Of a stretch of 64,000 bases of DNA, positions 1-64,000 are shown one piece after another. Position 1 is the first letter of the stretch. Every line of letters begins with the position of its first letter. The position numbers and the translations under genes were made by a program. A model generated the notes under the pieces. That model had not been told where the DNA came from, made no database searches, and was given only the letters and a program-made list of their open reading frames with translations. Origin of the DNA: Halorubrum halophilum (GTDB taxonomy: Archaea; Halobacteriota; Halobacteria; Halobacteriales; Haloferacaceae). The DNA is taken from assembly GCF_000739595.1 (NCBI RefSeq), contig NZ_BBJP01000081.1, positions 1-64,000 on the forward strand, given 5' to 3'.

Positions 1-18
1 TTCAGGCGGAGGAGGATG

Positions 19-618
19 TCAACATTCGTTTCCCGGGTCGATCACGTCGTCGTCGACCCGCCGGATGCTCTCCGCCAGTCGAGAGCCGTCGGGAACGGCG
101 TTCAGGAACGCCTCGGAGCCGAACGACGCGTTCCCGTTGACCGACACCATCCCAAGGTCCGCGGGGTCGCCGTCGAGCCCGGTGAGGAACGCGACGGTCC
201 GAACTGCCGGCACGTCGTCGACTCGGGCCGCCGCATCGACGGAGTCGTACAACGACCGATGAGTCGCGACGTGATAGACGCAGGTCGGAGTCGGCGCGAA
301 ACAGAGGAGGTATCGCGCGCCCGGCTCGGTGCGTCCAAGCTTCGGGCGGAGCGCGTGGCTCGCGTCGGCGTGGAAGTACCGCTCCATCCGGCGGTACTGC
401 CGGAGGATCTCGTTGGCGCCGGTCGCGCCTCGGACGGCCGCGTCGCCCTTGAGTTCGATGACGTGGTCGACGCGTTCGGGCGCGCGGAGACGGACGTACA
501 CGTCGACGACCCCGCGGCGCCCCTCCGCGTCGTACGGCTCCTCCAACCGGATCTCGGGGTCGTCGTGGACCGCGCCGTAGTGGTCGACCACGCGCGTCGC
601 CAGCTCGTCCTCCCGCAT
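19..618 (-). CDS. hypothetical protein, possible PD-(D/E)XK-like nuclease fold
   Basis: A 199-residue acidic protein with no membrane segment or signal peptide. Residues about 30-60 contain a beta-rich stretch with VVDVYVRL followed by HVIELKGDAAV; the spaced D and E-x-K resemble the core of restriction-endonuclease-like (PD-(D/E)XK) folds. That assignment rests on the motif alone. The ATG lies at 616-618 and the stop is close to the left window edge, so the downstream neighbour cannot be seen. Codon use and acidity match the rest of the window, so it appears native. It could equally be an orphan haloarchaeal protein without nuclease activity. Confidence 0.6.
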   Translation of the reverse strand: MREDELATRVVDHYGAVHDDPEIRLEEPYDAEGRRGVVDVYVRLRAPERVDHVIELKGDAAVRGATGANEILRQYRRMERYFHADASHALRPKLGRTEPGARYLLCFAPTPTCVYHVATHRSLYDSVDAAARVDDVPAVRTVAFLTGLDGDPADLGMVSVNGNASFGSEAFLNAVPDGSRLAESIRRVDDDVIDPGNEC

Positions 619-753
619 GGATCGACCACGGGGACGCCCGCGAATAAAGCCGCCGGCGGGAGGCCGTTTCTCACACGTGTCGGCTGGCTCGGTATTCTCG
701 GAATTCGGGGGTAGGCAACGGGTTTGTAAGGCTCGAACCCCTACTCAAAGGCG

Positions 754-1353
754 ATGTCTGACAAACTGTCTAGACGGCGGTACGTCGCCGGAACCGGAGC
801 CGCGCTGACCGTGGGAACGCTCGCCGGCTGTTCCGGCGGCGGGGACGGCGGCGACGGTTCGGACGGATCTGACGGTTCGGACGGATCTGACGGTTCGGAC
901 GGATCTGACGGTTCGGACGGATCTGACGGCTCCGACGGATCTGACGGCTCCGACGGCGGCGACTCCGGCGGATCGGCGGCCGACGACGTTCCGAGCGAGA
1001 TCGACGAGTACCTCACTGACGCCCGGCAGTACGACGGAACGATCATGGACTACACCGGGCAGGACGAGGTCACCGTCGCGGTCGGCGCCGGCGACGTGGG
1101 CTTCGCCTTCGATCCGGCGGCCATCCGGATCGACTCCAGCACGACCGTCGTCTGGGAGTGGACCGGCGAGGGCGGCGGGCACAACGTCGCCTCCGCCGAG
1201 AACTCCGAGTCGGACTTCGACAACGGCGAAACCGTCAACGAGGAGGGGTACACCTTCGAGCAGTCGTTCGATAATACGGGGATCCAGCTCTACGAGTGTA
1301 CGCCTCACCAAGCGAACGGGATGCTGGGCGCCATCGAAGTCGTCGAGGCGTAA
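754..1353 (+). CDS. halocyanin domain protein (Tat lipoprotein, type I copper)
   Basis: Small blue copper protein, known in haloarchaea as a membrane-anchored electron carrier. The N-terminus has a twin-arginine motif (SRRRY, residues 6-10), a hydrophobic stretch and a lipobox ending at Cys26, so export by Tat and lipid anchoring are expected. Residues about 31-72 are a Gly-Ser-Asp linker made of near-identical DNA repeats. The cupredoxin domain occupies about 80-199, with copper ligands His143, Cys182, His185 and Met190 visible (GGHNV; ECTPHQANGM). It lies upstream of cytochrome oxidase genes, which fits an electron-donor role, though that is inference. A TTTGTAA-like box lies about 30 nt before the ATG, consistent with a leaderless transcript. 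Confidence 0.92.
   Translation: MSDKLSRRRYVAGTGAALTVGTLAGCSGGGDGGDGSDGSDGSDGSDGSDGSDGSDGSDGSDGSDGSDGGDSGGSAADDVPSEIDEYLTDARQYDGTIMDYTGQDEVTVAVGAGDVGFAFDPAAIRIDSSTTVVWEWTGEGGGHNVASAENSESDFDNGETVNEEGYTFEQSFDNTGIQLYECTPHQANGMLGAIEVVEA
853..960 (+). repeat. 18-bp coding minisatellite in halocyanin linker
   Basis: Six tandem 18-bp units encode the Asp-Gly-Ser linker. The first four are identical (853-924, GACGGTTCGGACGGATCT); the fifth and sixth differ at a few positions. Near-identity at third codon positions points to recent expansion by slippage or unequal exchange rather than selection on the protein alone. The linker separates the lipid anchor from the copper domain, so copy number would change reach from the membrane. 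Confidence 0.9.
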
Positions 1354-1531
1354 CTCGGCCACCGACTGCGGTTCGCTTTTTAAAAGGACGGAGCTGCGGA
1401 ACCCGTAGCGGTTGGCACGGGCATCCCGACAGCAGTCGATACGGACACCCCAGCGATTGATAGCGGGAGTGGGTGTCTCAATGTGGTTGATTGGTTCTTT
1501 ATAAGTGGACGAGTGGTGTTGCTGTCGACCG

Positions 1532-1537
1532 TTTATA
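1532..1537 (+). promoter_or_regulatory. TATA-like box of element copy 1
   Basis: TTTATA located 35 nt before the CCAAAG block. The same 35-nt spacing occurs in copy 2 (14122 to 14157) and copy 3 (55637 to 55672) although the sequence between varies. A first box lies 34 bp upstream (1498-1503), also matched in copy 3. Confidence 0.5.
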
Positions 1538-1555
1538 CGTGATCGATGACCTCGC

Positions 1556-1817
1556 GGTGAAGGCCTCCAAAGCCCCAGTCGCTGCGGGCGGCGCACGCTC
1601 GCTGTGCTCCTCACTCAGTCGCTCACTTCGTTCGCTCCCTCGTTGCGGTGCTTGCGTCGCCTGCGCCGCCCGCAGCGACTGCCCCTTTGAGTCCCACCCA
1701 CCCCGCACCGCGACCGCACCTCTCACCTCCCCAGCCTCGTCACCGGCGCACAGCGCCGGCGACCTCGCACCGTCGGTGAGCGGCCCTATGGGCCGCTCAC
1801 CGGGGCGCGCCACCGCA
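1556..1817 (+). ncRNA. candidate structured RNA of element copy 1
   Basis: If the second TATA-like box (1532-1537) is used, transcription would start roughly 22-28 nt downstream, just before the CCAAAG block and the 20-bp stem. The region then forms a long hairpin plus two short hairpins before the CACCGCA tail. Transcription and the exact ends are inferred; the pairing is read directly from the sequence. Confidence 0.4.
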
Positions 1818-2047
1818 TAGGTATTTATAGGCGATCGGTGCCGTCGATCAGGGCTGTTTAAATACTGCATTATCCCACCGATCTGCAATACCGACTCCCG
1901 CTATCGTTCAAGAGCCGCCACTCACCAACCGACTGTGTCGGGCGAAAACACACCGACAGAGAGGGTTTCAGCAGCGTCAACAGACGCCCGTCTGTCAGCG
2001 TCGTGGCGAGCCGTCTCGGTGACGGGCGGAATCCGCGAACACAACGG

Positions 2048-2665
2048 TTACGGGAGGAACGACCACCGCACGTCGACGATCCGGTCATCCTCGCTCGTGA
2101 CTGTCGGCCGCGCGAGGTGGTCGTTGGCGTTGACCCCGGCGTCGGCCAGCCGCGAGAGCGACTCTTCTAGCGTGCGATCGGATCGTTCGACGGCCGAGTC
2201 GCGGACGTACGGCGCGTCGAGGGGGTCCGACCGGGAGTTCGAGATATCGATCGCGTCCGTGAGCTCGCCGCCGATCGCGTACGCCGGCTGATGGAACTTC
2301 CACCCATCGACGGACAAGAAGAGCCACACGTCGCCGTTGATCGCGTGATACTCGCCGGAGACGCGGGACGGGTCGTGGGCGACGACGCGGGTGAGGACGG
2401 CGGTCTTCGTCCGGTAGAGCGCGTCTTTTCGTGCCGATCGGACGTTGCTTTCGGTGAGGTCGCCGCGCTCGTACGCGGCGGTCGCCTCGTCCGCGAACTG
2501 CTTCGCGACCTTGTTGACGACGTACAGCGATTCGAGCAGATCGTCCGTCGGTTCGAGCGGGTCCACGGTGACATCGGTCGGCGGCTGCGACCGGTGTGAG
2601 GTGGGTCCGTCGCGGGCATAGGCGTTTCGGGATCCGCGATCGGTGTCGGTCGAAGCGACCGGCAC
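2048..2665 (-). CDS. hypothetical haloarchaeal protein
   Basis: A 205-residue soluble protein that I do not recognise. The first 30 residues are polar and may be over-extended; the folded part seems to begin near VDPLEPTDDLLESLYVVNKVAKQ. It contains an alpha-helical segment (about 40-90) followed by a beta-rich part with WLFLSVDGWKFHQPAYAIGG. No metal-binding cysteines, signal peptide or membrane segment are seen. It is convergent with element copy 1 and divergent from the oxidase subunit IV gene, sharing a short promoter region near 2666-2732. Acidic composition supports a real gene. Confidence 0.7.
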   Translation of the reverse strand: MPVASTDTDRGSRNAYARDGPTSHRSQPPTDVTVDPLEPTDDLLESLYVVNKVAKQFADEATAAYERGDLTESNVRSARKDALYRTKTAVLTRVVAHDPSRVSGEYHAINGDVWLFLSVDGWKFHQPAYAIGGELTDAIDISNSRSDPLDAPYVRDSAVERSDRTLEESLSRLADAGVNANDHLARPTVTSEDDRIVDVRWSFLP

Positions 2666-2732
2666 AGTCGACGCGATCGCGCCCCCCGGATGGTTAATTC
2701 TTTAAGCGTACGGACGAACTCGAAGACAAGCA

Positions 2733-3008
2733 ATGTCGGACGACTCGCTCAAACTGTACACGGCGATATACGTCGCGCTCCTGGTCGCGGCGGCGCTGAA
2801 CTTCGTTCTCTTCGAGGCCGATTTCCTCAACTTCACCTACGCTCAGGCACTCGGTGGGACGATGGTGATCGCGACGGTCAAGACGCTCCTCATCGTCGCG
2901 TACTTCCAGCACCTCCGGTGGGAGAACCGCTCGCTCACCTACGTGATGGCGCTCGCGCTCGCGCTCACCATGCTGCTGATGGCCGCGGCGACGTACTCCA
3001 TCTCGTAG
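2733..3008 (+). CDS. cytochrome c oxidase subunit IV-like membrane protein
   Basis: A 91-residue protein with three hydrophobic helices (about 9-27, 39-58, 67-88) of the prokaryotic subunit IV type found with heme-copper oxidases. The middle helix carries the characteristic MVIATVKTLLIVAYFQHLRWE segment, in which a helix with Lys is followed by FQHLRWE. It probably stabilises the oxidase whose subunits I+III and II are encoded at 5760-9040 on the other strand. It is separated from them by about 2.7 kb of unrelated genes, so it is not in the same operon. A TTTAAG box lies about 30 nt before the ATG. Confidence 0.85.
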   Translation: MSDDSLKLYTAIYVALLVAAALNFVLFEADFLNFTYAQALGGTMVIATVKTLLIVAYFQHLRWENRSLTYVMALALALTMLLMAAATYSIS

Positions 3009-3130
3009 AGCGCCTCGCGACGGTTCGCGCTTCTCTCGTCCGTCTTGTTCTCGATTCCGGTTCTTCGCCGCTCTCCACTTCGACCCGTTCCGTCTGTGTG
3101 TTTTTTGTAGCCGCACGTGGATGTGCCCGT

Positions 3131-3880
3131 ATGGAACTCCGACCCGCAACGCTCGACGACATCGACGCGATCCGGACGGTCGCGCGCCAATCGCTGATCG
3201 CTTCCTACGGCCACGCCGTCGACGAGACGCTGCTCGCGGAGGCGATCGACGAGTGGTACGACCCCGACGAGCTCGGCGCGGACATCGGCGACGAGGACAC
3301 GGTGTTCCCGGTCGCCGTCGTCGACGAGACGGTCGTCGGCTTCGCCGAGAGCTACGTCGTCGGTCGACGCGAGCGCGTCGGCGAGATCGACTGGCTCCAC
3401 GTCCACCCGGACCACCGCGAGTCGGGAATCGGCTCTGAGCTCTTAGAACGGGTGGAGTCGGAGCTTCGCGAGTCCGACGTCGACCGCATCGAGGCACGCG
3501 TCCTCGTCGCCAACGAGGCGGGGACGGCCTTCTACGAGCGTGAGGGGTACGACCTCGACGGCGAGCGCTCGGTGGAGATCGGCGACGAGACGTTCGACGA
3601 GCGCGAGTACCGCAAGCAGATCGGGCGGCTGACCGGGATCTCCGAGGGAACCTACGAGACGGACGACGGCGACACCGTCCACGTCGCCTTCGACGAGAGC
3701 GATCGGGGCTCCCACGCCCCGTTTTACGTCGCGTACGTCGACGCCGACCTGTCGCAGCGGTACGGCTTCCTCTGCGGGAACTGCGAGGGGACGAACGTCG
3801 CTATCGACACGATGGACCGGATGGAGTGCCGCGACTGCGGCAACCGCCGTAAGCCGGCCCGGTGGGACGCGGCGTACTGA
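3131..3880 (+). CDS. GNAT N-acetyltransferase with C-terminal zinc-ribbon domain
   Basis: The N-terminal half (residues 1-about 155) is a GNAT fold: MELRPATLDD start, a central strand with EIDWLHVHPDHRESGIGSELL, which matches the acetyl-CoA pyrophosphate-binding loop (R/Q-x-x-G-x-G/A), and a typical ANEAGTAFYEREGY helix. The C-terminal about 80 residues form a separate domain (DUF5816-like) with CGNC and CRDC pairs that likely bind zinc. The acceptor substrate is unknown. I chose the ATG at 3131 because the GNAT fold begins there; the longer upstream reading frame lacks homology-like features and runs through the preceding gene. Confidence 0.85.
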   Translation: MELRPATLDDIDAIRTVARQSLIASYGHAVDETLLAEAIDEWYDPDELGADIGDEDTVFPVAVVDETVVGFAESYVVGRRERVGEIDWLHVHPDHRESGIGSELLERVESELRESDVDRIEARVLVANEAGTAFYEREGYDLDGERSVEIGDETFDEREYRKQIGRLTGISEGTYETDDGDTVHVAFDESDRGSHAPFYVAYVDADLSQRYGFLCGNCEGTNVAIDTMDRMECRDCGNRRKPARWDAAY

Positions 3881-3908
3881 GTCGCGCCTCTCTCGCTCCG
3901 ATCCCCGA

Positions 3909-4910
3909 CTACAGCGTCTCTTTCACGCCGAGCACGCGCTCCTCCGCTTCTCGCCCGGGGTCCCACTCGCTCCCGTCGCGGTCGGCGTCCCGATGCTCGG
4001 CGACGGTCCGCGCCATCGCCTCGTCGACGGGCGTCGACTCCCACCCGAGGTCGGCGAGCGCGCACGTGTCGAGCAGGTGCGGGTACTCCCGGTACAACGC
4101 GAAGTCGTCCAGGTCGAGGCCGCCGGCCGCCAGCGCGTCGGCGCTCGCCGCGACGATCTCGCAGTCGACGCCGGCCGCGTCGGCGACCGTCTCCAGCGTC
4201 TCTTCGAGCGTGAGCGCCCGGCGGTCGCCCACGTTGTACGCCGTCCCCGCCTCGCCGCGCTCGGCGACGATCCGGAGCGCGCTCGCCACGTCCTCGACGT
4301 ACGCCCGGTGCCAGAGGTTCTGTCCGTCGCCGGGGACGACGACGCGGTCGTAAGAAAGCACGCGGTCGATCCAGTAGTCGAGCCGCTCCGTGTAGTCGTT
4401 CGGCCCGTAGACGATACAGGGACGCACCGCCATCGCCCGGACGCCCTCCTCGGCGGCCGCAAAGACGGCGCGGTCGCCCTCGGCTTTCCGGTTCCCGTAG
4501 GTGTCCGAGCCGTCGTCGGTCGCCTGCTCGGTCGTGCACGGGCGAAGCGGCGTCTCCCCCTCGCGTTTGGGGATCTCCTCGGCCGCGTAGCTGGCCCCGG
4601 AAGAGACGTATACGTACCCGTCGACGTCGGCGAACACCTCCGTGGCCGTCTCCACGTCGGCCGGCTGGTAGGCGACGCAGTCGATCACGATGTCGGGCTC
4701 GACCGAGAGCTTCGCGCTCCGGAGATCCCGCTCGTTCTTGCGGTCACCCTCGACGTGGGTCACCCGGTCGTCGTCCGAAAAGGGGTTCTCGTGGTTTCCT
4801 CGGTTCAACAGTCCGACCTCGTACCCGTTCTCGAGCAGGTCGACAACGGTGTGTCGGCCGATGAATCGGGTGCCACCGATAACCAGCGCCGTATCGGTCA
4901 TATCGGTCAT
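3909..4910 (-). CDS. NAD-dependent epimerase/dehydratase family protein
   Basis: Extended short-chain dehydrogenase of about 333 residues. The N-terminal Rossmann motif GGTRFIGRHTV binds NAD(P). The active-site region has VYVSSGASYAAEE and a YxxxK catalytic pair in DTYGNRKAEGD, followed by RPCIVYGPNDYTERLDYWIDRV, typical of sugar-nucleotide epimerases and related reductases. The exact substrate cannot be told. Two close methionines (4910 and 4901) are possible starts; the longer upstream reading frame lacks the family's usual N-terminus. It is convergent with the GNAT gene and divergent from nothing obvious. Confidence 0.85.
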   Translation of the reverse strand: MTDMTDTALVIGGTRFIGRHTVVDLLENGYEVGLLNRGNHENPFSDDDRVTHVEGDRKNERDLRSAKLSVEPDIVIDCVAYQPADVETATEVFADVDGYVYVSSGASYAAEEIPKREGETPLRPCTTEQATDDGSDTYGNRKAEGDRAVFAAAEEGVRAMAVRPCIVYGPNDYTERLDYWIDRVLSYDRVVVPGDGQNLWHRAYVEDVASALRIVAERGEAGTAYNVGDRRALTLEETLETVADAAGVDCEIVAASADALAAGGLDLDDFALYREYPHLLDTCALADLGWESTPVDEAMARTVAEHRDADRDGSEWDPGREAEERVLGVKETL

Positions 4911-4953
4911 CCGAGAAGCGGACTCAAAAGCGTGGCCGAACCGGAACGAACGG

Positions 4954-5163
4954 TCACTCCTTTGCCCGTGGCTCGTCGCCGTCAGGACTGTCGGGACTGA
5001 CCTCGTCCGCGCGCGGCCCGTCACCGCGCCACCGCCGGTACAGCAGGTAGGCGACCCCGAGCCCGACGAACCAGCTTCCGACCCCGGCGATCGCGAAGCC
5101 GACTCCGATCAGGAACTCACCGGCGGGCACGCTGAACATACTCCCGCTGGGCGTCTCGGCCAC
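4954..5163 (-). CDS. small single-pass or hairpin membrane protein
   Basis: A 69-residue protein with a hydrophobic region (about residues 12-42, GEFLIGVGFAIAGVGSWFVGLGVAYLLYRRW) long enough for one long or two short helices, and an acidic, charged tail of about 25 residues. I do not recognise the family. It lies just upstream of the epimerase on the same strand, with a 43-bp gap, and its start is 55 bp from the divergent zinc-ribbon gene. Composition and codon use look genuine. Confidence 0.6.
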   Translation of the reverse strand: MAETPSGSMFSVPAGEFLIGVGFAIAGVGSWFVGLGVAYLLYRRWRGDGPRADEVSPDSPDGDEPRAKE

Positions 5164-5218
5164 ATAAACGCTCCGAGGGAGGGGTAGTTACTCGGCACTG
5201 GCTCCCGTTCCCGGCGAC

Positions 5219-5716
5219 ATGAGCGACCACAACAGGAGCCGGCGACGGCCGTGGCTTGCGGCGGCGCTGGCGCTTCTGATGTCCGGGCTCGGTCACGCCT
5301 ACCTCAGACGGTGGGCGCGCGCCTTCGGCTGGTACGCGGTGATCACGGCAACGCTCGTGTTTATCGTCCCCGACCCGGCCGTCGATCGGCTGGTCGCCGG
5401 CGATCCGCCGCCGATCGCCGACATCGCCCCCGTGCTCGTCGTCGTCGCCGCCAGCGTCGTTGACGCGTACGTCCTCGCGGTCCGGAACAACCGGGCGCAC
5501 GAGCGGCGCTCGTCGTCAACGGAAACGGGAGGGGGCGAGCCGCGGCCGGACGCCGACGAGGAGGGGACGTGGAGTGACGACTCTACGATCGATACCCGGT
5601 CTTCCGATCCCACCGCAGATTCGGCCGCCGGCACCGTCTCGTGTCCGCACTGCGGCCGCGAGACGGACGCGAAGCTCGACTTCTGTCAGTGGTGCGCCGA
5701 AGCGGTCGACGAGTAA
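5219..5716 (+). CDS. membrane protein with C-terminal zinc ribbon (DUF7575-like)
   Basis: About 165 residues. Residues 10-75 contain hydrophobic segments (WLAAALALLMSGLGHAYL; FGWYAVITATLVFIVP; IAPVLVVVAASVVDAYVLAV). The pattern GLGHAYLRRWARAFGWY resembles small membrane proteins with a G-x-G-x-x-Y motif. An acidic, disordered linker (95-140) leads to a zinc ribbon with CPHC and CQWC pairs (CPHCGRE...FCQWC). The function is unknown; zinc-ribbon tails of this sort often mediate protein contacts. The gene is convergent with the fused oxidase gene, leaving only 43 bp. Confidence 0.75.
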   Translation: MSDHNRSRRRPWLAAALALLMSGLGHAYLRRWARAFGWYAVITATLVFIVPDPAVDRLVAGDPPPIADIAPVLVVVAASVVDAYVLAVRNNRAHERRSSSTETGGGEPRPDADEEGTWSDDSTIDTRSSDPTADSAAGTVSCPHCGRETDAKLDFCQWCAEAVDE

Positions 5717-5759
5717 CGGAGATCCGCGAAAAGAGCCGAATCGGGGTGCCCCCGCTACC

Positions 5760-8258
5760 TCAGAAGAGGTAGAACAGCGGGAAGATGAACACCCAGACGA
5801 TGTCGACGAAGTGCCAGTAGAGGCCGAAGTACTCTATCGGCCGCTCGTCGTCCATGTAGTGGCCCTGATACGCCCGGACGAACAGGAAGATGGCGATCAC
5901 GAGACCGATGATCACGTGGATCCCGTGAAGCCCGGTCGTCACGTAGTAGATCGACGCCTGAATCGGGTCGCCGTGCGCGTTGGCGTTGATCGTCACGCCG
6001 CGGTCGAAGATCTCGTGGTTCCACTCCCACAGCTTGATCGCGAGGAACACGAAGCCGAGCGCGATCGTCGAGCCGAGCGAGGCGAGCAGCCCCTGCCGGC
6101 TCTTGCGGTGGGCGGCCACCAGCGCGAGTATCACCGTGAACGAGGAGGTGATCAGCACGAACGTGTTGATGAGGCCGGGCAGCGACTCCGTCAGCGGCTC
6201 CCACGTCATCCAGCCGGCGTTGTACCGGACGAAGATGGCCGCGGAGAGGAACGCGCCGAAGACGATCACGTCCGACGCGAGGAAGAACCACATCCCCAGC
6301 TTCACCTTCTCGACGCCCTCGAAGGGCCACCGCTCGGCGAACTCACTGGGCGGGGCGTAGAAGTCTTCCAGCCCCCACTTCACGCCGGATCCGATCAGTC
6401 CGATCAGGCCGACGACGACAAGTATCGGGTACACCGGGTTCGACACCGTCATGGTCGTCGTCGCGATCGAGTCGCCGAGGGCGAACGACAGCGACTCGCT
6501 GAACCCGGAGAGGCCGAGCAGCATGATGCCGAGCCCGAGCGAGAGCGTGAACGGCCAGATGCTCGCGTGGCTCGGGTGCTTGTCCCAGTACGGGTACTCC
6601 GTGATGTGCTCATCGTGACTGTCGCCGCCGTCGGTCGCGGCGTTACCGTCGGCGTCGGCCTTCACGGCCGGGCCGCCGTCGGGCACGTAGTCCTTCACGA
6701 ACTCCAGCTTGCCGGAGGCGTACGAGGGGCGGTTGGGCCAGTTCTCGAGCGGCGGGGGCGAGGAGATCGCCCACTCCGCGGTCCGCGAGTAGTCCCACGG
6801 ATTGTCTCCGGCGGGCTCGCCAGAAACGTAGGACTTCGCGAAGTTGTAGAACATGATGAAGAAGGACAGCCCGAGAACGAACGCGCCGATCGTCCCGAAC
6901 TGGTGGTAGATCTGGAACTCGGGGTTGTACTCGAACACCCGGCGGGGCGTCTCCCAGCCGAGGAACATCGAGAAGTACACCATGTTGAAGCTGATGAAGA
7001 AGATCACGAAGTGCAGCTTCCCGAGCAGCTCGTCGTACATCTTCCCGGTCACCTTCGGGAACCAGTAGTAGGCCCCGCCGAACAGCGCCGTCGCGCCGCC
7101 GAACATCACGTAGTGGAAGTGCGCGACCACCCAGTAGGTGCCGCGGAACTCGTAGTCGAGGACGATCGCGCCGAGGAACACCCCGGTGATGCCGCCGAGG
7201 ATGAAGAGTAGAAGCGCCCCGAACGCGAAGAGGAACGGCGTCGTGAACTGGATCCGGCCCTTGATGAGGGTGTAGATCAGCGAGAACACGACTAGGTCGA
7301 AGGGTAACGAGATCCCGATGGTGGTCGCCATCATCAGCGTCTTGATCTCCAGGTTGATCGTCGTCAGGAACATGTGGTGCATCCACACGAGGAACGACTG
7401 AACCGAGATCAGACAGATAGCGATGATCACCCACTTCCGGCCGACGAGCCGCCGCCCAGAGAAGGTCTGGAACAGCTCAAGCATCACGCCGAGCGCCGGG
7501 AAGAAGACGATGTACACCTCGGGGTGGCCGAAGAACCAGAAGAGGTGACCCCACAGGAGGGATCCCCCCTCGGTGGCCGAGAAGTACACACTCCCGAGCA
7601 CGCGGTCGGACGCGAGGATGAGCCCCACGGCGAGCAGCGCCGCGAACGCGAACAGCATCATCCACACCGTCGCGAGCATGGACCAGGTGAACATCGGCAT
7701 GTCCATGATACCCATGCCCTCCGCTCGGGAGTGATGGATGGACGTGAGGAAGTTCACCGTCGAGGCAGTGACGCCGACGACGAACATGAACAGCGCGAGC
7801 ACCGCCCCGGTCGATCCGATGCTCGGCGTGTACATCGGGATGTTGAGCGGGGCGTACATCGTCCACCCGGCGTCGAGGGTCCCGCCCTGGAAGAAGCTGA
7901 TTCCCAGCAGGATGCCGGAGAACAGGTACATCCAGTACGACAGCGCGTTCAGGCGGGGGAACGCGAGGTCGTCGGCGCCGATCTGCAGCGGCACGAAGTA
8001 GTTCGCGAAGCCGAATCCGAACGGCGAGAGGAACCAGAACACCATGATCAGCCCGTGCGCGGTGACGGCCTCGTTGTAGGCCAGCCCAGAGAGGATCTGG
8101 CTCGTCGGGTCCCACAGCTGCATGCGGATCAGCAGCGCGAGCACCCCGCCGAACAGCAGGAAGAACAGTGCGGTGATCGTGTACAGAATGCCGATGTCCT
8201 TGTGGTTCGTGGTGACGAACCAGCGCTTGACCGAGGTCGTCGGCGGAAGCTCGCTCAT
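5760..8258 (-). CDS. coxAC: cytochrome c oxidase, fused subunit I+III
   Basis: An 832-residue polytopic membrane protein joining the heme-copper subunit I (about 1-560) to subunit III (about 615-832). Expected metal ligands are present: His68 and His382 for the low-spin heme, His380 for heme a3, and His245, His294 and His295 for CuB, with Tyr249 in the GHPEVY cross-link motif. D-pathway residues appear in NYFVPLQIGADDLAFPRLN. The K-pathway region reads ATTIGISLPFDLVVFS and lacks the usual PTGxK lysine. An acidic hydrophilic linker (about 530-565) joins the parts. The gene overlaps the end of subunit II by 4 bp (ATGA), so translation is probably coupled. It reduces oxygen and pumps protons at the cell membrane. 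Confidence 0.96.
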   Translation of the reverse strand: MSELPPTTSVKRWFVTTNHKDIGILYTITALFFLLFGGVLALLIRMQLWDPTSQILSGLAYNEAVTAHGLIMVFWFLSPFGFGFANYFVPLQIGADDLAFPRLNALSYWMYLFSGILLGISFFQGGTLDAGWTMYAPLNIPMYTPSIGSTGAVLALFMFVVGVTASTVNFLTSIHHSRAEGMGIMDMPMFTWSMLATVWMMLFAFAALLAVGLILASDRVLGSVYFSATEGGSLLWGHLFWFFGHPEVYIVFFPALGVMLELFQTFSGRRLVGRKWVIIAICLISVQSFLVWMHHMFLTTINLEIKTLMMATTIGISLPFDLVVFSLIYTLIKGRIQFTTPFLFAFGALLLFILGGITGVFLGAIVLDYEFRGTYWVVAHFHYVMFGGATALFGGAYYWFPKVTGKMYDELLGKLHFVIFFISFNMVYFSMFLGWETPRRVFEYNPEFQIYHQFGTIGAFVLGLSFFIMFYNFAKSYVSGEPAGDNPWDYSRTAEWAISSPPPLENWPNRPSYASGKLEFVKDYVPDGGPAVKADADGNAATDGGDSHDEHITEYPYWDKHPSHASIWPFTLSLGLGIMLLGLSGFSESLSFALGDSIATTTMTVSNPVYPILVVVGLIGLIGSGVKWGLEDFYAPPSEFAERWPFEGVEKVKLGMWFFLASDVIVFGAFLSAAIFVRYNAGWMTWEPLTESLPGLINTFVLITSSFTVILALVAAHRKSRQGLLASLGSTIALGFVFLAIKLWEWNHEIFDRGVTINANAHGDPIQASIYYVTTGLHGIHVIIGLVIAIFLFVRAYQGHYMDDERPIEYFGLYWHFVDIVWVFIFPLFYLF

Positions 8259-9040
8259 GCGCTCGCACCCCCGATGGCGGCGTCAATGCTCGCGGCGCCG
8301 TCGACGCCCGCGCCGCCCTCGACGTTCGAGGAGTTACCGCTGGTTCCCTCGTACCACGTCTCCCACTCGTCTTGCGGGACGACGGTGATCTGTCCCTCCA
8401 TCGCGGAGTGTCCGGGGCCGCAGAGCTCGAAGCACTCGACCATGTACGTGGCTTCACCGCCCTGCGCTTGGACCTCTTCGGAACTTACGGAGAACCAGTT
8501 GGTGTTGGTGTCCCCGGGAATGGCATCGGATTTTATCCGTAACTCCGACGAGCCGAAGTTGTGCCACACGTCCCGAGAGGTCACCGCGATATCGATCCGC
8601 GTGTCGGCGGGCACGATCATCTCACCGGTTTCGGTGTGCCCGTTCGGGTACTCGTACTCCCAGCCGTACTGGTAACCTTCGACCATGATCTCAATGTTGT
8701 CCCCGTTGGCGTCCGGGCCGTCCTCGACGTAGAGGAGGATGCCGTACGCGTACACGACGAGGCTGATGACGACGATCGCGCTCAACCCGAACGACAGGAA
8801 GAGCTTCTTTGCTTTCGGACCGCCCTGTCCCGTCGGGAGCTCGCCGACCTCTGGCGCGTCGAACTTCTCGTCCGACCGGTTCCCGTCGTCGCGGTACTTG
8901 TACACGTTCCACAGCGTGTACGCGACGACGATGGTTCCGACGAGAGTCCCTAACGCGAGGAAGACGAAGAAGATCTCGTCGAAGACCTCCGCCTGCGCGC
9001 GCCAGCCGCTCCCCTGTTGCAGGATAAGTGAGTCTATCAT
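8255..9040 (-). CDS. coxB: cytochrome c oxidase subunit II
   Basis: A 261-residue protein with two membrane helices (about 22-48 and 80-105) and an extracellular cupredoxin domain carrying the binuclear CuA site: His160, Cys203, Glu205, Cys207, His211 and Met214 are all present (ECFELCGPGHSAM). The conserved aromatic YQYGWEYEYPNG region for electron entry is also seen. The C-terminal about 35 residues are Ser/Gly/Ala rich. It is the first gene of an operon with the fused subunit I+III and overlaps it by 4 bp. The halocyanin at 754-1353 is a plausible electron donor, by inference. Confidence 0.95.
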   Translation of the reverse strand: MIDSLILQQGSGWRAQAEVFDEIFFVFLALGTLVGTIVVAYTLWNVYKYRDDGNRSDEKFDAPEVGELPTGQGGPKAKKLFLSFGLSAIVVISLVVYAYGILLYVEDGPDANGDNIEIMVEGYQYGWEYEYPNGHTETGEMIVPADTRIDIAVTSRDVWHNFGSSELRIKSDAIPGDTNTNWFSVSSEEVQAQGGEATYMVECFELCGPGHSAMEGQITVVPQDEWETWYEGTSGNSSNVEGGAGVDGAASIDAAIGGASA

Positions 9041-9257
9041 GTTCGTCTCTTTGCTCTTGTACTTCCCTTAGCGAAGGCGCACTTATCTCTTGTGTAGCCG
9101 ACCGAGATGTGACGCGCTGACCGGACCGAATGAGGTCGTTTTCGAGGGGAGGGGCTCACTCCTCATGGCGAGCCACGGCGGAACGGTGCGTGTCGCTCGG
9201 CGGAACATACGAAGGCTATTTGTACGCGGGAACGGACCGGCTAACAACGAACTCACC

Positions 9258-9710
9258 ATGGTCTCACTCACGCTCTTGAGCACGGCACTGATGGGGCTGC
9301 TCGTCGTGGCCACCTTCGTCGCCGTCGCACAGATCGGCGGGCAACGCACTGCTCCGGGCGCCGGATCGGTCAGCAGGTACGACGCGATCGTCGCGACGCT
9401 CGGCGACATCGTCCGGAAGCCGGTAACGTGGGCCGTCACGTTCGTCGCCATCGCGGTCGGCATCGGCGCGATCGCGCTCCTCGCCGTCGGCAACTTCGGA
9501 CTGTCCGAGGCGCTCTCCGGGAGCCTCCTCACCGTCGTGTACGCGATTGTCGGGCTTCTGTTGACCGGATTCGTCTTCCTCGGCGCCTACTTCGGCGCTC
9601 GCGGCCGCGGTCTCGGCAACGCCCACGGCGTCGCTGCCGGGTCGTTCGCGTCGGGACTCGTGTTCCTCGTGCTCATCGCGGCCGAGCTGCTCATCGGCAT
9701 CGTCGGGTAG
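9258..9710 (+). CDS. four-helix membrane protein, unknown function
   Basis: About 150 residues with four hydrophobic helices (about 3-23, 55-75, 85-108, 122-147) and short loops. It starts at the ATG at 9258; the upstream extension of the reading frame overlaps the promoter region and looks spurious. It is divergent from coxB, so the two share a control region of about 217 bp. Haloarchaeal genomes often place such a protein beside coxB, suggesting a role with the oxidase, but I see no metal-binding residues that would make it an assembly factor. Confidence 0.7.
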   Translation: MVSLTLLSTALMGLLVVATFVAVAQIGGQRTAPGAGSVSRYDAIVATLGDIVRKPVTWAVTFVAIAVGIGAIALLAVGNFGLSEALSGSLLTVVYAIVGLLLTGFVFLGAYFGARGRGLGNAHGVAAGSFASGLVFLVLIAAELLIGIVG

Positions 9711-9832
9711 TTCCGCCGGACACGATCGCTTCGCGCCGCCCGGTGAATCGCACCGATCGGGGACAACGAGCTTCGGTATGACTCGCTGTCTCGGCGGGAC
9801 AGATTCTGTGTCGGACTCTCGTTGCCGACCGA

Positions 9833-10033
9833 TCAGGCGACGGCGACGCCGTTTCGGGCGAGAAAATCGCTCGCGGCCTTGATCTCGACGGGGCTTCCGA
9901 TTATCCGGTACTCGTCGTCTCTCTCGACCACCGTCACGGTGAACCGCTCGCAGACGCCATCTCGCAGCCCGTCGAGCGCGCAGCGGGGGAGGACGATCTG
10001 CGTGCTGTCACGGAGGATCGCCGGATCGGGCAT
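9833..10033 (-). CDS. small haloarchaeal protein (VNG_1110C-like)
   Basis: A 66-residue soluble acidic protein, MPDPAILRDSTQIVLPRCALDGLRD... ending FLARNGVAVA. The central RIIGSPVEIKAASDFLARNG stretch is the kind of short conserved protein seen across haloarchaea and named after VNG_1110C; I am recalling this rather than verifying it. The function is unknown. It has no signal or membrane segment and stands alone between a membrane protein and the DRG gene. Confidence 0.65.
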   Translation of the reverse strand: MPDPAILRDSTQIVLPRCALDGLRDGVCERFTVTVVERDDEYRIIGSPVEIKAASDFLARNGVAVA

Positions 10034-10231
10034 TCGACGTGTCGTCCGTCGTGATACGCCGACATAATCGTGTCGAAAGATTGCCGAATCGAGTCCGATC
10101 TGTCGGCGACGCGTTCCGTTGCCCGCCGAGCCGCGGGCGAGTTCGCCGGAGATCGGGGTATTGAGAGATGGTGACGCGGCCGCGAGGCGGAAGGAACACC
10201 TTTAACGAGACGAACGGCCGACTGTACGCCA

Positions 10232-11341
10232 ATGGGACTGGAGGACGAGATCGAAGACCTCCGCGAAGAGATCGCCGAGACGCCCTACAACAAGTCCACG
10301 GAGGCTCACATCGGGCGGCTGAAGGCGAAGCTCGCGGAGAAAAAAGAGAAACTGGAGAACCAGTCCTCCGCCGGCGGCGGCCACGGGTACGCCGTCGAGA
10401 AACACGGCGACGCCACGGTCGCGCTCGTCGGATTCCCGAGCGTGGGGAAGTCCACCCTGATCAACGCCCTCACCAACGCCGACAGCGAGGTCGGATCCTA
10501 CGAGTTCACGACGCTCGACGTCAACCCGGGGATGCTGAAGTACCGCGGCGCGAACATCCAGATCCTCGACGTGCCGGGCCTGATCGAGGGCGCCGCGGGC
10601 GGCCGCGGCGGTGGGAAGGAGGTCCTCTCGGTCGTCCGGACCGCGGACCTCGTCGTGTTCATGCTCTCCGTCTTCGAGATCGAGCAGTACGACCGCCTGC
10701 GCGAGGAGCTGTACGCGACCAACATCCGCCTCGACACGGAGCCGCCGAACATCAACATCCGGAAGACGCACAAAGACGGGCTCGGCGTGACGATGAGCGA
10801 CGAGGTGAGCCTCGGCGAGGAGACGGTCAAGCAGGTCCTCCGCGAGTACGGCTACGTCAACGCGAAGGTGACGATCCCCCACGACCTCACGATCGACGAG
10901 CTCGTCGACGCCGTGATGGACAACCGCGAGTACCTCCCCTCGATGGTCACCGTGAACAAGGCCGATCTCATCGACAAGAGCTACCTCCCGACCGTCAAGG
11001 AGGAGCTGCGCGAGCGCGACCTCGACCCCGACGACGTGCTGTTCATCTCCGCCGAGAAGGAACTCGGACTCGACGGGCTCAAGGAGCGCCTCTGGGAGGA
11101 GCTGGGCGTTATTCGTATTTATATGGATAAGCCGGGTCGCGGCGTCGACTACGAGGAGCCGCTGATCCTCTTCGAGGGCGACACCGTCGGCGACGCCTGC
11201 ACGAAGATCGGCGGCGAGTTCGAGGAGCGGTTCAAGTTCGCGCGGGTGTCGGGCTCGAGCGCCAAACACGACGATCAGCAGGTCGGGAAAGGGCACGAAC
11301 TCGCCGACGAGGACGTGCTTCGGATCGTCGCTCGGAAATGA
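10232..11341 (+). CDS. DRG-family GTP-binding protein with TGS domain
   Basis: A 369-residue GTPase of the developmentally-regulated (Obg/DRG) family, linked in eukaryotes and archaea to ribosomes and translation. A helical N-terminus (1-45) precedes the G domain with G1 GFPSVGKST (about 69-77), G3 DVPGL and G4 NKAD. The C-terminal TGS domain (about 290-369) reads GDTVGDACTKIG and ends GHELADEDVLRIV, typical of RNA or ribosome binding. A CTTTAAC box about 30 nt before the ATG suggests a leaderless message. It borders the accessory island starting at about 11.34 kb. Confidence 0.93.
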   Translation: MGLEDEIEDLREEIAETPYNKSTEAHIGRLKAKLAEKKEKLENQSSAGGGHGYAVEKHGDATVALVGFPSVGKSTLINALTNADSEVGSYEFTTLDVNPGMLKYRGANIQILDVPGLIEGAAGGRGGGKEVLSVVRTADLVVFMLSVFEIEQYDRLREELYATNIRLDTEPPNINIRKTHKDGLGVTMSDEVSLGEETVKQVLREYGYVNAKVTIPHDLTIDELVDAVMDNREYLPSMVTVNKADLIDKSYLPTVKEELRERDLDPDDVLFISAEKELGLDGLKERLWEELGVIRIYMDKPGRGVDYEEPLILFEGDTVGDACTKIGGEFEERFKFARVSGSSAKHDDQQVGKGHELADEDVLRIVARK

Positions 11342-11479
11342 ATCTGTGAGCTGGTCGAGACGAGAGAGCGGTTGTGACCGCCTCCAATGCGTTCTGGAGT
11401 GATAGTGTTCAGATAAGCTGATTCCATGCGAAAGCGAACGATCTCAACCACTCGTCAGCAGTTTCTGTTTCGGCGTTGC

Positions 11480-11548
11480 TGAAGTAGATTTCTCACCCAG
11501 TTCCCCATGACTGAAGTCGTAGGCTTCTGCCCTCGGAAGCAATGTGAC
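11480..11548. mobile_element. possible IS200/IS605-type end remnant
   Basis: The sequence near 11503-11536 contains CCCATGACTGAAGTCGTAGG, which folds into a short hairpin with G-T wobble pairs, followed by GCTTCTGCC. Haloarchaeal IS200/IS605 (TnpB-type) elements commonly end with a hairpin of this style. There is no transposase reading frame nearby, so this would be a solo remnant. It sits at the left edge of the accessory island. Confidence 0.35.
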
Positions 11549-11905
11549 TCACCGCTGTGTTTCTGGGATAGAGCCTCCAAACTGAACAACTAGTTGTTCC
11601 GCAGAGAGTGCGTAGACCGTCATCTCGGTTCCTTTTCTAGAGTACCACGTATCGACGGCTTCGACGATGTTAGCTTCGCAGAGGCAATCAAGGTGATACT
11701 TAGCGTTCTGGGTAGACGTGCCGATAGCCTCGGCGATGTCTGAAGTTGTCGCTGGTTCGTCGTCAAGCGTCGCCAGTATCTGCTGTGCAGTGTCCGATGA
11801 GACCGTCTGGAGTACGTTACTTGACTGCTCGCCGTTAACGAGGATATTGATTTGTTCGCGTGGTGCGTGATCGATAGGAGTACGGTAGGGGAATGCTGTT
11901 GGCAT
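11549..11905 (-). CDS. winged-helix transcriptional regulator (ArsR-like)
   Basis: A 118-residue DNA-binding protein. Residues about 35-95 form a winged helix: SDTAQQILATLDDEPATTSDIAEAIGTSTQNAKYHLDCLCEANIVEAVD, with the recognition helix at STQNAKYHLDCL, followed by a beta wing ending at GTEMTVYAL. No cysteine pair for metal sensing is apparent. It is transcribed from just downstream of the CPBP protease gene on the same strand (19-bp gap) and may control it. The GC content is visibly lower than that of flanking genes, in line with an acquired island. Confidence 0.8.
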   Translation of the reverse strand: MPTAFPYRTPIDHAPREQINILVNGEQSSNVLQTVSSDTAQQILATLDDEPATTSDIAEAIGTSTQNAKYHLDCLCEANIVEAVDTWYSRKGTEMTVYALSAEQLVVQFGGSIPETQR

Positions 11906-11924
11906 ATCTGTGAATTAACGTGAG

Positions 11925-12884
11925 TCACCGCCCAGTGTAGCTGGTTACGCGGTCATTGAGTTCGAGCGACTCGTCACGTCTGTAAATATATACGACCAGT
12001 ACCAGACCACCGAGGATGGCGAAGCCGACGAAGACGAGTCCCTCTTCTCCAATCCAGCGCGGAGGGCCGACAATGTCAACGGCGAGGAGTTCCGGCGTCT
12101 GCTGTGAATGTCCCAGTCCGAATATCGCACTTTGTGTGAAATTATAGAACACGTGAAAGCCGATGCTCAGCGCGAGTTCGCCAGTTAGCACGTATACGCC
12201 ACTCAGTACTAGTCCAGCGATCAGATAGTACCCATAGTGGCTAAAATTCGTTATTTTTCCGCCGTGTAGAAACGCAAATACGAGGGTGCTGAGAGTCACT
12301 GCGAGGCCGACGGCCATCCGCTGGGGAACGAATCCATTCGATCCCTCGGCAAGGTTCTGTAACATCGCACCACGCAGAATGAATTCTTCCCACGTGGCTG
12401 CGAGAGCGATATACGCGAACACGATCCCCATCGCAGGTACGAACGGCAGATCTCCGGAACCGCGCATCACGCCAACAAATGTAGCCCAACCAGCACCGAG
12501 GGATACTATGAGTGCCCCACCGTTGATCGCGGTGGCGACGAGTCCACCAACAACGAATGAGTGCCACCATTCTCGGTCGAACGAAAGCCCGAATCCACTC
12601 ACTGGGCGTCGATCAATAACTCGTGCACCGAAGAGAATTGCACCGATGAGAATGACGCCAATGCCAGTCAGTTCAAGGAGTTCTCGAACGGGATGCTCGA
12701 ACCTGGCTCGGATTACAGTCTGAAGGATTGCGAGGAGGATGAAGGTCAGCACCGTCGGCAGTAACGCACGAAGCGGAGCACGCAGTCGGCGTTGCTCAGC
12801 GTTCCAAATCGGCCAGAAGAGTTGAGAAACCCTCTGACGGAAGGCGGTCGGTAGGATACGGTCAATCGTCGATCGTAGCGACAT
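11925..12884 (-). CDS. CPBP family intramembrane glutamic endopeptidase
   Basis: About 320 residues with at least seven hydrophobic helices. The family's motifs are clear: EEFILRG (the paired glutamates and arginine of motif 1, about residue 165), FAFLHGG (the motif-2 histidine) and HVFYNFTQS (the motif-3 H/N pair). The family includes type II CAAX prenyl proteases and many bacteriocin-immunity or processing enzymes; the substrate here is unknown. The ATG at 12884 is preferred to a GTG 9 bases upstream. It shares an operon-like arrangement with the downstream winged-helix gene and is divergent from another winged-helix gene at 12984. Confidence 0.88.
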   Translation of the reverse strand: MSLRSTIDRILPTAFRQRVSQLFWPIWNAEQRRLRAPLRALLPTVLTFILLAILQTVIRARFEHPVRELLELTGIGVILIGAILFGARVIDRRPVSGFGLSFDREWWHSFVVGGLVATAINGGALIVSLGAGWATFVGVMRGSGDLPFVPAMGIVFAYIALAATWEEFILRGAMLQNLAEGSNGFVPQRMAVGLAVTLSTLVFAFLHGGKITNFSHYGYYLIAGLVLSGVYVLTGELALSIGFHVFYNFTQSAIFGLGHSQQTPELLAVDIVGPPRWIGEEGLVFVGFAILGGLVLVVYIYRRDESLELNDRVTSYTGR

Positions 12885-12983
12885 ACACGACACAAAGGGA
12901 GGGGTACAAGTAGCATCCTAGGCACGGCTTCCGACCCAGAAGCTGTGGCGGGTTTTTTACTATTACCGGGGTCTGGCATACAC

Positions 12984-13325
12984 ATGGCCGAGGACGAGGA
13001 TACTGTCTTGGCGGTACTCGATGACGAGTACGCCCGAGCGATCCTCGCTCACCTCACAATAGAACCGATGTCAGTCGATGAACTTTGTACGGCCTGTGAG
13101 ATGTCCGATGCGACGGCATACCGCCGCCTCGGTCAATTACAGGACGCAGACCTCGTGACTGAACAACAGGAATTTGATCCCGACGGCCACCACTATAAGC
13201 GGTATGTAGCCACGGTTGAAACCGTTACTGTCACATTCGCTGATGGGGGGTATGAAGTAGCAGTGACGCACTCGACAACCGACCCTGCCGACCGCTTCAC
13301 AGATCTGTTCGAGGGGTTGTCCTGA
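12984..13325 (+). CDS. winged-helix regulator of a membrane-protein operon
   Basis: A 113-residue protein beginning MAEDEDTVLAVLDDEYARAI. The winged helix spans about 12-75, with MSVDELCTACEMSDATAYRRLGQLQDADLV as the helix-turn-helix, and a basic wing HHYKRYVATVETVTVTF. The ATG at 12984 follows an AT-rich promoter element (GTTTTTTACTATTA at about 12953-12966) at leaderless distance, which decides the start. It is followed by two small membrane protein genes with a 1-bp gap and a GTGA overlap, so the three are probably co-transcribed, and the regulator may sense or control the membrane pair. Confidence 0.8.
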   Translation: MAEDEDTVLAVLDDEYARAILAHLTIEPMSVDELCTACEMSDATAYRRLGQLQDADLVTEQQEFDPDGHHYKRYVATVETVTVTFADGGYEVAVTHSTTDPADRFTDLFEGLS

Positions 13326-13326
13326 G

Positions 13327-13650
13327 ATGCTTCTCTTACAGTTGGATGCGACTGGAACTGCTCCGTTGATCGCACTCGGCGTGCTCGTTCTTTCTGTGAT
13401 ATCAGTAGCGCTGTCGCTGACCATTGCGATAGTTCTGGTTCGTGGTTACCGTCGAGGACCGTCTCATCGCGGGATGCTTTGGCTCGCAGTCGGTCTCATC
13501 TTCCTGATTACGGTTCCCGAGTTGCTTCGTGTCGGGTTACCGACGGCGACCGACATCGGGGCTGTCGGCCGGTCGATACTCGTCAGTGGCTGTGAGCTAT
13601 TCGGGTTGGGAACGATCCTGTGGATCGTGTACGGAGGTGGGATACGGTGA
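13327..13650 (+). CDS. small membrane protein (DUF7521-like), first of a pair
   Basis: A 107-residue protein with three hydrophobic helices (about 12-38, 48-67, 80-105). It begins one base after the stop of the winged-helix regulator. The layout of helix, RGYRRG basic turn, helix and helix is shared with the next gene (AYRGYRRNG), so the two are paralogues. Haloarchaeal genomes carry many such regulator plus small-membrane-protein units, which I recall as DUF7521. No catalytic residues are evident and the function is unknown. Confidence 0.7.
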   Translation: MLLLQLDATGTAPLIALGVLVLSVISVALSLTIAIVLVRGYRRGPSHRGMLWLAVGLIFLITVPELLRVGLPTATDIGAVGRSILVSGCELFGLGTILWIVYGGGIR

Positions 13651-13943
13651 TAGCAAAGAGTCTGCTGGTGATGGAACTGCTCAGTGTGGTGTCGGTAGCT
13701 CGTGGCGTCACTGCCGTCGTGGGACTGTTTGTCGCTACGCTAGCTTACCGAGGGTACCGACGAAATGGTTCTGCGAAGATGCGGGCGCTTGCAGTCGGTA
13801 TCGGTCTGCTGACGGTAGGAGTATACGTGGCCGTCATGCTCGCCGATATGGTTGGAGCAGGGAACGGCGTCGTCTTACTCGTCCGAGGTCTCGTGACAGT
13901 TATCAGCCTCTGTGTCGTCCTATACGCGATTACCGTGGCATAG
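13647..13943 (+). CDS. small membrane protein (DUF7521-like), second of a pair
   Basis: About 98 residues with three hydrophobic helices, paralogous to the gene before it (shared RGYRR turn between helices one and two). The chosen start is a GTG overlapping the previous stop in a GTGA, indicating translational coupling; an ATG at 13671 is the alternative. The pair plus the winged-helix gene form one transcription unit in the low-GC island. Confidence 0.7.
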   Translation: MIAKSLLVMELLSVVSVARGVTAVVGLFVATLAYRGYRRNGSAKMRALAVGIGLLTVGVYVAVMLADMVGAGNGVVLLVRGLVTVISLCVVLYAITVA

Positions 13944-13995
13944 CCGCTTCTATTGAGAAGGTGGTATAACGATTCATCGACAACGTGAACTTCAG

Positions 13996-14030
13996 ACTTT
14001 GTTAAGATCTGGCTCTGTTGAAATTCTCTT
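13996..14030. mobile_element. possible insertion-sequence end
   Basis: The segment around AGATCTGGCTCTGTTGAAAT (about 14005-14024) resembles the outer end of some haloarchaeal insertion sequences, which often begin with a GGCTCTGTTGAAA-like inverted repeat. No matching opposite end or transposase is present in the window, so this is at most a fragment at the right border of the accessory island. Confidence 0.25.
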
Positions 14031-14116
14031 CTTCAGACAGATTATCGACTGAAACGTCCGATCCTTGAAGAGTGTTCTTGATCGGTTGCAGGAGCAGACG
14101 CGTCGGATCGCTGGAT

Positions 14117-14606
14117 GATTGTTTATAAGGAATTCGCGACTTCCCGGTGAAGACCTCCAAAGCCCCAGCCGCTCGCTTATAAATGGTTGACTGTTGCTCG
14201 GCTGAGAACACCACCAGAGCCCCAGCCGCGAGGACGGCGCACACTCGTTGCGCTCCTCGTCACTCGCGTTGCTCGTTCCTGCGGTGCTTCCGTCGTCTGC
14301 GCCGTCCTCGCGACTGCCCCTTTGAGTCCCGTCCCGCACCGCACAGCACCATCGGAAGACGGTCCTGCTCGCTCACTCCGTTCGCTGCGCAGGCTGCGAC
14401 TTCCGTGCACCCGCTCGCTCCCTGCGGTCGCTCTCGGGACCGCAGCCTCACGCCTCCCCAGCTTCGTCAGTCGCCTCCGCTTCGCTCCGGCGACTGACTC
14501 CAGCGAGAATCGAAGATTCTCTGGCAGCCGGCGCGTAGCGCCGGCGACCTCGCACGCGCTCCTCGCGACCGCCGAGGGCGGCCGCTCGGAGGCGCGCGCC
14601 ACCGCA
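14117..14606 (+). repeat. dispersed stem-loop element, copy 2 (no terminal repeats seen)
   Basis: Related to copy 1. It begins with TTTATA at 14122-14127, 35 nt before CCAAAG at 14157, then has one extra 57-bp unit with its own TATAAA-type box (14168-14224). The main stem pairs 14223-14241 with 14298-14316 (19 bp, one G-T type mismatch). Further hairpins lie at 14468-14496, 14505-14521 and 14527-14545 (8-bp arms, 3-nt loop), then a GC-rich hairpin near 14555-14600 and the CGCCACCGCA tail. The terminal inverted repeats of copies 1 and 3 are not seen. It ends about 80 bp before the YchF start codon. Confidence 0.8.
14146..14606 (+). ncRNA. candidate structured RNA of element copy 2
   Basis: Predicted to start downstream of either TATA-like box and to fold into the long stem plus a series of GC-rich hairpins. 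It carries an additional hairpin-forming insertion (about 14460-14525) relative to copies 1, 3 and 4. Transcription is inferred only. Confidence 0.35.
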
Positions 14607-14686
14607 TCGTCTGACTCCATTTATACCACCTCCATGTCCCCGTGGCCGACCGAAAGGCGCTTTTCGCGGGGCCACGACCGTCGGGT

Positions 14687-15874
14687 ATGCTCACGGTCGC
14701 GCTCGCGGGCAAGCCGAACGCCGGCAAGTCCACCTTCTACACCGCCGCCACGATGGCCGACGTCGACGTCGCGAACTACCCGTTCACGACGGTCGACCCG
14801 AACCGCGGAGTGACCTACGTCCGGACCCGCTGCCCGTGTCTCGACCGCGAGGAGCGCTGCGGCAACGAGAACTGCCGCGACGGGAAGCGGTACGTCCCCA
14901 TTGAGTTGCTCGACGTGGCCGGGCTGGTTCCCGGCGCTCACGAGGGGAAGGGCCTCGGCAACCAGTTCCTCGACGAGCTGACGAACGCGGACGTGGTGTT
15001 GAACGTCGTCGACGCATCGGGCGCGACGAACGCGGAAGGCGAGCCCGTGGAGGTTGGCGCGCACGACCCCCTCGACGACGTGGACTTCATCGAAGAGGAG
15101 ATGGACCTGTGGCTCGCCGGGATCGTCGACCGCAACTGGGAGGGCGTCGAGCGACAGTCGCGCTCGCCCGACTTCGACCTGGAGGCGGCGGTCACCGACC
15201 TCTTGACCGGGTTCGGCGCGACCGAACACGACGTGACGGCGGTCCTCCGCGATCTGGTGTACCCCGACGATCCGAAGACGTGGACCGACGACGACCGCGA
15301 GGCGCTGGCGCGGGCGATCCGGCGTCGGACCAAGCCGATCGTCGTCGTCGCCAACAAGGTCGACGCCGCGCCCGAGGGCGCGATCGACCGCCTCCGCGAG
15401 GGGACGGACAAGCCCGTGGTCCCGGCCACGGCGGACGGGGAGCTCGCCCTGCGCCGCGCCGCGGAGGCCGGCGTCGTCGACTACGACCCGGGCGACGAGG
15501 GGTTCGACGTGATCGGCGACGTCTCGGAGGGACAGCGCGACGGGCTGGAGGCGATCCGCGACGCGATGACCGAACACGGCGGCATGGGGGTTCAGACCGC
15601 GCTGAACGCGGCGGTCTACGACCTGCTCGACCGGATCACCGTCTACCCCGTGCAGGACGCTTCGAAGTGGACGGACGGGACCGGCAATGTCCTCCCGGAC
15701 GCGTTCCTCCTCCAATCGGGATCGACTCCGCCGGACATGGCGTACGCGGTCCACACCGACATCGGCGAGGGGTACCTCCACGCGGTCGACGCGCGCTCCT
15801 CGCGCCGGATCGGCGAGGGTCACGAACTCTCGGAGGGCGACGTGGTGAAGATCGTCTCGACCGCGGGGCCGTGA
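14687..15874 (+). CDS. YchF/OLA1-type GTP/ATP-binding protein
   Basis: A 395-residue TRAFAC-class P-loop protein with G1 GKPNAGKST at residues 8-16 and G3 in LLDVAGLVPGAHEGKGLG, diagnostic of the YchF subfamily. An insert with CPCLDREERCGNENC is typical of archaeal members and could bind metal. The G4 motif reads VVVANKVD, the canonical guanine-specifying NKxD, whereas bacterial YchF has NxxE and prefers ATP. The C-terminal TGS domain ends GHELSEGDVVKIV. The ATG at 14687 was chosen because the fold starts there and a CTTTT box lies about 27 nt upstream. A translation-associated role is likely. Confidence 0.92.
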   Translation: MLTVALAGKPNAGKSTFYTAATMADVDVANYPFTTVDPNRGVTYVRTRCPCLDREERCGNENCRDGKRYVPIELLDVAGLVPGAHEGKGLGNQFLDELTNADVVLNVVDASGATNAEGEPVEVGAHDPLDDVDFIEEEMDLWLAGIVDRNWEGVERQSRSPDFDLEAAVTDLLTGFGATEHDVTAVLRDLVYPDDPKTWTDDDREALARAIRRRTKPIVVVANKVDAAPEGAIDRLREGTDKPVVPATADGELALRRAAEAGVVDYDPGDEGFDVIGDVSEGQRDGLEAIRDAMTEHGGMGVQTALNAAVYDLLDRITVYPVQDASKWTDGTGNVLPDAFLLQSGSTPPDMAYAVHTDIGEGYLHAVDARSSRRIGEGHELSEGDVVKIVSTAGP

Positions 15875-15963
15875 GGGACCGGACGGAGTCAGTGAGAGGC
15901 GGTAGAGGGAGAGTGAGCATGAGACCGACAGGCACATCCGGATCGCCCGAGAGGGGCCGGTAG

Positions 15964-16794
15964 ATGCTCGGGCTCGAACACGACTTCCGGATCGTCGACA
16001 CCCGCGCCACGCTCGACCCCGACGAGTCGTCGGTCGCGACCCACGGGCGCGACATCTCCCCCGAGCTGCTGGAACGCGAGATGCTCCAGGCGGGCGTCGT
16101 CCGCGCGGTCGCGAGCCCCGGCCGGCGCGCGACTGGACAGAGCTACCTCCGCGCGAACAACGCGGTCGCGCGGCTCTCGATCGACCGCCCGTTCGTCGCT
16201 TTCGCGCGACTCAACGGACCTCGCGATCCGGGGAGCGGCCCCGTCTCCGCGGTCAAGAACCTCCGGGCCGAGCGCGACGACCACCACGCCCGCCCCGACG
16301 ACGTCGAGCAGTACTCCTACGACGACCGGTTCCACGGGTTCACCCTCGTCCCGCACGCCGACGGGCTCCCGAACGAGGACGTGCTCACCCGGCTGGAGGA
16401 CGCCGACCTCCCCGTGATCGTCCACGCCGGCAGGGAGTTTCCGCCGGAGGCGGTCGAGCGCGAGCTGCTCGAGTACGACATGCCGGTCGTGCTCGCCAGC
16501 TTCGGCGGCTACCCCCTCGACGCCGACCTGATGAACGAGACGCTCGACCTGTTGGAGGTGTACGACCGGCTGTACGTCGAGACGAGCGCCGTGCGGTACC
16601 GCGAGGTGCTCGAACGCGGCGTCTTGGAGCACCCCGACCGCGTCCTCTTCGGCTCCGGCGCGCCCGATGTGCACCCGAACGTCGGCGTGATGGAGGTGCT
16701 TACGCTCGACGTCTCCGAGGACCTGATGCGGCGCGTGTTCGCGAAGAATCCCGCCCGGCTGATCCCCGCGCTCGCCGAGGGTGCCGACGTCTGA
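15964..16794 (+). CDS. amidohydrolase-like TIM-barrel protein
   Basis: A 276-residue protein of the amidohydrolase (PF04909-like) type: FHGFTLVPHADGLPNEDV, LPVIVHAGREFPPEAVE and VLFGSGAPDVHPNVGVMEVL match the strand-end pattern of metal-dependent hydrolases and decarboxylases. The usual N-terminal HxH is not evident (IVDTRATLD in its place), so metal binding may be altered or lost. It follows YchF by 89 bp on the same strand and precedes the DUF371 gene by 40 bp, so the three may be co-transcribed. Substrate unknown. Confidence 0.78.
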   Translation: MLGLEHDFRIVDTRATLDPDESSVATHGRDISPELLEREMLQAGVVRAVASPGRRATGQSYLRANNAVARLSIDRPFVAFARLNGPRDPGSGPVSAVKNLRAERDDHHARPDDVEQYSYDDRFHGFTLVPHADGLPNEDVLTRLEDADLPVIVHAGREFPPEAVERELLEYDMPVVLASFGGYPLDADLMNETLDLLEVYDRLYVETSAVRYREVLERGVLEHPDRVLFGSGAPDVHPNVGVMEVLTLDVSEDLMRRVFAKNPARLIPALAEGADV

Positions 16795-16834
16795 AGCGAC
16801 GAGCACTTGTTGCGGGGCCGCGGACCCGACGAGC

Positions 16835-17341
16835 ATGAGCGACGCCGAGAGCGACGGAGACGCGCGGACCGCGGACGCCCTCATCGAGGTCGTCCGCGCG
16901 GTCGGCCACGAGCACGTCACCGCCGAGCACGCGAGCACCGTCGAGCTCACGACCGACGACTGGCTCACCCCCGCGGGCGACTGCATCGTCGGCGTCGAGG
17001 CCGACCGCGCGCCCCGCGACTTTTCGGCCGCGTTCCGCGAGGCGTGTCAGAACGCGGACGCGACGATCACGGCGCGGTTCGCGGTCGGCGAGCCGGGCGC
17101 AGACGCGGTCGACACCGAGGACCCCGCCCACGTCGACGAGATCGTCGGCCGCGGGGACGCCGACCTCGCGCTCCTCGACGACCGGTCGTTGGTCGGCCGG
17201 ACCAGCGACTACACCGACGACGAGCGCACGATCTTCGTCGACGGCGACGGGGCCGCCGCGGACCTCGACCGCGACCTCGTGGCCGCGCTCGCGGAGGGCG
17301 CACCCCTGACGCTGCGGTTGGAAGTCGATTCCGGGGAGTGA
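16835..17341 (+). CDS. DUF371 family protein
   Basis: A 168-residue soluble protein. The core (about 15-165) begins VVRAVGHEHVTAEHASTVELTTDDWLTPAGDCIVGVEADRAPRDF, the characteristic archaeal DUF371 pattern with the GHxNVTAxHxTTxExT-like motif. The function is not established. The ATG at 16835 gives a short disordered acidic leader before the domain. It is convergent with the hypothetical gene at 17380-17781. Confidence 0.85.
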   Translation: MSDAESDGDARTADALIEVVRAVGHEHVTAEHASTVELTTDDWLTPAGDCIVGVEADRAPRDFSAAFREACQNADATITARFAVGEPGADAVDTEDPAHVDEIVGRGDADLALLDDRSLVGRTSDYTDDERTIFVDGDGAAADLDRDLVAALAEGAPLTLRLEVDSGE

Positions 17342-17379
17342 AAAGAGGGGAGAGGCAGGGACGAACGCGTCGAGTCCGC

Positions 17380-17781
17380 TCAGACGCGCTCGCTCGTGGC
17401 GGCTTCGATGAGGTCGATGACGGGGAACGGCTCGCGACGGTCGAACGACGCGAAGACGGCCTCGTAGCGCGCGGAAGGAAGAATGAGCACGACGACGTTC
17501 TCGAAGAACAGCGTCTGCGCCTGAAACTCCTCCTCGATGAGGTCTTTGAAGTCGTCGCCGGTGACCTGATTCGCCATGAGCAGCTGATACGCCTCTTCGA
17601 GGTCCTGATCGGAATACACCGATTCGAGGTCTTCTCGGACGTATTCGACCGTGAAATCGAGGGCATCCAGGTGGGCGATCACCCGGGCGTCGGCCCCGTC
17701 GACGCCGCGGAGCGTATCGACGATCTGAGACATATCAGTAAATTTCACCGATATGTTGTAAATGTGCTCATCTGGAGCCAT
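17380..17781 (-). CDS. hypothetical haloarchaeal protein
   Basis: About 133 residues, soluble and acidic, with alternating helices and strands; I do not recognise the family. Visible features are MSQIVDTLRGVDGADARVIAHLDALDFTVEYVREDLESVYSD followed by a helical DQDLEEAYQLLMANQVTGDDF and a C-terminal VVVLILPSARYEAVFASFDRREPFPV. The repeated VxxLxxSxRYxxxFxSxD style end suggests a sensor-like alpha/beta domain. The start could be 17781 or the internal Met at 17733, because AT-rich sequence that could be promoter lies between the two. Confidence 0.68.
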   Translation of the reverse strand: MAPDEHIYNISVKFTDMSQIVDTLRGVDGADARVIAHLDALDFTVEYVREDLESVYSDQDLEEAYQLLMANQVTGDDFKDLIEEEFQAQTLFFENVVVLILPSARYEAVFASFDRREPFPVIDLIEAATSERV

Positions 17782-17873
17782 ACCGGCCGATTCGACGGGA
17801 TTCACAGAATTTCGACCGAACGCGGGCGCCCGATCGGTGGACTCCCACTGGGACCGTCGCTCCGCGGCCGACC

Positions 17874-18476
17874 TCAGATCGGAAGCTCCGCGTCCGCCCC
17901 GACAACCCGATCGACCTCCTCGGGCGCGCGCCAGTCGGTCGTCCGCTCCAGCAGCTGCACGACCATCCGGCCGGTCGCGCCCCAGACGGTGTAGCCGTCG
18001 ACGTGGAAGAAGTGAATGCGGTGGTCGCCGTACTCCGGGTGGCCGATGCGACGCTCCGTCTCGTAGTTCGCGGGGTCGCTTAGCCCGCTGACGGGGAGCA
18101 CGGCGACCTCCGCGACCTCCGACTCGTCGGGAATGTACTCGCGGTCGGGCGCGACGCCGACGAACGGTCGGATCCGATACGCGGAGGAGGTCCGGGTGTC
18201 GTCGAGCCGGCCGACCACGTCCACCTCGTCGGAGCGCATCCCGACCTCCTCGTCTGCCTCGCGGAGCGCGGTATCGGTGAGGGTCCGATCGATCGGCTCG
18301 CGGCCCCCGCCGGGGAAGCTCATCTGGCCGGGGTGTCTCCCGAGGTGGGCCGCGCGCTTGGTGAACAGCAGGTGGGCCTCGCCGCCGCGCTCGATGACGG
18401 GCGCCAGCACGGCGGCCTCGCGGCGCGCCCGGGTCACCTCTTTGGGTGTGTGCCGACGCAGCCCCGTCAGGTCCAT
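17874..18476 (-). CDS. NUDIX hydrolase, CoA pyrophosphatase-like
   Basis: A 200-residue Nudix enzyme. The Nudix box GxxxxxExxxxxxxREUxEExGU appears as GGGREPIDRTLTDTALREADEEVGM, and the preceding HLGRHPGQMSFPGGG is the CoA-pyrophosphatase signature (LLTxRxxxLxxHxGQxxFPGG). It would cleave CoA derivatives to phosphopantetheine and adenosine nucleotides. The start at 18476 removes a basic, non-conserved upstream extension. It is divergent from proS with about 107 bp between start codons. Confidence 0.88.
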   Translation of the reverse strand: MDLTGLRRHTPKEVTRARREAAVLAPVIERGGEAHLLFTKRAAHLGRHPGQMSFPGGGREPIDRTLTDTALREADEEVGMRSDEVDVVGRLDDTRTSSAYRIRPFVGVAPDREYIPDESEVAEVAVLPVSGLSDPANYETERRIGHPEYGDHRIHFFHVDGYTVWGATGRMVVQLLERTTDWRAPEEVDRVVGADAELPI

Positions 18477-18551
18477 ATCGGCCGTAGGCGCCCGGACGGG
18501 GTTAACGTTTCTCCGGGTTCCGGCGATCTGAAACGAGCGCGGCTTCGGACG

Positions 18552-18557
18552 TTTTAA
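18552..18557 (+). promoter_or_regulatory. TATA-like box of proS
   Basis: TTTTAA located about 30 nt upstream of the proS ATG, consistent with a short-leader or leaderless message. On the other side the Nudix start is only 76 bp away. Confidence 0.5.
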
Positions 18558-18583
18558 GCCCGCGACCCACCCTTCACTGGACA

Positions 18584-20059
18584 ATGAGCGACGACGACCA
18601 GGAACTCGGAATCACCGAGTCCAAGTCACACAACACCGGCGAGTGGTACGCCGAGGTCGTACAGAAGGCAGGGCTGGCGGACTACGGCCCCGAGGGGATG
18701 AGCGGGTTCATCGTCACCCGCCCTCGCGCGTACGCGGTATGGGAGCGGCTGCAGGGGTTCCTCGACGCGAAGTTCAAGGACACCGGCGTCCAGAACGCCT
18801 ACTTCCCCCTATTTATCCCCGAGTCGTATCTCGAACGCGAGAAGGACATCGTCGAGGGGTTCGACCCCGAGGTCGCGTGGGTGACCGAGGCGGGCAACAA
18901 GGAACTCGAAGAGCGGCTCGCGGTCCGCCCCACCTCCGAGTCGATCATCACGCCGTACATCAGCCAGTGGGTGCGGAGCCACCGCGACCTCCCGCTGCGC
19001 GTGAACCAGTGGTGCTCGGTCGTGCGCTGGGAGGCGACCGAGACGAAGCCGTTCTTCCGCACGAAGGAGTTCCTCTGGCAGGAGGGCCACACCGCGCACG
19101 CGACGAGCGAGGACGCGTGGAACGAGACGATGACGCGGCTCGACCAGTACGCCTCCGTCTACGAGGACCTGTTGGCGATGCCCGTGCTGAAGGGCCAGAA
19201 GCCCGACCACGACAAGTTCCCCGGTGCGGAGACGACCACGACCGTCGAGGCGCTGATGCCCGACGGCAAGTCGGTGCAGGCCGGAACCTCCCACAACCTC
19301 GGACAGTCGTTCGCGGAGGCGTTCGACATCACCTACTCCGACGAAGACGAGGAGGTGCGGCTCGCGCACACCACCTCGTGGGGGCTCTCGTGGCGCGCGC
19401 TCGGCGCGCTGATCATGACGCACTCCGACGAGCAGGGGCTCGTGCTCCCGCCGGGCGTCGCCCCCGAGCAGGTCGCAGTCGTCCCGATTTGGCAGGAGGA
19501 CACGAAAGACGACGTGCTGGAGTACGCCGAGGGCGTCGCCGACGACCTCGACGACGCGGGGATCCGCGTCGAGCTTGACGACCGCGACGGGCGCAACCCC
19601 GGGTTCAAATTTAACGAACACGAGCTCAACGGCGTCCCGCTCCGGATCGAGATCGGTCCCCACGAGGTCGAGGACGGCGAACTCACCCTCGTTCACCGGC
19701 CCGACGGCGAGAGCGCCGTCGAGGACCGCGACGGGGTCGTCGAGACGGTCCGAGACCACTTCGACGAGGTGTACGCGAAGCTGTACGCCGCCGCCGAGGA
19801 GACCCTCGACGGCGAGGTGCGCGAGGCCGACGACCGCGCAGACATCCTCGGGACGCTCGGCCAGCACGGCGGCTACGTGAAGGCCCCGTGGTGCGGCGAC
19901 GAGGAGTGCGAGGAACCGATCAAGGAGCCGATGGCCGCCGAGATCGTTATGGTCCCGTTCGACGACGAGGACCCCCTCGTCGAGGGAGACCACGACGAGA
20001 CCTGCGCGATCTGCGACGACGACGCCGAGCGGACGGCGTACTTCGCGAAGTCGTACTGA
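18584..20059 (+). CDS. proS: prolyl-tRNA synthetase, archaeal/eukaryotic type
   Basis: Class II aminoacyl-tRNA synthetase of 491 residues that charges tRNA-Pro. Motif 2 is seen in RVNQWCSVVRWEATETKPFFRTKEFLWQEGHTAHAT and RPTSESIITPYISQWVRSHRDLPLR, motif 3 in TTSWGLSWRALGALIMTHSDEQGLVLPP. The anticodon-binding domain follows (VAVVPIWQ... IEIGPHEVEDGELTLVHR), then the C-terminal zinc-binding extension with CGDEEC and CAIC pairs, ending in tyrosine (KSY) as archaeal-type enzymes do. Length is as expected. Encoded alone. Confidence 0.97.
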   Translation: MSDDDQELGITESKSHNTGEWYAEVVQKAGLADYGPEGMSGFIVTRPRAYAVWERLQGFLDAKFKDTGVQNAYFPLFIPESYLEREKDIVEGFDPEVAWVTEAGNKELEERLAVRPTSESIITPYISQWVRSHRDLPLRVNQWCSVVRWEATETKPFFRTKEFLWQEGHTAHATSEDAWNETMTRLDQYASVYEDLLAMPVLKGQKPDHDKFPGAETTTTVEALMPDGKSVQAGTSHNLGQSFAEAFDITYSDEDEEVRLAHTTSWGLSWRALGALIMTHSDEQGLVLPPGVAPEQVAVVPIWQEDTKDDVLEYAEGVADDLDDAGIRVELDDRDGRNPGFKFNEHELNGVPLRIEIGPHEVEDGELTLVHRPDGESAVEDRDGVVETVRDHFDEVYAKLYAAAEETLDGEVREADDRADILGTLGQHGGYVKAPWCGDEECEEPIKEPMAAEIVMVPFDDEDPLVEGDHDETCAICDDDAERTAYFAKSY

Positions 20060-20140
20060 GCCGACACGGTCGCCACGCAGAATCCTCGCCCGACGCCGTC
20101 CCCCGTTTAATCCGCGTTGATCCGGCTTAACGGAGATCAG

Positions 20141-20148
20141 TATATATA
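20141..20148 (+). promoter_or_regulatory. TATA box of the secreted repeat protein gene
   Basis: TATATATA 26-33 nt upstream of the ATG at 20174, a strong archaeal TATA element in an otherwise GC-rich region, supporting a leaderless transcript. Confidence 0.6.
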
Positions 20149-20173
20149 GGGATACGTCGCGTACCGTCAGGTA

Positions 20174-21511
20174 ATGAAACGAGGGATCGCACTCATCGCC
20201 GTCGCGGTCGTGCTCGTCGGTATCGCCGGGATCGCCGCGGCCGGTCCCGTCGGAACGGCCGTCGCGCAGGACGACCCAGTGGCGACGAACGAGACGGGTG
20301 AGCGTAACGGCGCGGAGACGGCGAACGGAACCGACATCAGCCCCGGCGAGCGCCTCTCCGGCGTGATCGGGGTCCAGCGCGCCGAGATCTCCGGCGAGGT
20401 GGAGTCGCGCTCGTTCGAGGTCGCGCTCAACCGCACGGAGGCGCCCGAGGAGCGGGCCGACCTGGTCGCCGAGCGACTGAACGGGACCGAGGAGCGACTG
20501 GTCGCGATCGAGCGGCGCCAGCGGGAGCTCCGCGAGCGCCGCGACGCCGGCGAGCTGAGCCAGGGCGCGTTCGCCGCCCGGATGGCGGAGACGAGCGCTC
20601 GGGCCGAGACGATCAAGCGCGAGGCGAACCGGAGCGCCGACGTCGCTCGCGGGCTCCCAGAAGCGGCGAGGGCGAACCGCGGACTCGACGATGACCGGCT
20701 CAACGAGGTCCGTCAGCGGGCGAGCGAGGCGAGCGGCCCCGAGGTCGCGGCCATCGCTCGCGGCGTCGCCGGCAACGGCGTGGGCGGCCCACTGGCGTCC
20801 GAGCGACGCGGGCCGCCGGGAGGCGCGGGCGCTGGCGAGGGCCCCGATCGCGGCGATGGACCGGGTGCCGGTGATGGACCGGGTGCCGGTGATGGACCGG
20901 GTGCCGGTGATGGACCGGGTGCCGGTGATGGACCGGGTGCCGGTGATGGACCGGGTGCCGGTGATGGACCGGGTGCCGGTGATGGACCGGGGGATGGTGA
21001 TCGTCGGGGTACGGGTGGCGGCCCGCCCGATGACGGACCGTCCGGTGATGGCCCGCCGGACCGCGACAACCGGGCGGACGCCGACGGCAACGAGACGGAC
21101 ACCGGCGGAAACGCGACGAACGCGACCCCCGACCCGACAAACGCGACCCCCGACTCGACGAATGCGGTCGAGGATCCGATAGACGACGCCGGAAACGCCG
21201 GTAACGCCGGAAACGTGAGCGACGGCGCCGATCGGGGGACAGAAGCCGGTGACGGCGACTCGACGCCCCCAGGTGACGACCCGTCCCCGCCTGCTGGCAG
21301 CAATAGCGGTAGTGACGACCGCGGTGATGGACCGGGAGCCGGCAGCGGGAACGGACCCGGGGGCAGCAGCGGGAATGGACTCGGGGCCGACAGCGGGAAC
21401 GGACCCGGAGCCAACGCCGCGAACGGCGTCGGCACGGTCGCGGAGCGTCTCGCCGGACCGCTGACGGCCGGGACCGACTTCGTTCGGGGAGTCGTCGGTA
21501 TCGATGGATAA
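20174..21511 (+). CDS. secreted protein with coiled N-domain and Gly-Asp-Pro repeats (DUF7096-like)
   Basis: A 445-residue exported protein. A Sec-type signal peptide occupies residues 1-36 (RGIALIAVAVVLVGIAGIAAAGPVGTAVA). Residues 50-200 form a charged, helical domain (ERLSGVIGVQRAEISGEVESRSF...; AERLNGTEERLVAIERRQRELRERR) that I associate with the haloarchaeal DUF7096 family. The remainder is disordered: seven identical GDGPGA units, then Asn/Gly/Asp-rich and Asn-Ala-Thr-like sequences offering many N-glycosylation sequons. It stands directly upstream of the membrane regulator at 21655, with which it is likely functionally paired. Confidence 0.8.
   Translation: MKRGIALIAVAVVLVGIAGIAAAGPVGTAVAQDDPVATNETGERNGAETANGTDISPGERLSGVIGVQRAEISGEVESRSFEVALNRTEAPEERADLVAERLNGTEERLVAIERRQRELRERRDAGELSQGAFAARMAETSARAETIKREANRSADVARGLPEAARANRGLDDDRLNEVRQRASEASGPEVAAIARGVAGNGVGGPLASERRGPPGGAGAGEGPDRGDGPGAGDGPGAGDGPGAGDGPGAGDGPGAGDGPGAGDGPGAGDGPGDGDRRGTGGGPPDDGPSGDGPPDRDNRADADGNETDTGGNATNATPDPTNATPDSTNAVEDPIDDAGNAGNAGNVSDGADRGTEAGDGDSTPPGDDPSPPAGSNSGSDDRGDGPGAGSGNGPGGSSGNGLGADSGNGPGANAANGVGTVAERLAGPLTAGTDFVRGVVGIDG
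20855..20991 (+). repeat. 18-bp coding minisatellite (GDGPGA units)
   Basis: Seven identical tandem copies of GATGGACCGGGTGCCGGT (20855-20980) followed by a partial eighth. Identity extends to every third codon position, so the array arose recently and its copy number probably varies between strains. Confidence 0.95.
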
Positions 21512-21654
21512 GTCCGGAGTGGCCCGGTCGCGTCGCGGAGTGACCGCGAGCGACCGGCGTTGTGCTCACCTGCAAACGCCGCTCGGCTTGATCCCGGCTC
21601 GTCCTCACTCGTGAGATGGGAAGCGATTTATCCGAGCCTCGTAACGGTTCGTCC

Positions 21655-22839
21655 GTGCAGCGAACGGTGCTCCTTCTCGTCGTCGTCGCGGTCGCCGCCA
21701 GCGCCGGACTCGCGTCGATCGGGGCCGCACAGAGCGGTGCGGGCCTCCAGGCCGGCGGTTTCGACCAGATGGACGTCAACCCGGACGACGTTCTGATCGA
21801 GGTCTCCGTCGAGCCCGACGGGGACGCGGTCTGGGAGACGCAGTACCGGGTCCAACTCGCGAACGACGACGAGGAGCAGGCCTTCGAGGAGCTCCGTGCG
21901 GACGTGGAGTCGGACCCGGACGCGTACGCGTCCCAGTTCGGTGAGCGCATGCGCGCGACGGCCGACACCGCCGAGAACGCGACGGGCCGCAAGATGAACG
22001 TCACGAACGTCACGGTGACCGCCGATCGACGCGAACTCCCGCAGTCGTACGGCGTCCTGACGTATCGGTTCGAGTGGAGCAACTTCGCGGCCGTCGACGG
22101 CAGCCGGCTCGTCGTCGGGGACGCGATCGACGCGCTGTTTCTCGACGAGACCTCGTCGCTCATCGTCTCGTGGGAGGACGGCTACCGGCTCGGCGACGCG
22201 TCGCCGTCGCCGACCGAGACCCGCGACAGCGCGGTCGTCTGGCAGGGCCCGGTCGACTTCACCGAGGGCGAACCGCGCGTGACGATCGAACCCGAGGGGC
22301 GCTCCGCGGGGGCGGTCCCGTTGGTCGCGGTCGGACTGCTCGTCGCGATCGTCGCCGTGGTCGGCTACCGACGCCGGCCGTGGGGAAGTTCGGAGGCCAG
22401 TAGCCCCTCGGAGGGACCGGCTGCGACGGCCGACGAGTCCGCGGACGACGCGGAGGATTCGAAGAGCGCGGCGGCCGCGACGGCAGTGGCCGGTGCCGAC
22501 GGGGATGACGGTCCCGCCGGATCCGGCGACGATACGGGGGCCGACTCGGCGGCACCGATCGACGACGACCTGTTGAGCAACGAGGAGCAGGTGCTTCGGC
22601 TCGTCGAGGCCAACGGCGGCCGGATGAAACAGAAGCGAGTCGCCGAGGAGCTCGACTGGACCGCTGCCAAGACGAGTCAAGTCGTGACGGGGCTCCGCGA
22701 TGAGGGCGATCTCGACGGATTCCGGCTCGGCCGCGAGAACGTCCTCTCCCTGCCCGACTACGATGCGACGACAGACGATGGAGAAGGGGACGAGGAGGAC
22801 GACGAGGGGAAAGCAGACGACGCCGGTGACGGCGAGTGA
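21655..22839 (+). CDS. membrane-anchored winged-helix regulator (DUF7345/DUF7343-like)
   Basis: About 394 residues. A signal peptide or signal anchor (QRTVLLLVVVAVAASAGLASIGAAQ) leads an extracellular beta-rich domain (about 45-200: DVLIEVSVEPDGDAVWETQYRV), a membrane helix (VPLVAVGLLVAIVAVVGYRRR, about 225-245), an acidic cytoplasmic linker, and a winged helix near the C-terminus (LLSNEEQVLRLVEANGGRMKQKRVAEELDWTAAKTSQVVTGLRDEG). This is a one-component design that could pass an outside signal to DNA. I chose the GTG at 21655 because it starts at the signal peptide and a GATTTAT box lies about 27 nt upstream; an ATG at 21616 is the alternative. Confidence 0.82.
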   Translation: MQRTVLLLVVVAVAASAGLASIGAAQSGAGLQAGGFDQMDVNPDDVLIEVSVEPDGDAVWETQYRVQLANDDEEQAFEELRADVESDPDAYASQFGERMRATADTAENATGRKMNVTNVTVTADRRELPQSYGVLTYRFEWSNFAAVDGSRLVVGDAIDALFLDETSSLIVSWEDGYRLGDASPSPTETRDSAVVWQGPVDFTEGEPRVTIEPEGRSAGAVPLVAVGLLVAIVAVVGYRRRPWGSSEASSPSEGPAATADESADDAEDSKSAAAATAVAGADGDDGPAGSGDDTGADSAAPIDDDLLSNEEQVLRLVEANGGRMKQKRVAEELDWTAAKTSQVVTGLRDEGDLDGFRLGRENVLSLPDYDATTDDGEGDEEDDEGKADDAGDGE

Positions 22840-22851
22840 CTCCCGCCCTCG

Positions 22852-22983
22852 TTACAGATCCCGCGACCGTCCGAGATGTTGAAGCTCTCCGCCGCACTCG
22901 CAGGTGCCGCCCGACTCGGATCGCGCACCGCATTTGAAACACTCGTACAGTTCTTCGCCGTTAGTCTCTGATTCTGGTCGCAT
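22852..22983 (-). CDS. tiny zinc-ribbon protein (rubrerythrin-like domain)
   Basis: A 43-residue protein: MRPESETNGEELYECFKCG then ARSESGGTCECGGELQHLGRSRDL. Two knuckles, CFKC and CECG, would bind one zinc or iron. Haloarchaeal genomes contain many such proteins annotated as rubrerythrin-like. The role is unknown; small zinc-finger proteins are abundant in this group. It is convergent with the regulator gene, 12 bp away. Confidence 0.75.
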   Translation of the reverse strand: MRPESETNGEELYECFKCGARSESGGTCECGGELQHLGRSRDL

Positions 22984-23105
22984 ATTATGACAAACGTTAG
23001 CAAGAGGGATAGATACCGCCCTAATATTCTTTAGAGAGTATAATCGGATTGCTGGCGCTCTGTGAACGAACGATCGGTTTGACGGAGAGTGTGAAAGAAA
23101 CGAAA

Positions 23106-23177
23106 GCCGGAGGAGGGATTTGAACCCTCGACCTATTCCTTACGAAGGAATCGCTCTGCCAGCTGAGCTACCCCGGC
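23106..23177 (-). tRNA. tRNA-Thr (anticodon CGT)
   Basis: Read on the minus strand, 72 nt fold as a cloverleaf: acceptor stem GCCGGGG with CTCCGGC (one G-T pair), D-arm TAGCTCAGCTGGCAGAGC, an anticodon arm with loop TTCGTAA giving anticodon CGT (threonine, codon ACG), and T-arm GAGGGTTCAAATCCCTC. The 3' CCA is not encoded. No intron is seen. Confidence 0.95.
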
Positions 23178-23752
23178 ACGCGTCTTACCATTCCCGAACG
23201 GAAAAATAAGGGTTCCGAAACCGCGGCGCCACGCTCCGCGCGATCACGCGACACCGGCCGATTTCGAGCGATCGCTGTCATCGATCGACTGTGTGCGTCT
23301 GTTTCGAAATACATTCGATATCGTTCGAATTGATGTACAGAATAGAACATCGTCTCAGGAATATAAGGAAAAAGCATATATGCGTGTTTGGACTTCGGTT
23401 GAGATGTGATCGCACCGATCGCGTGCCGCGATGGCGGGGATCGACTCCCCCGACGGTGTCTGCCCGGTCGGAGCCCGTACCGGGCGTCGCTCGTCTCGTC
23501 GGTCGCGACCCCCACCGCGACCCGGCGCGGCTGTCACCACTATCAGCGATCCGACACGGCCGGCGTGTGACTCACGTCTCCGACGTGCCAAGCGCGAAAT
23601 CGCCTCTGGCCCCGACCGTCCGCGGCCGTGGACTCTTGTCATGTGACGGGCCCGCAGCCGTCCCGACCCGTCGGCGTTCCCCGGGTGGGACGGCAGTCAC
23701 GCTGTCCGCTCGCCCCGCAAAGCGGTGTCGCCGTCCTCACAACCGCTCGTTC
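23178..23752. other. 575-bp region without a convincing gene
   Basis: Between tRNA-Thr and the Trm5-like gene. Reading frames here are basic (Arg/Pro-rich) and unlike haloarchaeal proteins. An AT-rich patch at about 23295-23395 contains two TTCGAA motifs (about 23309-23314 and 23330-23335) and TATA-like stretches (AATATAAGG, CATATATGCG), which could be a promoter, but nothing credible follows it. Confidence 0.5.
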
Positions 23753-24742
23753 TCACACCCGCGTCAGCCTGACGTCCAGACAGACGTTGTACTCGTGGGG
23801 CGCGTACGACCGGACGACGCGCTCCGTCTCGACGCTCACGTCGTACGCGTCGCCGGCGGCCTCGCGGATCTCCCGCGTTCCGGGGCCGAACGGGTCGTCT
23901 TCGTGTTGGATGTCGTAGTAGTGAACGACGCAGTCGTCGCCCGCCAGCCGAACGGCGGTGTCGAGGAACTCGTCGGCGGAGTGCGGGAGGTTCATCACGA
24001 GCCTGTCGGCGGTATCGGCGTACTCGTCGCCGATCTCCCGCACGTCGCCGGCGATCGCGGTCACGCGGTCGGCGACGCCGTTGCGCTCGGCGTTCTCCCG
24101 GAGGTACTCCACCGCACGCTCGTTGAGGTCGCAGGCGACGGTGCCGGCGCCGCGAGCCGCCATCGGCACCGCGTAGGGGCCGACGCCGGCGAACATGTCG
24201 ATCGCAGTCTCGCCCGACTCGACCTGCTCGATCACGCGGTGGCGCTCGGTGGCGAGTCGCGGGGAGAAGTACACCTCGGCCACGTCCAACAGGAACTCGT
24301 GGCCGTACTCGCGGTGGACCGTCTCGGTGCCGTTCCCCGCCAGCACGTCCCAGCGCCGGACGCGCAGCTCGCCCTCGATCGGGGAGGCTCGGTTGAGTAC
24401 CGTCTCGCAGGGCACGTCGGAGGCCATCACCGCCTCGGCGATCTCGCGGGCGCGCTCGTCGTCGTCCTCGTCGACGATGACGATGTCGCCGAGCCGCTCC
24501 AGCGAGGGCTCGTAGCCGAGGATCGCGGCGGGAGTCCGCGGACGGTCGCGCTCGGCGGCGTCGCGCTCGACGATCGTCGCCGCGAGGTCGCCGGGGACCG
24601 CTTCCGGGTCCGTAACGGGGATGTAGATCGTATCGCCGTCGACCGCGATCTCGTGGGCGCCGTCGAGGGCGTCGGCGTCGGCGAGCCGTTCGCGGACCGC
24701 CTCGCCGCGCTCGCGCTCGACCGCGACGCAGGGGACGCTCAT
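23753..24742 (-). CDS. tRNA (guanine(37)-N1)-methyltransferase, Trm5-like
   Basis: A 329-residue class I SAM methyltransferase. The N-terminal domains (1-about 130) include YEPSLERLGDIVIVDED, typical of Trm5. The Rossmann domain has motif I DMFAGVGPYAVPMAARG, motif II-like ACDLNERAVEYLRENA, and the NLPHSADEFLD loop of the NPPY class in Trm5. It would methylate G37 next to the anticodon, preventing frameshifts, or make the base for wyosine derivatives in tRNA-Phe. It is separated by 76 bp from the RNase P component gene on the same strand, suggesting a shared RNA-maturation unit. Confidence 0.9.
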   Translation of the reverse strand: MSVPCVAVERERGEAVRERLADADALDGAHEIAVDGDTIYIPVTDPEAVPGDLAATIVERDAAERDRPRTPAAILGYEPSLERLGDIVIVDEDDDERAREIAEAVMASDVPCETVLNRASPIEGELRVRRWDVLAGNGTETVHREYGHEFLLDVAEVYFSPRLATERHRVIEQVESGETAIDMFAGVGPYAVPMAARGAGTVACDLNERAVEYLRENAERNGVADRVTAIAGDVREIGDEYADTADRLVMNLPHSADEFLDTAVRLAGDDCVVHYYDIQHEDDPFGPGTREIREAAGDAYDVSVETERVVRSYAPHEYNVCLDVRLTRV

Positions 24743-24818
24743 TGTCGCGAGAACGCGGGGCGAGCCATAAACGCTGACGCTTTATCCGTCCGAGGCCGGA
24801 GCGGAGGGCCGCGCCGGG

Positions 24819-25097
24819 TCAGTCGAACGGGTACCGCGCGGTCGCTCCGCACTCGCGACACCGCACGACGACTCGTCCGGGTCGGAGCCGGACGCGGCTC
24901 GTCTTCCCCGGGCGGAGGTAGACGCCGCAGTCGTCGCAGGTCTTCCGCGAGAACTCGGCGGGGACGCCGCAGCGGTTCCGCTCCGCGATCCGGCGCGCGA
25001 GCGCGACGTACTCCCGCGCGCGGTCGTACTCGTCGTCGACGACGGCCTCGCGGGCGAGCGCGAACAGCCGGTCGATCCGTTCCGACGGGATCCCCAT
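24819..25097 (-). CDS. rnp4: ribonuclease P protein component 4 (Rpp21/RNP4)
   Basis: A 92-residue subunit of archaeal RNase P, which trims tRNA 5' leaders. An N-terminal helical pair (MGIPSERIDRLFALAREAV...YVALARRIAERNR) and a zinc ribbon with CDDC and CREC pairs match Rpr2/Rpp21 proteins. Basic residues cluster around the ribbon (RPGKTSRVRLRPGRVVVRC). The start at 25097 fits the family; the longer upstream frame is basic and unlikely. It is divergent from the Trm112-like gene. Confidence 0.92.
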   Translation of the reverse strand: MGIPSERIDRLFALAREAVVDDEYDRAREYVALARRIAERNRCGVPAEFSRKTCDDCGVYLRPGKTSRVRLRPGRVVVRCRECGATARYPFD

Positions 25098-25197
25098 ACC
25101 TCGCCGGGCGTGACGGATCGGCAAAGTCGTTGTCATCCGGGGTGACGCTTCGGACGCCCCCGAAACCCTCTGACTCCCGCGCCCGCCAACCCGCACG

Positions 25198-25206
25198 CTT
25201 TTTTAG
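25198..25206 (+). promoter_or_regulatory. T-rich TATA-like box of the Trm112-like gene
   Basis: CTTTTTTAG about 27 nt upstream of the ATG at 25229. The same type of box at the same distance precedes the genes at 25514 and 31369, so it is better read as a promoter than as a terminator. Confidence 0.5.
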
Positions 25207-25228
25207 CGGTCCGCGCGAACGACGCGAC

Positions 25229-25423
25229 ATGAAGGAATCCCTGATGGACGTCGTCTGCTGCCCGCTCGACAAGGCCGACCTGGACCTCGACGTCGACGAG
25301 CGAGACGACGAGGAGATCCTCGCGGGGACGCTCACGTGCACCGAGTGCGGCGAGACCTACCCGATCGAGGACGGCATCCCGAACCTCCTCCCGCCGGACA
25401 TGCGCGAAGAGGCGGCGGCGTAG
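25229..25423 (+). CDS. Trm112-like methyltransferase activator
   Basis: A 64-residue acidic protein with a zinc-ribbon-like fold: MDVVCCPLDKADL and LTCTECGETYPIEDGIPNLLPPDM, the standard Trm112 (PF03966) ending. Trm112 proteins bind and stabilise several RNA and protein methyltransferases, and work in Haloferax shows it has many partners; whether the nearby Trm5-like enzyme is one is not known. It is divergent from RNase P component 4 with about 131 bp between starts. Confidence 0.88.
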   Translation: MKESLMDVVCCPLDKADLDLDVDERDDEEILAGTLTCTECGETYPIEDGIPNLLPPDMREEAAA

Positions 25424-25482
25424 GACGCGTCGTCTTCTTTCCTCCGCCTCGTTCCGCACTGATTCCCCGTTCCGTACTGCAT

Positions 25483-25491
25483 CTTTTTTTA
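25483..25491 (+). promoter_or_regulatory. T-rich TATA-like box before the gene at 25514
   Basis: CTTTTTTTA centred about 27 nt before the GTG at 25514. Because it also follows the Trm112-like gene by about 60 bp, it could additionally act as a T-tract terminator for that gene. Confidence 0.45.
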
Positions 25492-25513
25492 GTGTGAGTA
25501 CGTCGACCCGAAC

Positions 25514-26095
25514 GTGTCGACACTCTCCGTCGAACTAAACGGGGACGCGGTCCACTCGATCGGGGCGCCCGGCCGGTTCGAGACGACCGGGCCGTTCGCC
25601 GTCGCGCTCGAGAACGAGGGCCGTTCCACGCACGTCCACCTGCACTTCGACGACGACCTCGACCGGTTCGTCTCGGTGGCAGAGACGAACCACTTCGTCG
25701 ACGACGAGGCCACGAGACACGTCCACGTCTCGGTCGACGGCGTGACGGAACCGGTCCGCGGAAAACTGAAGATCGTCACCGGCTACGGCTCCGAGACCCG
25801 GTACGTGGACATCCGGATCGACCCGCCGGAGGACACCGTCTCCGAGGAGGTCGCCGTCGACGAGGCGTTCGCGAAGCCCCCGGAGCGCCCGCCGGAGGTC
25901 TCGCCGGCTCAACGCGTCGCGAACGCGGTCGACCGCCTGATCGAACGAGGCGGCGTCCCCGGAGCGATCGCCGCGTTCCTCGCGCTCGCCGTCGGGGTCG
26001 CCATCGCGCTCGCGCTCGACAGCGCGGTCGTCACGGCAGCCGTCGTCGTCGTGTTGACGGTGTCGCTCGGGGCGGCGCTTCTGGCGGTCTGGTGA
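25514..26095 (+). CDS. membrane-anchored beta-domain protein (DUF7524-like)
   Basis: A 193-residue protein read from a GTG. The N-terminal about 115 residues are beta-rich with HVHLHFDDDLDRF and RHVHVSVDGVTEPVRGKLKIVTGYG, resembling a soluble immunoglobulin-like or C2-like domain. A Pro-rich linker then leads to two C-terminal membrane helices (about 148-167 and 170-192), giving a tail-anchored arrangement with the domain probably in the cytoplasm. The function is unknown. The start is supported by the T-rich box 27 nt upstream. Confidence 0.7.
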   Translation: MSTLSVELNGDAVHSIGAPGRFETTGPFAVALENEGRSTHVHLHFDDDLDRFVSVAETNHFVDDEATRHVHVSVDGVTEPVRGKLKIVTGYGSETRYVDIRIDPPEDTVSEEVAVDEAFAKPPERPPEVSPAQRVANAVDRLIERGGVPGAIAAFLALAVGVAIALALDSAVVTAAVVVVLTVSLGAALLAVW

Positions 26096-26196
26096 CGGAG
26101 GTAGGCGGGAGCGGCGGCGTCGGTCTCGCCGGCGACTCCGCCCGCCGATCGCCGCGAATCCGGGCGCTTTTAAGCGTGCCAGCGGAAAGTTGGCGT

Positions 26197-26385
26197 ATGA
26201 GCTTCGAGAAGGAAGACGAGGTCGTCCTCCACGACAAACACAGCGAGTACGACGGCGAGACGGGCACGATCACGCAGGTGATGGAGACGATGTTCGGCGA
26301 CGCGACCTACACGGTCAGCTTCGAGGACGGTCAGGAGACCGGCGTTCCCGAGGACGACCTCGACGCCGTCGAGAGCGAGGAGTAA
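26197..26385 (+). CDS. DUF1918-like small protein
   Basis: A 62-residue acidic protein forming an SH3-like small barrel: VVLHDKHSEYDGETGTITQVMETMFGDATYTVSFEDGQETGVPEDDLD, the usual DUF1918 pattern. It is immediately upstream of the RNA-binding protein gene (23 bp), so co-transcription is likely and a link with RNA metabolism is possible. A CTTTTA box 27 nt before the ATG suggests a leaderless transcript. Confidence 0.78.
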   Translation: MSFEKEDEVVLHDKHSEYDGETGTITQVMETMFGDATYTVSFEDGQETGVPEDDLDAVESEE

Positions 26386-26408
26386 CTCTCCCCCTTTTCC
26401 CGACCCGC

Positions 26409-26852
26409 ATGGCCAAAGTCCCCTTCCACTACGTCGACCTCCGGGCGTTCGCGTACGCCACCGAGGACGAGAAGCGGGTCGCTGACGCCCTCCGGACGTT
26501 CCTCCCCGAGGACGCCGAACTGGACCGCGTCGAGAACGTCGGCCACCACGGCGACCGGATCGTCGTGCTCTCGGCTCGGATCGAGAACGCCGACGGGATG
26601 CGCCACGTCCTCGACCGACTCTCCGGGCTCGACGAGGTCGACCGCGTGATCGACGAGCTCGACCAGCGGGTCGACGACAACTGCGCGCTGTTCCTCCGCG
26701 TCGACAAGCAGGCCGCGTTCCGCGGCGAGGTCCGCCTCGGTCCCGGGATCACCGTCCGCGCGAAGGTCGAGGCGTACCCCGCAAAGAAGGAGGCCGCTGT
26801 CGAGAACGCCCGGGAGACGCTGTCTCGGCTTCGGGACGACGGCGATACGTAG
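26409..26852 (+). CDS. RNA-binding protein, COG1325 type
   Basis: A 147-residue protein, MAKVPFHYVDLRAFAYATEDEKRVADALRTFL, matching the archaeal COG1325 family (predicted RNA-binding, sometimes called an exosome-associated subunit). The RL5-like fold is suggested by HHGDRIVVLSARIENADGMRHVLDRL and FLRVDKQAAFRGEVRLG. It probably binds structured RNA. It follows the DUF1918 gene closely and precedes the flavoprotein by about 90 bp. Confidence 0.82.
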   Translation: MAKVPFHYVDLRAFAYATEDEKRVADALRTFLPEDAELDRVENVGHHGDRIVVLSARIENADGMRHVLDRLSGLDEVDRVIDELDQRVDDNCALFLRVDKQAAFRGEVRLGPGITVRAKVEAYPAKKEAAVENARETLSRLRDDGDT

Positions 26853-26943
26853 CCGGCATCCGTAGCCGGCGACCCGTTCTGTCGACGCGCACGCGTCGCA
26901 TCCCCGGCGTGCCTTTTTACCACCCCCTGCCGTCGATGTGCCC

Positions 26944-28389
26944 ATGAGCGACCCGTTCGTCGTCGTCGGTGCGGACGCGGCCGGACTGAGCGCGGCCAGC
27001 AAGTTCCGCCGCGAGGCGCCCGACCGCGAGGTCGTCGTCTTCGAGAAGGGGCGGTGGATATCGTACGCCTACTGCGGGATGCCGTACTTCATTGAGGGGA
27101 GCGTCGAGCGCATGTCGGACCTCCTCTCGCTGTCGCCGAGCGAGGTCGACGAGCGCGGGATCGACCTCCGACGCGGGCACGAGGTCGTCGGCGTCGACCC
27201 GGACGCAAAGACCGTCGCCGTCGAGACCGCCGAGGGCGACTCCGTCGAGCAGCCGTACGACGACCTGCTCGTCGCCACGGGCGGACGCGCGACGACCGGC
27301 CCGTTCGACGTGCGGGGGGTGGACGGCGCGTTCACCCTTCACGACATGAACGCCGCGGCCGCGATCGACGCGTACGTCGCCGAGCCGGACGCGTACGACC
27401 CCGACCGCGCCGACGTGAGCGCGGTCGACCGCGAGCTCGTCGAGCGCAACGCCGCGATGCCGGCCCCCGAGACGGCGGCGATCGTCGGCGGCGGCTACGT
27501 CGGCGTCGAGATGGCCGAGGCGCTCGTCGGTCGTGGACTCGACGTGCACCTCTTCCACCGCTCCGGCCACCTCCTCTCGGACTTCGGCGAGGCCGTCGGC
27601 GAGCGCGTGGCGGACGAACTGGACGCGAAGGGCGTGACGGTCCGCACGAACGCCCCCGTCGAGAGGATCGTCGGCGACGACCGGATCGAGGGGATCGCCT
27701 TCGACGGCGGAGACGGCGCCGAGACGCTCCCCGTCGACCTCGCGGTCGTCGGCGTCGGGATCCGACCGAACACCGGGCTCCTCGACGGGACCGGGGTCGA
27801 AACCGGTGAGGGCGGCGCGATCCGCACCGACGAGTACGGGCGGACGAGCCTCCCCGACGTGTACGCCGCGGGCGACTGCGCGACCGCGACCCACGCCGTC
27901 ACCGGCGAGGAGGCGTGGGTACCGCTCGGACTCACCGCGAACCGGGCCGGGCGGGCGGTGGGTGCAACGGTCGCCGGCGACCCCTCGCCGGCGGGCGAGA
28001 TCGCGGGTACCGCGGCCGTGAAGGCGTTCGACATGGAGGCCGGTCGCGTCGGACTGGTCGAGGAGGCGGCGGCCCGGAAGGCGGGGTTCGACCCGGTCCG
28101 CGAGACGGTGACCGCCGGCTCCCGGTCCGGCTACTACCCGGGCGCGGCGCCGACCGACGTGACGCTCGTCGCCGATCGCGACACGAGGCGCCTCATCGGC
28201 GGGAGCATCGTCGGCTCCGACCGCGCCGCGGTCCGGATCGATACGCTCGCGACCGCGCTGGAGGCGGACATGACGGTCTCGGAGGTCGAGCGGCTGGACC
28301 TCGCGTACGCGCCGCCCTTCTCGCCGGTGTGGGACCCGATTCTCGTGGCCGCGAAGGTGCTCAACGGGACGCTCGACGAGGAGAAGTAG
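26944..28389 (+). CDS. CoA-disulfide reductase / NADH oxidase-like flavoprotein
   Basis: A pyridine-nucleotide disulfide oxidoreductase of 481 residues. FAD binding is seen at VVVGADAAGLSAASKFRREAP, with a redox-active single cysteine at SYAYCGMPYFIEG (about residue 42), the hallmark of CoA-disulfide reductases and related NADH oxidases. The NAD domain has IVGGGYVGVEMAEALVGRG, the second FAD motif is VYAAGDCA, and a C-terminal dimerisation domain contains DVTLVADRDTRRLIGGSIVG. It may reduce CoA disulfide, peroxide or oxygen. The short leader and the ATG at 26944 fit the family. Confidence 0.88.
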   Translation: MSDPFVVVGADAAGLSAASKFRREAPDREVVVFEKGRWISYAYCGMPYFIEGSVERMSDLLSLSPSEVDERGIDLRRGHEVVGVDPDAKTVAVETAEGDSVEQPYDDLLVATGGRATTGPFDVRGVDGAFTLHDMNAAAAIDAYVAEPDAYDPDRADVSAVDRELVERNAAMPAPETAAIVGGGYVGVEMAEALVGRGLDVHLFHRSGHLLSDFGEAVGERVADELDAKGVTVRTNAPVERIVGDDRIEGIAFDGGDGAETLPVDLAVVGVGIRPNTGLLDGTGVETGEGGAIRTDEYGRTSLPDVYAAGDCATATHAVTGEEAWVPLGLTANRAGRAVGATVAGDPSPAGEIAGTAAVKAFDMEAGRVGLVEEAAARKAGFDPVRETVTAGSRSGYYPGAAPTDVTLVADRDTRRLIGGSIVGSDRAAVRIDTLATALEADMTVSEVERLDLAYAPPFSPVWDPILVAAKVLNGTLDEEK

Positions 28390-28395
28390 TTCGGA

Positions 28396-28908
28396 TCAGT
28401 CGTCCGGCTCTGCGCTTTCGTCCGCAGGATCCGGCTGACTCGCTCCCTCGGTACCGCCGATTCCGGCGACGACGCGCCCGACCACGTAGCCGGCGACGCC
28501 GACCGCGACCGCGGCCGCGACGGCGACACCGAGCGGTTCGATCAGTGCGACGAGGAAGGACAGGGGGTCGGCGAGCGGGATCGAGTACGGCTCCGGCCCC
28601 GAGGTTCGCAGGAGAACCGCCGCGAACGGACCGTACGCGAGGAGGACCGCCGGGAGCACGCCCCCGCCGACCGCGGCGAAGGCGACGACGCCGACCGCGG
28701 TCAGGATCGCTATGGCCGCAGCAACACTGGCGGCGGCGGGCGAGAGCCCCACGATCCCGCCGACGATCCCGACCGCGTCGAAGGCGACGTACGAGACCGC
28801 GAAGCCGACCGCGCTCCAGACGGCGGCGCGCTCGAATCCGGTCTCGCCGAGGGCGACGCCAGCGAGGGCGTCGAGGCGTCCGGAGTCGGCCGCGTCGTCT
28901 CCCGTCAT
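28396..28908 (-). CDS. membrane protein of unknown function
   Basis: A 170-residue Ala/Val/Gly-rich protein with about four hydrophobic helices (roughly 30-50, 58-80, 82-98, 118-150) and an acidic C-terminal tail. No catalytic or metal-binding pattern is visible. Its ATG overlaps the stop of the PPAT gene in an ATGA, so the two are translationally coupled. It is convergent with the flavoprotein gene (6 bp gap). Confidence 0.68.
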   Translation of the reverse strand: MTGDDAADSGRLDALAGVALGETGFERAAVWSAVGFAVSYVAFDAVGIVGGIVGLSPAAASVAAAIAILTAVGVVAFAAVGGGVLPAVLLAYGPFAAVLLRTSGPEPYSIPLADPLSFLVALIEPLGVAVAAAVAVGVAGYVVGRVVAGIGGTEGASQPDPADESAEPDD

Positions 28909-29399
28909 TCCGGGCGAGTCGCCCCTCGTCCCTCCCGGTCGGGGGTGAGGTTGCCGTGTTCGTCGATCTCGCCGGCGACGATCCGGGTCGAGGAGATGCG
29001 CTCGCCGTCGTCGGCCGTCTCGTGGTCGACCACGACGAGTTCGAGGGGGTCGTGGCCGCGTTCGCGGCGGATCTCGTTGATCTGTTTCCCGCCATCTCTC
29101 GTCTCCGGAGAGACGATCAGCGCGTCGAACTCGGGCTCGACGGCGATGCCGGTGGGATCGGTCAGCTCGCGGATCTCGAACTCCCGGCCGTGCTCGTCGG
29201 CGAGGCCGGACAGCTCGGCCTCGAGGTCGCGCTTCCGGCGGTCGTACGGGCGGACGTACCGCTCGACGTGTCGGGTCTTCGGCGCGAGCTCGTCCGACGT
29301 GAGCCCGACGGTCACGTCACCCAGCTCGAACGCCCGTTCGAACAGCTTCCGGTGGCCGTCGTGAACGGGATCGAACGTACCACCCAGCGCGACGTTCAT
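28905..29399 (-). CDS. coaD: phosphopantetheine adenylyltransferase, archaeal type
   Basis: A 164-residue nucleotidyltransferase that converts 4'-phosphopantetheine plus ATP to dephospho-CoA. The HxGH-type motif is present as GGTFDPVHDGHRKLFERAF, and the ISSTRI motif as ERISSTRIVAGEID. The archaeal form is distinct from bacterial CoaD but shares this fold. The Nudix CoA pyrophosphatase at 17874 and the CoA-disulfide reductase at 26944 give the neighbourhood a loose CoA theme. The start is the ATG at 29399, which places GGTFDP close to the N-terminus. Confidence 0.93.
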   Translation of the reverse strand: MNVALGGTFDPVHDGHRKLFERAFELGDVTVGLTSDELAPKTRHVERYVRPYDRRKRDLEAELSGLADEHGREFEIRELTDPTGIAVEPEFDALIVSPETRDGGKQINEIRRERGHDPLELVVVDHETADDGERISSTRIVAGEIDEHGNLTPDREGRGATRPE

Positions 29400-29459
29400 G
29401 CACAACGGTTGCGCGGACGGAACTTAAAACGTCTCGAAGCAGGAGCGGCCGGCCGCGAC

Positions 29460-30095
29460 TCAGCGGTCGTCGGCTTCGTCGCTGTCGGTTTCGTCGTCGT
29501 CAGCTTCGCCGTCGTCAGCTTCGCCGTCGTCGCTGTCGACGGTCTCTTTGCCCCCATCGCTCTCGCTGCTCTCATCTCCGTCTCCGTCGTCCGCTCCGTC
29601 GCTGTCGACCGATATCTGGACCGGCTCCGCGTCGCCGTCGGGCGACTCGCCGCCGAGCCGACGGTCGAGGTTGAACACGGCGTTGAGTTCGCGCTGCACG
29701 TCGCCGACGACGCCCTGTACCAGCTCGCTCGGCGCGATCGCCTCGTACTCGTAGGGGTTGTTGCCCGCGCCGCTCGCCTCCCGCTTGTCGCGGTCGACCG
29801 TCCCCTCGTCGTGGAGCTCCGCGAGCGCCTCGCGGACCGTGCTCGGGTAGAGGCCGGTCCCGTCGGCGACCTCGTCGCTGGTGCTGTTCGGGTTGTCGCG
29901 GAGGTAGACGTAGATCCGCGCGCGGGTCTCGGTGTCGAGCAGCCACGACAGGAGGTCGACGACGTTGTCGTCGAACCCCTTAACTGCCTTGTCAGCGCCC
30001 TCTCCGAGTCGTTCCTTGGTCTTTCGGAGCTCCTCGCGGGTCCGCTCGGTGGGCGACTCGCCGTCGGAGTCGTCGACGGAATCGTCAGTAGTCAT
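29460..30095 (-). CDS. winged-helix transcriptional regulator with acidic tail
   Basis: About 211 residues. The DNA-binding domain (about 45-120) reads VVDLLSWLLDTETRARIYVYLRDNPNSTSDEVADGTGLYPSTVREALAELHDEGTVDRDK, a TrmB/MarR-like winged helix, followed by a helical VVGDVQRELNAVFNLDRRLGG segment that may dimerise. The last about 60 residues are nearly all Asp, Glu, Ser and Gly from short repeats. The start at 30095 matches the acidic leader. The target is unknown. Confidence 0.82.
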   Translation of the reverse strand: MTTDDSVDDSDGESPTERTREELRKTKERLGEGADKAVKGFDDNVVDLLSWLLDTETRARIYVYLRDNPNSTSDEVADGTGLYPSTVREALAELHDEGTVDRDKREASGAGNNPYEYEAIAPSELVQGVVGDVQRELNAVFNLDRRLGGESPDGDAEPVQISVDSDGADDGDGDESSESDGGKETVDSDDGEADDGEADDDETDSDEADDR

Positions 30096-30180
30096 ACCGG
30101 AAACTCGGGTCCGCGCGCCCAAAAGCGTTTCTCGTCGTTTCGGTTCCAACGGAACGTTCTCATCGCCTCTCGACTCCCGC

Positions 30181-31260
30181 CTACGGCGACAACACGAGGT
30201 CCTCGCAGAGCGCGTCGAGGCCCCCTTCCTCCTGAAGCCGGCGCTGGCGTCGGGTGCCGCTCTCCGCCTCGTACACCGAGCGGATCCCAGAGATTCCGAG
30301 GCGGTCGCACTCGTCTTCGACGACCTCGCCGAGCGAGACCGTCTCCTCGCCGTCGCGAGCGATGAAGGAGGCGTCGTGGCCGTGGCGGATCGCCCGCCAC
30401 TTGTTCTCGTCCAACAGCTCCCGGCGGAGGGCGGGTGCGGATTCGCCGTCCGCGTAGCACTCGGCGTAGTCGACGACGAGGGCGTGGACGTACTCGACCA
30501 TCGCGAGGGTGACCGCCGGATCGCGCTGGGCGTCCGGCGCGCGCACCTCGACGGTCCCGTGACCGGTGTGGGGGCGCACGTCGAACCAGAGCTCCCCGCG
30601 GTCGTCGATGGAGCCCTGCTCCACCATCCGGCGCTCGTAGCGCTGGAAGGCGTCGAAGTCGTCGAACGCGGACGGGATCCCCGTGTTGGGGAGGTTCTCG
30701 AAGACCTTCGCGCGGGCCGACGAGAGCCCGGTGTCGAAGCCGTTCCAGAACGGGGAGTTCGCGGAGAGGGCGAGCAGGATCGGGCAGTGCCACCGGAGCC
30801 GATTGGCGATCCAGACGGCCTTGTCCGCGTCGTCGACGCCGACGTGGACGTGGAGCCCCGCCGTGGTGTTCCGGTGTTGGGGGTACTGGATCCGGTCTAG
30901 CTGTGCTTGGTACCGCGGCTTCTCGGCGTGATCGAGCTCGCGCCACTTCGCGGCCGGATGGAGCCCCGCGGCGGCGATCCGGTAGCCGTCGGCGGCGGCG
31001 TGGTCGACGAGCGCCTCACGAACCGTCGAGAGGGCGTCGGCCGCGTTCGACGGGTCCTCGATCAGCTCCGTCTGCGCCTCGATGGTGCACTTGAACAGCT
31101 CGTGGTCGAACCCCTCCGGGACCTCCGCCGGGGGGTCGCGACCGTAGACGAGATCGTCGGTCCCCGAGGTCGGGCGGCCGTCGGCATCGACGATGTAGAA
31201 CTCCTCTTCGATGCCGAGGGTCCCCATCCGGGCGAACGCGTCCCGCGAACCGAGTTCCAT
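30181..31260 (-). CDS. gshA: glutamate--cysteine ligase (gamma-glutamylcysteine synthesis)
   Basis: A 359-residue carboxylate-amine ligase of the GCS2/YbdK family; in haloarchaea this enzyme makes gamma-glutamylcysteine, their main low-molecular-weight thiol. The N-terminus [16 protein letters not shown] holds metal-binding glutamates, with further conserved blocks [29 protein letters not shown] and [18 protein letters not shown] and a C-terminal [20 protein letters not shown]. Length and motifs match. It is divergent from the HtpX gene. Confidence 0.92.
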
Positions 31261-31337
31261 TACCGCTCCGTACCGGCCGCGCGGTCTTATATGAATTGGA
31301 ACCCGAAACAGGGCGCCGGCCGTACAGGGGATTCAAC

Positions 31338-31344
31338 TTTTTTA
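31338..31344 (+). promoter_or_regulatory. T-rich TATA-like box of htpX
   Basis: TTTTTTA centred 27 nt before the ATG at 31369, the same box and distance as at 25198 and 25483, supporting the chosen start and a leaderless message. Confidence 0.5.
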
Positions 31345-31368
31345 GGCGTTCGGTCGAACCACCTCGAT

Positions 31369-32376
31369 ATGCCCTCCAGATCGCCGTCACTTATCGCGGG
31401 GATGTTCGCTGCCGTTCTCGGATTAGGGATAGTTTCCGTGGTGTTTCTCGTCGGTGTGTGGGCCGTCCTCTACGGGCTCTTTTCGTTCATCGGTGTGGCC
31501 CCGGCATCGCACTTCGCGGCGGGCAGTACCGCGCTGACGATCGCGAGTGTCGGGTATCTCGAACATCGACAGATCGACACGATCGAACGCGTCGCCGACG
31601 CCGAACGCATCGATAGAGAGGACGAACCGGCGTTGCACGAGCTAGTCACGCGGGTCGCAACGCGGCTCGATATCCCCGTCCCGACGATCGCGCTCTCGGA
31701 ACGGCAGGCGCCCGAGGCGCTCGTCGTCGGATTCCGGCCGGGAAACGTCCATCTAATCCTGTCCCGCGGGACGCTCGACGCTCTCGAGGGAACCGCGGAA
31801 CTGGAAGCCGTGATCGCCCACGAACTCGCGCACGTGAAAAACCGGGACGCGATGGTGATGACGATCGTCTCCCTGCCGGTCGTTCTGGCGAAGGGGCTCG
31901 CGACCCGAATCGCGGACATCGAGAGTCCGGGGTGGACCGCGGTCGTCATCGTCCCGCTCGGACTCGTCTCGACGGTCGTCTGGGGAGTCGGAAAAGGGAT
32001 CACTGCTCGCCTGTCTAGGGTGAGAGAACGCGCCGCGGACCGCGTTGCAGCGGAGATAACCGGGTCACCCGCGGCGCTGGCGAGCGCGCTCAAACGGCTC
32101 GATCGAGACATCTCGGAGACGCCGAACCGCGATCTGCGCGACGCGTCCGGTATCTCGTCGCTGTCGATCCTCTCGCTCGAACCGGAGGAGCCCGAAAAGG
32201 TGATGCTCGGTCCGGAGGGCGACACAGAGCCGTCGTACTGGTGGCTTCGCACGCGACTCCACCGGTTCCAGCGCTGGCTGTTCCGAACGCACCCGCCGAC
32301 GGACGACCGTCTCGACCGACTCGCTGCGTACGAACGCAGGCAAGAGGGACGCGCCCCACCAGAGAGACAGTCCTGA
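31369..32376 (+). CDS. htpX: M48 family metalloprotease, HtpX-like
   Basis: A 335-residue membrane-bound zinc protease for quality control of membrane proteins. Two N-terminal helices (about 9-35 and 42-62), then the active site VIAHELAHVKNRDAMVM (HExxH), a second pair of helices (about 162-215), and the third zinc ligand region RVRERAADRVAAEITGSP (ExxxD type). The cytoplasmic C-terminal part contains EPEEPEKVMLGP and ends with HPPTDDRLDRLAAYE, standard for the family. The ATG at 31369 is supported by the T-rich box 27 nt upstream; the longer frame overlaps the gshA promoter. Confidence 0.92.
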   Translation: MPSRSPSLIAGMFAAVLGLGIVSVVFLVGVWAVLYGLFSFIGVAPASHFAAGSTALTIASVGYLEHRQIDTIERVADAERIDREDEPALHELVTRVATRLDIPVPTIALSERQAPEALVVGFRPGNVHLILSRGTLDALEGTAELEAVIAHELAHVKNRDAMVMTIVSLPVVLAKGLATRIADIESPGWTAVVIVPLGLVSTVVWGVGKGITARLSRVRERAADRVAAEITGSPAALASALKRLDRDISETPNRDLRDASGISSLSILSLEPEEPEKVMLGPEGDTEPSYWWLRTRLHRFQRWLFRTHPPTDDRLDRLAAYERRQEGRAPPERQS

Positions 32377-32674
32377 AACCCGGTCGAGAAGTTAAATGAC
32401 GGTGATTTTGTAAGAACCACGGAGAATCCTCCGCATCTCCCGGGTTTTTCATTACAAACGCTCTAAAACGGAGATTCTTTACACACGGATTCAGTACTGG
32501 CGGGCCAATACGTGATCCCACGACTGCACCAGTGCCGCGACGGATTCCCGGGGCGTTCCCCTGAACGAGGGAGTTCGTCCGGATGTCGACGCTACTGTCG
32601 TTCGCTGGCGGTATCTCACCGCTCGCCGTTGACCACCCTCGCTCGCAAAGCGCTATTTTGACACACTGCTACCG
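32377..32674. other. 298-bp intergenic region
   Basis: No credible reading frame. It contains a moderately AT-rich part (32380-32480) with CCCGGGTTTTTC, a possible terminator after htpX, and a GCGCTATTTTG element about 30 nt before the TauE start, a likely promoter. Confidence 0.4.
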
Positions 32675-33778
32675 ATGAGCGCAACTCGATCCCAACGGCT
32701 CCAGAAGTCGTTTCTGAAGTATCAACACGTATTCGTCTTCGCAGCGCCGGCGGTGTTCGTGGCGCTGGTCCTGTTCGCCGCACCGACCGGCGGGAGCGGT
32801 GGGCTGGACTACTGGCTGGAGTACTGGTGGCTGTTCCCCTTCTTTCTGCTCGGGGCGACGACCGTCAACACGGTCGGGATCAGCGGCTCGGCGCTGTTCG
32901 TGCCGTTCCTGATCTTCATCTTCCCGCTGTTGTCGGGAGAGACGCTCACTCCGGAGACGCTCGTGAAGGTGGGGCTGATCAGCGAGTCGTTCGGCCTCTC
33001 GGCCTCGTCGATCGCGTTCATCCAGTACGGGCTGGTCGATCGGCGACTCGCGCTGACGATCGTCGCTGGGAGCGTTCCCTTCGTCATCGCCGGGGCGCTG
33101 CTGTCCTTCTTCATCCCGGAGCCGCTGTTCCACGCGGCCCTCGGCGCGGCGCTGCTCGTCGCCGGCTTCCTGATGCTCAACGCCGACATCGGCCACGGTG
33201 AACCGGACGAGGCCGACGACGCCGTCTCGACCGACGGCGGCTCGCCGGCGGACCTTCCCGACGACGCCGGGAAACTCGGCCCCGCGGGCGTCGACACCAC
33301 CGACGAGGGCGAGGTCACCCGGGTCGACCGCGAGGGCGACACGTACGAGTACTCCTGGACGGGGTATCTCGAACGGTTCGCCAACTACAGCGTCGGCGGG
33401 ACCTTCCAGGGGCTGGCCGGCTTCGGAAGCGGCGAACTCGGGATCATCTCCCAGCTCCGGACCGGCGTCCCCACCCGAGTCGCCATCGGGACCAACCACA
33501 TCATCGTCGCGACGACGGCGATCCTCGCCTCGCTCGTCCACGTCTTCGGCGGGACGATTCTCGGCGCGTTCGGTTTCGGCGGGGTCCACTCGCTGAGCCT
33601 CGCCTCGACGCCGTGGAACATGGTCGTGTTCACGGTCCCCGCGACGGTCACCGGCGGACAGATCGCTCCGTACGTCTCGAACGCGCTCGACACCGGAACC
33701 ATCCAGAAAGGCGTCGCCGGCCTCTTCGGCATCATCTCGGTCGCGCTGTTCCTGATGGCCGGCGGGGCCGGGATCTGA
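32675..33778 (+). CDS. TauE/SafE family sulfite/anion exporter
   Basis: A 367-residue transporter with about eight or nine membrane helices. The half-repeat pattern of TauE/SafE is visible: GATTVNTVGISGSALFVPFLIF near the start and SVGGTFQGLAGFGSGELGIISQLRTGVPTRVAIGTNHIIVATTAI in the second half. A hydrophilic, acidic cytoplasmic insert (about 170-228) separates the halves. Likely substrates are sulfite, sulfoacetate or similar organosulfur anions. It is followed after 26 bp by a universal stress protein gene on the same strand, so they may form an operon. Confidence 0.87.
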   Translation: MSATRSQRLQKSFLKYQHVFVFAAPAVFVALVLFAAPTGGSGGLDYWLEYWWLFPFFLLGATTVNTVGISGSALFVPFLIFIFPLLSGETLTPETLVKVGLISESFGLSASSIAFIQYGLVDRRLALTIVAGSVPFVIAGALLSFFIPEPLFHAALGAALLVAGFLMLNADIGHGEPDEADDAVSTDGGSPADLPDDAGKLGPAGVDTTDEGEVTRVDREGDTYEYSWTGYLERFANYSVGGTFQGLAGFGSGELGIISQLRTGVPTRVAIGTNHIIVATTAILASLVHVFGGTILGAFGFGGVHSLSLASTPWNMVVFTVPATVTGGQIAPYVSNALDTGTIQKGVAGLFGIISVALFLMAGGAGI

Positions 33779-33804
33779 TACGGCCAGACACACGACACTC
33801 ACGC

Positions 33805-34242
33805 ATGTACGATCACCTACTCTTGCCGACCGACGGAAGCGACGGGACGTCGACGATCGCCGAGCACGTCGGCTCGCTCGCCCGACAGTACGACGCGACG
33901 GTCCACGTGCTGTCGGTCGTCGACACGCGCAACCGATTCGAGGGCCCGAGCATGGGCCTCGGAACCGAGACCTGGGAAGACGCCGAGCGCGAACGCGCCG
34001 AGCGGGCCGTCGACGATGCCGCCGGTGCGCTCCCGGACGGCGTCGCCGTCGAGCGTCGCGTCGAGTCGGGCGTCCCGCATACCGAGATTCTTGACTACGC
34101 CGACGCGGCCGACGTCGACCTTCTCGTGATGGGAACGCACGGCAGAACGGGGATCGACCACTACCTGATCGGCTCCATCGCAGAGCGGGTCGTCCGGCAA
34201 TCACCGGTCCCGGTGCTGACGGTACGCATCGCCGACGAGTGA
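33805..34242 (+). CDS. universal stress protein (UspA family)
   Basis: A 145-residue alpha/beta protein starting MYDHLLLPTDGSDG. The ATP-binding signature G-2x-G-9x-G-S/T is seen in GTHGRTGIDHYLIGSIAERVVRQSPVPVLTVR, so this is an ATP-binding member. Haloarchaea often place UspA genes beside transporters; here it follows TauE/SafE closely and may modulate it or simply be co-expressed. Confidence 0.93.
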   Translation: MYDHLLLPTDGSDGTSTIAEHVGSLARQYDATVHVLSVVDTRNRFEGPSMGLGTETWEDAERERAERAVDDAAGALPDGVAVERRVESGVPHTEILDYADAADVDLLVMGTHGRTGIDHYLIGSIAERVVRQSPVPVLTVRIADE

Positions 34243-34399
34243 GGGCCTCCACGCTACAGCCGCAAACGTCGAAGGGCCGTCGATAGCTCGAACACCAAAA
34301 GCAGATTCGGTCGCACCGGACGCCGATTTATCGAAAACGAGTCGGCGGCGCGCGGTCGCACGCCGCTGCTTCGATTCTCCCGGCCGGATTCGTCCCCGC

Positions 34400-34954
34400 T
34401 CAGCCGAGGACGTAGCGGAGCGCCGGGAACTTCTCGACGAGCGCCTGCCCGCCGACCTCCAGTTGCTCGATGTAGGCGTCGAGGCCGAGGACGCGGCCCG
34501 CGCCGAACGCGGCGACCGTGAGGAACACAATCGCGTACACCAGCGTCGAGTCGAACAGCGCGAGGACGTCGCCGCTCCACCCGCCGAGGTAGAACAGCGC
34601 CATCTGCATCGCGCCGCCGAGCGCGGCCAGCCGGACGAACGCCCCGGCGATGAGCGCGACGCCGATGAGCACCTGCGTGACCGGGACGACGACGTTGACG
34701 ACCTCCATCAGCGCCGGGCTCGACGCCATCGCGGCGAACAGCCCGCTCACCGGGCTGGCCGCGTCGACGTTCGCGAGGTATCCCGCGGCGTCGAACGGCC
34801 ACTCCGAGACCTTCCCGAGGCCGGCAAACAGGATCATCCCGCCGATGGTCGCCCGAAGCAGGACGATGAACAGCGCCGACAGCGAGTGCGCCTTCCCCAG
34901 GAGCGTGACGCCGCCGATCTCTCCGCCGAACTCGTTTGTGTTTTTGGTGGACAT
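34400..34954 (-). CDS. DoxX family membrane protein
   Basis: A 184-residue protein with four hydrophobic helices, of the DoxX/TQO-small type: LSALFIVLLRATIGGMILFAGLGKVSEWPF, then VVNVVVPVTQVLIGVALIAGAF, LGGAMQMALFYLGGW and FDSTLVYAIVFLTVAAFGAGRVLGLD. Some family members are subunits of thiosulfate:quinone oxidoreductase, which would suit the neighbouring TauE/SafE exporter, but most are of unknown role. A purine-rich AGGAGAG sits 5-8 nt upstream of the ATG at 34954 and decides that start over an ATG 15 bases earlier. Confidence 0.86.
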   Translation of the reverse strand: MSTKNTNEFGGEIGGVTLLGKAHSLSALFIVLLRATIGGMILFAGLGKVSEWPFDAAGYLANVDAASPVSGLFAAMASSPALMEVVNVVVPVTQVLIGVALIAGAFVRLAALGGAMQMALFYLGGWSGDVLALFDSTLVYAIVFLTVAAFGAGRVLGLDAYIEQLEVGGQALVEKFPALRYVLG

Positions 34955-34957
34955 TGT

Positions 34958-34967
34958 GTCTCTCCTC
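34958..34967 (-). promoter_or_regulatory. Shine-Dalgarno-like site before the DoxX gene
   Basis: Read on the minus strand, GAGGAGAGAC lies just before the ATG at 34954. Such sites are uncommon in this window, where most genes appear leaderless, so it selects the start and implies a 5' leader. Confidence 0.5.
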
Positions 34968-35131
34968 ATGTACGGATACGCCGGGTGTACCGATAAACCC
35001 GGAAGCGAGTTCCACTTCGGAGGGAACGGATCGGCGATCTCCCCCGGTCGTTGGGGTCTTTAAGTAAATCGTCCCGAACACGTTCCCGGCTTCCACACGC
35101 TCCGCCGCTCGTCAACTCCGCGCTGCCCCAC

Positions 35132-35815
35132 TCACCACGCCTCGCCGCTCGCCAGGTCCACGTCGCCGTCGCCCTTCTTGGAGGGGCACACGTCCGCGAG
35201 CACGCAGTCGTCGCAGTCCGGGTTGATCGCGGTACACGTCGCGCGGCCGTGGTCGATCATGAGGTGCGTGAACTGCTGCCAGTCGTCTTCGGGGACCACG
35301 TCGAGGAGATCCTGTTCGATCTTCGTCGGACTCTCCTCTTCGGTGATCGCGAGCCGGCGGGTGAGGCGCTGGACGTGGGTGTCGACGACGATCCCCTCCA
35401 CCACGTCGTGGCCGTGTTGGAGCACGACGTTGGCGGTCTTGCGGCCGACGCCGGCCAGATCCGTCAGCTCCGACATCGTGTCGGGCACCTCGCCGTCGTG
35501 TTTCTCGGCGATGTCGGCGCAGGCCGACCGGATGTACTTCGCCTTGTTGTTGTAGTACGTGATCGAGTTGATCGCCTCCGCGAGCTCCTCTTGGGGCGCG
35601 TTCGCGTACTCTTCGGGCGTCTCGTACGTCTCGAAGAGCTCGGCACAGACCTTGTTCACGCGCTCGTCCGTGCACTGCGCGGAGAGGATCACGGCGATGA
35701 GCAGCTCCAGCCGGTTCGAGTAGTTCAGCGAGATGGTCGAGTCCGGGTACTCCTCGTAGAGCCGATCGAGGACCTCCTCGACCTGCTCCTCCCGCGGCTC
35801 CAGTGGCGTGCCCAT
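35132..35815 (-). CDS. nth: endonuclease III (DNA glycosylase/AP lyase)
   Basis: A 227-residue HhH-GPD base-excision repair enzyme acting on oxidised pyrimidines. The helix-hairpin-helix with catalytic lysine is LTDLAGVGRKTANVVLQHG, and the catalytic aspartate lies in IVVDTHVQRLTRRL. A [4Fe-4S] cluster is bound by CTAINPDCDDCVLADVC (C-x7-C-x2-C-x5-C spacing). The length is typical with a short acidic tail. Confidence 0.94.
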   Translation of the reverse strand: MGTPLEPREEQVEEVLDRLYEEYPDSTISLNYSNRLELLIAVILSAQCTDERVNKVCAELFETYETPEEYANAPQEELAEAINSITYYNNKAKYIRSACADIAEKHDGEVPDTMSELTDLAGVGRKTANVVLQHGHDVVEGIVVDTHVQRLTRRLAITEEESPTKIEQDLLDVVPEDDWQQFTHLMIDHGRATCTAINPDCDDCVLADVCPSKKGDGDVDLASGEAW

Positions 35816-35928
35816 ATCGTGTTCCTCCGCGCGGGCGCCATTGAACGATCCGGAAGCGGCGCGCTCTCACCTCACGCGACCTTGGCTCGAACCGGCAGAT
35901 TCACGTCGTATCACCGACACGTTAGCGC

Positions 35929-36294
35929 GTGTCCCGGTCCCGCGATCAACGGCGGCGACGCCCGGCCTACCGACGACGGCCACAGCAGTTCTACTGGCTG
36001 TGGATCGCCGCGACCGCGACGTACGGGGTCGGCGACATCGTCTCGACGATCGCCTTTCTGGAGTACGCTCCGACGGTCCAGGAGGCGAACCCGGTCGTCG
36101 CGCTCGCGCTCGACGCGTTCGGGCTCGGCGGGCTGGTTATCCTGAAGATCGCCGTCTACCTGATCATGCTCTGGATCAGCGTCCACGGCGCCCGCGAGGG
36201 CGACGCGTTCCTCTACTACTTCCCGCCGGTCCTGCTGACGGTCGTCGGCACCTATCTCACGGCGAGCAACGTTCGGTTGCTGTTGATCGCCTGA
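35929..36294 (+). CDS. DUF5658-like small membrane protein
   Basis: A 121-residue protein read from a GTG, with a basic N-terminus (RSRDQRRRRPAYRRRPQQF) and three or four hydrophobic helices (about 22-40, 58-78, 98-119). The ATYGVGDIVSTIAFLEYAPTVQEANPVV motif (D, then E-x-N-P) is characteristic of DUF5658 and related small membrane proteins. The function is unknown. Confidence 0.75.
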   Translation: MSRSRDQRRRRPAYRRRPQQFYWLWIAATATYGVGDIVSTIAFLEYAPTVQEANPVVALALDAFGLGGLVILKIAVYLIMLWISVHGAREGDAFLYYFPPVLLTVVGTYLTASNVRLLLIA

Positions 36295-36388
36295 GGCGGT
36301 CGGCTGCGACTCGCTTTCCCCAGCCGGCCTCTCCGCCTCCCCTTCCCCGACCGACACCGGTTTGCGCCGGCGCGACCCATGTCGGCCC

Positions 36389-37426
36389 ATGCTCTCGGAC
36401 ACCCCGGGCCTCCACCACGTAACGGGGATCGTCGGCGACGCCGGCGCAAACGCCGCGTTCTACGCGGAGACTCTCGGACTCCGGCTCCTGCGCCGGACCG
36501 TGAACTACGAGGACAGCCACCAGTACCACCTCTACTTCGGCGACGCGACGGGCTCTCCCGGCTCCGTGTTCACCGTCTTTCCGGACCCGCACGGCGACCC
36601 CGGACGCGCCGGGAAGCCCGGGTACGCCGCCGTCGCCTTCGCGGTTCCGCCCGGCTCGCTCGACTACTGGCGCGAGCGACTGACCGATCGCGGAGTCGCG
36701 GTCGAGGATATCTCCTCCTCCGAACGCTTTGGCGACCGCGCGCTCTCCGTCTCCGACCCCTCCGGCACCCGCGTCGAACTGGTCGAGAGCGACGCGGACG
36801 GCGACCCGTGGATCGACGGTGGCGCCGACGACGCCACCGACGCCGATTCGGCCTCGGAGCCGGACCCCGTCCCCGAGTCGACCGCGATCCGCGGGCTGTA
36901 CGGCGTCACCGCGCTCCCTACGGACCCGTACGGGACGGCGAGCGTGCTCGACACGCTCGGCTTCGAGTACGAAGCGGAGACCGGCGACCGGATCCGCTAC
37001 CGCGCCCCCGGCGACCACGCGACCGTCGTCAACCTCCTCGACCGGGACGCGCCGTACCTCCGCGAGGGGCCGGGCGCGCTCCACCACGCCGCCGTGCGCA
37101 TCCCCGACCGCGACGCGCTCCTCGAGTGGCACGACCTGTTCCGCGACCGCGGCTACGACGTGTCGCGGGTGAAGGACCGCCACTTCTTCCACTCGCTGTA
37201 CGTGCGCGGTCCCGGCGGGCTCCTCGTCGAACTCGCGACGGAGGCCCCGACGCCCGACGGGCCGCAGACCCCCGGCCTCGCGGACCCCGGCGTGACCGGC
37301 CACGCGACCGAGCTGTATCTCCCGCCGCGGTTCGAGGACGACCGCGAGCTGATCGAGAGCCAGCTCCCCGACTTCGAGATCGGGGGAGGGGGCGACGGGA
37401 ACACCCGACCGGACGCCGATCGATGA
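36389..37426 (+). CDS. VOC-family ring-cleaving dioxygenase
   Basis: A 345-residue protein with two tandem vicinal-oxygen-chelate modules (about 1-135 and 165-290). Metal ligands are suggested by GLHHVTGIVGDAGANAAFYAETLGLRLLRRTVNYED, GALHHAAVRIPD and GLLVELATEAP. Related proteins cleave hydroquinone-like aromatic rings using Fe(II), though many homologues are uncharacterised. The linker between modules is acidic. The stop overlaps the next start by 4 bp (ATGA), coupling it to a serine hydrolase, a common pairing in haloarchaea. Confidence 0.87.
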   Translation: MLSDTPGLHHVTGIVGDAGANAAFYAETLGLRLLRRTVNYEDSHQYHLYFGDATGSPGSVFTVFPDPHGDPGRAGKPGYAAVAFAVPPGSLDYWRERLTDRGVAVEDISSSERFGDRALSVSDPSGTRVELVESDADGDPWIDGGADDATDADSASEPDPVPESTAIRGLYGVTALPTDPYGTASVLDTLGFEYEAETGDRIRYRAPGDHATVVNLLDRDAPYLREGPGALHHAAVRIPDRDALLEWHDLFRDRGYDVSRVKDRHFFHSLYVRGPGGLLVELATEAPTPDGPQTPGLADPGVTGHATELYLPPRFEDDRELIESQLPDFEIGGGGDGNTRPDADR

Positions 37427-38136
37427 CCCGGAGGCTCTCGGGCGTTGATGGCCCGCACGCCGACGCCACGCTGGAGACCGCGGGGGCCCCGGCCGCGGCG
37501 GCGGAGGTCGCGGTCGTGCTCGTCCACGGTCGCGGGGGAACGGCCGAGGGGCTGCTCCGGATCGCCGACGAGTTCTCCCGGCCGGGCGCGACGCTGCTCG
37601 CCCCGAACGCGGTCCGCTCGAACTGGTTCCCGGCCGGTCACGACGCGCCGATCGCCGCCAACGAGCCGGCGCTGACCTCGGCGGCCGACTGCGTCGCGGC
37701 GACCCTCGACGCCGCCGGCGATATCGGAATCGGACCCAAGCGCGTCGTCCTCGTCGGCGTCTCGCAGGGCGGCGCGGTCGTGAGCGAGTTCCTCCGGCGT
37801 CGGCCGGGGCGGTACGGCGGCGCGTTCGTCGTCTCCGCGGCGCTCCCGGGCGAGGACCTGGCGGAGCGTTCGGTGATCGACGAGGACGGGGCGGTGAACG
37901 AGACCGGGCTCGGGGACCTCGCAGGCACGCCCGTTGCGCTCGACAGCAGCGAGGACGACCCCTACGTGCCGGTCGAACGCGTCCGTGCGACCGCGGACGT
38001 GTTCCGGCGGGGCGGCGCGTCAGTCGACCTCCGGATCGACGAGGGCGACGGCCACGGGCTCTCGGACGCGACGATGGCGCGGATCGGCGAGCGGATCGCG
38101 GAGTTGCTTGCGGACGACTCCGCCCTCGACGAGTGA
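37423..38136 (+). CDS. alpha/beta hydrolase (phospholipase/carboxylesterase type)
   Basis: A 237-residue serine hydrolase. The oxyanion-hole region is VVLVHGRGGTAEGLL, the nucleophile sits in GVSQGGAVVSEF (GxSxG), the aspartate in SSEDDPYVPVERV, and the histidine in DEGDGHGLSD. It belongs to the YpfH/EstB group of small carboxylesterases. Translational coupling to the upstream dioxygenase suggests it acts on the cleavage product or a related ester. Confidence 0.9.
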   Translation: MTRRLSGVDGPHADATLETAGAPAAAAEVAVVLVHGRGGTAEGLLRIADEFSRPGATLLAPNAVRSNWFPAGHDAPIAANEPALTSAADCVAATLDAAGDIGIGPKRVVLVGVSQGGAVVSEFLRRRPGRYGGAFVVSAALPGEDLAERSVIDEDGAVNETGLGDLAGTPVALDSSEDDPYVPVERVRATADVFRRGGASVDLRIDEGDGHGLSDATMARIGERIAELLADDSALDE

Positions 38137-38203
38137 GACCGATCCGCAACTCCGAACGTGTTCGCGACACGGCCCATCCCCCTCCGGACGCGAGTAGCGA
38201 CCG

Positions 38204-38746
38204 ATGACCGAACTCGACGTCAGACAGATCCCGCCGAGCGAGCGGCACGACCGGATCCACGATGCGTTCGCCGAACTGGACCCCGGCGAGACGCTCACCG
38301 TCGTCAACGACCACGAGCCGACGCCGCTCTACCACGAGATGGCGGCGGAGGTGCCCGCGTTCGACGCGGACGGCTACGCCGTCGAGCGCGAGGAGGCCTC
38401 CCGATTCGTCGCGGAGTTCCCGAAGGTCGAGGTCGAGTCGGGCGCGGAGACGGTCCGGCTCGCCGACCTCGACGGCGAACCGCATGCGGCGGCGTTCCCG
38501 GGCCGCGAGCCGAAGACGGTCCGGCTGTCGCTGGACACCGGCCAGAGCGTCCCCGAACACACTCACCCCGACCGGACGGTGCTGTTCCACGCGCTGACGG
38601 GGGCGTTCGAGGTCCGGCTCGACGGCGAGGAACACGCGGTCGAGGCGGGCGAGATCGTCCGGTTCGACGGCGAGACGGCTGTCGAGCCGACCGCGACCGA
38701 GGACGCCACCGCACTCGTGGTGCTGGCGCCGAAAGCGGACGCGTGA
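38204..38746 (+). CDS. DUF2249 and cupin domain fusion protein
   Basis: A 180-residue cytoplasmic protein. The first about 72 residues are DUF2249 (ELDVRQIPPSERHDRIHDAFAELDPGETLTVVNDHEPTPLYHEM), a TusA-like domain that often accompanies nitrogen-oxide or redox enzymes. The C-terminal part (about 100-178) is a cupin with SVPEHTHPDRTVLFHALTGAFEVRLDGEE. The fusion suggests a small ligand or metal sensor; the partner is unknown. It probably belongs with the dioxygenase operon 67 bp upstream. Confidence 0.83.
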   Translation: MTELDVRQIPPSERHDRIHDAFAELDPGETLTVVNDHEPTPLYHEMAAEVPAFDADGYAVEREEASRFVAEFPKVEVESGAETVRLADLDGEPHAAAFPGREPKTVRLSLDTGQSVPEHTHPDRTVLFHALTGAFEVRLDGEEHAVEAGEIVRFDGETAVEPTATEDATALVVLAPKADA

Positions 38747-38807
38747 GGCGGGGAGAGACGGGTGAGTGAGACGGAGGCGGTGAGCGAGGCCGGCCCCGCC
38801 GTCGGCG

Positions 38808-38813
38808 TTTTAT
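38808..38813 (+). promoter_or_regulatory. TATA box of the HTH/zinc-ribbon gene
   Basis: TTTATA 23-28 nt before the ATG at 38836, indicating a leaderless transcript separate from the DUF2249-cupin gene. Confidence 0.55.
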
Positions 38814-38835
38814 ACGCCGCCGTCGAATCCGGCCC

Positions 38836-39111
38836 ATGGAGACGACTCGACAGCGCATCGCCGACACGCTCCGCGAGGGACCGGCGACCGCGAGCGACCT
38901 CGGAGAGACGCTGTCGCTGCCGACGCCGGTCGTTCTCGATCACGTGGAGCACGTCTCGCGGTCGGTCGACGGCGACGCGGAGCTGCTGGTCGCGCCGCCC
39001 GAGTGCCGCGACTGCGGCTTCGACGCCTTCGACGACCCGATCAACGAGCCCTCGCGGTGCCCGGAGTGTAAGAGCGAGCGGATCGAGGAGCCGGCGTTCG
39101 TGATCCGGTAG
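38836..39111 (+). CDS. helix-turn-helix and zinc-ribbon regulator (COG3357 type)
   Basis: A 91-residue protein. The N-terminal helix-turn-helix METTRQRIADTLREGPATASDLGETLSLPTPVVLDHVEHVSRS is followed by a zinc ribbon, CRDCGFDAF...PSRCPECKSERIEEP. This layout matches the archaeal predicted regulators grouped as COG3357. It is convergent with the O-methyltransferase gene, 24 bp away. Confidence 0.85.
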   Translation: METTRQRIADTLREGPATASDLGETLSLPTPVVLDHVEHVSRSVDGDAELLVAPPECRDCGFDAFDDPINEPSRCPECKSERIEEPAFVIR

Positions 39112-39135
39112 GAGCGTTGTTATAACGCCGCGTCC

Positions 39136-39801
39136 TCACTCCACCTTCGTCGAGACCGCGATCCCGGACCCGACCGGGAGGATCGCGGTCTCGACGGCGT
39201 CGTCGGAGCGCACGGTGCCGACGTACTCGCCGATACCCCGGGTCTCGCCGTCGATCTCGGGGTCCGGCAGGGGCGCGCCGTCCTCGAAGTGCGCGACGAG
39301 GTCGCCGAAGTCGATCGGGCCCCTAGTGACGTTGTCGGCGACGATCACGCCGCCGGTCCGGACTTTCGGGAGCACGGTGCGGTAGGCCTCGGCGTATCGG
39401 CCTTTCTGGTGGTCGATGAGAACGACGTCGAAGGGGCCGTCGTAGCGCTCGATCGTCTCCATCGCGTCGCCGACCTCGAAGGTCACCCGGTCGGCGTATC
39501 CGCCGTCGGCCGCGAACTGGACCCCGCGTTTGGCCTCCTCCTCGTCGAACTCGGTGCAGATCACGGCGTCGGCGCCGCCCCGGAGGAACCACGTCGCGGA
39601 GTAGCCGAAACCGGATCCGAACTCGAAGACGCGCTCGGCGGCGGTCAGGCGAGCGAGGAGCCGGAGGACCGCACCCGCCTCCGGACCGATGGTGGGGAAG
39701 CCCCAGTCGTCCGCGAGGGCGGCCATCTCCGCCTGCGTCGGGGTGTGTTCCGGCGCCGTCGCGGCGAGGAAGCGCTCGGCCGAGTCGGAGAGGATGTCCA
39801 T
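39136..39801 (-). CDS. O-methyltransferase (SAM-dependent)
   Basis: A 221-residue class I methyltransferase of the caffeoyl-CoA/catechol type (COG4122). SAM-binding motif I is VFEFGSGFGYSATWFLRGG, the acidic loop ICTEFDEEEAKRG, and the metal-binding FDVVLIDHQKGRYAEAY and VIVADNVTRGPID region is typical of Mg-dependent O-methyltransferases. The substrate is unknown. The ATG at 39801 gives the family's helical N-terminus; the longer frame adds a basic, unlikely extension. Confidence 0.9.
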   Translation of the reverse strand: MDILSDSAERFLAATAPEHTPTQAEMAALADDWGFPTIGPEAGAVLRLLARLTAAERVFEFGSGFGYSATWFLRGGADAVICTEFDEEEAKRGVQFAADGGYADRVTFEVGDAMETIERYDGPFDVVLIDHQKGRYAEAYRTVLPKVRTGGVIVADNVTRGPIDFGDLVAHFEDGAPLPDPEIDGETRGIGEYVGTVRSDDAVETAILPVGSGIAVSTKVE

Positions 39802-39937
39802 GCTCCGGATTCGGCCGGCCGACACTTGAAACCGACCGTCGGCGGGAGTTCGGTGCGTTTGGGGGCGGACTCGGAGAGGGACCCGAGATCCCCACCCCCG
39901 AAAAGTGTTAAGTCCCGCTCGCGCGACCGGTTTAGTA

Positions 39938-41614
39938 ATGTACGATCCCGAGGAACTGGACGCGATCCGGGACGCCAAGGAGTCGTGGGAGGAGGGGACC
40001 TACGGCGAGACGGTCGACCGGTTCGGGGAGCGCAAGGAGTCGTTCACCACGGACACGGGCGGGCAGGAGGTCGACCCGCTGTACACGCCCGCCGACATCC
40101 CCGACCACGACTACCGCGAGGACCTGGGGAACCCGGGCGAGGAGCCGTACACCCGCGGCGTCTACTCGACGATGCACCGCGGGCGGCTCTGGACGATGCG
40201 CCAGTACGCGGGGATGGGGACCGCCGCGGAGACGAACGAGCGGTTCAACTACCTCATCGATCAGGGCTCCTCCGGGCTCTCGATGGCGTTCGACCTCCCG
40301 ACCCAGATGGGGTACGACTCCGACGCCGCGATGGCCGAGGGCGAGGTGGGCCGGTCGGGCGTCGCCATCGACACCCTCGACGACTTCGAGACCGTCTTCG
40401 ACGGGATCCCGCTCGACGAGGTGTCCACGTCGATGACGATCAACGCCCCCGCGGGCGTCCTCCTCGCGATGTACGTCGCGATGGGAGACAAACAGGGCGT
40501 CCCGCGCGAGGAGCTTCGGGGTACGATCCAGAACGACATCATGAAGGAGTACGTCGCACGGAACCTCTACATCTACCCGCCGGAGCCCTCGATGCGGCTC
40601 ATCACGGACATCTTCGACTTTTGCGCCGGCGAGACCCCCAACTTCAACACCATCTCCATCTCGGGGTACCACATCCGCGAGGCGGGCTCGACCGCCGCAC
40701 AGGAGGTCGCGTTCACGCTCGGCAACGGGATCGAGTACGTGCAGGCCGCGATCGACGCCGGGCTCGACGTCGACGACTTCGCCCCCCAACTCTCCTTCTT
40801 CTTCAACGCTCACAACAACATCTTCGAGGAGGCCGCGAAGTTCCGCGCCGCCCGCCGGATGTGGGCACAGATCATGGAGGAGCGGTTCGACGCGCAGAAC
40901 CCCAAGTCGAAACAGCTCAAGTTCCACACCCAGACCGGCGGCTCCACCCTGACCGCCCAGCAGATCGAGAACAACGTCGTCCGGGTGTCGTATCAAGCAC
41001 TCGCAGCGGTGCTCGGCGGTACCCAGAGCCTCCACACCAACGGGAAAGACGAGGCGCTGGCGCTCCCGACCGAGAAGTCGGTCCGCACCGCGCTCCGTAC
41101 CCAGCAGATCCTCGCACACGAGTCGGGCGCCGCCGACACGATCGACCCGCTCGCGGGCTCGTACTACGTGGAGAACCTCACCGACGGGATCGAGGAGGAC
41201 GCCTTCGAGATACTGGAGGAGGTCGATCGCCGCGGCGGGATGCTGGAGGCGGTCAAGAGCCAGTGGGTCCAGCGGCAGATCCAGGACGTGGCCTTCGAGC
41301 GCCAGCGCGAGATCGAGGACGGCGAGCGCGTCATCGTCGGCGTCAACCGGTTCGAGGTGGACGAGGAACCGGAGATGGACTTAGAGGAGGTCGATCCCGA
41401 GCAGGAACAGAACCAGCGCGAGCGACTCCAAGGGGTGAAGGCCGACCGCGACGACGAAGCGGTCGACGACGCGCTCGAATCGCTTCGCGAGGCCGCGCAG
41501 GGCTCCGAGAACGTGATGCCGCACATCGTCGACGCCGTGAAGGCGTACGCGACGGTACAGGAGGTCTCGGACGTGCTCCGCGACGAGTTCGGGGAGTACA
41601 AGCCGGGGCGGTAG
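39938..41614 (+). CDS. mcmA1: methylmalonyl-CoA mutase, large subunit N-terminal (catalytic) part
   Basis: A 558-residue TIM-barrel catalytic subunit that interconverts (R)-methylmalonyl-CoA and succinyl-CoA. Conserved blocks include [83 protein letters not shown] and [24 protein letters not shown]. The cobalamin-binding domain is not part of this protein and no separate B12-binding subunit gene is in the window, so it must be encoded elsewhere. The epimerase gene lies about 1.3 kb downstream. The role is propionyl-CoA and odd-chain metabolism or the methylaspartate cycle. Confidence 0.95.
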
Positions 41615-41634
41615 GAGGCGGTCGGGCGGCGGTT

Positions 41635-41949
41635 CTACCGCAGCCGAACAGCGGTCCCGTACGCGAGGATTTCCGCCCCGCTATCGGCGATCGAGGAGGT
41701 CGTAAACCGAACGTTGACCACGCCGTCGGCGCCGAGCGCCTCCGCCTCCTCGATCATGCGATCCTGTGCCTGATCCCGAGCATCGGTCATCAATTCGGAA
41801 TACCCCTTCAGCTCGCCGCCCGCGAGGTTGCGGAGGCCCTGAGTGATGTCGCGACCGACGTTGCGAGCGCGGACCGTATTCCCACGGACGAGGCCAAGCG
41901 TCTCGACCACTTCCTTGCCGGCGATCGATTCGGTGTTGGAGAGCTCCAT
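41635..41949 (-). CDS. YbjQ family (UPF0145) protein
   Basis: A 104-residue protein starting MELSNTESIAGKEVVETLGLVRGNTVRARNVGRDI, the standard YbjQ pattern, with ADGVVNVRFTTSSIADSGAEILAYGTAVRL at the end. Such proteins form pentamers with a heavy-metal-binding-like fold; the function is unsettled. It is convergent with the mutase gene (20 bp). Confidence 0.9.
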   Translation of the reverse strand: MELSNTESIAGKEVVETLGLVRGNTVRARNVGRDITQGLRNLAGGELKGYSELMTDARDQAQDRMIEEAEALGADGVVNVRFTTSSIADSGAEILAYGTAVRLR

Positions 41950-42028
41950 ACCGGCACGATTTGTCGGGTGAGAACTTAAATGTCGACGGCAATCGGTCGC
42001 CCGCCCTGCCGTCGGCCTTTCCGTTAGC

Positions 42029-42832
42029 TCAGTCCGCCCCGCGGACGACGTGCCCGTACTTCAGCAGCGCGACGAACACCGCGCCGCCGAAGGCGTTGCC
42101 GATCGTCGCTAACACGAGGAACGCGGCGTAGTCGGCCAGCGTGATCGCGGGCGAGACGAGCAGTCCGAACAGCACCTCGACGTTGCCCGCGATCGAGTGC
42201 GGGAGGTGGAGGAGGCCGATCGTTCCGGTGACGATCAACACGAGGAGGATCCGGCTCGTCGTGTCCTGCGCCGCCGTCACGAGCCACGCCAGCAGACCCA
42301 TCAGCCACCCGGCGAAGACGCCGCCGACGAACAGCCACGGGAGGTCGTGGTCGACGAGCTTCAGCGCGATCGTCTCGAACGACTGTGGGTCGACAACGCC
42401 GAGCTCCGGCATCAGCAGGGTCACGAGCAGGGTGAAACAGAGGCCGCCGACGATGTTCCCGACGTACACCAGTCCCCAGAGTCGGCCCAAGTCTCGGAGC
42501 GAGGCCTGCCGGTCGAGGACCGGGATCACGGCCAGCGTCGTGTGCTCGGTGAACAGCTCCGAGCGGCCGAGGATGACGAACATGAAGCCGATAGAGTAGA
42601 CGCTAGCGAGCAGGAGCTCGGTCGTGAGGTCGCCGAAACCCCCCGGCGAGAGGGTTAACACGACCGCCATCATCAACGGACCGAACCCGATGTCGAGCCC
42701 GGCCGATACCCCCGAGAGCAGCAGTCCAGAGGGCTCCCGATTCATCTCGTGGAGCCCGCTCTCGAGCAGCGAGTCGAGGATGCCCCGCGAGGTCATTTGC
42801 TCCGTCGACACCTCGGTCTGTGAGTCGCTCAC
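42029..42832 (-). CDS. formate/nitrite transporter family channel
   Basis: A 267-residue protein with six membrane helices. FNT features include RGILDSLLESGLHEMNREPSGLLLSGVSAGLDIGFGPLM, FVILGRSELFTEHTTLAVIPVL (the L-F-T-E/N-H central histidine region is partly seen), WGLVYVGNIVGGLCFTLL and the second reentrant LPHSIAGNVEVLFGLL. It would conduct small monovalent anions such as formate or nitrite. It is divergent from the epimerase gene with about 125 bp between starts. Confidence 0.88.
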   Translation of the reverse strand: MSDSQTEVSTEQMTSRGILDSLLESGLHEMNREPSGLLLSGVSAGLDIGFGPLMMAVVLTLSPGGFGDLTTELLLASVYSIGFMFVILGRSELFTEHTTLAVIPVLDRQASLRDLGRLWGLVYVGNIVGGLCFTLLVTLLMPELGVVDPQSFETIALKLVDHDLPWLFVGGVFAGWLMGLLAWLVTAAQDTTSRILLVLIVTGTIGLLHLPHSIAGNVEVLFGLLVSPAITLADYAAFLVLATIGNAFGGAVFVALLKYGHVVRGAD

Positions 42833-42924
42833 TGGTGGAGTCGCTCGCCGCTACTCCCGGGCCGCACCCAAACCTTTGGGTCTCGGCGGGGACCGAGAGC
42901 GATGTGACCGCTCTCCCGCTCGGT

Positions 42925-42932
42925 TCTTATAA
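42925..42932 (+). promoter_or_regulatory. TATA box of methylmalonyl-CoA epimerase
   Basis: TCTTATAA about 28-30 nt upstream of the ATG at 42958, consistent with a leaderless transcript. Confidence 0.55.
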
Positions 42933-42957
42933 GTCGGCGGCGGCCGATCCGAAGCGC

Positions 42958-43344
42958 ATGCACTTCGACCACGTCGGCGTCGCGACGCGCGACGCCGCTG
43001 ACCTCGCCGACCTGTTCGACGGGCTGCTCGACGCGCCGGTCGCCCACGAGGAGACGTTCGAGGGGATGGACGTCGTCTTTCTCGAACTCGACGACGGCGG
43101 CTACTTCGAACTGCTCGAACCGACCGCGGGCGGCGCGATCGATGACTACCTCGACCGCGAGGGTCCGGGGATCCACCACGTCGCGCTCGCGACCGACGAC
43201 GTCGCCGGAGCGCTCGCCCGCGCCCGCGACCTCGGGGTCGACCTCATCGACGATGAGCCGCGTCCGGGGGCGTGGGGCCACGACGTCGCCTTCCTCCACC
43301 CGCGCTCGACCGGTGGCGTGCTCGTGGAGTTCGTCGAGCACTGA
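42958..43344 (+). CDS. mce: methylmalonyl-CoA epimerase
   Basis: A 128-residue VOC-fold enzyme that interconverts (S)- and (R)-methylmalonyl-CoA, the step before the mutase. Metal ligands occur as MHFDHVGVATRD, YFELLEPT, GIHHVALATDD and VLVEFVEH (H, E, H, E). Length is typical. The last codons are followed immediately by the stump of a disrupted peptidase gene on the opposite strand. Confidence 0.94.
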   Translation: MHFDHVGVATRDAADLADLFDGLLDAPVAHEETFEGMDVVFLELDDGGYFELLEPTAGGAIDDYLDREGPGIHHVALATDDVAGALARARDLGVDLIDDEPRPGAWGHDVAFLHPRSTGGVLVEFVEH

Positions 43345-43429
43345 GGGCGACGCGGTCGCCGGACGGGGAGACGGCGATCTCGCCGATCTGGGTCGGATCG
43401 TCGTAGACGTTGAGCGGCAGTTCCGACAT
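43345..43429 (-). pseudogene. truncated N-terminus of an S9-type peptidase
   Basis: On the minus strand an ATG at 43429 begins MSELPLNVYDDPTQIGEIAV then SPSGDRVA, the typical opening of haloarchaeal S9 (prolyl/acylaminoacyl) peptidases with their first beta-propeller strand. After about 28 codons the similarity ends exactly at the stop codon of the epimerase gene, and the frame continues antisense through it. A TATA-like element about 27 nt upstream of the ATG (near 43452-43460) is still present. This looks like a promoter and start codon left by a deletion or rearrangement that brought the epimerase next to it. Confidence 0.5.
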
Positions 43430-43491
43430 GCGCCCATCGATCGGCGGACGGAGGAAATACGTTCGGAACGCGAAGGCCGTCGAGTCTCGGC

Positions 43492-43992
43492 TCAGCCCTC
43501 GGTCTCGGTCACGCCGCGCTCCGCGGCGCGCTCGCGTATCAGCCGCGCCCGCTTCCGAACGCGGGCGACGTAGCGGTCGATCTTCTCCGGCTTCTCCCCG
43601 TAGTATGAGGCGACCCACTGCCGCCCCGTGTCTGGCTGCGTGAGGAGATACCCGACGAGCGTGTCGCGGCCGGCTTGAATGATCGCCGGTGGGACGCCCC
43701 GGTCGCCGGTGCCAGCCTCCTGGAAGCCGTTCACGTCGAAGTACACGTCGGCGTACAGCTCTGCGGTGTCGGGGTCGTCGAACACGACCCCCTCGTGATG
43801 CGGGGCCTGGAACCGGTAGACCGGATCGCCGTCCGGGGACGCCTCCTCGCGGATGCAGACCCCGAAGGCGTAGGAGGCGTGCATCGATCCGTCGCGGTTG
43901 GTCGTGTCGGCTCCGTCTGTCGGCGTGTCGTCATTCGCTTGCGTATCACTGTTCGCCGGTTCGTCGGTGGGTGCGTGGTTCGTCTTTGACAT
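43492..43992 (-). CDS. hypothetical haloarchaeal protein
   Basis: About 166 residues. An acidic Thr/Asn/Asp-rich leader of about 35 residues precedes a compact domain (SYAFGVCIREEASPDGDPVYRFQAPHHEGVVFDDPDTAELYADVYFDVNGFQE) and a helical basic end (YYGEKPEKIDRYVARVRKRARLIRERAAERG). I do not recognise it. The long upstream extension of the frame overlaps the neighbouring cohesin-like gene and is rejected. The function is unknown. Confidence 0.68.
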   Translation of the reverse strand: MSKTNHAPTDEPANSDTQANDDTPTDGADTTNRDGSMHASYAFGVCIREEASPDGDPVYRFQAPHHEGVVFDDPDTAELYADVYFDVNGFQEAGTGDRGVPPAIIQAGRDTLVGYLLTQPDTGRQWVASYYGEKPEKIDRYVARVRKRARLIRERAAERGVTETEG

Positions 43993-44050
43993 CGTGGTCT
44001 GGTGGTCGCTTCGCCTCTGGCGGGTCCGGTCAGCGGGGCCGACGAGGACG

Positions 44051-44755
44051 CTACGAGCGCCGGCGCGCCACGGCGAGGGCCGAGAGCGCGACGATCGCGA
44101 CGAGCGCCCCGAGCAGAGCGAGGGCATCGGTCGGGAGGGCGTCGGCGCTCCCGCCTAGCTCGTCGACCGGTCCCGCCGAGGGCGGGTCCGCGCTCTCGGT
44201 GGCGGACGCCGACGAGTCCCCCGTGACGGTCAGGGCCCCGGCCTGTGCGGCCGGCTGGATCCGGTCCCCGTCGTTGGTATCGACCTGCTGGGGTTCGACG
44301 GCCAGTTCGGCTTCGCCAGGCGCGTCGCCGGCGATCTCGACCGTCGCGAGCGTCACGTCCGACGCGCCGGCGTCGATCGTCGATCCCATGTCGGCCGCTT
44401 CGAGCGTGACCGTTCGGCCCTCGTCGCCGACGGCCGGATCGGTCGTGAGATCGAACCGGTCGGGGTAGCTCGCGGACTCGATGTGCGCCACGTTCGGGTC
44501 GTCGACGGTTAGGTCGATGTTGTACCCCGCGAGCCCGTTCGGCGCAGACGTGAGCACCACGTCGACCGTGGCGGTGCCGGACGCGGAGAGATCCGCGTCG
44601 GTCACGCTGACCGCCGGGCCGTCGGTCTGAGCCGTCGCGAGGCCCGCTCCCGCGCCGAGGAGCGCGAGCGCAGCGAGAGCGACCGCGAGGTGCGTCATGG
44701 TCGTGTCTGAGGACGTTTCGGGAGCGTCAGTGCGCGTCTGGGTGTGTTTCGTCAT
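44051..44755 (-). CDS. secreted cohesin-like protein with C-terminal membrane anchor
   Basis: About 234 residues. A Sec signal peptide lies at MTHLAVALAALALLGAGAGLATAQ, preceded by a polar 19-residue stretch if the ATG at 44755 is used (44698 is the alternative). Residues about 45-160 form a cohesin-like beta domain: VSVTDADLSASGTATVDVVLTSAPNGLAGYNIDLTVDDPNVAHIESASYPD, with DVTLATVEIAGDAPGEAEL. An acidic linker leads to a C-terminal helix and RRR stop-transfer (ALALLGALVAIVALSALAVARRRS). It therefore displays a cohesin-like module on the cell surface, next to a phosphatase ending in a dockerin. Confidence 0.8.
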   Translation of the reverse strand: MTKHTQTRTDAPETSSDTTMTHLAVALAALALLGAGAGLATAQTDGPAVSVTDADLSASGTATVDVVLTSAPNGLAGYNIDLTVDDPNVAHIESASYPDRFDLTTDPAVGDEGRTVTLEAADMGSTIDAGASDVTLATVEIAGDAPGEAELAVEPQQVDTNDGDRIQPAAQAGALTVTGDSSASATESADPPSAGPVDELGGSADALPTDALALLGALVAIVALSALAVARRRS

Positions 44756-44884
44756 TGGTGTGTATGGTGGGTGTCTCGGAGAGGGTACGAAGCGGGCCCG
44801 GATGCGGAGCAGAGCCGGGCCGAGCGAGGCGGAGAACCGGAACGAGGCGGGGACCGGAGGGATCCGCGGGAGCCGTCGGCCCGG

Positions 44885-47551
44885 CTAGTTGACCTCCTCG
44901 TAGAGGCTCACCACGTCGTCGAAGTCGAGCCGGTCGTTCTGATTGAAGTCGAACGCCCGCGCGTTGGAGGAGACGCTATCGCTTTCGAGGTTCTCGAACA
45001 GCAGTTCGACGTCGGCGTAGTCGACGCGACCGTTCCCGTTCACGTCCTCGTAGTGGCCGTCGCCGTCGGGGTCGGTGGGGGCGTCGCCGCCGGAGCCGAC
45101 GTTCGCGGGACCGGTGATCGCGAGCCCCGACCGCGCTTCGACGTCGACCGACTCGCCGTCGTCGTCGTCGAACGACCCCGCGGTGTCGACGTCGGTGACG
45201 CCGGCGCCACGACCCGAGAGGGTGAGCGTCGCCAGCGTGAAGTCGGTGTCCGCCGGCTCCATCGCGTCGTCGACGTCGGCGAACCGGAACGAGGCCGTGG
45301 CGCCGTCGTCGGTGATCGTCGGCGCCTCCGAGAGTCCGACCGAGTCGGGGTAGTTCGCGCTCGTGATCCCGACGACGTCGGGGTCGGCAACGCTCACGGT
45401 GAACTCGCCGCCGGCGATACCGTCGGGGACGTTGCGCGCGACGACCTCGGCCTCGACGGCGTCGCCCTGCCCGACCGCGACGGAGCTGACATCGAGGCGG
45501 ACGTGCGGCTGGAAGACGTAGAGCCCGTCGTTCGGGTACGAGCGGGCGGGACCGCCGAACCCGTCCTCACAGCAGAGCACGCGTCCGTCGCGCATCGTGT
45601 ACACGTTGTCGATGTTGCGGAGCGCGTCGTCGGCGTCTTCCGGGGAGTCGGTGAAGTCCGGCCCGGTGATCATCGGTTCGAGCGTCGAGACGTTGTAGTC
45701 CGGCTCCAGCTCGGCGCGGTAGACCACGCCGCCGTCGACGCGGTCCATCTGGATGTCGCCCTCGTCGTCGGCGAGCGCGTCGTTGAACTCGGAGATACCG
45801 AAGTAGACGAAGTCGCCGGGCTCGGAGTCGTCCACGCTGTCGACCCCCTCGGCCTTGTTGAACTCGATGGACGCGCCGATCTCCTTGGCCGCCGCGCGGG
45901 TCTCCAGGAAGGGGACGCGGCGGAGTTCCTCGTCGACGCCCTCCGGGCCGTTCTCCTCGTACTGCGTCGCCCACTCGACGATCGCCTCGTTCGAGATGTA
46001 GTTCCGGTTGCCGTTCTCGATGACCTCGATGTCGGCCTCTCGGACTGCGGCGGCCGGGTCGCTCTGCCAGTCGGTCTCCGCGTGGGCCTCCAGGTAGTCG
46101 GCCTGCGTCACGTCGTCGTACTCGGCGACCCACGACTCTACCTCGCCGTTGGTGGCGCTCCCGAGCGGGATCCACTCGACTTCGAGCGGCGTCTGTGCGG
46201 GGGAGTTCCGCTCGCCCGAGTCAGCGACGCTGGCGGCGTCGTTGGTGATCTTCGGGGCGAACAGCGTCCCCGCGATGTCGTCGGTGTCGTCGTACTCGTC
46301 GATCGGCTCGTCGGCGACGAACTTGTAGATCCCCTTGCTGTCGCCGTCCGAGCAGCCGTAGACGGTTTTGCGGTCGCCCTCGATGTCCGGTGCCTCCCAG
46401 GAGGCCCGACCCATCACGTAGTACTTGAGCGATTCGGGCTCGTCGGCCGTCGGTTCGCGGACGTCGACGAAGTACCCGTATCGGTACGGGTTCGGATACA
46501 CGTCGTCGATCGGCGTCGTCGCGAGGTTGTCGTCGCCGGACTGATCCGCTTGCTCCGCACCGAGGTAGTACGCGAGGAACTCGACGCCCGTCAGCGCCCA
46601 GTAGCCCTGCGGACTGAAGCTCGATTCGAGGTCGCCGTCCTCGGCGTACGTCTCGATCGAGCCGGCGATCTCGCTCGGGTTCGGCCGGTTCCAGAACTGA
46701 CAGCCGCCGATCAGCCCCTCGCCGGACCCGGCGTCGACGATGTCGCTCACGGTCGCCGTGCGGGTGACGCGGGCGTGCGCGTAGTTCTCCTCGGCGGAGA
46801 TCATCGTCCCCCACGGGCTGAGGTCGCCGTAGCAGTTGATTCGCGTGCCGCCGTGCGAACGGAGCGACTCGGTGTCCGAGAGGTTCATCGCGTTCTCGGG
46901 GTCGGCGCTCCACTCGCCGTCGTCGTCCTGACTGAGCGGAACGCGAGTGATCTCGCCCGGGCTGTTCTCCCAGTTCGTGAAGAGGTACCCCTCGGTGCCG
47001 TCGTCGTTCGTCGGGACGAACTGGTTGCAGTCGGGGTTGGTCGCCGCGCCGCCGTACTGCGTGCCCGCGAAGACCTCCTGTGTGATGTCGGTCCCGTCGG
47101 GCGTCTGGGTCACGCCGAGGCGCGCGTCGCCCCCGTCTATCGACTCGCGTCCCTGCACGAGGACCTCGTAGTCGCCCGCCGCCGACCGCACCTCCCGCTG
47201 CTTCTCCTCGGTGTCCGGGACGCCGACCTCGGGGAAGTCGTCGTTGCTCCCGTCGAACTCGAACTGGAACCCGCTGAAGTACCCGACCGCTGCGCGCCCG
47301 AACGGTTCCGGGTTCTCTTCTACGGGGTGCTGGAGACTGTACAACAGCGAACCGTCCTCAAACACGAACGGCCCAGTCACCTCCGCGCCGAACGCGGTCG
47401 TCGAGAATCGCTTCAGATCGCCTCGGACGCTCGGAGCGCCCGGAGTGTCCGACTCCGATACCTCGTCTGCACTTGCTACGCCCGCGACGCTGGCGCCCAG
47501 CGCGGCGGCGACTGACGCACGCATCAACCCACGGCGGTTCATGTCCACCAT
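44885..47551 (-). CDS. PhoX-like (DUF839) phosphatase with cohesin-like and dockerin domains
   Basis: An 888-residue secreted enzyme. A Tat signal is visible (NRRGLMRASVAAALGASVAGVASA; Met at 47551 or 47542). Residues about 60-660 are a DUF839/PhoX-type beta-propeller, with SHGGTRINCYGDLSPWGTMISAEENYA and GDRKTVYGCSDGDSKGIYKFVADEP, known to bind Ca and Fe. Residues about 690-815 form a cohesin-like module (LDVSSVAVGQGDAVEAEVVARNVPDGIAGGEFTVSVADPDV). The last about 62 residues are a type I dockerin with two Ca-binding loops (DVNGNGRVDYADVELLFEN; DFNQNDRLDFDDVVSLYEE). It likely hydrolyses phosphate esters outside the cell. Confidence 0.88.
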   Translation of the reverse strand: MVDMNRRGLMRASVAAALGASVAGVASADEVSESDTPGAPSVRGDLKRFSTTAFGAEVTGPFVFEDGSLLYSLQHPVEENPEPFGRAAVGYFSGFQFEFDGSNDDFPEVGVPDTEEKQREVRSAAGDYEVLVQGRESIDGGDARLGVTQTPDGTDITQEVFAGTQYGGAATNPDCNQFVPTNDDGTEGYLFTNWENSPGEITRVPLSQDDDGEWSADPENAMNLSDTESLRSHGGTRINCYGDLSPWGTMISAEENYAHARVTRTATVSDIVDAGSGEGLIGGCQFWNRPNPSEIAGSIETYAEDGDLESSFSPQGYWALTGVEFLAYYLGAEQADQSGDDNLATTPIDDVYPNPYRYGYFVDVREPTADEPESLKYYVMGRASWEAPDIEGDRKTVYGCSDGDSKGIYKFVADEPIDEYDDTDDIAGTLFAPKITNDAASVADSGERNSPAQTPLEVEWIPLGSATNGEVESWVAEYDDVTQADYLEAHAETDWQSDPAAAVREADIEVIENGNRNYISNEAIVEWATQYEENGPEGVDEELRRVPFLETRAAAKEIGASIEFNKAEGVDSVDDSEPGDFVYFGISEFNDALADDEGDIQMDRVDGGVVYRAELEPDYNVSTLEPMITGPDFTDSPEDADDALRNIDNVYTMRDGRVLCCEDGFGGPARSYPNDGLYVFQPHVRLDVSSVAVGQGDAVEAEVVARNVPDGIAGGEFTVSVADPDVVGITSANYPDSVGLSEAPTITDDGATASFRFADVDDAMEPADTDFTLATLTLSGRGAGVTDVDTAGSFDDDDGESVDVEARSGLAITGPANVGSGGDAPTDPDGDGHYEDVNGNGRVDYADVELLFENLESDSVSSNARAFDFNQNDRLDFDDVVSLYEEVN

Positions 47552-47579
47552 GCGAGTGAGAGTGACGGGGAAAACCGAA

Positions 47580-47660
47580 AAGAAGTTTTATAATTCTTAT
47601 ATATACGCTGTAATTCTATCCCTGTCAGGTAATGTTTCAATGTACTCTACTATCGGTCTC
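47580..47660. promoter_or_regulatory. AT-rich control region between phosphatase and cyclase genes
   Basis: About 80 bp with TTTTATAATTCTTATATATA and further AT-rich sequence. On the minus strand TATAAAAC at about 47586-47593 can serve the phosphatase gene. The richness suggests a regulated promoter, perhaps phosphate-responsive, but no known operator is recognised. Confidence 0.4.
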
Positions 47661-47766
47661 CGATCCGGTATATACCTCGTCGGAGCGGCCGACGGGCGGG
47701 GACGCCGGTCGCGAGCGACGCGCCCACGCCGCCGGCCTTTAATCGTCGGCGGCGCCAGAGACCACC

Positions 47767-48450
47767 GTGTTCCGCGACTGCTCGCGACCGATCGAGACGG
47801 GAATGCCGACGTTTCCGGGCGACCCCGAGGTGACGCTCGCGCCCGACGCGACCCACGAGGCCGACGGCTACGCGACGAGTGAGCTCCGGACCGGGACCCA
47901 CGCGGGGACCCACGTCGACGCGCCGCGACACACGCTCCCGGAGGGTGCGGCGATCGACGAAGTCGACGCGAGACAGTTCGCGTTCGACGCCCGCCTCGTG
48001 GATCTCCGACCGCTGGAGCCGCGAGAGGCGATTCCGGCCGAGGCACTGCCCGAGCCGAGCGACCTCGACGCCGATACCGATCTCCTCGTCCTCCGGACCG
48101 GCTGGGCGGCCCACTGGGGGACCGATCGGTACCGCGACCACCCGTACCTGACTGGGGCGGCCGCGCGGCGGTGTCGGGAGCTGGGCGTCGGCGTCGGACT
48201 CGACGCGTTCGGGCCGGACCCGACGCCCTCGGCGTCGCCCGCGCCGGGCGAGGGAACCGGATCCCCCCGCGAGGACGAGCCCGACGGCACGCCCGCTCAC
48301 GACGCCCTCCTGAGCGACTCGCTGCCGATCGTCGAGAACCTCTGCGGGCTCGACGGCCTCCCCGAGCGGTTCCGGCTGTACGCCTTCCCGCTCCGGCTCC
48401 GCGGCGGGGACGGGTCGCCGGTCCGAGCGGTTGCGGAGTGGGAGGGGTGA
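47767..48450 (+). CDS. cyclase family protein (kynurenine formamidase-like)
   Basis: A 227-residue metal-dependent hydrolase read from a GTG. The signature HxGTHxDxPxH appears as RTGTHAGTHVDAPRHTLPEG, providing Zn/Mn ligands, and the end carries SLPIVENLCGLDGLPERFRLYAFPLRLRGGDGSPVRAVAEWEG. Such enzymes hydrolyse formylkynurenine or cyclic amides. It contains a Pro/Ala-rich insert near residues 155-180. It is divergent from the phosphatase across an AT-rich region of about 215 bp. Confidence 0.88.
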   Translation: MFRDCSRPIETGMPTFPGDPEVTLAPDATHEADGYATSELRTGTHAGTHVDAPRHTLPEGAAIDEVDARQFAFDARLVDLRPLEPREAIPAEALPEPSDLDADTDLLVLRTGWAAHWGTDRYRDHPYLTGAAARRCRELGVGVGLDAFGPDPTPSASPAPGEGTGSPREDEPDGTPAHDALLSDSLPIVENLCGLDGLPERFRLYAFPLRLRGGDGSPVRAVAEWEG

Positions 48451-48540
48451 GCGGGCAAAAGGGGGACGCGCCGACGCCCGCGAGTCAGACCAAACCCGTT
48501 TTAAGCGTCGGCGACGAACCGCGACTCAAGGTCGATATCC

Positions 48541-48822
48541 ATGGAAATGCCACGCCGCTTCAACACGTACTGCCCCAACTGTGACTCCCACCAGGAGCAC
48601 GAAGTGGAGAAGGTTCGATCGGGTCGGGCGACCGGAATGAAACGCGACGCGCGCCAGCGACGCCGCGCGCTCGCGACGATCGGCAACGCCGGCGGGTACT
48701 CGAAGGTGCCCGGTGGCGACAAGCCGACCAAGAAGACCCACCTGAAGTACCGCTGCGGCGACTGCGGCAAGGCCCACATGCGCGAGGGCTGGCGCGCCGG
48801 GCGGCTCACGTTCCAGGAGTAA
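48541..48822 (+). CDS. rpl44e: 50S ribosomal protein L44e
   Basis: A 93-residue ribosomal protein with [40 protein letters not shown] and a zinc-ribbon, CPNC and CGDC. First gene of the conserved archaeal set L44e, S27e, aIF2-alpha, Nop10. The start is 48541 (MEMPRR) or 48547 (MPRR); a GTTTTA box lies at 48499-48503. Confidence 0.96.
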
Positions 48823-48824
48823 CC

Positions 48825-48998
48825 ATGGCGGGAAGCTTCCACCGCGTCGCCTGCGGCGACTGCGAGAACGAACAGGTCGTCTTCGGCAAAGCCTCCTCGA
48901 CGGTGTCGTGCGCGGTCTGCGGCACGACCCTCGCGACCCCGACCGGCGGCGAGGCCGAGCTCCACGGCGAGATCGTCGAAACCGTTGAGGCGCGGTAA
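48825..48998 (+). CDS. rps27e: 30S ribosomal protein S27e
   Basis: A 57-residue zinc-ribbon ribosomal protein, MAGSFHRVACGDCENEQVVF then GKASSTVSCAVCGTTLATPTGG and an end of EIVETVEAR. Two CxxC pairs bind zinc. It begins two bases after the L44e stop codon and sits 18 bp before aIF2-alpha, so it is the second gene of the operon. Confidence 0.96.
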   Translation: MAGSFHRVACGDCENEQVVFGKASSTVSCAVCGTTLATPTGGEAELHGEIVETVEAR

Positions 48999-49016
48999 CC
49001 GCCTCACCACCCCCGT

Positions 49017-49817
49017 ATGAAGTACAGCGGCTGGCCCGAACCCGGCGAGTTAGTGGTCGGCGACGTCGACGAGATCGCCGACTTCGGCGTGTTCGTCGAC
49101 CTCGACGAGTACGAGGACAAGCGCGGCCTCTGTCACATCAGCGAGGTCGCCTCCGGCTGGATCAAGAACGTCCGCGACCACGTCCGCGAGGGACAGACGG
49201 TCGTCGCGAAGGTTCTCGACGTCGACGAGTCGTCCAACCAGATCGATCTGTCGATCAAAGACGTCAACGAACATCAGCGCAAGGACAAGATACAGGACTG
49301 GAAGAACTCGCAGAAGGCCGACAACTGGATGCTGATCGCGCTCGGCGAGGACGTCGACGACGACCGCTACACCGAGGTCGCCAACGCCCTCCTCGTCGAG
49401 TACGATTCCCTGTACGACGCCTTCGAGTCGGCCGCGATCAGCGGCGAGGAGGCCCTCGAAGACGTCGACATCGACGACGATGCCCTCGACGCCGTCGTCG
49501 AGGCCGCCCGCGACAACGTCTCGGTCCCGTACGTCGACGTGACCGGTTACGTCGACCTCGAATCGATGGGCCCCGACGGTGTCGACGACGTGAAGACGGC
49601 CCTCGAAGCGGCCGAGGGCAACGGCGAGGTCCCCGACGGCGTCGACCTCGAGGTCGGCTACGTCGGCTCGCCCGAGTACCGGATCAAGGTCCGCGCGCCC
49701 GACTACAAGACGGCCGAGGACCAGCTGGAGGCCGCCGCGGCCCGCGCCCGCGAGGCCATTGAGGCCGCCGGCGGCGTCGGCGAGTTCCACCGCGAGCGCC
49801 GCGAGGACGACGAGTAG
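49017..49817 (+). CDS. eif2a: translation initiation factor 2, alpha subunit
   Basis: A 266-residue subunit of the aIF2 heterotrimer that delivers initiator tRNA. The N-terminal S1 OB-fold ([60 protein letters not shown]) is followed by the helical middle domain and the C-terminal alpha-beta domain that contacts the gamma subunit. Full length. It lies between S27e and Nop10, the usual archaeal order. Confidence 0.96.
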
Positions 49818-49857
49818 TCGCCCGCGGTTCGCTTTTCACTCCCCCACCTCCGAACCC

Positions 49858-50040
49858 GTGAAATCCGACATCCGCGTCTGCGCGAACTGGGAGACCGCCC
49901 ACGACCGACCGGTGTACGCGCTGGGCGAGCGCTGCCCGGAGTGCGACGGCCCGACCGAGAACAGCGCGCCGGCGCCGTTCAGCCCCGAGGACCCCTACGG
50001 GGAGTACCGACGGCGAGCGCGGCGGCGGGCCTCCGAGTAG
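49858..50040 (+). CDS. nop10: H/ACA RNP protein Nop10
   Basis: A 60-residue component of the pseudouridylation complex. Read from a GTG: KSDIRVCANWETAHDRPVYALGERCPECDGPTENSAPAPFSPEDPYGEYRR. The zinc site of archaeal Nop10 normally has four cysteines; here Cys at position 8 and the CPEC pair are seen, but one ligand of the N-terminal pair appears replaced (CANW). The linear C-terminal segment (PFSPEDPYGEYRR) is the conserved Cbf5-binding part. Confidence 0.92.
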   Translation: MKSDIRVCANWETAHDRPVYALGERCPECDGPTENSAPAPFSPEDPYGEYRRRARRRASE

Positions 50041-50167
50041 CGCGGGTTCCGGCGTCGCCGCCGTCTTACCCGGTCGCGCCACCCTGCCGCTGTCCCCTCA
50101 CTGTCGAGCCGCGGGCGTAACGCCGGAATAGCCACCCTCTTGTGAGCCCCGCCCGGAGTACCCCGGT

Positions 50168-50920
50168 ATGGACGACATCGAGATCGACGAGGTCGCGACG
50201 CCGGAGCTCGACGACCCGGTGCTCATCGAGGGGCTGCCGGGCGTCGGCCACGTGGGGAAGCTCGCGGCCGAGCACCTGTTAGAGGAGTTCGACGGCGAGC
50301 TGGTGCGCCGCGTGTACACCACCGAGTTCCCGCCGCAGGTGAGCGTCGACGGCGACGGCGTCGCGGAGCTGACCTGCGCGGAGTTCCACGCGGTCGAGAC
50401 CGACGGCGCCGACCTGCTCGTGTTGACCGGCGACCACCAGGCCGGCTCGAACAAGGGCCACTACACGCTCACCACGACGTTCCTCGACGTCGCCGAGGAG
50501 TTCGGCGCGACCCGCGCGTACGCGCTCGGCGGCGTGCCGACCGGCGAACTCGTCGAGGAGTACACCGTGCTCGGCGCGGTCTCTAACGGCGACCTCGTCG
50601 ACGAGCTGGAGGACGTCGGCGTGGAGTTCCGACCGGACGAGCCCGCCGGCGGTATCGTCGGCGTCTCCGGACTCGTGCTCGGGCTCGGCGGCCGACGCGG
50701 CTTCGACGCCGCTTGCCTGATGGGCGAGACGAGCGGCTACCTCGTCGACCCGAAGAGCGCGCAGGCGGTGCTGGAAGTGCTCGCCGACCGCCTCGACTTC
50801 GCCGTCGACTACGAGAGCTTGGAGGACCGCGCCGAGGAGATGGAGGAGGTCGTCGGCAAGATCCAGGAGATGCAGGACGGGCCGGCGGTGCCGGACGACG
50901 ACCTGCGGTACATCGGGTAA
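50168..50920 (+). CDS. proteasome assembly chaperone family (PAC2) protein
   Basis: A 250-residue protein with the PAC2 pattern LDDPVLIEGLPGVGHVGKLAAEHLLEEFDGELVRRVYTTEFPPQV, TGDHQAGSNKGHYTLTTTFLDVAEEFGATRAYALGG and GVSGLVLGLGGRRGFDAACLMGETSGYLVDPKSAQAVLEVL, ending in a helical tail. It commonly follows Nop10 in archaeal genomes. It is a presumed chaperone or a 26S-like assembly factor; direct evidence in archaea is limited. Confidence 0.9.
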   Translation: MDDIEIDEVATPELDDPVLIEGLPGVGHVGKLAAEHLLEEFDGELVRRVYTTEFPPQVSVDGDGVAELTCAEFHAVETDGADLLVLTGDHQAGSNKGHYTLTTTFLDVAEEFGATRAYALGGVPTGELVEEYTVLGAVSNGDLVDELEDVGVEFRPDEPAGGIVGVSGLVLGLGGRRGFDAACLMGETSGYLVDPKSAQAVLEVLADRLDFAVDYESLEDRAEEMEEVVGKIQEMQDGPAVPDDDLRYIG

Positions 50921-51038
50921 CGGTCCGCGGCGGCCGCGCGACGACCCGCGGTACATCCGCTGATTCCGACCCGCCCGATATCGACGGCCCTCCACCGCTT
51001 CCGGCACCGATAAACCGGTCCCCGATCATCGTTCGTGC

Positions 51039-52205
51039 ATGACCGACGCACGCGTCGCCGGAGTCGGGCTCACTCACTTCGGGAGCCACCCGGATCGGAC
51101 GGGCCGCGACCTCTTCGCGACGGCCGCGCTCCGGGCGTTCGAGGACGCCGGCGTCCCCCGCGAGGACGTCGAGGAGTTGAACTACGGCAACTTCATGGGC
51201 GCGCTCGCCGAGCATCAGGGTCACCAGGCGCCGCTGATGGCCGAGGCGGCCGGGGTGAACTGCCCGTCGACCCGCTACGAGGAGGCGTGCGCCTCGGCCG
51301 GCGTCGCGGTGCGCGAGGCGGTCCGGACCGTCCGCGCTGGCGACGCCGACGTGGCGCTGGCCGGCGGGATGGAGCGCATGACGAACCTCCCGACCGACGA
51401 GGTGACCGAGGGGCTCGCCATCGCCGCCGACGACCTGTTCGAGGTGCGTGCCGGAGTGACGTTCCCCGGGGCGTACGCGCTGATGGCGACCGCCTACTTC
51501 GACGCGTACGGCGGGACCCGCGAGGACCTCGCGCACGTCGCCGCGAAGAACCACGCGAACGCGGTCCCCAACGAGTACGCGCAGTACCGGAAGGAGGTGT
51601 CCGTCGAGGAGGCGCTGGAGGCCCCGCCCGTCGCCGAGCCGCTCCACCTCTACGACGCCTGCCCGATCACCGACGGCGCGAGCGCGCTCGTGATCGTCTC
51701 CGAGGAGTACGCGGCCGAGAACGACGTGGACGCCCCCGTCGCGGTGGCGGGGACCGGACAGGGCACCGACCGGATGGCGCTCGCGGACCGCGAGCGCCTC
51801 GCGCGCACTCCCGCCGCCGACGACGCGGCCGACGCGGCCTACGCCGACGCCGGGGTCGGCCCGGACGACGTGGACGTGGCGGAGGTCCACGACTGTTTCA
51901 CCATCGCGGAGGTGCTCGCGCTGGAGTCGCTCGGCTTCTTCGACCCCGGCGAGGGGATCGCGGCCGCACGCGAGGGGGTCACGACCGCCGACGGCGACCT
52001 CCCCGTGAACCTCTCTGGCGGGCTGAAGGCGAAGGGGCACCCGGTCGGCGCGACCGGCGGCTCACAGATCGCGGAGCTGACCCGGCTGTTACGCGGCGAT
52101 CACCCGAACAGCGAGCACGTCGCCGACGCCGAGGTGGGGGTCGCGCACAACGCCGGCGGGACGGTGGCCAGCGCGGTCGTCCACGTGCTGGAGGTGGCGG
52201 AATGA
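51039..52205 (+). CDS. thiolase domain protein (acetyl-CoA C-acyltransferase-like)
   Basis: A 388-residue thiolase. The nucleophilic cysteine lies in RYEEACASAGVAVREAV, and the C-terminal motifs VDVAEVHDCFTIAEVLALESLGF and GGLKAKGHPVGATGGSQIAEL carry the catalytic His. It is of the archaeal SCP2-like type found with DUF35 proteins in the mevalonate or fatty-acid routes. Its stop overlaps the next start by 4 bp, and the DUF35 partner is expected to form a complex with it. Confidence 0.9.
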   Translation: MTDARVAGVGLTHFGSHPDRTGRDLFATAALRAFEDAGVPREDVEELNYGNFMGALAEHQGHQAPLMAEAAGVNCPSTRYEEACASAGVAVREAVRTVRAGDADVALAGGMERMTNLPTDEVTEGLAIAADDLFEVRAGVTFPGAYALMATAYFDAYGGTREDLAHVAAKNHANAVPNEYAQYRKEVSVEEALEAPPVAEPLHLYDACPITDGASALVIVSEEYAAENDVDAPVAVAGTGQGTDRMALADRERLARTPAADDAADAAYADAGVGPDDVDVAEVHDCFTIAEVLALESLGFFDPGEGIAAAREGVTTADGDLPVNLSGGLKAKGHPVGATGGSQIAELTRLLRGDHPNSEHVADAEVGVAHNAGGTVASAVVHVLEVAE

Positions 52206-52603
52206 GCGCGCCCGCGAGCAACGGGGGCTACGACGAGTGGCTCGACGCCCTCGCGGACGGCGAGGGGTACGCCCTCGTCTGCCCGGACGGGCACGGGTCG
52301 CTCCCCCCGCGACGGGTGTGCCCGGAGTGCGGGGCCGCGGCCCTCTCCGAGGGGCCCCTCGCCGAGACCGGGACCGTCGAGACGTACAGCGTCGTCCACG
52401 TCGCCGGGCCGCGCTTCGCCGACGACACCCCCTACGTGAACGCGATCGTCGACTTCGGACCGATCCGGCTCACGGGTGTCCTGCGCGGAGTCGAGCCCGC
52501 GACCGAGGCCGTCGCGGTCGGCGACCGGGTCGCCGTCGGCGTCGAGGAGCGCGCCACCGACGGCGAGCCGCTCGTCGTCTTCCGGCCGGCGACGGAGGAG
52601 TAG
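52202..52603 (+). CDS. Zn-ribbon and OB-fold protein (DUF35), thiolase partner
   Basis: A 133-residue DUF35 protein. A rubredoxin-like zinc ribbon (ALVCPDGHGSLPPRRVCPECGA) precedes an OB fold (TVETYSVVHVAGPRFADDTPYVNAIVDFGPIRLTGVLRG). In archaea such proteins bridge thiolase and HMG-CoA synthase so that acetoacetyl-CoA is channelled. The first zinc pair appears as C-x3-H instead of C-x2-C, so metal binding may use histidine. The ATG overlaps the thiolase stop in an ATGA. Confidence 0.87.
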   Translation: MSAPASNGGYDEWLDALADGEGYALVCPDGHGSLPPRRVCPECGAAALSEGPLAETGTVETYSVVHVAGPRFADDTPYVNAIVDFGPIRLTGVLRGVEPATEAVAVGDRVAVGVEERATDGEPLVVFRPATEE

Positions 52604-52735
52604 CCGTTTTTCGACCGCGAGAGGAGAAGTGGGTCGCCGCCGCAACCGCGGGACGCAACGTCGTTTTTTGTTGCTGTCACCTTCTCTCCGGACCGGTCCA
52701 AACGGTTATGACGGCGTCCCGAGTACTCCGACTCC

Positions 52736-55528
52736 ATGAGCGACCGCATCCGCGTGCTCCACGTCGAGGACGACCCGGACCTCGCGGAGATCACCGCGTC
52801 GTTCCTCGAACGGGAGGACTCGCGGATCGCGGTCGAGACCGCCTCGAACGCCACTGAGGGACTCGAACGCCTCGACGATCCCGACGCCGAAGTGGACTGT
52901 ATCGTCTCCGACCACGACATGCCGGGGCCGAACGGGATCGAGTTCCTGGAGACCGTCCGCGAGCGCGACCCGGAGATCCCCTTCGTCCTCTACACCGGGA
53001 AGGGGTCGGAGTCGGTCGCCAGCGAGGCGATCTCCGCGGGCGTGACAGACTACCTCCAGAAGGGCGGCGGCACCGAGCAGTACGAGATTCTGGCGAACCG
53101 CGTCGTCGACGCGGTGGAGAAGTGCCGGATCGAGCGCGAGGCCGACCGAACGCAGGCCCACCTGCGGGCGATCACCGACCACTCGATGGACGCCATCGTC
53201 ACCATCGACGCCGACAGCCGGATCCGGTTCGCGAACCCGGCGGTCGAGCGGCTGTTCGGCTACGCGCCCGCGAAGCTGGAGGGCGAGCCCTTGGCGACGC
53301 TGATGCCGGACCGAACGCGGGAGGCGCACCGCGAGGCCCTCGCGCGGTACTGCGAGACGGGCGAGCGCTCGATGGACTGGTCGGCCGTCGAGTTTCCGGG
53401 GAAACACCGGGACGGCCGCGAGATCCCCCTGTCGATCTCCTTCGGGGAGTTCGAGGAGGACGGAGAGCGGCGGTTCGTCGGTATTCTCCGGGACGTGACG
53501 GAGCGGGAGCGTCACCGGGCGTTCGTGGAGCAGTCCAGCGACATCGTCACCGCGCTCGACGCGAACGGGACGTTTCAGTACGCGAGCCCCTCGGTCGAGC
53601 GGATCCTCGGCCACGACCCGACGGAGATGGTCGGCGAGGACGCGTTCTCGTACGTCCACCCGGAGGACCGCGAACGGGTCGTCGAAGTGTTCGCGCGGTC
53701 CGTCACCGGCGACGATCCGAATCCGGCGGTCGAGTACCGACTCCAGGACGCGGACGGGGGATACCTGTGGGTGGAGTCGGTCGGGAGCAACCGGCTCGAC
53801 GACCACGGGGTCGGCGGGTTCGTGATCAACACTCGCGACATCTCGGACCGCAAGCGGCGCGAGGAGAAGCTGTCACGTCTGCGCGAGTGGACGCGGGACC
53901 TCAACTACACGCGGACCGTCGAGGAGACGACGCAGCTGGCGGTCGACGCCGCGGACGAGATCGTCGGTGCGGGACTGAGCGGTATCCACCTCGTGAACGA
54001 GGCGGGCGACGCGCTCGAACCCGCCGCTCTCGCGGAGTCGGTACCCGCGTTCTTCGACGAACAGCCCTCATACGACCGGGACGAGCCGCCCGGAACGCGT
54101 GCGGCCCTCGCGTGGGAGGCGTACCGCGGCGACGAGCCGCTCGACGTCGGCGATCTGTCGGCGTTCGACCGGCTCGACGAGGAGACGCCCGCCGAGAGCA
54201 TCATCCTCCACCCGATCGGCGACCACGGGCTGTTCGTCATCTCCTCGTCGAAGCCGAACGCGTTCACCGAGACCGACGTGCTCATCGCGGAGATCCTCGC
54301 GAACCATCTCGAGACCGCCTTGGACCGCGTCGCCCGCGAGACCAGCTTGGAGCGCCTCCACGACGCGACCCGGGGCCTGATTCAGGCCGACTCCCCCGAG
54401 GGGATCGCCGAGCGCGTCGTCGAGGCGGCCGAGGAGGTGCTCGGGTTCTCCGTGGTCACCGTCCGGCTGTACGACGAGGACGCCGGGGGGCTCGTCCCCG
54501 TCGCGGTCTCGGCGGCGGTCAAGGAGGTGCTCCCGCCTCGCGGAGTGTTCACGTCCGACGGCGGGAGCCTCAACTGGGACGCGTTCGAGGCGGGCCAGCC
54601 CCGCGTGTACGACGACATCGAGACGGCCGGCGCGGTCGACACCGGAACCGGCCTCCGGAGCCTGATGATCCTCCCCGTCGGCGAGCACGGGACCATCTCC
54701 GTCGGCGAGACCGAGCCCGGCGTCTTCGACGGGACGGACGAGCACCTCGCGCGGATCCTCGCGACGGCGGCCGAGACGGCGCTCAACGCGGCGGCGCGGA
54801 CCGGCCGCCTCCACGAGCGGAGCGAGGAGTTGGAGCGGCAGAACGACCGGCTCGAGGAGTTCGCCAGCGTCGTCTCCCACGACCTTCGGAACCCCCTGAA
54901 CGTGGCGCAGGGACGGGTGCGACTGGCCCGCGACGAGTGCGACAGCGAGCACCTCGACGCGGCCGCGCGCGCTCACGAGCGGATGGACACGCTGATCGCC
55001 GACCTGCTCACGCTCGCCCGCGAGGGCGGGCGAGTGAGCGAGACGGAGCCGGTCCGGCTCTCCGTCGTCGTCGAGTCCTGCTGGGAGACCGTCGAGACCG
55101 CGGACGCGACGCTGACCGTCGAGGAAGACCTGTGGCTCCGGGCCGACGAGAGCCGGCTCAGGCAGCTCGTCGAGAACCTGGTGCGGAACAGCGTGGAACA
55201 CGGCGGGGACGACGTGGCGATCACCGTGGGGGCGCTCGGCGGCGGGGGAGAGGACGCGGGCGACGACGAAGCAGGCGACGACGGAACGGGAGGCGAGGCG
55301 AGCGACGAGGTCGGGTTCTTCGTCGAGGACGACGGGCCGGGGATTCCGGAGGCGGAACGCGATCAGGTGTTCGACGCCGGCTACTCGACCTTGCAGGAGG
55401 GGACCGGATTCGGCCTGCGGATCGTCGAGCAGGTCGCGACGGCCCACGGCTGGTCGGTCCGAGTCACAGAGGGGCGCGAGGGAGGAGCCCGGTTCGAGGT
55501 GACCGGTGTGGAGCCGGCGGGCGAGTGA
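52736..55528 (+). CDS. receiver-PAS-PAS-GAF-GAF hybrid histidine kinase
   Basis: A 930-residue cytoplasmic sensor kinase. Domains in order: response-regulator receiver (1-120; phospho-acceptor Asp in DCIVSDHDMPGPNG), PAS (about 135-255, ITDHSMDAIVTIDADSRIRF), PAS (about 260-375), GAF (about 400-540), GAF (about 555-690), HisKA (about 710-775, VVSHDLRNPLN with the phospho-His) and HATPase (about 800-928, ENLVRNSVEHGG and DDGPGIPEAERDQVF). An acidic Gly/Glu/Asp insert (about 834-857) interrupts the ATPase domain. No membrane helix is present, so it senses a cytoplasmic signal. It is followed by element copy 3. Confidence 0.9.
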   Translation: MSDRIRVLHVEDDPDLAEITASFLEREDSRIAVETASNATEGLERLDDPDAEVDCIVSDHDMPGPNGIEFLETVRERDPEIPFVLYTGKGSESVASEAISAGVTDYLQKGGGTEQYEILANRVVDAVEKCRIEREADRTQAHLRAITDHSMDAIVTIDADSRIRFANPAVERLFGYAPAKLEGEPLATLMPDRTREAHREALARYCETGERSMDWSAVEFPGKHRDGREIPLSISFGEFEEDGERRFVGILRDVTERERHRAFVEQSSDIVTALDANGTFQYASPSVERILGHDPTEMVGEDAFSYVHPEDRERVVEVFARSVTGDDPNPAVEYRLQDADGGYLWVESVGSNRLDDHGVGGFVINTRDISDRKRREEKLSRLREWTRDLNYTRTVEETTQLAVDAADEIVGAGLSGIHLVNEAGDALEPAALAESVPAFFDEQPSYDRDEPPGTRAALAWEAYRGDEPLDVGDLSAFDRLDEETPAESIILHPIGDHGLFVISSSKPNAFTETDVLIAEILANHLETALDRVARETSLERLHDATRGLIQADSPEGIAERVVEAAEEVLGFSVVTVRLYDEDAGGLVPVAVSAAVKEVLPPRGVFTSDGGSLNWDAFEAGQPRVYDDIETAGAVDTGTGLRSLMILPVGEHGTISVGETEPGVFDGTDEHLARILATAAETALNAAARTGRLHERSEELERQNDRLEEFASVVSHDLRNPLNVAQGRVRLARDECDSEHLDAAARAHERMDTLIADLLTLAREGGRVSETEPVRLSVVVESCWETVETADATLTVEEDLWLRADESRLRQLVENLVRNSVEHGGDDVAITVGALGGGGEDAGDDEAGDDGTGGEASDEVGFFVEDDGPGIPEAERDQVFDAGYSTLQEGTGFGLRIVEQVATAHGWSVRVTEGREGGARFEVTGVEPAGE

Positions 55529-55559
55529 CGAGATAAGCGATTGTCACGAACCGGCCCCT

Positions 55560-56006
55560 GATCGATAGCGGGAGTGAGTGTTGTAGATCTGAGTAGGTAT
55601 TGTTTATAAGTGATCGAGTGGTGTTGCTGACGGCTGTTTATAAGGATACGGCGACACTGCGGTGAATACGTCCAAAGCCCCAGTCGCTGAGGACGACGCA
55701 CGCTCGCTGCGGTCCTCGGTCACTCGCTTCGCTCGTTCCCTGTGGTCCTTACGTCGCCTGCGTCGTCCTCAGCGACTGCCCCTTTGAGTCCCACCCCGAC
55801 CACACCGCACGGCCTCACGCCTCCCCAGCCTCGTCGCTGGCGCCGTCGGCGCCAGCGACTCCCTCGCGCGTGCTGACTCGCGGCCTGTCGGCCGCTCGCA
55901 GGCACGCGCCACCGCACCGTTTTTATAAACGATCGTCGCCATCCCCACGGCTATTTAAATACGGTCTTACCGCCAACGATCTTCACACTCACTCCTGCCA
56001 TCGATC
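55560..56006 (+). mobile_element. dispersed stem-loop element, copy 3 (447 bp, terminal inverted repeats)
   Basis: Bounded by imperfect terminal inverted repeats: 55560-55583 and 55983-56006 share GATCGAT(A/G)GC(G/A)GGAGTGAGTGT in opposite orientation. Two TATA-like boxes lie 34 bp apart (55603-55608 and 55637-55642), as in copy 1. The main stem is a perfect 20-bp pair (55681-55700 with 55759-55778), and its sequence differs from that of copy 1 on both arms in matching fashion. Hairpins with 12-bp arms (55833-55859) and 6-bp arms (55880-55895) follow, then the CGCCACCGCA tail. No ORF. It lies directly downstream of the hybrid kinase gene. Confidence 0.85.
55661..55916 (+). ncRNA. candidate structured RNA of element copy 3
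   Basis: Predicted to begin about 22-28 nt after the TATA-like box at 55637-55642, and to contain the long stem, two short hairpins and the CACCGCA tail. Transcription and ends are inferred from the fixed spacing of promoter and structure shared with copies 1 and 2. Confidence 0.4.
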
Positions 56007-56102
56007 GCCGCGCTGTCTGTACTGACTGCGCCTTACGCTGGTCGCTTAACGAATACAGGTCACAGCAGTGCCAAAAATCCGAAACCGGAGAAGCGACCCG
56101 AC

Positions 56103-56873
56103 TTACTCCCGAGTGATCAGTTCGACCTCGTGGCCGTCCTGGTCCTTCGTGAACGCGTAGTTGTGGTCGCAGGACTCGGGGTCGCGGTAGTCGGGCGCCT
56201 CCCGGGTCATCAGCTGCTCCCACGCGTCGTCGAGGTCGTCGACGCGGACCGCGACGTGGCCCCAGCCGTCGCCCATCGTGTACTCGCGGCCGTCGTAGTT
56301 GTAGGTGAGCTCCAGTCGCATCGCCTCCTTCGGGGCGTCCTCGGGGGCCATGAAGTAGTTCGAGAAGCTGTCGGCCTCCCAGCGGCCGGACGGCTGCTCC
56401 GCGTACTCGAACTTACGGGTCCAGTAGCCGAGCGCCTCGTCGGCGTCCTCGACGCGGATCATCGTGTGGTCGATGCTCCACTTGGCGCCGTAGTCGCGCT
56501 TGACGATCTCGATCTCGTGGCCGTCCGGGTCCTTCACGAACGCGTAGCGGTTTCCGCAGGACTCGGGGTCGCGGTAGTCCTCGACGCCTTCCTCCATCAG
56601 CTGGTCGTACGACTCCTGAAGCGCGTCTTCGGGAACGCGCACGGCGATGTGGCCCCACGCGTCGCCGATCTCGTAGGTGTGATCACCGTGGTTGTAGGTG
56701 AGCTCCAGGGTCGCGCCGTCCTCGTGCATCCCTTCAGGGCCGAGGAAGACGTTAGTGAAGGTGTCGGCCTCCCAGCGTCCCTTCTCCTCGTAGTTCAGGT
56801 GCGTCTGGTACCAGTCGAGACTCTCCTCTAAGTCCTCGACGCGGATCATCACGTGATCGAAGGTTCCGTCCAT
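56103..56873 (-). CDS. gloA: duplicated VOC (glyoxalase I-like) protein
   Basis: A 256-residue protein formed by two tandem VOC modules (about 1-125 and 132-256), each a glyoxalase I-like unit: DHVMIRVEDLEESLDWYQTHLNYEEKGRWEADTFTNVFLG and DHTMIRVEDADEALGYWTRKFEYAEQPSGRWEADSFSNYFMA. Metal residues include the two His of the D-H-(V/T)-M-I-R starts and the Glu of LELTYN in each half. It probably removes methylglyoxal using a thiol cofactor; since haloarchaea lack glutathione, gamma-glutamylcysteine (see gshA) is a likely partner. The start at 56873 is MDGTFDHV. Confidence 0.88.
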   Translation of the reverse strand: MDGTFDHVMIRVEDLEESLDWYQTHLNYEEKGRWEADTFTNVFLGPEGMHEDGATLELTYNHGDHTYEIGDAWGHIAVRVPEDALQESYDQLMEEGVEDYRDPESCGNRYAFVKDPDGHEIEIVKRDYGAKWSIDHTMIRVEDADEALGYWTRKFEYAEQPSGRWEADSFSNYFMAPEDAPKEAMRLELTYNYDGREYTMGDGWGHVAVRVDDLDDAWEQLMTREAPDYRDPESCDHNYAFTKDQDGHEVELITRE

Positions 56874-57064
56874 ACGCGGTCCGTCGGGCGCTCGCCCCAA
56901 AAGCGTACTGAAGGGGTGCGAGGCTGGCCGCGATCCGACGGCGCGGACCGGGCGTCACGACAAACGGCGTCCGCGTTTTCTGCAGTTAGTATGGGATTAA
57001 TAGATAGTCACGGGCTCTGACACATAATCGGCGGGGGCGCCGCGGACGGCGCGCTTGCCGATCG

Positions 57065-58237
57065 ATGCAAGACACACGAGACCCGCCGTCGACCACGATC
57101 GACGGTATCGACGAGTCGTATCGCGCTGAACCAACTCTCGAGGCGGAGTCGACGCCCGGCCCGGGGAGCACCGATCCCGAAGCGGCGGTCGGAGCCAGAG
57201 CTCCGACCGGAGGGGCGGTCCGGACCGAGCCGACGCGGTCCACCGAACCGATCGCGACCGGAGCGACCGAACCGACCGATCCCACCGCGACGGAACCAAC
57301 TGGACCGGCCGCGATCGGAGCGACCGAACCGGCCTCCGGGCTACTGCAGTCGCTCGTTGGGCTCGCCTCCGGCTCCCCGTTCGTGGCGGCGATCGCCGCG
57401 ATCGAGACGGTCATCGCGACCGTCCTGCTCGGCGTGCCGCTCTCGCCCGCGCCGGCCGTGGTCGGGCTCGTCGCGTTCGCGGTGTACACCGTCGACCACG
57501 TCGCCGACGCGGCGGCGGACGCTCGGTCCACGCCCGAACGCGCGCGGATCGCGCGTCGGTACGGCGATCAGCTGATGGCCGCCGCCGCCGTCGCCTACGG
57601 GCTCGCCGCGGCGCTCGCGACCCTCGGCGGCCCGCTCGCGCTCGGCGTCGCGTTGCTCCCGGGAGCGTTCTGGATCGCGTACGCCTCCGACTGGCTCCCG
57701 AACGCCGGGCGGGCCGTCCGCTCGATCGCCCCGGACGGCGACCTCGGGACGGGGGTGCGCCTCCCGCGACTGAAGGAGGTGCCCGTGCTCAGTTCCGCCG
57801 TCGTCGCCGCGGGGTGGGGGATCGCGGTCACGCTCCTGCCGCTGGCGTTCGCCGACGCGGTGTCGCCCACCCCAGCCGTCGTGATCGCGTTCGAGTACTT
57901 CCTGCTGCGGTCGTTCGTCGACGCCGAGCTCCCGAACGTCCGGGACGTGGAGGCCGACGCCGCGGCGGGAGTCTCGACGCTCCCCATCGTGCTCGGCGTC
58001 GCCCGAACTCGCCGCGTGCTGTACGGAGTGGACCTCGTCACGGCGACGACGCTGGCCGCGGCGACGGCGACCGGGGTTCTCGCGCCGGGTATCGCTGCGG
58101 CGCTCGGCGTCGGGCTCGCGGCGTCGCTCGCGGTCACCGCGCTCGCCGGCCGGGTCGACGACGACGCGGTGTTGGGCGTCGCCCCCGACTGCAGCTACCT
58201 CGTCGTCGCGGCCGCGCTCGTCGTCGTCGCGGCGTGA
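57065..58237 (+). CDS. UbiA-type prenyltransferase with disordered N-terminus
   Basis: A 390-residue protein. Residues 1-about 90 are Glu/Pro/Thr-rich and repetitive (TEP and GATEPT units). From about residue 95 there are eight or nine membrane helices. Two Asp-rich motifs of the UbiA family appear: VDHVADAAADARS and NVRDVEADAAAGVSTLP, which bind the Mg-diphosphate substrate. The FEYFLLRSFVDAELPNVRDVEAD region resembles haloarchaeal UbiA homologues of undefined substrate, such as quinone or lipid prenylation. A start after the repetitive leader cannot be excluded. Confidence 0.8.
   Translation: MQDTRDPPSTTIDGIDESYRAEPTLEAESTPGPGSTDPEAAVGARAPTGGAVRTEPTRSTEPIATGATEPTDPTATEPTGPAAIGATEPASGLLQSLVGLASGSPFVAAIAAIETVIATVLLGVPLSPAPAVVGLVAFAVYTVDHVADAAADARSTPERARIARRYGDQLMAAAAVAYGLAAALATLGGPLALGVALLPGAFWIAYASDWLPNAGRAVRSIAPDGDLGTGVRLPRLKEVPVLSSAVVAAGWGIAVTLLPLAFADAVSPTPAVVIAFEYFLLRSFVDAELPNVRDVEADAAAGVSTLPIVLGVARTRRVLYGVDLVTATTLAAATATGVLAPGIAAALGVGLAASLAVTALAGRVDDDAVLGVAPDCSYLVVAAALVVVAA
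57225..57335 (+). repeat. degenerate ACCGAACC/GATCCG repeat in the UbiA leader
   Basis: Imperfect short repeats encode Thr-Glu-Pro and related units, for instance CGACCGAACCGACCGAT-like segments at about 57240-57330. They are less regular than the halocyanin or 20.9-kb minisatellites, and appear older. Confidence 0.5.
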
Positions 58238-58321
58238 CGGACCGGCCGGACAGACAGATCTGACGCGCTGCGAGGTGATTGGGGGACGACCGGAGGTGAC
58301 CCGGTCTCGCCGTCCCCGCTT

Positions 58322-58405
58322 CGCCTGCCGCGTTTCGTCCGCCGCTTTTTGCCTGCCGCGTTTTATCTCCCGCACTTCGCCTGTCGCGTTTCGCCCGCCG
58401 CGGAC
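58322..58405. repeat. 14-bp degenerate tandem repeat (six units)
   Basis: Six adjacent 14-nt units of the form CGCCTGCCGCGTTT: 58322-58335, then variants at each 14-nt step to about 58405. It lies in the non-coding gap between the UbiA and kinase genes. Nothing is known of a function; it precedes the kinase promoter. Confidence 0.8.
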
Positions 58406-58451
58406 GGTCTTTCGCGTGGACGAGTAATGTCTGACCGCTGGAGCAAAATGA

Positions 58452-58457
58452 TTTATA
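58452..58457 (+). promoter_or_regulatory. TATA box of the 7TM histidine kinase gene
   Basis: TTTATA 23-28 nt upstream of the GTG at 58480, in a short AT-rich patch, supporting the GTG as the start of a leaderless transcript. Confidence 0.6.
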
Positions 58458-58479
58458 TCTCGGTTGTCTGTAAATAACT

Positions 58480-60195
58480 GTGATCGGGCTGAGCCCGCTT
58501 TCGGTCGCGCTGCTATCCGCCGTCGTTACCGGTACGTCCGCGGCGATTCTCGCGTGGCGCGAGCGGCCGGAGGCGGGCGCGACGTGGCTGACGGTGCTGC
58601 TCGTCGGGCAGGTCTGGTGGACGACGTTCCTCGTCTTCGAGCTGGAGGCGCCCACGCTCGCGGCGAAGTCGCTCTGGTACGACGTGCAGTGGCTCGGGGT
58701 CGTGATCATTCCGGTGGGGTGGCTGCTGTTCGCGCTGGAGTACACGGGGCGAGAGCGGTACGTGACGCCGGGGGTTGTGGCGGCGCTTTCCGTCGCGCCC
58801 GTCGTTACGCTGATCGTCGTCGCAGCCGGCGACCCGTGGGGGCTCATCGTCGTCGACCGGGAGGTCGCGTCGACCGCGGTCGGCTCGTTCCTCCGCGTCG
58901 ACACGGGGCCGTGGTACTACGTCATCGCCGGGTACACCTACCTGCTCGGGCTGTTCGGGTCGATCCCGATCCTCCAACTCGTCCGCGACGACGCGCGGCC
59001 CTTCCGGGGACAGAGCGCCGCGCTGATCGTGGGGACGGCGGCGCCGTGGGCCAGCAGCGTCTTCCACCTCACCGGATCGGTCCCGATCTCGGGACTGGAT
59101 CCGACCCCGCTCGCGTTCGCGGTGTCGGGCGTGGCGTACCTCCTCGCGCTCACCCGGTTCCGGCTGCTCACGCTCGCACCGGCGCCGCGTCGTCGCGCGC
59201 GACAGCTGGTGTTCGAGCACCTCCACGACCCGGCGTTCGTGATCGGGACTGAGGGGTACGTGGTCGACTTGAACCAGAGCGCCGCGGACACGTTCGGAAT
59301 CGACCGACGGGTCGCGATCGGAGAACCGGCGAGTGCGGTCGTCCCGCGGTACGACGACGTCTCGGTCGAGGAGTCGGACCGGTCCCCGCTCTCGATCGTG
59401 GGTTCGAGCGGCCGCCACCCGTACGAGGTCACCGTCAGGTGCATCGCCGACGGCCACGGCCGACCGACCGGCGAGGTGGTGGTGTTCCACGACGTGGGCG
59501 AGTACCTCGGCCAACAGCAGCGGCTGGACGTGCTCAACCGGGTGTTCAGACACGACGTGCGGACGGAGACGAACCTGATAACCGGGTACGCCGACCGGCT
59601 GCGCGCGGACCCGACCGACGAGCATGCGCTGAACGTGGTCAAGCGGAGCGCCTCGCGCATCCTCGATCTCAGCGAGCGCACCCGGACCGCGAGCGAGCTG
59701 TTCGATCCGATGGCGAAATCGTCGCCGCCGGTCGCGCTCGACGCGCTCGTCGAGGAGGTGGCCTCGGGGCTCCGGCACGAGTTCCCGGACGCGAACGTCT
59801 CCGTCGAGAGCGACGTGCCGCCGGTCCGGGTCCCGGCGGTGTTGCGTGTCGTCGCGGAGAGCCTGTGTTCGAACGCGGTCCGGCACAACGACAGCGAGCC
59901 CCCCTCCGTGTGGCTCAGCGCCGCGGCGGACGACGGCTGGGTCGACCTCTCCGTGGCCGACGACGGCCCCGGCATCGACGACGCGGAGCGCGAGGTGCTG
60001 AAACGCGGCACCGAGACGCCGCTGGAACACGGCAGCGGACTGGGACTGTGGATCGTGAAATGGGGGACCGATCAGGTCGGGGGGAGCGTCTCGTTCGAGG
60101 ACCGGGAGCCGCGCGGGACGATCGTCACCGTTTCGGTGCCGATCAGGGACGACGCGGACGTGGACCCAGAAGGTGACGAGACCGCAGGCCGGTAG
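58480..60195 (+). CDS. histidine kinase with N-terminal 7TM sensor and PAS domain
   Basis: A 571-residue membrane kinase. Residues 1-about 225 form seven hydrophobic helices of the His_kinase_N7TM type (GLSPLSVALLSAVVTGTSAAILAW...WYDVQWLGVVIIPVGWLLFALEYTGRERY). A PAS domain (about 235-345, LHDPAFVIGTEGYVVDLNQSA) precedes HisKA, with the phospho-His in RHDVRTETNLITGYADRL, and HATPase motifs SLCSNAVRHNDSEPP and DDGPGIDDAEREVL plus GSGLGLWIVKWG. No receiver domain is fused, so a separate partner regulator is required; none is adjacent. The signal is unknown, perhaps membrane- or light-related. Confidence 0.9.
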   Translation: MIGLSPLSVALLSAVVTGTSAAILAWRERPEAGATWLTVLLVGQVWWTTFLVFELEAPTLAAKSLWYDVQWLGVVIIPVGWLLFALEYTGRERYVTPGVVAALSVAPVVTLIVVAAGDPWGLIVVDREVASTAVGSFLRVDTGPWYYVIAGYTYLLGLFGSIPILQLVRDDARPFRGQSAALIVGTAAPWASSVFHLTGSVPISGLDPTPLAFAVSGVAYLLALTRFRLLTLAPAPRRRARQLVFEHLHDPAFVIGTEGYVVDLNQSAADTFGIDRRVAIGEPASAVVPRYDDVSVEESDRSPLSIVGSSGRHPYEVTVRCIADGHGRPTGEVVVFHDVGEYLGQQQRLDVLNRVFRHDVRTETNLITGYADRLRADPTDEHALNVVKRSASRILDLSERTRTASELFDPMAKSSPPVALDALVEEVASGLRHEFPDANVSVESDVPPVRVPAVLRVVAESLCSNAVRHNDSEPPSVWLSAAADDGWVDLSVADDGPGIDDAEREVLKRGTETPLEHGSGLGLWIVKWGTDQVGGSVSFEDREPRGTIVTVSVPIRDDADVDPEGDETAGR

Positions 60196-60225
60196 GCACT
60201 TGTCCGACGCCGGACAACCCTCCGT

Positions 60226-60654
60226 ATGGACACGTATCTCCCGTACGCCCTGCTCGCGATGGGCGCGTACGCGTTGGTCTCACCGCTGATGCGCGTCGCG
60301 ACGACCGGTCCCGACGCGATCCCGAGCGACGTGGCTGTCGTCGTCTCGAACTCGCTTCTCATCGTTATGGCCGTCGGTGTACTCGCGTACACCGGACAGG
60401 GGTTCACCGAACACCTCGCCTCGCCGAAGATCCTCCACGTGCTCGCGGCCGGGGTGTTCCTCGGCATCGGCATCCTGGCGCTGTACCGGTCGCTCGCGCT
60501 CGGTCCGGTGAGCGTCGTGACGCCCATCTTCGCGATGTTTCTCGTGTTCTCCTCCGTGATCGGGTTCCTCCTCTTGGGCGAGTCGTTCACCGCGCGGAAG
60601 GCGCTCGGGATCGTCTTCGCCGCCGCGTCGGTGTACCTCGTGTCGGGCGCCTGA
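60226..60654 (+). CDS. EamA-type (DMT) half-size transporter
   Basis: A 142-residue protein with about five hydrophobic helices, equal to one EamA repeat: YALLAMGAYALVSPLMRVA and a second half VVTPIFAMFLVFSSVIGFLLLGESFTARKALGIVFAAASVYLVSG, which is the typical EamA signature. Half-size members work as dimers, often with small-molecule export. It follows the kinase by 30 bp on the same strand. Confidence 0.87.
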   Translation: MDTYLPYALLAMGAYALVSPLMRVATTGPDAIPSDVAVVVSNSLLIVMAVGVLAYTGQGFTEHLASPKILHVLAAGVFLGIGILALYRSLALGPVSVVTPIFAMFLVFSSVIGFLLLGESFTARKALGIVFAAASVYLVSGA

Positions 60655-60763
60655 AATTACGAGGCGTCCTCGCCCTGACATCGCGGCGTAATCACCCGAT
60701 CCGGAAACGCCCGCCGCGTGACGAAATCCCTTTATCACCCACGGAGAAAGTGGCGTATCCGCA

Positions 60764-62266
60764 GTGGCCAGCCTTCCGAACCCCTTCCGCGCGCTAATCC
60801 TCTACATCGGCTTCGGCCTCGCGAGGGCGGGACTGATCGATCGTCACCGGGTGGTCCGGACCACGGACCTCGCGTGGCCGCGGATCGTTACGGGGATCGC
60901 CCGGATGTCGAAGAACGCGGTCGACGTGGCGATGGTCGGCGTCGCCGTGGGCACCAGCGCGGTCGCCGGCGTCGGCTTCGCCGGTCCCTACTGGGGGCTC
61001 GCGTTCGCGCTCGGCGGCGGCGTCGCCGGCGGCACCATCGCTCTCGTCTCCCAGCGCTTCGGCGCCGAGGCGTACGGGGAGTTGGGCGACGCCGTCCGCG
61101 CGAGCGTCCTCCTCGCGATCCTCATCACCATTCCCGTCTCGGCCGCCTTCTGGACGTTCTCGACGCGCTTTATCGACGTGCTCAGCAGCAACGAGGCCGC
61201 GATCGCGTTCGGCGCCGACTACCTCCGTATCGTGGGGCTCGGCGTCCCCTTCGCCGCGCTCAACCTCGTCGGCAGCCGGGTGCTCGTCGGCTGCGACGAC
61301 GCCTACACCGCGATGCAGGTCCGGGCGGGCGGCGCGGTCGCAAACATCGTCCTGAGCGCCGCGTTCATCTTCGGGCTGGGGTGGGGCGTCGAGGGCGCCG
61401 CGCTCGGCACCGTCCTCTCGAACGTGCTCGCCGTCGCCGCGTTCACGATCGGGCTCGTGCGCGGCCGGGTCCCCGGAATCGGCGAGTTCCCGATCTCGAT
61501 CAGCCCGTTCGGCTCCTACGTGAACCCGGACATGCTTCGCGACCTCGTCGAGATCGGGCTCCCGGTGGGTGCGCGCAACCTCGTGTGGACCGTCGCGGAG
61601 TTCCCGATGCTCGCCATCCTCGACGTGTTCGGCGAGAACACCGTCGCCGCGTTCGTCATCGCTCGCCGCATCTGGGGGATCATGAACGCCCCCGGCTGGG
61701 GCTTCGGGCTCGCCTCCTCCAGTCTGGTCGGGCAGGAGCTCGGCGGCGAGGACCCCGCGGAGGCGGAGGCGTACGCCCGCGACATCATCCGCTTCTCCGT
61801 GGCGACGTACGTGGTCTTCGCGGCGTTAACGGCGGTCTTCGCGACCGACATCGTCACCCTGTTCGCCGAGACGCCGGAGAGCCCCGAGATCCCGATCGCC
61901 GTGAACTTCGTGTACGCGGCGTGCATCGCCGTCGTCTTCCAGGGGATCTCCGGAGGTGCGGCGGGGCCGCTCGACGCGGCCGGCGACACGAAGATCCCCT
62001 TCGCGAGCCAGTTCCTCGGGATGTTCTGCGTCTCGATCCCGCTGGCGTACGTCGGGGCACGCGAGGCGACGCCGGCGATCGACGTGCCCGGGCTCGCCGT
62101 GACGATCCCGGAGATCGCGCTCCCCGCGATCGGGCTGTGGGGGGTGTACCTCGCGTTCCTCGCCGAGACGACGATCCCCGCCGCGATCAACTACTGGCGG
62201 TTCCGCTCCGGGAAGTGGAAGGCGATAAGCGAGGCGTATCGGCCGGACACGCCCGCCGACGATTAA
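60764..62266 (+). CDS. MATE family efflux transporter
   Basis: A 500-residue, twelve-helix transporter of the multidrug and toxic compound extrusion family, read from a GTG. Characteristic sections: VDVAMVGVAVGTSAVAGVGFAGPYWGLAFALGGGVAGGTIALVSQRFGAEAYGELGDAV, VGLGVPFAALNLVGSRVLVGCDDAYTAMQVRAGG and WTVAEFPMLAILDVFGENTVAAFVIARRIWGIMNAPGWGFGLASSSLVGQELGGEDPAEAEAYA. It likely uses sodium or proton gradients. A CTTTATC box about 32 nt before the GTG supports the start. Confidence 0.92.
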   Translation: MASLPNPFRALILYIGFGLARAGLIDRHRVVRTTDLAWPRIVTGIARMSKNAVDVAMVGVAVGTSAVAGVGFAGPYWGLAFALGGGVAGGTIALVSQRFGAEAYGELGDAVRASVLLAILITIPVSAAFWTFSTRFIDVLSSNEAAIAFGADYLRIVGLGVPFAALNLVGSRVLVGCDDAYTAMQVRAGGAVANIVLSAAFIFGLGWGVEGAALGTVLSNVLAVAAFTIGLVRGRVPGIGEFPISISPFGSYVNPDMLRDLVEIGLPVGARNLVWTVAEFPMLAILDVFGENTVAAFVIARRIWGIMNAPGWGFGLASSSLVGQELGGEDPAEAEAYARDIIRFSVATYVVFAALTAVFATDIVTLFAETPESPEIPIAVNFVYAACIAVVFQGISGGAAGPLDAAGDTKIPFASQFLGMFCVSIPLAYVGAREATPAIDVPGLAVTIPEIALPAIGLWGVYLAFLAETTIPAAINYWRFRSGKWKAISEAYRPDTPADD

Positions 62267-62310
62267 AAAGAGATCGGCGAGAGATCGGGAGTAAACAGCG
62301 TCAAATATCT

Positions 62311-62482
62311 AGCCGCTCGCTTATAAATAGTTGAATTCGGATCGATAGTGGCAGCTTCCAAAGTTCCAGCCGCTTGTTTATAAGTGGCTGATTTCGGATC
62401 GGCGGCGAACACTTCCAAAGCCACAGTCGCTTATTTATAAATGGTTGACCGCGAATCGACGGTGAAGACCCCCAAAGCCCCA
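62311..62482 (+). repeat. 57-bp tandem TATA-plus-CCAAAG units (three copies)
   Basis: Unit starts are 62311, 62368 and 62425, with the next at 62483 (57, 57 and 58 bp). Each unit carries a TTATAA-type box and a CCAAAG(C/T)(T/C) block before a GCCGCT/GTCGCT. A single equivalent unit is found in copy 2 (14168-14224). They look like duplicated promoter plus stem-initiation segments. Confidence 0.85.
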
Positions 62483-62774
62483 GCCGTGCTCGGCGAACCC
62501 CAGCGACGCAAGCACCGCAAGGAGCGAGTGAAACGAGCGACTGAGGAGCGCAGCGAGCTGTGGGAGCCGAGCACGGCTGCCCCTTTGAGTCCCACCCGAC
62601 CGCACAGCACCGCCGGAAGACGGTCGCCTCGCTGCGCTCGGCGCTGCGACTTCCGTGCTCCCGCTCGCTCCCTTCGGTCGCTCACGGGACCGCAGCCTCA
62701 CGCCTCCCCAGCCTCGTCGCGCGACGCTCCTCGCGGTCGCCGACGGCGACCGCTCGGAGGCGCGCGCCTCCGCA
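62461..62774 (+). ncRNA. candidate structured RNA of element copy 4
   Basis: Would start after the third 57-bp unit and fold into a 14-bp stem with an inverted loop, followed by the triloop hairpin and conserved tail. The three upstream units could give three alternative starts. Transcription is inferred only. Confidence 0.35.
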
Positions 62775-62829
62775 CTAATCAGTGTGTGATCGATCGCTGC
62801 GCTCGCTCGGTGTCTTTTAAAAGGTCACC

Positions 62830-64000
62830 TCACCACGCCTCGCGCAACACGCCCTCGATCGCTTCAGGCGTCGCGTCGAGGTCGGCGGGGGCCTGTTCCA
62901 TCGACCAGTCATCGGCGATGTACTCGGCGATCGCGGGGAAGTCGTCCTCCTCGACCGGGTCCAGTTCGCGGAGCCGCGAGGGGACCGAGAGGGAGTCGCG
63001 GACCGCGGCGACCTCGCCCACCACGTCCTCAGCGATGGCGGTGTCGTCGCGGCCCGCGGTCGCGACGCCGAGCCCGTTCGCGAGCGCTCGCCGGCTCGCG
63101 TCCACCTCGTCGAAGAGGTACGCGAGGACGTGCGGCGCGACCACCGCGTGGACGTTCCCCTGCTGCACGTCGTACCGGCGGGCGAAGCCGTGGCCGAACG
63201 CGTGAATCACCGATATCTTCCGGTCGAGCTGGACGAGCAGCGCGCCGACCACGGCGCGGTCGGTCGCCGCCGGATCGTCGGGACGGTCGCCGGCGACGTG
63301 CGGGAGCGCGTCCCGCAGGAGCCGGGTCCCGTGGACCGCGGTCGCGTCGCTCACGGGCGAGGCGTCGGCGGCGTACGGCGTCTCGATCCCCTTGTTGAAC
63401 CCGTTCATCGCCGATCCCGCCAGCACCGACCGCGGGGTGGTCTCGAACAGCGCCGGGTCCGCGAGGTCGATCGCGGGCATCGCGCCGCCGCCGCTGACGG
63501 TCATCGGCTGGCCGGTGGGCGAGGCGTCGGCGGCGATCACCTCCAGCGAGCCGCCCGTGGAGACATCCGCGCCGGCGAACGTCGTCGGGATCACGACGAA
63601 GGGGATCGCGGGGTCGCTCCCGGGCGCGAGGTCGCCGAGCGCGTCCGTGCCGTCCTCCGCGTCAGCGCGGAGGTCGGCGATGTCCCGGCCGTCCACGTCG
63701 AGCAGGGTCGCCTGTCGGGCCACGTCGAGGCTGCTCCCGCCGCCGACCGCGACGAGGCAGTCCGCACCGACCTCGGCCCGCTTGTCGAGTAAGTCGAACG
63801 CCTCCTCGACGCGCTTGTCCGGGGTCGTCCCGTCGAAGACGCCGGCGAACCGGTCGCCGAGTCCCTCGCGTATCGGGTCCATCAGGTCGTCGTTGGCGCC
63901 GACGTTCGAGCCGCAGACGACGAGCGCGTCACCGAGGCCTCGCTCGTCGAGGGCGTCGCCGAGTTCGGCGACGCGCCCGCGGCCGTATCGGATCTGACAG
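62830..64000 (-). CDS. iron-containing alcohol dehydrogenase family protein (5' end beyond window)
   Basis: The gene's stop is near 62830 and the frame remains open to the right window edge (64000), so the N-terminus is not included. The cofactor region reads DALVVCGSNVGANDD, VAVGGGSSLDVARQATLLDVDGRD and VVIPTTFAGADVST. Metal-binding histidines occur in VIHAFGHGFARRYDVQQGNVHAVVAPHVLAYLF. It may be a glycerol or simple alcohol dehydrogenase; the histidine pattern matches group III alcohol dehydrogenases. An internal Met at 63882 is not its true start. Element copy 4 lies just downstream. Confidence 0.85.
   Translation of the reverse strand, partial: CQIRYGRGRVAELGDALDERGLGDALVVCGSNVGANDDLMDPIREGLGDRFAGVFDGTTPDKRVEEAFDLLDKRAEVGADCLVAVGGGSSLDVARQATLLDVDGRDIADLRADAEDGTDALGDLAPGSDPAIPFVVIPTTFAGADVSTGGSLEVIAADASPTGQPMTVSGGGAMPAIDLADPALFETTPRSVLAGSAMNGFNKGIETPYAADASPVSDATAVHGTRLLRDALPHVAGDRPDDPAATDRAVVGALLVQLDRKISVIHAFGHGFARRYDVQQGNVHAVVAPHVLAYLFDEVDASRRALANGLGVATAGRDDTAIAEDVVGEVAAVRDSLSVPSRLRELDPVEEDDFPAIAEYIADDWSMEQAPADLDATPEAIEGVLREAW

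Follow-up and report, generated by a model that had tools for sequence, protein, structure and literature searches.

Haloarchaeal MITEs, such as those of Haloquadratum walsbyi, are short, transposase-less sequences with inverted terminal repeats that depend on a trans-acting transposase (PMC3119063). Palindrome-associated transposable elements (PATEs) have no terminal inverted repeats and cause no target duplication (PMC3119063), and among the REP/BIME sequences of bacteria the individual REPs measure 20-40 bp (PMC2817692, PMC3733652). The window analysed here, a 64,000-nucleotide stretch of a Halorubrum halophilum contig, contains four copies of a palindromic repeat that recalls each of these systems in part, and a literature search for Halorubrum MITEs, REPs or palindromic repeats returned no description of this family. 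The repeat is probably a non-autonomous, palindromic mobile DNA element that is MITE-like in its long form. Its copies and their parts are as follows.

1390-1978, + strand: copy 1, long MITE-like form; limits inferred by comparison with an empty site, outer ends degenerate
1390-1404 and 1963-1978: degenerate outer ends of copy 1, GGAGCTGCGGAACCC and GGGTTTCAGCAGCGTC
Flanks of copy 1: AAAAGGAC and AACAGACG, resembling an 8-bp duplication of ACCAGACG, which is single in the empty site of genome G182 (L217)
1455-1470, + strand: copy 1, inner left inverted repeat GATTGATAGCGGGAGT
1894-1909, - strand: copy 1, inner right inverted repeat (ACTCCCGCTATCGTTC on the + strand)
1498-1503, + strand: copy 1, left outer AT box TTTATA, 33 nt inward of GGGAGT
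1532-1537, + strand: copy 1, left inner AT box TTTATA, 34 nt after the first box and 35 nt before CCAAAG
1567-1695, + strand: copy 1, hairpin P1, CAAAG-CCC-CAGTCGC..GCGACTG-CCC-CTTTG, with a CCC/CCC internal loop; DNA fold z -5.65
1682-1695: copy 1, P1 foot CCCCTTTGAGTCCC
1726-1768, + strand: copy 1, CCTCCCCAGCCTCGTC (1726-1741) and hairpin P2
1769-1817, + strand: copy 1, hairpin P3 with foot GCGCGCCACCGCA (1805-1817)
1824-1829, + strand: copy 1, right inner AT box TTTATA, mirror partner of the box at 1532
1857-1862, + strand: copy 1, right outer AT box TTTAAA, mirror partner of the box at 1498
14011-14640 (end approximate), + strand: copy 2, with GGCTCTGTTGAAAT ahead at 14011-14024
Parts of copy 2: AT box at 14122, orphan unit at 14157, box TTATAA at 14177, stem-forming unit at 14214, P1 foot at 14317-14330
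3' side of copy 2: P2/P3 with extra hairpins, end GCGCGCCACCGCA at 14594-14606, right box at 14620
55560-56006, + strand: copy 3, long form, between inner inverted repeats at 55560-55575 and 55991-56006
Parts of copy 3: left boxes at 55603 and 55637, right boxes at 55922 and 55954, P1 at 55672-55792
62315-62774 (start approximate), + strand: copy 4, short form, with three tandem 57-nt units
Tandem units of copy 4: CCAAAG at 62358, 62415 and 62472; boxes at 62321, 62377 and 62434
Feet of copy 4: P1 foot at 62580-62593, foot GCGCGCCTCCGCA at 62762-62774

The window copies belong to an abundant family. A 411-base query taken from copy 1 has 52 matches in its own genome (Halorubrum, 3.68 Mb), where an exact 16-mer of the 3' foot occurs 112 times. 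This 16-mer was found in 11/11 sampled Halorubrum genomes, at 4 to 131 copies each, and in 0/184 genomes from other genera of the same order; at the level of the exact 3' foot, the repeat is thus specific to the genus Halorubrum, while sequence matches beyond it exist and are weak. Plasmid records gave two weak matches, neither with an annotated feature, and phage records gave none. Elements are 400-700 bp in overall length, the long form measuring about 580-700 bp, and share a core of about 250 nt or more in the order GGTGAACACCTCCAAAG, hairpin P1 with its CCC/CCC internal loop, foot CTGCCCCTTTGAGTCCC, P2, P3 and GCGCGCCACCGCA. In the long form, this core of interchangeable hairpins P1, P2 and P3 is enclosed by outer ends resembling GGCTCTGTTGAAATCC, inner inverted repeats GATCGATAGCGGGAGTGGGTAT and two AT boxes (TTTATAA/TTTAAA) inside each end. 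The internal loops CCC/CCC and TC/TC are conserved, and the lengths of P1 and of the spacers vary outside multiples of three, leaving no conserved reading frame through the element. Some copies carry tandem 51-57-nt units upstream, contain nested double hairpins within their stems, or lack P1.

Double hairpins of about 50 nt recur inside P1, P2 or P3, in either orientation, in loci L174, L175, L177 and L184, and constitute a nested, smaller repeat family. P1 is absent from L172, L173 and L185, apparently deleted between or near its feet, and in copy 4 (62472-62593) and L180 the P1 interior runs, as judged by eye, in the opposite sense to that of copy 1, the impression being of a loop flipped round while its arms stayed in place. 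An automated motif test had scored no copy with an inverted P1 interior, a count that is set aside in view of these two cases. All 67 distinct tandem units, drawn from many loci including 14157-14214 and 62358-62472 of the window, have lengths that are multiples of three (51, 54, 57, 63, 69 and 72), and the commonest offsets of the AT boxes likewise step by three, shared ancestry lowering the number of independent cases. Despite the 67/67 lengths divisible by three, a coding potential of these units was rejected, as they show no codon-position signature and contain stops in every frame.

Comparison with the described systems reveals a mixture of likenesses. Like the haloarchaeal MITEs, the element is short, dispersed and free of a transposase, with inverted ends and, in some copies, putative target duplications. 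It differs in carrying three interchangeable hairpins, tandem 51-57-nt units and AT boxes placed in mirror symmetry, and in having many copies that lack inverted repeats and sit at sites shared by several species. With PATEs it shares the lack of a transposase, the palindromes, the heterogeneity of copies and their large number per genome, whereas its long form bears inverted repeats, with near-duplications at a few copies; the short copies are without inverted repeats. More than 100 extragenic palindromic copies per genome and hairpin mosaics recall REP/BIME sequences, yet the core lies well outside the 20-40-bp range of REP palindromes and the ends of the long form are DDE-like. By definition, the element is neither a PATE nor a REP; judged from its sequence, it appears to work like a MITE, whose short, transposase-less body, terminal inverted repeats and empty sites its long form displays.

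In the first-pass annotation, the phasing of the AT boxes relative to the hairpins was taken to suggest an encoded RNA. In copies 1, 2 and 3, TTTATA at 1532, 14122 and 55637 lies 35 nt ahead of CCAAAG at 1567, 14157 and 55672; copies 1 and 3 have a first box 34 nt further upstream (1498 and 55603), and the sequence separating the second box from the GGTGAA leader differs among copies. The first-pass annotation had reported this spacing, the additional box and the variable bases that follow, and its coordinates are all correct. Boxes are present far above chance expectation: TTATA occurs 28-43 nt upstream in 37/44 own-genome copies (shuffled mean 0.6) and in 49/92 copies of an unbiased set gathered without regard to the presence of a box (shuffled mean 0.9). 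Since the three copies are homologous, however, their equal spacing reflects inheritance rather than three independent cases. The distance described as fixed is exactly 35 nt in copies 1-3 but varies from 27 to 41 nt across the family, taking the value 35 in 39 of 136 copies, 38 in 15, and other values within that range in small numbers. In copy 4, which the annotation had not named, the box at 62434 precedes CCAAAG at 62472 by 38 nt. The phasing claimed for copy 2 holds as a distance between 14122 and 14157, but the CCAAAG at 14157 marks an orphan tandem unit; the 3' foot pairs instead with a CCAGAG unit at 14214, which has its own box, TTATAA at 14177, in the -38 register.

What the boxes are phased to becomes clearer when the opposite end of the element is considered. 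Among 33 long copies, the commonest distances at the left end are 33 nt from GGGAGT to the first box and 34 nt from there to the second, and those at the right end, read inward, are 36 nt and then 34 nt, placing the boxes 33 and 67 nt from the inverted repeat on the left and 36 and 70 nt from it on the right. Two boxes were found in 29 of these copies on the left and in 28 on the right. The right inner box follows the P3 foot by only 9-11 nt in most copies and cannot, being so near, serve the hairpins in the manner proposed for the left box. The mirrored arrangement implies that the spacing is a property of the two ends of the element and not of the stem; the symmetric boxes may mark places close to the ends where the DNA is bound or bent, or may be promoters that face inward from either side. 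The result is also a caution: where repeat copies are homologous, phased TATA boxes should not be read as a sign of a promoter before the two ends of the element have been set side by side.

Transcription of the element is nevertheless possible, the box being conserved in long copies. In a gapped alignment of the long subfamily, box columns show 2.3% mismatch versus 22.6% for the other columns up to the leader, and of random 6-mer pairs only 0.18% reach the conservation of the boxes; an early ungapped comparison, in which box columns seemed no better conserved than their neighbours, was overturned by this alignment. Boxes of real genes in the same loci peak 31 nt before start codons, so that a start driven by the element's box would fall 4-7 nt before CCAAAG; the left boxes may give rise to a short transcript. 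In comparison with haloarchaeal TATA-type promoters (PMC4983044), the TTTATA motif and a plausible spacing to the start are shared, but the box is mirrored at both ends and no BRE-like signature was seen in its flanks, as judged against a training set of only 27 promoters. The suggestion that the element looks transcribed is therefore favoured by conserved boxes at a promoter-like distance and weakened by flanks that, in this small comparison, did not resemble those of promoters and by the absence of the box from about half of the unbiased copies, which keep their hairpins all the same.

A related proposal is that the boxes are working promoters for read-through into neighbouring genes or for transcription antisense to gene tails, with the hairpins serving as insulators or terminators. 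Conservation of the boxes would be expected under such a role, as would the placement of the element: 62/126 copies with two called neighbours lie in tail-to-tail gaps, compared with 169/797 gaps in the same loci (a background that includes the elements' own gaps), and only 15 of 126 are placed head-to-head. Against this, copies between same-direction genes show no orientation bias (++ 23, -- 26, based on crude gene calls), the element is inverted at an orthologous site, and box flanks score -1.90 and -2.79, no better than TTTATW sites in general (-1.63), with held-out promoters at -0.76 and few training sites available. We consider a read-through function highly improbable.

The stems offer a separate means of distinguishing DNA from folded RNA. 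In P1, P2 and P3 taken together, 3721 pairs are Watson-Crick, 15 are G.T and 39 are A.C, while 21 tRNAs of the same loci, with 474 pairs, comprise 443 Watson-Crick, 31 G.U and 0 A.C pairs; the share of G.T is thus 0.4% in the element, compared with 6.5% G.U in the tRNAs. As 18 of the 39 A.C cells fall at one P1 position, no firm strand asymmetry can be derived from them. Hairpin arms differ widely between copies, those at orthologous sites included, yet change as matched pairs, and covariation involving wobble pairs on the transcribed strand, the mark of a structured RNA, was not found. Such perfection of the stems fits renewal of the arms at the DNA level; it could also reflect young or converted copies, and the comparison with tRNAs lowers the standing of the RNA reading. 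On the strength of these pair counts, the hairpins look maintained as DNA and not as folded RNA.

This bears directly on the possibility of a multicopy structured non-coding RNA gene, in which a TTTATA-driven start 4-7 nt before CCAAAG would yield a functional P1-P3 RNA. Boxes conserved in long copies, a box distance compatible with haloarchaeal start sites, a stable fold and strong pairing despite divergent arms all agree with it, whereas the near-absence of G.U pairs, the lack of a box in about half of the unbiased copies, the symmetry of the boxes with the element ends, the clean absence of P1 from some copies and an Rfam search that gave nothing convincing speak against it, and such a gene appears very unlikely. 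The encoded RNA favoured by the first-pass annotation also fails to accommodate stems that change without G.U intermediates, the lack of polarity relative to genes and the inversion at an orthologous site; an encoded, selected RNA finds no support here and the claim is unlikely. The passive debris that the annotation had set against it comes nearer the mark, albeit as mobile DNA.

Evidence of mobility comes from the ends of the element and from comparison of sites among species. The sequence GGCTCTGTTGAAATCC is present at both outer ends in loci L026 and L120 and at one end in others, the outer ends often being degenerate. L026 has a near-8-bp candidate target duplication, GTGCTTTT/GTTCTTTT, and L120 one matching at 6/8 bp, while that of copy 1 is degenerate relative to the empty site of G182 and those of most copies are unrecognisable. 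Inner inverted repeats occur in long copies; recognisable ones are absent from 68/92 copies of the unbiased set. At the site of copy 1, the element is lacking in every one of the 18 other species for which a comparison was possible, and G182 has a single ACCAGACG where the own genome carries AAAAGGAC and AACAGACG on the two sides. The site of copy 3 is filled in the same orientation in G014, in reverse in G011 and G214 and apparently also in G182, and is empty in G223 and several others. The features of a MITE observed are therefore a short, transposase-less body (as judged by size and the lack of a conserved frame), empty sites in relatives, and terminal inverted repeats, the last in the long form only. 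Two further ideas were rejected: insertion of the core into an empty MITE, since 0/14 further left-end matches were empty and all retained at least part of the core, and an origin of the boxes as target duplications, since within a copy the left and right boxes resemble each other no more closely than boxes taken from different copies do.

The repeat might alternatively be of REP/BIME type and be mobilised in single-stranded form by a Y1 (IS200-type) transposase, an enzyme recognising hairpins that contain unpaired bases. The conserved CCC/CCC and TC/TC internal loops would suit such recognition, the mosaics with nested double hairpins and the more than 100 extragenic copies are reminiscent of it, and three Y1_Tnp genes in the genome are putative partners. 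The element is, however, about ten times the size of a REP, and the combination of long inverted terminal repeats with near-8-bp duplications suggests that the long form uses a DDE-type mechanism, making this route quite unlikely. For a MITE-like mobile repeat, which we regard as the probable explanation, a transposase supplied in trans would move the element by its ends, and the AT boxes would be where the end complex binds or bends the DNA, or else promoters that face inward incidentally. Hairpin arms would be renewed as pairs by template switching, inter-copy conversion or insertion of ready-made hairpins, and the element would survive where harm is least, in tail-to-tail gaps. Where a short copy lacks inverted repeats, it may be an older one whose ends have eroded, or may have spread in some other way. 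A more unusual account seems rather doubtful: a mobile DNA repeat, present in more than 100 copies, whose arms a novel DNA process replaces as matched pairs at fixed sites, whose tandem units change length only in steps of three, and which may also be kept under transcription by promoters facing inward from its two ends. With stems that change in matched pairs without wobble intermediates, the repeat offers a natural system for testing how archaeal chromosomes renew long palindromes, and the family would need annotation in Halorubrum genomes, where it could pass for an RNA gene.

The outer end of the element also flanks unrelated cassettes with perfect 8-bp duplications in the own genome. Those at L249 (63-653), L253 (33-1311), L255 (37-1404, with a nested one at 133-791), L247 (1166-2024) and L248 (683-2030) lack a transposase and carry passenger genes; they have 16-nt inverted ends GGCTCTGTTGAAATCC, one cassette lying within another, and their duplications are ATTGGAAC, AAGACGAC, ACCTCGCC, AGCGTAAC, GACAATAT and GAAAAATT. 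IS6-type genes were rejected as the source of the partner transposase because their ends do not match. An intact-looking insertion sequence at L252 (579-1518) encodes a 283-aa DDE_Tnp_1 transposase and has ends GGCTGTGTTGAATC and an 8-bp duplication GGTCGGAT; its end being related to GGCTCTGTTGAAATCC, it is a candidate partner for the ends of that type.
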